DNA of 12,668 nucleotides from Deltaproteobacteria bacterium RBG_13_61_14 (lineage in GTDB: Bacteria; RBG-13-61-14). A program made the translations under genes and the position numbers. The number at the start of each line of letters is the position of its first letter. Position 1 is the first letter of the stretch. The notes below the pieces were generated by a model. The model worked only from the letters and a program-made list of their open reading frames with translations, was not told the DNA's origin and made no database searches. The DNA is taken from NCBI GenBank assembly GCA_001797815.1, contig MGQK01000004.1:7500-20167 (forward strand), written 5' to 3'. Positions 1-12,668 of the stretch are shown here, piece by piece.

Positions 1-23
1 GCCACAAACAAAGGCAGCGCTAG
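1..23 (+). CDS. rpmJ: Ribosomal protein L36, 3' end only
   Basis: From base 3 the frame reads cac aaa caa agg cag cgc tag, giving HKQRQR and a stop. This matches the conserved C-terminus of L36, which normally ends HKQRQG, so the last residue appears to be Arg instead of Gly. rpmJ immediately before rpsM is the standard order in the spc/alpha region, and that context carries much of the call. L36 is the smallest protein of the large ribosomal subunit. Only about seven codons are visible, so the Zn-binding part of the protein cannot be checked. Confidence 0.75.
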
Positions 24-48
24 CGGGTCCAAGGAGAAGAGAAGCGTC

Positions 49-432
49 ATGGCGCGAATTGCAGGGGTGGATATCCCCAACAAGCGGATGGAAGTGGCTT
101 TGACTTACATTTACGGGATCGGCCGCACCTCGGCCCAAAAGATCCTGGCCGAGGCGGGGGTGGACCCCGGCCTGCGCAGCAACGACCTGAACGAGAACCA
201 GGTGGCGGCGATCCGCAAGATCATTGACGCCAACTACAAGGTGGAAGGCGAGTTGCGCAAGGAGGTGGCGGGCAACATCAAGCGGTTGATGGACCTGTCC
301 TGCTACCGGGGGATCCGGCACCGGCGGGGCCTGCCGGGGCGCGGCCAGCGGACCCACACCAACGCCCGCACCCGCAAGGGACGGCGGGCGCCGATCGCCG
401 GCAAGAAGAAGGTGATGGGGAAGAAGGGATAA
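49..432 (+). CDS. rpsM: 30S ribosomal protein S13
   Basis: S13 lies in the head of the 30S subunit and contacts the P-site tRNA and the B1 bridges to the 50S. The 127-residue product has the family's usual length. It starts [13 protein letters not shown], has the helix-hairpin-helix segment [14 protein letters not shown] near residues 20-33, the [18 protein letters not shown] block near residues 84-101, and the basic tail NARTRKGRR that reaches toward tRNA. The ATG is preceded by AAGGAG at 31-36. It is the first complete gene of an alpha-type operon, 25 bases after rpmJ and 6 bases before rpsK. No S4-binding pseudoknot leader can be identified in the short upstream gap. Confidence 0.98.
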
Positions 433-438
433 GCGATC

Positions 439-837
439 ATGCCGGGCAAGAGCGAAACGGGCAAGAGTAAGAAGAAGAAAGTGAAACGGGAGGTGGACCA
501 GGGCGTGGTCCATATCCAGAGCACGTTCAACAACACCATCGTCACCGTCACCGACCGGGCCGGGAACACTTTAGCCTGGGCTTCGGCGGGGACGGTGGGG
601 TTCAAGGGATCGCGCAAGAGCACGCCCTTTGCCGCCGGGCAGGCGGCCGCGGAAGCGGCCCGCCGGGCCCAGGACCAGGGAGTCCGGTCGGTGGGGGTGC
701 TGGTGAAGGGGCCGGGCGCGGGCCGGGAATCGGCGCTGCGGGCGATTCAGGCTTCGGGGCTGCGGGTGACCAGCATCAAGGATGTCACCCCCATTCCCCA
801 TAACGGGTGCCGGCCGCCCAAGCGCCGGCGGGTGTAA
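439..837 (+). CDS. rpsK: 30S ribosomal protein S11
   Basis: S11 sits on the 30S platform and helps shape the E-site mRNA path. The 132-residue product has a lysine-rich N-terminal arm (residues 4-17). The S11 core follows: [18 protein letters not shown] at about 22-39, [20 protein letters not shown] at about 51-70, and [15 protein letters not shown] at about 89-103. The end, [18 protein letters not shown], is canonical; its Asn-Gly is the site isomerised to isoaspartate in some bacteria. The start lies 6 bases after the rpsM stop and uses the purine-rich rpsM 3' end (gggaagaaggga) as Shine-Dalgarno region. Nothing departs from the family. Confidence 0.98.
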
Positions 838-852
838 GCGAGGAGGCAGGGA

Positions 853-1482
853 TTGGCCAGGTATCGAGGATCGGTGTGCCGGTTTTGCCGGCGGGAAGGC
901 TTGAAGCTTTACCTGAAGGGGGACCGCTGCTATTCGGACAAGTGCGCGGTGGATCGCCGCAACTATCCGCCGGGCCAGCACGGCCAGGGCCGGATCAAGT
1001 ACTCCGACTACGGCGTCCAGCTCCGGGAAAAGCAGAAGGTCAAGCGCATCTACGGGATGCTGGAGCGCCAGTTCCGCCTCACCTTTGAGGAAGCCGAGCG
1101 GATGAAGGGCGTGACCGGCACCAGCCTCTTGCAGTTGCTGGAGCGCCGGCTGGACAACGTGGTCTATCGCCTGGGGTTCGCCCGCTCGCGCAACGAGGCG
1201 CGGATCTTGGTGCGGCATGCCCATTTCCGCGTCAACGGCAGGCCGGTGAACGTTCCCTCGTTCTCGCTTTCGCCGGGGGACGTGATCGCCCTCAAAGACC
1301 GGAGCCGCAAGAGTCCGGTCTTCCAGGCGGCGCTGGAAACGCGCAGCCGCCGGGGGGACGTGCCACGCTGGCTGGAGCTGTCGGCGGACCGGTGGGAAGG
1401 GGTGTTCAAGGAGTTGCCGGCCCGGGAAGATATCACGATGCCCATCGAGGAACAAATGATCGTCGAGCTTTATTCCAAGTGA
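853..1482 (+). CDS. rpsD: 30S ribosomal protein S4, zinc-binding (C+) form, TTG start
   Basis: S4 is a primary 16S rRNA binder that nucleates 30S assembly and, in several bacteria, represses its own operon. The 209-residue protein begins [15 protein letters not shown]. Cysteines at 9, 12, 26 and 31 (CxxC-x13-CxxxxC) form the Zn site seen in Thermus S4, so this is the C+ paralogue type. The S4 RNA-binding domain ([16 protein letters not shown], about residues 98-113, continuing through HFRVNG) is intact. The start is TTG at 853. A perfect AGGAGG at 841-846, with 6 bases spacing, supports it, and there is no in-frame ATG that keeps the conserved N-terminus. The gene lies between rpsK and rpoA, as in the alpha operon. 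Confidence 0.97.
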
Positions 1483-1534
1483 GCGGGGCCGACGCTGTTT
1501 CCGACTGCGAACCCGTGTGCGGAGGATGACCGAA

Positions 1535-2545
1535 ATGGAAAAAAACTGGCGCACTTTGATCAAGCCGAAAAAATTGGAAGTGGAGACCGAGAGTCTGACC
1601 AAGACCTATGGCAAGTTTATCGCCGAGCCCTTGGAGCGGGGTTTCGGTCTGACCATCGGCAACGCGCTCCGTCGCATCCTGCTCTCGTCCTTGCAGGGCG
1701 CGGCCATTGTGGCGGTGAAGATCAACGAGGTCCTGCACGAGTTCTCCACCCTCCCCGGGGTCAAAGAGGACGTGACCGAGATTCTCTTGAACCTGAAAGA
1801 AGTCTCGTTGAAATACTCGGGCGAAACTATTCGCACCATTTCCCTGGCGGTGGAAGGTCCGGGCGAGGTGACCGCGGGGGATTTTGTCACCGACCAGACC
1901 GTGGAAATCCTCAATCCCCAGCAGCATATTGCCACCCTGGACAAGGGCGCTTCCCTGGAGATGGAGATGTGGGTGAAGTGGGGCAAGGGCTACGTCTCGG
2001 CCGAGCGGGGCCGGGGCGACAACCTGCCGGTGGGGGCGATACCGATTGACGCTTCCTTCTCGCCGATCCGCAAGGTGAACTACAACGTGACCAACGCCCG
2101 GGTCGGCCAGATCACCGACTACGACCGTTTGATCCTGGAGGTCTGGACCAACGGCAGCGTGCTGCCCGCGGACGCGGTGGGCTACTCCGCCAAGATCCTG
2201 AAAGACCAGCTCAGTATTTTTATCAGCTTCGAGGACATCTGGGACCGGGAGGAGTTCGGCGGCCGGGATGATGACCGCCCGGCTCACGATCCCAACTTGT
2301 ATCGGAGCGTGGACGAGCTCGAGCTTTCGGTGCGCTCGGCCAACTGTCTCAAGAACGCGAACATCCGGCTGATCGGCGACCTGGTGCAGCGGAGCGAGGC
2401 GGAGATGCTCAAGACCAAGAACTTCGGGCGCAAGTCCCTGAACGAGATCAAGGAGCTCCTGGGGATGATGGGCCTGAGCTTGGGGATGAAGGTGGAAAGT
2501 TTCCCGGACCCCAAGTGGGAAAAACGCTATACCAAAGGCGGATGA
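1535..2545 (+). CDS. rpoA: DNA-directed RNA polymerase subunit alpha
   Basis: Alpha dimerises to scaffold RNA polymerase assembly; its C-terminal domain binds UP elements and activators. The product is 336 residues. Domain 1 includes [22 protein letters not shown] (about 31-52), the dimerisation helix. The CTD begins near residue 258 with [20 protein letters not shown], whose Arg near 267 aligns with the DNA-contacting R265 of E. coli, and [12 protein letters not shown] follows. ATG 1535 is preferred over GTG 1517 because GGAGG (1521-1525) precedes it by 9 bases and the protein then starts [17 protein letters not shown], the usual start in deltaproteobacteria-like groups. It is followed 3 bases later by rplQ. 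Confidence 0.98.
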
Positions 2546-2548
2546 GCC

Positions 2549-3016
2549 ATGCGGCATCGGAAAATCGGACGTCGTCTCTCCCGGACCTGGAGCCACCGCA
2601 AGGCCATGTTCCGCAACCTGGTGACTTCGTTGCTCGACCGGGAGCAGATCATCACCACCGAAGCCAAGGCCAAGGAACTGCGCCGGGTGGCGGAGCGGAT
2701 GATCACCCTCGGCAAACGCGGCACCCCCCATGCCCGCCGGCAGGCCCTGTCCTACATCCGGGGCACCCGGGTGGTGAGCAAGCTCTTCGAAGAGCTCGCG
2801 CCCCGTTACCGGGACCGTCCGGGCGGATACACCCGGATCATCAAGCTGGGGCCGCGGCGGGGCGATAATGCCCCCGAGGCCATGATCGAGCTGGTCGCCC
2901 GCGAGAAAGAGAAAGCCAAGAAAGCCCCGCCGGAGAAAGCCAAGAAAAAGACCTCCGCCGCCGCGGCGGCGAGCGGCAAGAAGGCCAAAGCTCCCGCCAA
3001 AAAACAAAAGAAATAA
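2549..3016 (+). CDS. rplQ: 50S ribosomal protein L17 with basic C-terminal tail
   Basis: L17 binds 23S rRNA near the tunnel exit. The core is canonical: [20 protein letters not shown] at the start, [25 protein letters not shown] (21-45), the LGKRG segment (54-58), and [30 protein letters not shown] (87-116). At 155 residues it is roughly 35 longer than a minimal L17. The excess is a low-complexity Lys/Ala/Pro tail from about residue 119, with blocks such as [13 protein letters not shown]. Such tails occur on L17 in several phyla and probably extend over rRNA; that role is inference. The stop codon overlaps the next ATG by one base, which suggests cotranscription with the following lipoprotein gene. 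Confidence 0.97.
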
Positions 3017-4083
3017 TGAAGCGGCACCGTGCGCGTGTGAATCCGGCCCTCCGGCTCTGCCTGAGGGCCTTTTTGCTCGGGGCCGCCCTGCTCCCGCTCG
3101 CCCTGAGCGGCTGCGGCAAGAAGAAGACCGGCGAGCGCGAAAGCCTGATCCGCTTTTCCGCGGCCGGCAACCTCATGCTCGACCGCGGGGTGAGGGTCTG
3201 GGTGGAGAAGAACGGACCGGCCTATCCCTTCCAGCCGGTCAGCTCGTTCTTCCAATCCCGCGACCTGGTCGCGGCCAATTTCGAAATGGCGCTCGACCAC
3301 GGCTGCCAGGCCCTGCAGAAGCCCGAGGTCTTCCGCCTGCCCGAGGCCGAGCTCCCGGAACTCGAGCGCTCCGGCATCAACGCGCTCAACCTGGCCAACG
3401 ACCACTCCCTGGACTGCGGCCGGGAGGCGTTAGGCCAAGCCACCCGCTGGATGCTGGCCACCGGGATTCAGCCCCTGGGTGCCGGCGACAACCAGGCCCG
3501 GGCCCAGCAACCCGTTTACCTGACCGTGAACGGTATCACCCTGGGCTTGCTCGCCTTTACCACTGCGGCGGTCCCGGGCGCTCCCTTTTGCCGGGAATGC
3601 ACCGGCCCCGCCTTTTACGAACCCAACCTGGTCTCCCGCTTGCTCGCGGAAATGGAAAGACGGGCGGATTTCCGGATCGTGTTTTTCCACTGGGAGGAAG
3701 CCGCGCGCGCCGGTCCCCATCCTGACCCGAAAACGGTGGCGCATGAGGCGATCAACTCCGGAGCCGACCTGGTGATCGGGTTCGGGCCGGAGGCCGTCAC
3801 CGGGCTGGAGCGGATTCGGGGCAAGTGGGTGATCTACAGCCTGGGCAACCTGGTCTCGGACCCCGCCACTCCCCAGGGCCAGGAGGGCTTGATCTTTTCC
3901 GCCGAGTTCGTGCCGCGGCGAATGCTGAACCCCCGGTTGCTTCCGATCCGCATCGAGAAGGGCCAGGCCAGCTTTGCCCGGGGGGACGAAGCCCGGGCCA
4001 TCCTCGAGCATGTCATGGCCCTTTCCGGGCCGGGCAGCCGCTCGGAAATGAACCTGGTCGAAGACATCCTCTACCTGCAATAG
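3016..4083 (+). CDS. CapA/PGA_cap-fold lipoprotein (divergent, metallophosphatase-like)
   Basis: The 355-residue product has a lipoprotein signal: basic N-terminus, hydrophobic stretch 14-30 and lipobox LSGC with Cys33, then KKK, so export and membrane anchoring are expected. The mature part follows the PGA_cap (CapA) motif order: FSAAGNLMLDRGV (47-59, usually GDVMLGR), NFE (88-90), NLANDHSLDCG (125-135, usually NLANNHALDYG), FFHWEEA (223-229), GADLVIGFGPEAVTGLE (249-265, usually GHHPHVLQG) and YSLGNLV (274-280). The first-motif Asp and the HHPH histidines are replaced, so metal binding and catalysis may be lost or altered. CapA relatives act in poly-gamma-glutamate capsule synthesis, but no other capsule genes are present, so the role is open. 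The start overlaps the rplQ stop by one base. Confidence 0.85.
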   Translation: MKRHRARVNPALRLCLRAFLLGAALLPLALSGCGKKKTGERESLIRFSAAGNLMLDRGVRVWVEKNGPAYPFQPVSSFFQSRDLVAANFEMALDHGCQALQKPEVFRLPEAELPELERSGINALNLANDHSLDCGREALGQATRWMLATGIQPLGAGDNQARAQQPVYLTVNGITLGLLAFTTAAVPGAPFCRECTGPAFYEPNLVSRLLAEMERRADFRIVFFHWEEAARAGPHPDPKTVAHEAINSGADLVIGFGPEAVTGLERIRGKWVIYSLGNLVSDPATPQGQEGLIFSAEFVPRRMLNPRLLPIRIEKGQASFARGDEARAILEHVMALSGPGSRSEMNLVEDILYLQ

Positions 4084-4087
4084 GCGC

Positions 4088-4107
4088 CGGGGAACCTCCC
4101 CCGTTTT
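4088..4107 (+). terminator. Possible weak intrinsic terminator after the lipoprotein gene
   Basis: Five bases after the stop codon, CGGGG (4088-4092) and CCCCG (4099-4103) can pair around a 6-base loop, followed directly by TTTT (4104-4107). The stem is short but all G-C. It would end the ribosomal/lipoprotein transcript before the sigma gene. The short stem and four-base T run make it tentative. Confidence 0.35.
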
Positions 4108-4314
4108 CCACATCCCGCAAGCGCCAAAACCTCGGTTTTTCTTGTCACCGCCTTGACGAATTCCCGGGCCGCGGCGCGAGCGCCTCCTGCCGCCTCGTTT
4201 CAATTGGGTCAATCTTGTTTGAAACTATTTCTTCCCGGCCTGGAAAATTATCCGCCTCCGGGCCCGGCATTGAAATTGCTCCTGGGAGGGAACGGCGAAG
4301 GGAAGCTCCGCTTC
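4108..4314 (+). other. Leader region of the sigma-28 gene
   Basis: This stretch, between the possible terminator and the chosen sigma start, encodes nothing recognisable; its in-frame translation upstream of ATG 4315 does not resemble a sigma factor. TTGAAA at 4219-4224 is a fair -35, but only a poor -10 (gaaaat, 4243-4248, 18 bases away) follows. A small AT-rich hairpin (AAAAC 4126-4130 with GTTTT 4135-4139) is present. No clear promoter is claimed. Confidence 0.3.
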
Positions 4315-5085
4315 ATGCAAACCAGTTCCGCCACGCAGCCGCGCTGGCCGCTTTCCGCTCCGGAACGGGAGCAATTCATCCTGGACTACGCGCCGCTGGT
4401 CCGCCGCATCGTGCACCGGATTGCGGTGCGGCTGCCCCCGCACCTGGATCTGGAAGACCTGGTCAACTCCGGCTTCCTCGGGCTCATGGACGCCCTGCAA
4501 AAATTTGATCCGGACCGCAACATCGCCTTCCGCACCTATGCCGAGTTCCGCATCCGGGGCGCCATCCTGGACGAGCTGCGGTCCCGCGACTGGCTGCCGC
4601 GCTCGGTGCGGGAGAAGGCGAACCGCCTGGAGCGGGTCAACCAGGAGGTGGAAGGCCGGCTGGGCCGGCCGGCGACCGAGGAAGAGCTGGCAGCGGGCAT
4701 GGGCCTGAGTCTGGAGTCGTTGCAGCAACTGCTCCAGCGGGTGGCCCCGATTTCCTTTCTCCGGCTGGACGACTGTCCCGGGCTGAGCGAATTTTCCGAG
4801 GATGACCTGCCCGACCTGCTCCTGGACCCTTCCGGCCAAGACCCCTCGGTCCAACTGGAGCTGGAGGAGTTGAAACAGTTCCTGGCCCAGGAGATCGAGC
4901 GGATGTCCGACCGGGAAAAGCTGGTGCTCAGCCTGTATTACCTGGAAGAGTTGACCCTGAAAGAGATCGGGGAGGTGATGAGCGTGACCGAGTCCCGGGT
5001 GTGCCAGTTGCACAGCCAGGCCCTGATCCGGCTGCGGGGAAGGATCAAGAAAAGGGTATGGCAAAGGTCGGCTCTTGCCCGGTAA
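4315..5085 (+). CDS. fliA: RNA polymerase sigma factor, FliA/WhiG (sigma-28) family
   Basis: This is an alternative sigma factor that directs RNA polymerase to flagellar-class promoters of the form TAAA-N15-GCCGATAA. The 256-residue product has the FliA/WhiG layout. Region 2 spans about 22-92 (YAPLVRRIVHRIAVRLPPHL, DLVNSGFLGLMDALQKFD, FRTYAEFRIRGAILDELRSR), running into WLPRSVR. Region 3 lies near 100-150. Region 4 spans about 188-245 with MSDREKLVLSLYYLEELTLKEIGEVM and a helix-turn-helix at TESRVCQLHSQA. ATG 4315 is preferred to the longer open frame from 4153 because the first 54 codons lack homology and GAAGGGA lies about 11 bases upstream. Its likely targets and its antagonist FlgM lie immediately downstream. 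Confidence 0.93.
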   Translation: MQTSSATQPRWPLSAPEREQFILDYAPLVRRIVHRIAVRLPPHLDLEDLVNSGFLGLMDALQKFDPDRNIAFRTYAEFRIRGAILDELRSRDWLPRSVREKANRLERVNQEVEGRLGRPATEEELAAGMGLSLESLQQLLQRVAPISFLRLDDCPGLSEFSEDDLPDLLLDPSGQDPSVQLELEELKQFLAQEIERMSDREKLVLSLYYLEELTLKEIGEVMSVTESRVCQLHSQALIRLRGRIKKRVWQRSALAR

Positions 5086-5107
5086 TCCCGGCCCGGGTCA
5101 GCCGGGA
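5086..5107 (+). other. GC-rich hairpin at the end of the sigma gene
   Basis: TCCCGGC (5086-5092) and GCCGGGA (5101-5107) form a perfect 7-bp stem with an 8-base loop, starting at the base after the sigma stop codon. No T run follows, so it is not a canonical intrinsic terminator. It could slow polymerase or protect the 3' end of the transcript. Confidence 0.4.
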
Positions 5108-5181
5108 GCGGAAGCGGCAGGAGCGCCCGGAGTAAGAGGGTCCGGTTTGACCTGATTTTGTCCGAGAAAGGAAAAATTTTC

Positions 5182-5208
5182 TCAAGCAATGGGCCGATGA
5201 TCCGATAA
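5182..5208 (+). promoter_or_regulatory. Sigma-28-type promoter, copy A
   Basis: TCAA (5182-5185), a 15-base spacer, then TCCGATAA (5201-5208) closely matches the FliA consensus TAAA-N15-GCCGATAA: seven of eight bases match in the -10 and three of four in the -35. The same arrangement and spacing recur in copy B. The expected start of transcription is near 5215, giving a leader of about 14 bases that carries the RBS. Location directly behind a sigma-28 gene and before an anti-sigma-28 gene supports it. Confidence 0.6.
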
Positions 5209-5215
5209 CTTAATC

Positions 5216-5222
5216 GAGGAGG
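5216..5222 (+). promoter_or_regulatory. Strong RBS of flgM copy A, in a potential hairpin loop
   Basis: GAGGAGG lies 6 bases before ATG 5229. CTTAA (5209-5213) could pair with TTAAG (5224-5228), placing the RBS and its GGA triplets in the loop. The left arm would be transcribed only from a start upstream of the predicted sigma-28 start, so the hairpin is less likely on that transcript. Confidence 0.5.
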
Positions 5223-5228
5223 TTTAAG

Positions 5229-5555
5229 ATGAGAAAAAGCACACGAGATGAAAAGGCGATGGAGTGGAACAGCCAGGACGGGGTGAAGGCGTCCAGGGAG
5301 CGTAATATCAACCCAAGAGAATCCAGCCAGTTGGATTTAGCACGCATGTTGCCCTTCTCCCGCCCTCACCCGGAGCACAAGCCCCGGCCGGAAGTCGCTC
5401 CGGCCGAGAAGCGAGTGCTCGAGTTGAAAGCCCGGGTGGAAAAAGGTCAATATCGGGTGGATACTGTGCGACTGGCGGAAAAGATGATCCGCGAGACCTT
5501 GATCGAAAACCTGGCGACAGACAGGAGAAATAGGTCGAACCGGGAAGACTGTTGA
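5229..5555 (+). CDS. flgM: FlgM-like anti-sigma-28 factor, copy A
   Basis: FlgM binds the flagellar sigma factor and holds it inactive until it is exported through the completed hook-basal body. The 108-residue product ends in a typical FlgM domain (about 58-96): EKRVLELKARVEKGQYRVDTVRLAEKMI, which is the R-V-x-x-L-K/x-G-x-Y-x-V-D/A-x-x-L-A-E-K pattern of the family. The N-terminal half is polar and probably disordered, as in FlgM generally, but lacks the common short MKI start motif. It begins at ATG 5229 behind GAGGAGG. Its stop overlaps csrA in the sequence TGATG, so the two are translationally coupled. It lies directly downstream of the presumed target sigma factor. Confidence 0.82.
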   Translation: MRKSTRDEKAMEWNSQDGVKASRERNINPRESSQLDLARMLPFSRPHPEHKPRPEVAPAEKRVLELKARVEKGQYRVDTVRLAEKMIRETLIENLATDRRNRSNREDC

Positions 5556-5797
5556 TGCTGATTTTAACCCGCAAGATCGGGCAAAGCATCACCATTGCCG
5601 GCGACGTCCGGGTGACGGTGCAAGCCATCCGGGGCCAGCAGGTGCGCCTGGGCATCGAAGCGCCTCCCGAGATCCCCATCCTCCGCCAGGAACTGCTCCT
5701 GAAAAAGCCGGCAATCGCCGAAATCCGCCCTGCCCCAACCCCGGCCGCGGCCCGGGCCGAGCCCCTGCTCCGCCGCCGCCGCGCCGCACATAATTAA
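5555..5797 (+). CDS. csrA: CsrA/RsmA carbon storage regulator, copy A, C-terminally extended
   Basis: CsrA dimers bind GGA in RNA hairpin loops and block or stabilise mRNAs. Starting at ATG 5555, the protein begins MLILTRKIGQSI, the canonical CsrA N-terminus. A TTG three bases earlier is also open but would add one residue. The RNA-contact residues Leu4, Arg6 and Arg44 (PILRQEL) are conserved, and VRLGIEAPPEIPI matches beta-4/5. The domain ends near residue 50. Another 30 residues follow, rich in Ala/Pro and ending in EPLLRRRRAAHN, so the protein is 80 residues against about 61 in E. coli. The ATG overlaps the flgM stop. The stop codon lies just before a palindromic element. Confidence 0.93.
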   Translation: MLILTRKIGQSITIAGDVRVTVQAIRGQQVRLGIEAPPEIPILRQELLLKKPAIAEIRPAPTPAAARAEPLLRRRRAAHN

Positions 5798-5851
5798 GGG
5801 GACACCATACTTAATTAAACTTCAGTCATCTGAATTAAGTATGGTGTCCCC
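5798..5851 (+). repeat. REP/MITE-like palindrome between cassette copies
   Basis: GGGGACACCATACTTAATT (5798-5816) is exactly repeated in inverse as AATTAAGTATGGTGTCCCC (5833-5851), a 19-bp perfect stem around a 16-base spacer that can itself form TTCAG/CTGAA. It begins directly after the csrA-A stop codon. From memory, this motif is widespread between genes in deltaproteobacterial and related genomes, as a REP-like or miniature-element sequence. It can act as a hairpin at the transcript end but has no T run. Confidence 0.75.
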
Positions 5852-5872
5852 CGAACTCCGAACTCCGAACTC
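5852..5872 (+). repeat. Three tandem copies of a 7-bp unit
   Basis: CGAACTC occurs three times in perfect tandem, directly after the palindrome and 8 bases before the second cassette begins. It looks like a small slippage-generated repeat in noncoding DNA at the duplication junction. Confidence 0.8.
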
Positions 5873-5924
5873 GAGAAAGGGGGTCCGCTTTGACCTGATT
5901 TTGTCCGAGAAAGGAAAAATTTCC

Positions 5925-5951
5925 TCAAGGAATAGACGGATGATCCGATAA
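5925..5951 (+). promoter_or_regulatory. Sigma-28-type promoter, copy B
   Basis: TCAA (5925-5928), a 15-base spacer and TCCGATAA (5944-5951) repeat the copy A promoter with identical spacing. Both elements are intact while spacer bases differ, which suggests selection on the elements. Transcription would begin near 5958-5959, at the base of the hairpin holding the flgM-B RBS. Confidence 0.6.
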
Positions 5952-5958
5952 CTCAATC

Positions 5959-5974
5959 AGACAAGGAGTAGTCT
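5959..5974 (+). promoter_or_regulatory. RBS hairpin resembling a CsrA target, flgM copy B
   Basis: AGAC (5959-5962) pairs with GTCT (5971-5974) around the loop AAGGAGTA, which contains the Shine-Dalgarno AAGGAG (5963-5968), 9 bases before ATG 5978. The stretch ACAAGGA matches the core ACARGGA of the CsrA SELEX consensus, and the GGA lies in a hairpin loop as CsrA prefers. The stem is only 4 bp, so this is a candidate autoregulatory site, not a proven one. Confidence 0.45.
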
Positions 5975-5977
5975 AAG

Positions 5978-6304
5978 ATGAAACCGAGCACAAAGGATCA
6001 AAAGGAAGCAAAGTGGACCAGCGGGAGCCAGGTGTTGTTGTTCAGGGCCAGTAAGCTCAGCCCAGGAGGATCTGGACACCAGGCCTTAGCACGGGTGCTG
6101 CCCTTCTCCCGCCCTCGCCCTGAGCGCAGACCCCGGCCGGGGGTCGCTCCGGCGGAGAAGCGAGTGTCCGAGTTAAAAGCCCGGGTGGAAAAGGGTCTCT
6201 ATCGGGTGGATACGGTGCGGCTGGCGGAAAAGATGATCCGCGAGGCCTTGCTCGAAAACCTCGCGACGGCCAGGAGAAAAGGATCGAGCGGGGCAGTCCG
6301 TTGA
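5978..6304 (+). CDS. flgM: FlgM-like anti-sigma-28 factor, copy B
   Basis: This is a 108-residue paralogue of the protein at 5229-5555, with the FlgM domain at about 58-96: EKRVSELKARVEKGLYRVDTVRLAEKMI. It differs from copy A at only about five of 41 positions in that segment. The N-terminal half (residues 1-38) has changed heavily, although ARVLPFSRP and the proline/arginine stretch before the domain are retained. Conservation of the sigma-binding half suggests both copies still bind a sigma-28 factor. The two may differ in export or stability, since the FlgM N-terminus carries the secretion signal; that is inference. The RBS is AAGGAG at 5963-5968. The stop overlaps csrA copy B as TGATG. 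Confidence 0.82.
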   Translation: MKPSTKDQKEAKWTSGSQVLLFRASKLSPGGSGHQALARVLPFSRPRPERRPRPGVAPAEKRVSELKARVEKGLYRVDTVRLAEKMIREALLENLATARRKGSSGAVR

Positions 6305-6540
6305 TGTTGATTTTAACCCGCAAGATCGGGCAAAGCATCATCATCAACGGCCACATCCGGGTGACGGTGCAAGGAATCCGGGGTCGGCAGGTGCGCCTGG
6401 GCATCGAAGCGCCTCCGGAGATCCCCATCCTTCGCCAGGAACTGCTCTTGAAAAAGCCGGCGGTCGCCGAAATCCGCCCGGCCCCAACCCCGGCCGCGGC
6501 CCGGACCGAGCCGTTGCTCCGCCGCCGCCGCGCCGGTTGA
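6304..6540 (+). CDS. csrA: CsrA/RsmA carbon storage regulator, copy B, C-terminally extended
   Basis: This 78-residue CsrA paralogue starts at ATG 6304, overlapping the flgM-B stop. It keeps MLILTRKIGQSI, Arg6, Arg44 and the APPEIPILRQEL segment, so RNA binding should be intact. It differs from copy A at eight positions (for example D17H and Q28R), mostly on the beta-2/3 region. Its C-terminal extension is nearly identical to that of copy A and ends EPLLRRRRAG. The gene ends 2 bases from the stop of the convergent protease gene, with no room for a terminator, so transcripts from the two sides probably overlap. Two CsrA chains could form heterodimers; that is speculation. Confidence 0.93.
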   Translation: MLILTRKIGQSIIINGHIRVTVQGIRGRQVRLGIEAPPEIPILRQELLLKKPAVAEIRPAPTPAAARTEPLLRRRRAG

Positions 6541-6542
6541 GG

Positions 6543-8087
6543 CTACTCCTGCGGAATGGCGACGAACAAGTTGTTGCCCTGGCGGTTGATCACCAACAGG
6601 ATCGGCCCGCCCTTGGCCGCGGCATAAGCCTGGCGCAAATCGCTCACGTTCTCCACCGGCTTTTGGTTGACGCTCTGGATCACGTCGCCTTCCGCCAACC
6701 CGGCCTCGTCCGCCCGGCTGCCCGGCTGGACCGAGGTGATCAAGACGCCCCGGAGGTCCGGGTCCAGGTTGAGCTGCTGGGCCAGGTCCGGCGTCAGGGT
6801 CTGGCCCCGGAGGCCCAGCGGCGCTTCGCTCTCCGAACCCGGCCCCGGGCCGGCCCCTGCCGCCTCTTGTTCTTTCATTTCGCCCACGGTCACGGTCTTG
6901 TCCTGGTATTCGCCTTGCCGGAAAATTTTCAGATTCACATTGGTGCCGGGCGGAGTCATGGCGATCTGGTTGCGGAAGTGCATCATGTCCTCCAGGGGCT
7001 TGCCGTCCATCTCCACGATAATATCTCCCGCCTTGATCCCGGCCGCCTCCGCCGGGTTTCCGGGAATGACCTCCGCCACCAGGGCGCCCCGGGCATCGGG
7101 CAGGCCAAAGGAGCGGGCCAGGGCCGGCGTCAAATCCTGCAGGCTGACGCCGAGAAATCCCCGGATCACCTTGCCCTGCTGGAGCAGGCTGTCCATGACC
7201 ATCTTGGCCATGTTGGAGGGGATGGCAAAGCCCACGCCCTCGTTGCCCCCGCTCCTGGAGGCGATGGCGGTATTGATCCCGACCAGTTCTCCCCGCAAAT
7301 CCACCAACGCGCCGCCGGAGTTGCCGGGGTTGATCGCCGCGTCGGTCTGGATAAAGTCCTCGTAGTCCGCGATCCCCACCCGGGCGCGGCCCTTGGCGCT
7401 GATGATGCCCAGGGTCACGGTCTGGTTCAGGCCCATCGGGTTTCCGACCGCCAGCACCGATTGCCCGATCTCGATCCGGTCCGAATCGCCGAAGGGCAGG
7501 GTGGGCAGGTCCGCGGCTTCGATCTTGATCAAGGCCACGTCGGTCTTGGGGTCGGTGCCGATGATCCTGGCGTCGAAGGAGCGCTGGTCGGCCAGCAGGA
7601 CTTTCACTTTATCCGCGCCGGCCACCACGTGGTTGTTGGTCAGGATGTAGCCGTCCGGGCTCACGATCACGCCGGAGCCGATCCCGCCTTCCCGGCGTTT
7701 CTGCGGATTCTCGGGCATTCCGGGGCCGAAGAAGCGGCGGAAGAAGGGATCCATCAAAAAGGGGGACATGGGGACTTGCACGGTCCTCTGAAAGGACACG
7801 TTGACCACCGCGGGCATAGCCCGTGCCGCCGCGGCGATCACGGCTTTTTCATACTCGCCGGTGCCCTGGGGCAGAGGCGGCAGAGGCGCCGGCGCTTGCG
7901 GAGGAGGCGGGGGGACTTCCTCGGTCGGTTGCTCGGAAGGGAAGAAACGCTTTTCCAGGTCCGAGAGCTTGAACCCCTTTGAGCGCTGTCCCAGGTAGAG
8001 GCCCAGGCCCAGGCCGATGATCAGGACCACCAGGAAACCCAGGACCGTGCTTCGCGCGGAGCCTTCAAAAGAATGGTTGGTTTTCAT
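6543..8087 (-). CDS. DegP/DegQ/HtrA-family serine protease, membrane-anchored, two PDZ domains
   Basis: This is a periplasmic protein-quality-control protease and chaperone of family S1C. The 514-residue product has one N-terminal membrane segment (about 13-33) with no evident cleavage site, then a proline-rich linker (59-73). The trypsin-like domain spans about 80-305, with the triad His153 (LTNNHVV), Asp183 (KTDVALIK) and Ser257 (NPGNSGGA). PDZ1 is at about 308-400 (GFLGVSLQDL, GIKAGDIIVEMDGKPL) and PDZ2 at about 425-512 (RGVLITSV, GLAEGDVIQSVNQKPV). The layout is that of DegP/DegQ. The start is ATG with GGAGG (8095-8099) 7 bases upstream, and it overlaps the stop of the upstream hydrolase gene by ATGA, so the two form an operon. 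Confidence 0.96.
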   Translation of the reverse strand: MKTNHSFEGSARSTVLGFLVVLIIGLGLGLYLGQRSKGFKLSDLEKRFFPSEQPTEEVPPPPPQAPAPLPPLPQGTGEYEKAVIAAAARAMPAVVNVSFQRTVQVPMSPFLMDPFFRRFFGPGMPENPQKRREGGIGSGVIVSPDGYILTNNHVVAGADKVKVLLADQRSFDARIIGTDPKTDVALIKIEAADLPTLPFGDSDRIEIGQSVLAVGNPMGLNQTVTLGIISAKGRARVGIADYEDFIQTDAAINPGNSGGALVDLRGELVGINTAIASRSGGNEGVGFAIPSNMAKMVMDSLLQQGKVIRGFLGVSLQDLTPALARSFGLPDARGALVAEVIPGNPAEAAGIKAGDIIVEMDGKPLEDMMHFRNQIAMTPPGTNVNLKIFRQGEYQDKTVTVGEMKEQEAAGAGPGPGSESEAPLGLRGQTLTPDLAQQLNLDPDLRGVLITSVQPGSRADEAGLAEGDVIQSVNQKPVENVSDLRQAYAAAKGGPILLVINRQGNNLFVAIPQE

Positions 8088-9673
8088 TTTTCAACCTCCG
8101 ACCTTTTTTGGAAAATCTTCTGGTCAGGAAAAGCGGCAAAGGCGGGCGGGTTTAACTCCCGGCCGCACGCTTCAGCCCCCGCCCCTTCTGCACATAAACG
8201 GCACTGGTCCAGCCATTGCCGGACCCGGACGTTGTCCGGTTCTTTCTCCAGGGCTAAGCTTAAGTCTCTCTGCGCCTCTAAAAAGTTCCCTTTTCGCATC
8301 TGCTCATAACCCGCGCGGGCCTCGAAAAAACCGGTGGCGGGAATTTCTTCGCCCAAGGCTTCGCCGGTAAAATCCACCTCCACCCAGCGGTCCAGCGGCG
8401 AAGGTGTGCGGCCGATCCCGGCCCACAAACGGTTGCCGGCAAGGTCATAGACCACGCTCAGGCTGGTCCGGTCCGAGCCGATGGCCCGCTCGCCCGTGAA
8501 CCCGCAGCCTTGCGCTTCTTGCGGGTAGGGATCGCGGAGCATGGCGATCATCTCTGCCGGACCGATGGGTCCGGCCGGGGACTGGATCAGCTCCTGATAG
8601 CGGAGATACCGGGAAAAGATGCGGCCCCGAAAGACCGGGGCATCCGCGGACAGCTCACCGCCGGCCAGGCACGCCAGCTTGCCCTCGCCCCAATCGTAGC
8701 CACCCATTTGCTCGCTGGCAAAGACATTGGCGCTCCACACCGCGCCCTCTGCCATCTCCCGCACCGCTGACTCGGTCCCGAAGGTCTCCACCGCCACCGC
8801 TCGCCCCTCCTCCCGGCTGGCAATGATGACAATGTCCCCCAACGGCCGGCGCTGGGAAGTGATAATCTTTACGGCCTGGTCGAGCGTCCGCGCCTGCTCC
8901 AGCACCTGGCGGACGGCAAACACGAACGGCATGGGCGTCTGGGGAACCTTTTTAAGCTGGTCTCTCGTCTCCGGTTTATCAAGCAGCCGGGTGTTGTCCC
9001 AGGCAATCGAGATCCCGGCCTCGTTCATCCCGGTGTAGGAGCCGGCAAAGCCCAGGTAATTGACAGACACGAACTTGAGCTTGCCCGCGGGATGAAAAAA
9101 GATCACCGCTTTAAAGGCGTCGGTGTAGGCCTGGCCGCGATCGGTCAGGTCAAAGTTGTAGCCGTGCCACAGCCCGCCGCGGGTCTTGGGCGGGCCCACG
9201 GCGATTTCGCTGCACCCGAAGAGCTCCGCGATCTCCCAGATCACGTTAAAGATCAGCAGCTCGTTGAAGCTGATCCCCGAGCCTTCGGCCATGCCCTGGA
9301 GCTCTTCCTTGTAATCCGCCGGAATCTTCGGCAGGAACCGGCGCGCCCAGTAGGTGAGAAGCGGCTTGGCCAAAGGGCCCACCAGCCAGGACGGGAGGCC
9401 GGTGGAGCGGTGAGCATAATCGCGGAGAAAAGCCCAGCTTTCCTGGCGGAGCTTGGCCAGCTCTTCCTTCATCAGGGCGCCTTGCTCATAGCCCAGCTCA
9501 AACGGCCGGCCATACAGGTGCAGAATCCGAACACCCGAGACCTCCTCCAACCGCCCCTCGCCGAAATGATCGCCCCGCTTCACGAACGCCTTGCGCTCGA
9601 CCCGCTCGGTCGGGGCTATAACGAGCAGCGCCAGCCCCAGAGCCAGCGCGGCGTTGACAAGCCTCCCCCTCAT
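8084..9673 (-). CDS. Exported C45-type Ntn hydrolase / acyltransferase with TPR-like tail
   Basis: The 529-residue product begins with a short basic segment and hydrophobic residues 6-20, a signal peptide or anchor. It follows the AAT-like (peptidase C45, acyl-CoA:6-APA acyltransferase) pattern. An N-terminal HLYGRPFELGYEQGAL (52-67) is followed by a helical region, then FGCSEIAV (152-159), whose Cys154 is the likely N-terminal nucleophile exposed by autoprocessing, and LWHGYNFDLT (168-177). SYTGMNEAGISIAWDN (212-227), LGDIVIIA (278-285) and SDRTSLSVVYD (400-410) fit the Ntn core. A single TPR-like repeat lies near 452-485 (AGYEQMRKGNFLEAQRDLSLAL). Substrate is unknown: amide, peptide or acyl-ester bonds are all possible. 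It is the first gene of an operon with the DegP-type protease. Confidence 0.8.
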   Translation of the reverse strand: MRGRLVNAALALGLALLVIAPTERVERKAFVKRGDHFGEGRLEEVSGVRILHLYGRPFELGYEQGALMKEELAKLRQESWAFLRDYAHRSTGLPSWLVGPLAKPLLTYWARRFLPKIPADYKEELQGMAEGSGISFNELLIFNVIWEIAELFGCSEIAVGPPKTRGGLWHGYNFDLTDRGQAYTDAFKAVIFFHPAGKLKFVSVNYLGFAGSYTGMNEAGISIAWDNTRLLDKPETRDQLKKVPQTPMPFVFAVRQVLEQARTLDQAVKIITSQRRPLGDIVIIASREEGRAVAVETFGTESAVREMAEGAVWSANVFASEQMGGYDWGEGKLACLAGGELSADAPVFRGRIFSRYLRYQELIQSPAGPIGPAEMIAMLRDPYPQEAQGCGFTGERAIGSDRTSLSVVYDLAGNRLWAGIGRTPSPLDRWVEVDFTGEALGEEIPATGFFEARAGYEQMRKGNFLEAQRDLSLALEKEPDNVRVRQWLDQCRLCAEGAGAEACGRELNPPAFAAFPDQKIFQKRSEVEK

Positions 9674-9685
9674 AATCCTGACCTT

Positions 9686-9714
9686 AAGCTAGGTCCCATC
9701 TCCAGTCTTGTCAA
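9686..9714 (-). promoter_or_regulatory. Sigma-70-type promoter for the hydrolase-protease operon
   Basis: Read on the minus strand, a perfect TTGACA (9714-9709) is followed after exactly 17 bases by TAGCTT (9691-9686), a partial -10. Transcription would begin near 9679, only about 6 bases before the ATG at 9673, so the mRNA would be nearly leaderless. A TCAGGA just before the ATG is a poor ribosome site. Confidence 0.45.
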
Positions 9715-9716
9715 GA

Positions 9717-9895
9717 CGCTACCGGGCGTGCCCCCGGACAAAGACGTGGAGCTGGTCTGGAAACGGCCTCCCGTGAGCCTCTGGAAGATCCTCACCGGCA
9801 AAGTGGAAGAGGCGGTCTTCCAGGCCTTCCTCACTCCAGAGGAAATCGAACTCCTTAATCTAATATTTGGGGTCAGACCCCAAATATTAGATTAA
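9717..9895 (+). pseudogene. Coding-like remnant of an unidentified gene
   Basis: The frame ending at TAA 9893-9895 reads as well-behaved protein from about 9717: TLPGVPPDKDVELVWKRPPV, then SLWKILTGKVEEAVFQAFLT and PEEIELL, with GC-rich third positions like the real genes around it. There is no ATG and no Shine-Dalgarno; only an internal GTG (9731) could start it. The last 13 or so codons lie inside the 43-bp palindrome. It looks like the 3' part of a gene truncated upstream and overwritten by a palindromic element at its end. I do not recognise the family. Confidence 0.35.
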
Positions 9896-9896
9896 G
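9854..9896 (+). repeat. Perfect 43-bp palindrome upstream of feoB
   Basis: CTTAATCTAATATTTGGGGT at 9854-9873, plus C 9874, is inverted exactly at 9876-9896 around a single central A (9875). This gives 21-bp perfect arms, with GGGGTCAGACCCC at the centre. From memory, this core is a common intergenic REP-like sequence in deltaproteobacteria and some other groups. It lies between divergent operons, 6 bases before the feoB -35, so it is not a terminator for either gene. It could instead be bound by a regulator. Confidence 0.8.
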
Positions 9897-9902
9897 AGGA
9901 AC

Positions 9903-9930
9903 TTGACAATCCCGGGGGACATGGTATGGT
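9903..9930 (+). promoter_or_regulatory. Sigma-70-type promoter of the feo operon
   Basis: A perfect TTGACA (9903-9908), a 16-base spacer and TATGGT (9925-9930) with an upstream TG (9922-9923) form an extended -10 promoter. Transcription would start near 9937, 2 bases before the chosen feoB ATG. No clear Fur or DtxR operator was recognised over it, apart from the adjacent palindrome. Confidence 0.45.
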
Positions 9931-9938
9931 TATCACGT

Positions 9939-11978
9939 ATGCACAATTGCTCAAGCGTAGCTGGCCGGCCCCTCCCGGGCCGGGCGGGCGGGGGCCGGCG
10001 GCGCCGGCGCCGGCATCGGCAGGGCCAGGGCCGGGCGGAAAGCCCCGGGGTGGTGCTGGTGGGCAATCCCAACGTGGGCAAGAGCGTGATCTTCGCCGCG
10101 TTCACCGGCCGCTACGTCGAGGTTTCCAACTACCCCGGCACCACGGTCGAGGTGACGCGGGGGACGATGAAGCTCTCCGGCCGCGAGCTCTCTGTGGTGG
10201 ACACGCCCGGGATCGCGGGCCTGGTCCCGCTTTCCGAGGACGAGCAGGTGACCCGCGACATCCTGCTGCAAAAGCCGGAGGTGGTTGTGCAGGTGGCCGA
10301 CGCCAAGAACCTGCGCCGGGCGCTGTTCATCACCCTCGAGCTCTCTGAGATCGGTCTGCCTCTGGTGCTGGCCCTGAACATGCAAGACGAGGCCCGCGAG
10401 CGCGGGATCCGGGTGGACACGGCCCGGCTGGCCGGGTTGCTGGGCGTGGGGGTGGTGGAGACCGTGGCCATCCGGCGCCAGGGTCTCGACCGCCTGCGCC
10501 GCGCCTTGCCCACCGCGAGCCCGGCCCGGCTGCGAGTGGACTACCCGGAAACCGTGGAGCGCGCCCTCGCCGCGATCGGGCCGCTCCTGCCCGCAAGCCC
10601 TTTCGCGCCCCGCGCGCTCGCGCTCATGCTGCTCGCCGGCGACGAGAGCCTGTTCCCCTGGCTCGAGCGCCGGCTCACCTCCTTCCAGATCCGCGAGCTG
10701 AAAAACCGGCTCCAGGAAGCGCAAAAGGCCTTTTCCCAGCCGCTCGATGACGTGATCTACAAGAGCCGGCGGCAGGCGGTGGAATCGCTGGTCCGGCAGG
10801 TCTATGCCCAATCGCCCGGCCTGAGCGTGAGCTGGGCCCAGAAAGCCGGGGAATGGGCCATGCACCCGGTCTGGGGCCTCGGCATCCTCGTCGCCGTGCT
10901 CGTGCTCCTGTATGAAGTGGTGGGCAAGTTCGGGGCCGGCACCTGCGTGGACTTCCTGGAAGGGAAGGTGTTCGAGACCTGGCTCAACCCGGTGATGATC
11001 CGGGCCGTCCGCCTGCTCACGCCCAGACCGCTCGCCATCGCGGGCGAAGCCTTAGTCGGCGAATACGGCATGCTCACCGTCGGCCTGAAATACGCGATCG
11101 CCATCGTGCTCCCCATCGTCACCACCTTTTTCCTCTGCTTCGGCCTGCTCGAAGACTCCGGCTACCTCCCCCGCCTCGCGGTCATGGCCAACCGCGCCTT
11201 CAAGCGCATGGGCCTCAACGGCAAGGCGGTCCTGCCCATGGTCCTGGGCCTGGGCTGCGACAGCATGGCCACCCTCACCGCCCGCATCCTGGACAGCAAA
11301 AAGGAGCGGGTGATCGTCACCCTGCTGCTCGCCCTGGGTGTGCCTTGCTCGGCCCAGCTCGGCGTGATCCTGGGCATGCTCGGCCGGCTGTCCTGGCCGG
11401 CCACGCTCATCTGGGCGGGCAGCGTGCTCGGCGTGCTCTTCCTGGTCGGCTGGCTCGCGGCCCAGGTGATCCCGGGCCGGGGCTCGGACTTCGTGATCGA
11501 GATCCCGCCGCTCCGCGTCCCTCAGCTCGGCAACATCGTCACCAAGACGCTCGCCCGCCTGGAATGGTATCTGCGCGAAGCCGTGCCGCTCTTCATCCTC
11601 GGCACCTTCATCCTCTTCCTCTTCCATAAACTCCGGGTCCTCGGCGCGATCGAGACCGCGGCCGCGCCCGTGGTCCAGCGCTGGCTCGATCTGCCCCCCC
11701 AGGCCACCGAGACCTTCATCATCGGATTCCTCCGCCGCGACTACGGCGCCGCCGGGCTCTTCGCGCTCCAGCGCGAGGGCCTGCTCGAACCGCTCCAGGT
11801 GGTGGTGGCCATGGTCACCATCACCCTGTTCGTGCCCTGCATCGCCAACTTCTTCATCATCATCAAGGAGCGGGGCTGGAAGACCGCGGCCATCATGACT
11901 GCCTTCATTTTCAGTTTTGCCTTCGGAGTCGGAGGCGCGCTCAATTACGTCTTGAGGGCGTTGGGAGTCTCGCTATGA
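9939..11978 (+). CDS. feoB: Ferrous iron transport protein B (GTPase-permease)
   Basis: FeoB imports Fe(II) across the inner membrane. The G domain has GNPNVGKS (42-49), NYPGTT (64-69), DTPG (88-91) and NMQD (147-150), matching G1-G4 of FeoB. The permease half has many membrane segments and the Gate motifs. It belongs to the divergent subtype with LGLGCDSMATLTARILDSKKER and a second conserved Cys in GVPCSAQLGV. The open frame continues upstream to a TTG at 9903. ATG 9939 is chosen because the start then reads MHNCSS, a short Cys-bearing start I recall from this subtype, and because the promoter overlaps the earlier starts; the 679-residue length follows from that choice. Residues 10-36 are very Arg/Gly-rich. 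The start is uncertain. The stop overlaps the next ATG (ATGA). Confidence 0.95.
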   Translation: MHNCSSVAGRPLPGRAGGGRRRRRRHRQGQGRAESPGVVLVGNPNVGKSVIFAAFTGRYVEVSNYPGTTVEVTRGTMKLSGRELSVVDTPGIAGLVPLSEDEQVTRDILLQKPEVVVQVADAKNLRRALFITLELSEIGLPLVLALNMQDEARERGIRVDTARLAGLLGVGVVETVAIRRQGLDRLRRALPTASPARLRVDYPETVERALAAIGPLLPASPFAPRALALMLLAGDESLFPWLERRLTSFQIRELKNRLQEAQKAFSQPLDDVIYKSRRQAVESLVRQVYAQSPGLSVSWAQKAGEWAMHPVWGLGILVAVLVLLYEVVGKFGAGTCVDFLEGKVFETWLNPVMIRAVRLLTPRPLAIAGEALVGEYGMLTVGLKYAIAIVLPIVTTFFLCFGLLEDSGYLPRLAVMANRAFKRMGLNGKAVLPMVLGLGCDSMATLTARILDSKKERVIVTLLLALGVPCSAQLGVILGMLGRLSWPATLIWAGSVLGVLFLVGWLAAQVIPGRGSDFVIEIPPLRVPQLGNIVTKTLARLEWYLREAVPLFILGTFILFLFHKLRVLGAIETAAAPVVQRWLDLPPQATETFIIGFLRRDYGAAGLFALQREGLLEPLQVVVAMVTITLFVPCIANFFIIIKERGWKTAAIMTAFIFSFAFGVGGALNYVLRALGVSL

Positions 11979-12202
11979 ATCCCGCCCCTGAGAAGAAACC
12001 GATTTCATGTCCGCTCTGCGGCCAGCGCTTTGTGCCCGAGGCCAGCCGCTGCGCGAACTGCCCGCTGGCCGGCCAGGGCTGCGAGCGGATCTGCTGCCCG
12101 AATTGTTCCTATTCCTTTCCCGAGGAATCGCGGCTGGTAAGCTGGCTCCGCCGGCATTTTTCCGGCCGGCCGGAAGTTTCCGGCGAGGAGAAGAAGCCAT
12201 GA
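11975..12202 (+). CDS. Small FeoB-associated Zn-ribbon-like protein
   Basis: This 75-residue soluble protein carries eight cysteines: CPLC at 12-15, CANC at 26-29, Cys36, and CCPNC at 40-44. The CxxC pairs suggest one or two zinc or Fe-S sites. After them comes PEESRLVSWLRRHF (49-62), probably a helix, and a charged tail. Similar short proteins with CPLCG and CPNCGY motifs are, from memory, encoded next to this FeoB subtype in sulfate reducers and relatives. It occupies the position of FeoC, with which it shares no evident sequence. It overlaps feoB and the following regulator gene by ATGA on both sides, implying tight cotranslation. Function is unknown; a role in FeoB assembly or metal sensing is inference. 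Confidence 0.85.
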   Translation: MNPAPEKKPISCPLCGQRFVPEASRCANCPLAGQGCERICCPNCSYSFPEESRLVSWLRRHFSGRPEVSGEEKKP

Positions 12203-12668
12203 CCTTTGAGAATCGTCACCTGGAGGAGTTGCTGGAGAAGATCTGGGTGCTCCGGGAGCAGGGGGTGGCGGAAACGAGCGCGCTCGACCGGACCGAGTTC
12301 CCGGAGAGTTTGCTGGAGGAGGCGTTGTCTCGCGACTTGATCCGGCGCAGTCAAACCCTGGTGGAGTTGACCCAAAACGGGGAGGAGACGGCCGCGCTGG
12401 TGGTGCGGCGCCATCGGCTGGCGGAGCTGCTTTTCTCCCAGGTGCTGGAGGTGCCCGAAGGCGAGGGCGAGGAGCAGGCCTGCGAGTTCGAGCACATTTT
12501 ATCACCCGCGGTCACCGACCGGATCTGCAGCTTCCTCGGGCATCCCGAGCATTGCCCGCACGGCAAGCCCATCCCCCGGGGCAAGTGCTGCGAGGACTAC
12601 CGGGGCCAGGTGCAGCCCCTGATCAGCCGGCTCTCCCGCGCGCCGGTGGGGGCGGAGGGCGTGGTGGT
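12199..12668 (+). CDS. DtxR/MntR-family metal-dependent regulator, 3' truncated by window end
   Basis: A frame opens at ATG 12199 and stays open to the window end (156 codons). Residues 1-70 fit the winged helix, although the DNA-reading part is divergent. The metal-binding and dimerisation domain is clear: RRHRLAELLF (70-79), QACEFEHILSPAVTDRI (93-109), and LGHPEHCPHGKPIP (113-126). His72 and Glu76 align with DtxR His79 and Glu83; Cys95, Glu98 and His99 align with Cys102, Glu105 and His106. DtxR His98 appears to be replaced by Glu91. From about residue 145, LSRAPVGAEGVV resembles the start of a FeoA/SH3-like domain, cut by the window end. It overlaps the Zn-ribbon gene by ATGA and probably represses the feo operon with Fe(II). 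Confidence 0.88.
   Translation, partial: MTFENRHLEELLEKIWVLREQGVAETSALDRTEFPESLLEEALSRDLIRRSQTLVELTQNGEETAALVVRRHRLAELLFSQVLEVPEGEGEEQACEFEHILSPAVTDRICSFLGHPEHCPHGKPIPRGKCCEDYRGQVQPLISRLSRAPVGAEGVV

Follow-up and report, generated by a model that had tools for sequence, protein, structure and literature searches.

FlgM carries its export signal in the N-terminal part and binds sigma-28 through its C-terminal part. A link between FlgM and CsrA is provided in Bacillus subtilis by the flgM-flgN-flgK-flgL-fliW-csrA operon, which depends on sigma-28 (SigD). Sigma-28-family factors can also work without flagella, as the chlamydial sigma-28 does. FliA was present in 41% of the non-motile genomes in a survey on the loss of flagellar genes (PMC12199754); it is thus common for the sigma factor alone to be kept. 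In Legionella oakridgensis, a non-flagellated species from which the flagellar regulon is missing, only the FliA and FlgM homologues have been kept (PMC5655016, citing Tlapak et al. 2017). As summarized in the same source, flgM of this species is sigma-28-dependent and its product is probably released by degradation, not by secretion (PMC5655016).

The locus described here lies in a window of 12,668 nucleotides (the whole stretch of DNA that was analysed, to which the coordinates refer) from Deltaproteobacteria bacterium RBG_13_61_14, whose 4.74-Mb genome is a 95.1% complete draft of 132 contigs. A ribosomal-protein/rpoA operon is followed in the window by a PGA_cap-family gene, a sigma-28-family gene (4315-5085) and two cassette units (5130-5797 and 5873-6540), the sigma-28 gene and both cassettes being read on the forward strand. 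The two units are direct repeats of about 668 bp with 75 bp between them. Each contains a sigma-28-type promoter that exactly matches the motif TCAA-N15-TCCGATAA with canonical spacing (5182-5208 in copy 1, 5925-5951 in copy 2), a 108-codon FlgM-domain gene (flgM1, 5229-5555; flgM2, 5978-6304) and a csrA gene (csrA1, 80 aa, 5555-5797; csrA2, 78 aa, 6304-6540), the stop codon TGA of flgM overlapping the ATG of csrA (TGATG). The repeat search in the window aligned an ungapped block of 300 nt (5222-5521 with 5971-6270, 78% identity) and a second block of 86 nt (5130-5215 with 5873-5958, 90% identity), both far above the background matches, which are 25-41 nt long. The first-pass annotation had described two direct copies, each with a promoter, an anti-sigma-28 gene and a csrA coupled by TGATG, behind a sigma-28 gene. 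The repeat search, the reading frames and the HMMs confirm this layout, and the gene directly before the cassettes matches FliA_WhiG (TIGR02479) above the cut-off. The copies diverge by 10% in their promoter blocks and by 22% along most of flgM. With 10-22% divergence along the greater part of the units, they are no assembly duplicate, and judged from these alignments the duplication is real and not recent. A contaminant is also unlikely, since the locus is on the same contig as the ribosomal-protein operon.

The two copies are separated by a stretch of about 75 bp (5798-5872) that carries a repeat element and was absent from the first-pass annotation. This element is a REP-like palindrome (5798-5851, no strand), a perfect inverted repeat with 19-bp arms (GGGGACACCATACTTAATT) whose half-sites occur 47 times in the genome at up to 1 mismatch, against 0 for a control pattern. 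It abuts the stop codon of csrA1, whose product ends in RRRRAAHN instead of RRRRAG; the insertion of the palindrome probably changed this end. A short tandem CCGAACTC/CGAACTC repeat (5851-5874) adjoins the palindrome. The blocks that precede the two promoters (5138-5181 and 5881-5924) are nearly identical and more conserved than synonymous sites, and weak terminator-like matches, with a hairpin followed by a T-rich stretch, are seen at 5138 and 5881. This upstream block may form a weak terminator-like hairpin behind fliA, or may be a regulatory site. No Rfam family was found in the window. Elsewhere in it, the minus strand carries a gene (8084-9673) for a 529-aa protein with an acyltransferase domain (AAT, PF03417), next to an HtrA/DegP-type protease gene.

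The product of the fliA-like gene (256 aa from the ATG at 4315) scores 261 bits against FliA_WhiG TIGR02479 (cut-off 189.6) and 245 bits against the FliA subfamily PRK06986 (cut-off 201), with sigma regions 2, 3 and 4 all present. Of the 53 columns with conservation of 95% or more among 80 relatives, it keeps 48, and it is the sole match at E<=1e-20 in its genome. The closest relatives share at most 52% identity with it in the matched segment. In a tree of FliA proteins, it groups with a small set that includes Thermodesulfobacteriota sequences, on a long branch, so that its origin is uncertain. One weak sigma-70-like site precedes fliA (4219-4248), in a number near that expected by chance, and no convincing sigma-54 site was found for this gene.

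The matches of the two FlgM proteins to PF04316 (29.5 bits for flgM1, 28.7 bits for flgM2, cut-off 25) concern residues 60-87 and cover only positions 27-54 of the 55 of the profile, its C-terminal half. The FlgM equivalog TIGR03824 is missed (28.7 and 25.7 bits for a cut-off of 40.75, positions 67-96 of 98 only), and the HMM search found no known domain and nothing FlgM-like in the N-terminal part of either protein. From these matches, both products are FlgM-domain proteins and not orthodox flagellar FlgM. Their identity and intactness, which had been singled out for checking, are upheld by domain matches above the cut-off and by genes free of frameshift. They are the only two FlgM matches over the cut-off in the genome, both being at this locus; a third, sub-threshold match elsewhere (20.4 bits, inside a 517-aa frame) is probably due to chance.

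Comparison of copy 1 with copy 2 reveals that the two parts of flgM have evolved differently. Codons 1-36 show a dN/dS of 0.97 and 31% amino-acid identity, versus 0.32 and 84% for codons 37-92, and codons 1-77 of csrA show 0.29 and 90%. In its N-terminal part, flgM has a significant excess of nonsynonymous differences (Fisher p 8e-8), but not of synonymous ones (p 0.24). The contrast between a conserved FlgM sigma-binding half and CsrA core and diverged FlgM N-termini, which the first-pass annotation had noted, is therefore borne out by dN/dS. No close relative carrying the cassette was found, so the comparison is restricted to the two copies of this one genome, and it is from them alone that conservation over time is read. 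On this comparison, the N-terminal drift, with dN/dS near 1, agrees better with lost constraint than with a new task.

Both CsrA proteins match PF02599 (73.4 bits for csrA1, 74.9 bits for csrA2, cut-off 27) and are the only CsrA matches in the genome. The equivalog TIGR00202 is missed (62.1-64 bits for the copies, versus a cut-off of 70.1-73); its match stops at residue 48 and the C-terminal tail is unusual. LTRK and R44, which belong to the known face of CsrA that binds GGA-containing RNA, are present in the aligned sequences. In both flgM leaders (5205-5228 and 5948-5977), the ribosome-binding GGA sits in the loop of a small hairpin whose stem differs between copies (CTTAA...TTAAG in copy 1, AGAC...GTCT in copy 2). 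Autoregulation by CsrA via these leaders is an idea only: they fold no better than shuffles, and 12% and 22% of shuffled leaders have stems of this length by chance, which is not significant.

Searches of the 95%-complete genome for four flagellar families, all positive in flagellated control genomes, were negative. Neither flagellin nor the FlhA/SctV export-gate family (FHIPEP) nor flagellar rod/hook domain proteins nor FliW were found, a point missing from the first-pass annotation. The cassette is therefore not flagellar control in the ordinary sense. With both FliW and flagellin missing from the genome, a FliW-CsrA-flagellin circuit lacks two of its members. In the same way, export of FlgM through the flagellar type III gate would lack the gate itself, no member of the FHIPEP family being encoded. 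Since the flagellar genes are absent, an N-terminal export signal on FlgM would serve nothing. The unconstrained N-terminus of FlgM and the absent export gate thus cohere, drift being expected without export.

The promoter motif was searched genome-wide at all spacings from 9 to 21. This led to 12 sites, 6 with canonical spacing (2 in the window and 4 elsewhere, one each on contigs C8, C9, C76 and C88) versus 6 over the twelve other spacings. The 4 canonical sites outside the window compare with about 0.5 expected (Poisson p 0.002). This test has few sites and was conceived once the motif was known from the locus; since the two window sites define the motif, only these four count. Sites of the TAAA-N15-GCCGATAA type are enriched at the canonical spacing in the genome, their recognition by FliA being predicted only. 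Those on C8, C76 and C88 are in intergenic gaps and the genes downstream are in sense orientation. The C8 site, between divergent genes, is 58 nt before a gene for an SLC13-type anion symporter (PF00939, 260 bits), and the C76 site is 28 nt before a gene for a PAS-containing histidine kinase. The C88 site (TAAAGTTT-N11-TCCGATAA) is 14 nt before a gene for a membrane protein of 475 aa that lacks a Pfam match and by eye looks like a sensor; a receiver-kinase hybrid comes next. The C9 site is about 20 nt before the ATG of a gene partly masked by N. At least 5 of the 6 wrongly spaced sites are inside or overlap long reading frames. No flagellar or chemotaxis gene was found behind the candidate promoters outside the window. 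One-mismatch sites were also seen on C2 (L138:4485-4511, reverse strand of the locus), ahead of genes for a receiver-only response regulator and then an NtrC-type regulator, and at L140:3234-3260, ahead of the gene for a DUF1571 protein whose N-terminus is signal-like.

It is fairly probable that these genes constitute a free-standing FliA-FlgM-CsrA feedback module, kept after the loss of the flagellum and having CsrA as a main output. FliA would transcribe both flgM-csrA units from the canonical sigma-28 promoters that precede them, and FlgM, through the C-terminal part that carries the domain, would bind FliA and shut it off, which would result in negative feedback. The TGATG overlap suggests that translation of csrA is coupled to that of flgM. 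Because of this coupling, every round of FliA activity would also yield CsrA, making post-transcriptional control an output of the module. A further small set of genes with the same promoter, encoding the SLC13-type anion transporter, two sensors and perhaps others, could be under the same control, and the duplication would double the dose of FlgM and CsrA. As the genome encodes no flagellar or injectisome export gate, FlgM could not be released by secretion; by analogy with L. oakridgensis and Helicobacter pylori, regulated proteolysis would be the likeliest way. A more specific formulation, a stand-alone switch with CsrA as dedicated output and a truncated, non-exported FlgM, doubled in tandem and rewired to sensors and a transporter, has about an even chance of being right.

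Looking at FliA neighbourhoods, 80 in all, revealed no flgM-csrA pair directly after fliA. The nearest approach is a cluster in which csrA and flgM follow fliA at a distance of 3-5 kb, for example that of locus L061. The closest FliA relatives that were inspected are in or beside flhB-flhA-flhF-flhG-fliA operons (names read from translations). The search of 386 genomes with the FlgM protein gave weak matches only, none having a csrA within about 1.5 kb. Around the FlgM matches from other genomes, a csrA is as close as 1.5 kb in one case only, where it is read from the opposite strand. A scan of genome contigs with the FlgM protein found no relative. Two genomes of the same order, from a class sampled by three genomes, were searched and contain neither FlgM nor FliA. 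Within this limited sample, the fliA-flgM-csrA arrangement appears rare; the first-pass annotation had called it unfamiliar, and none of the FlgM and FliA neighbourhoods inspected contains it. In the same way, a literature search did not find a non-exported FlgM coupled to csrA, doubled, and accounting for the only CsrA genes of a genome.

The position of the nearest FliA relatives in full flagellar operons, together with the lack of FliA and FlgM in the same-order genomes and the degenerate N-terminus of FlgM, could also be explained if the locus were a decaying remnant of a recently lost flagellar regulon, FliA, FlgM and CsrA being merely undeleted so far. This is rather unlikely, as none of the five genes is broken, constraint has acted on CsrA and on the sigma-binding part of FlgM since the duplication, and FliA keeps its near-invariant residues (48/53). 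Furthermore, the genome has other correctly spaced promoters, and the cassette was duplicated, not lost. A draft of 132 contigs that is 95% complete also leaves room for flagellar genes in its missing 5%, in which case the locus would belong to a normal flagellar regulon whose flgM-csrA unit is duplicated. This is quite improbable: all four families are absent, some of them being multi-copy where a flagellum is encoded and commonly located in more than one cluster, FlgM has no recognisable N-terminal part and no candidate promoter outside the window precedes a flagellar or chemotaxis gene. Lastly, that the N-terminal 36 residues of FlgM, 31% identical between copies that are otherwise alike, sense different signals or partners and bring two inputs to one sigma factor is very doubtful, as a dN/dS near 1 fits absent constraint, this part has no known domain, and the copies hardly differ in their promoters and CsrA cores. 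The first-pass annotation had proposed copies that are functional and possibly specialised; the constraint on the sigma-binding part and on CsrA speaks for the former, but the N-terminal dN/dS near 1 speaks against the latter.

A feedback module kept after flagellum loss would represent a natural case in which a remnant of the best-known assembly checkpoint of bacteria persists after the loss of the machine that it watched. In this cassette, FlgM release without secretion becomes directly testable. It also suggests that a sigma-28 switch can be kept mainly for the sake of CsrA, and that the presence of fliA, flgM and csrA in a genome is no proof of swimming.

The B. subtilis operon is a full flagellar operon in which the FliW antagonist and the flagellin target are present, whereas both are absent here. 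Furthermore, its flgM and csrA are neither directly coupled nor duplicated, while those of this locus are coupled and doubled. L. oakridgensis is similar in possessing FliA and FlgM without a flagellum and sets a precedent for both remaining functional in that state, but the account given in PMC5655016 mentions neither a tandem copy nor a csrA that is coupled to flgM, and presents a gammaproteobacterial pathogen with a virulence-related regulon. According to the same source, H. pylori FlgM is not released by export, as proposed here; however, H. pylori is flagellated, and its FlgM is inactivated in a cell that possesses the export apparatus (PMC5655016). Streptomyces WhiG-RsiG, as described in PMC8325347, also comprises a sigma-28-family factor in a bacterium without flagella. 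The anti-sigma factors of Streptomyces (RsiG) and of chlamydiae (partner-switching) belong to other families, and these systems, as described, include no FlgM and no coupled CsrA. Thus, a sigma-28/FlgM pair without a flagellum is already known, and the new part of this locus is the coupled, duplicated csrA.
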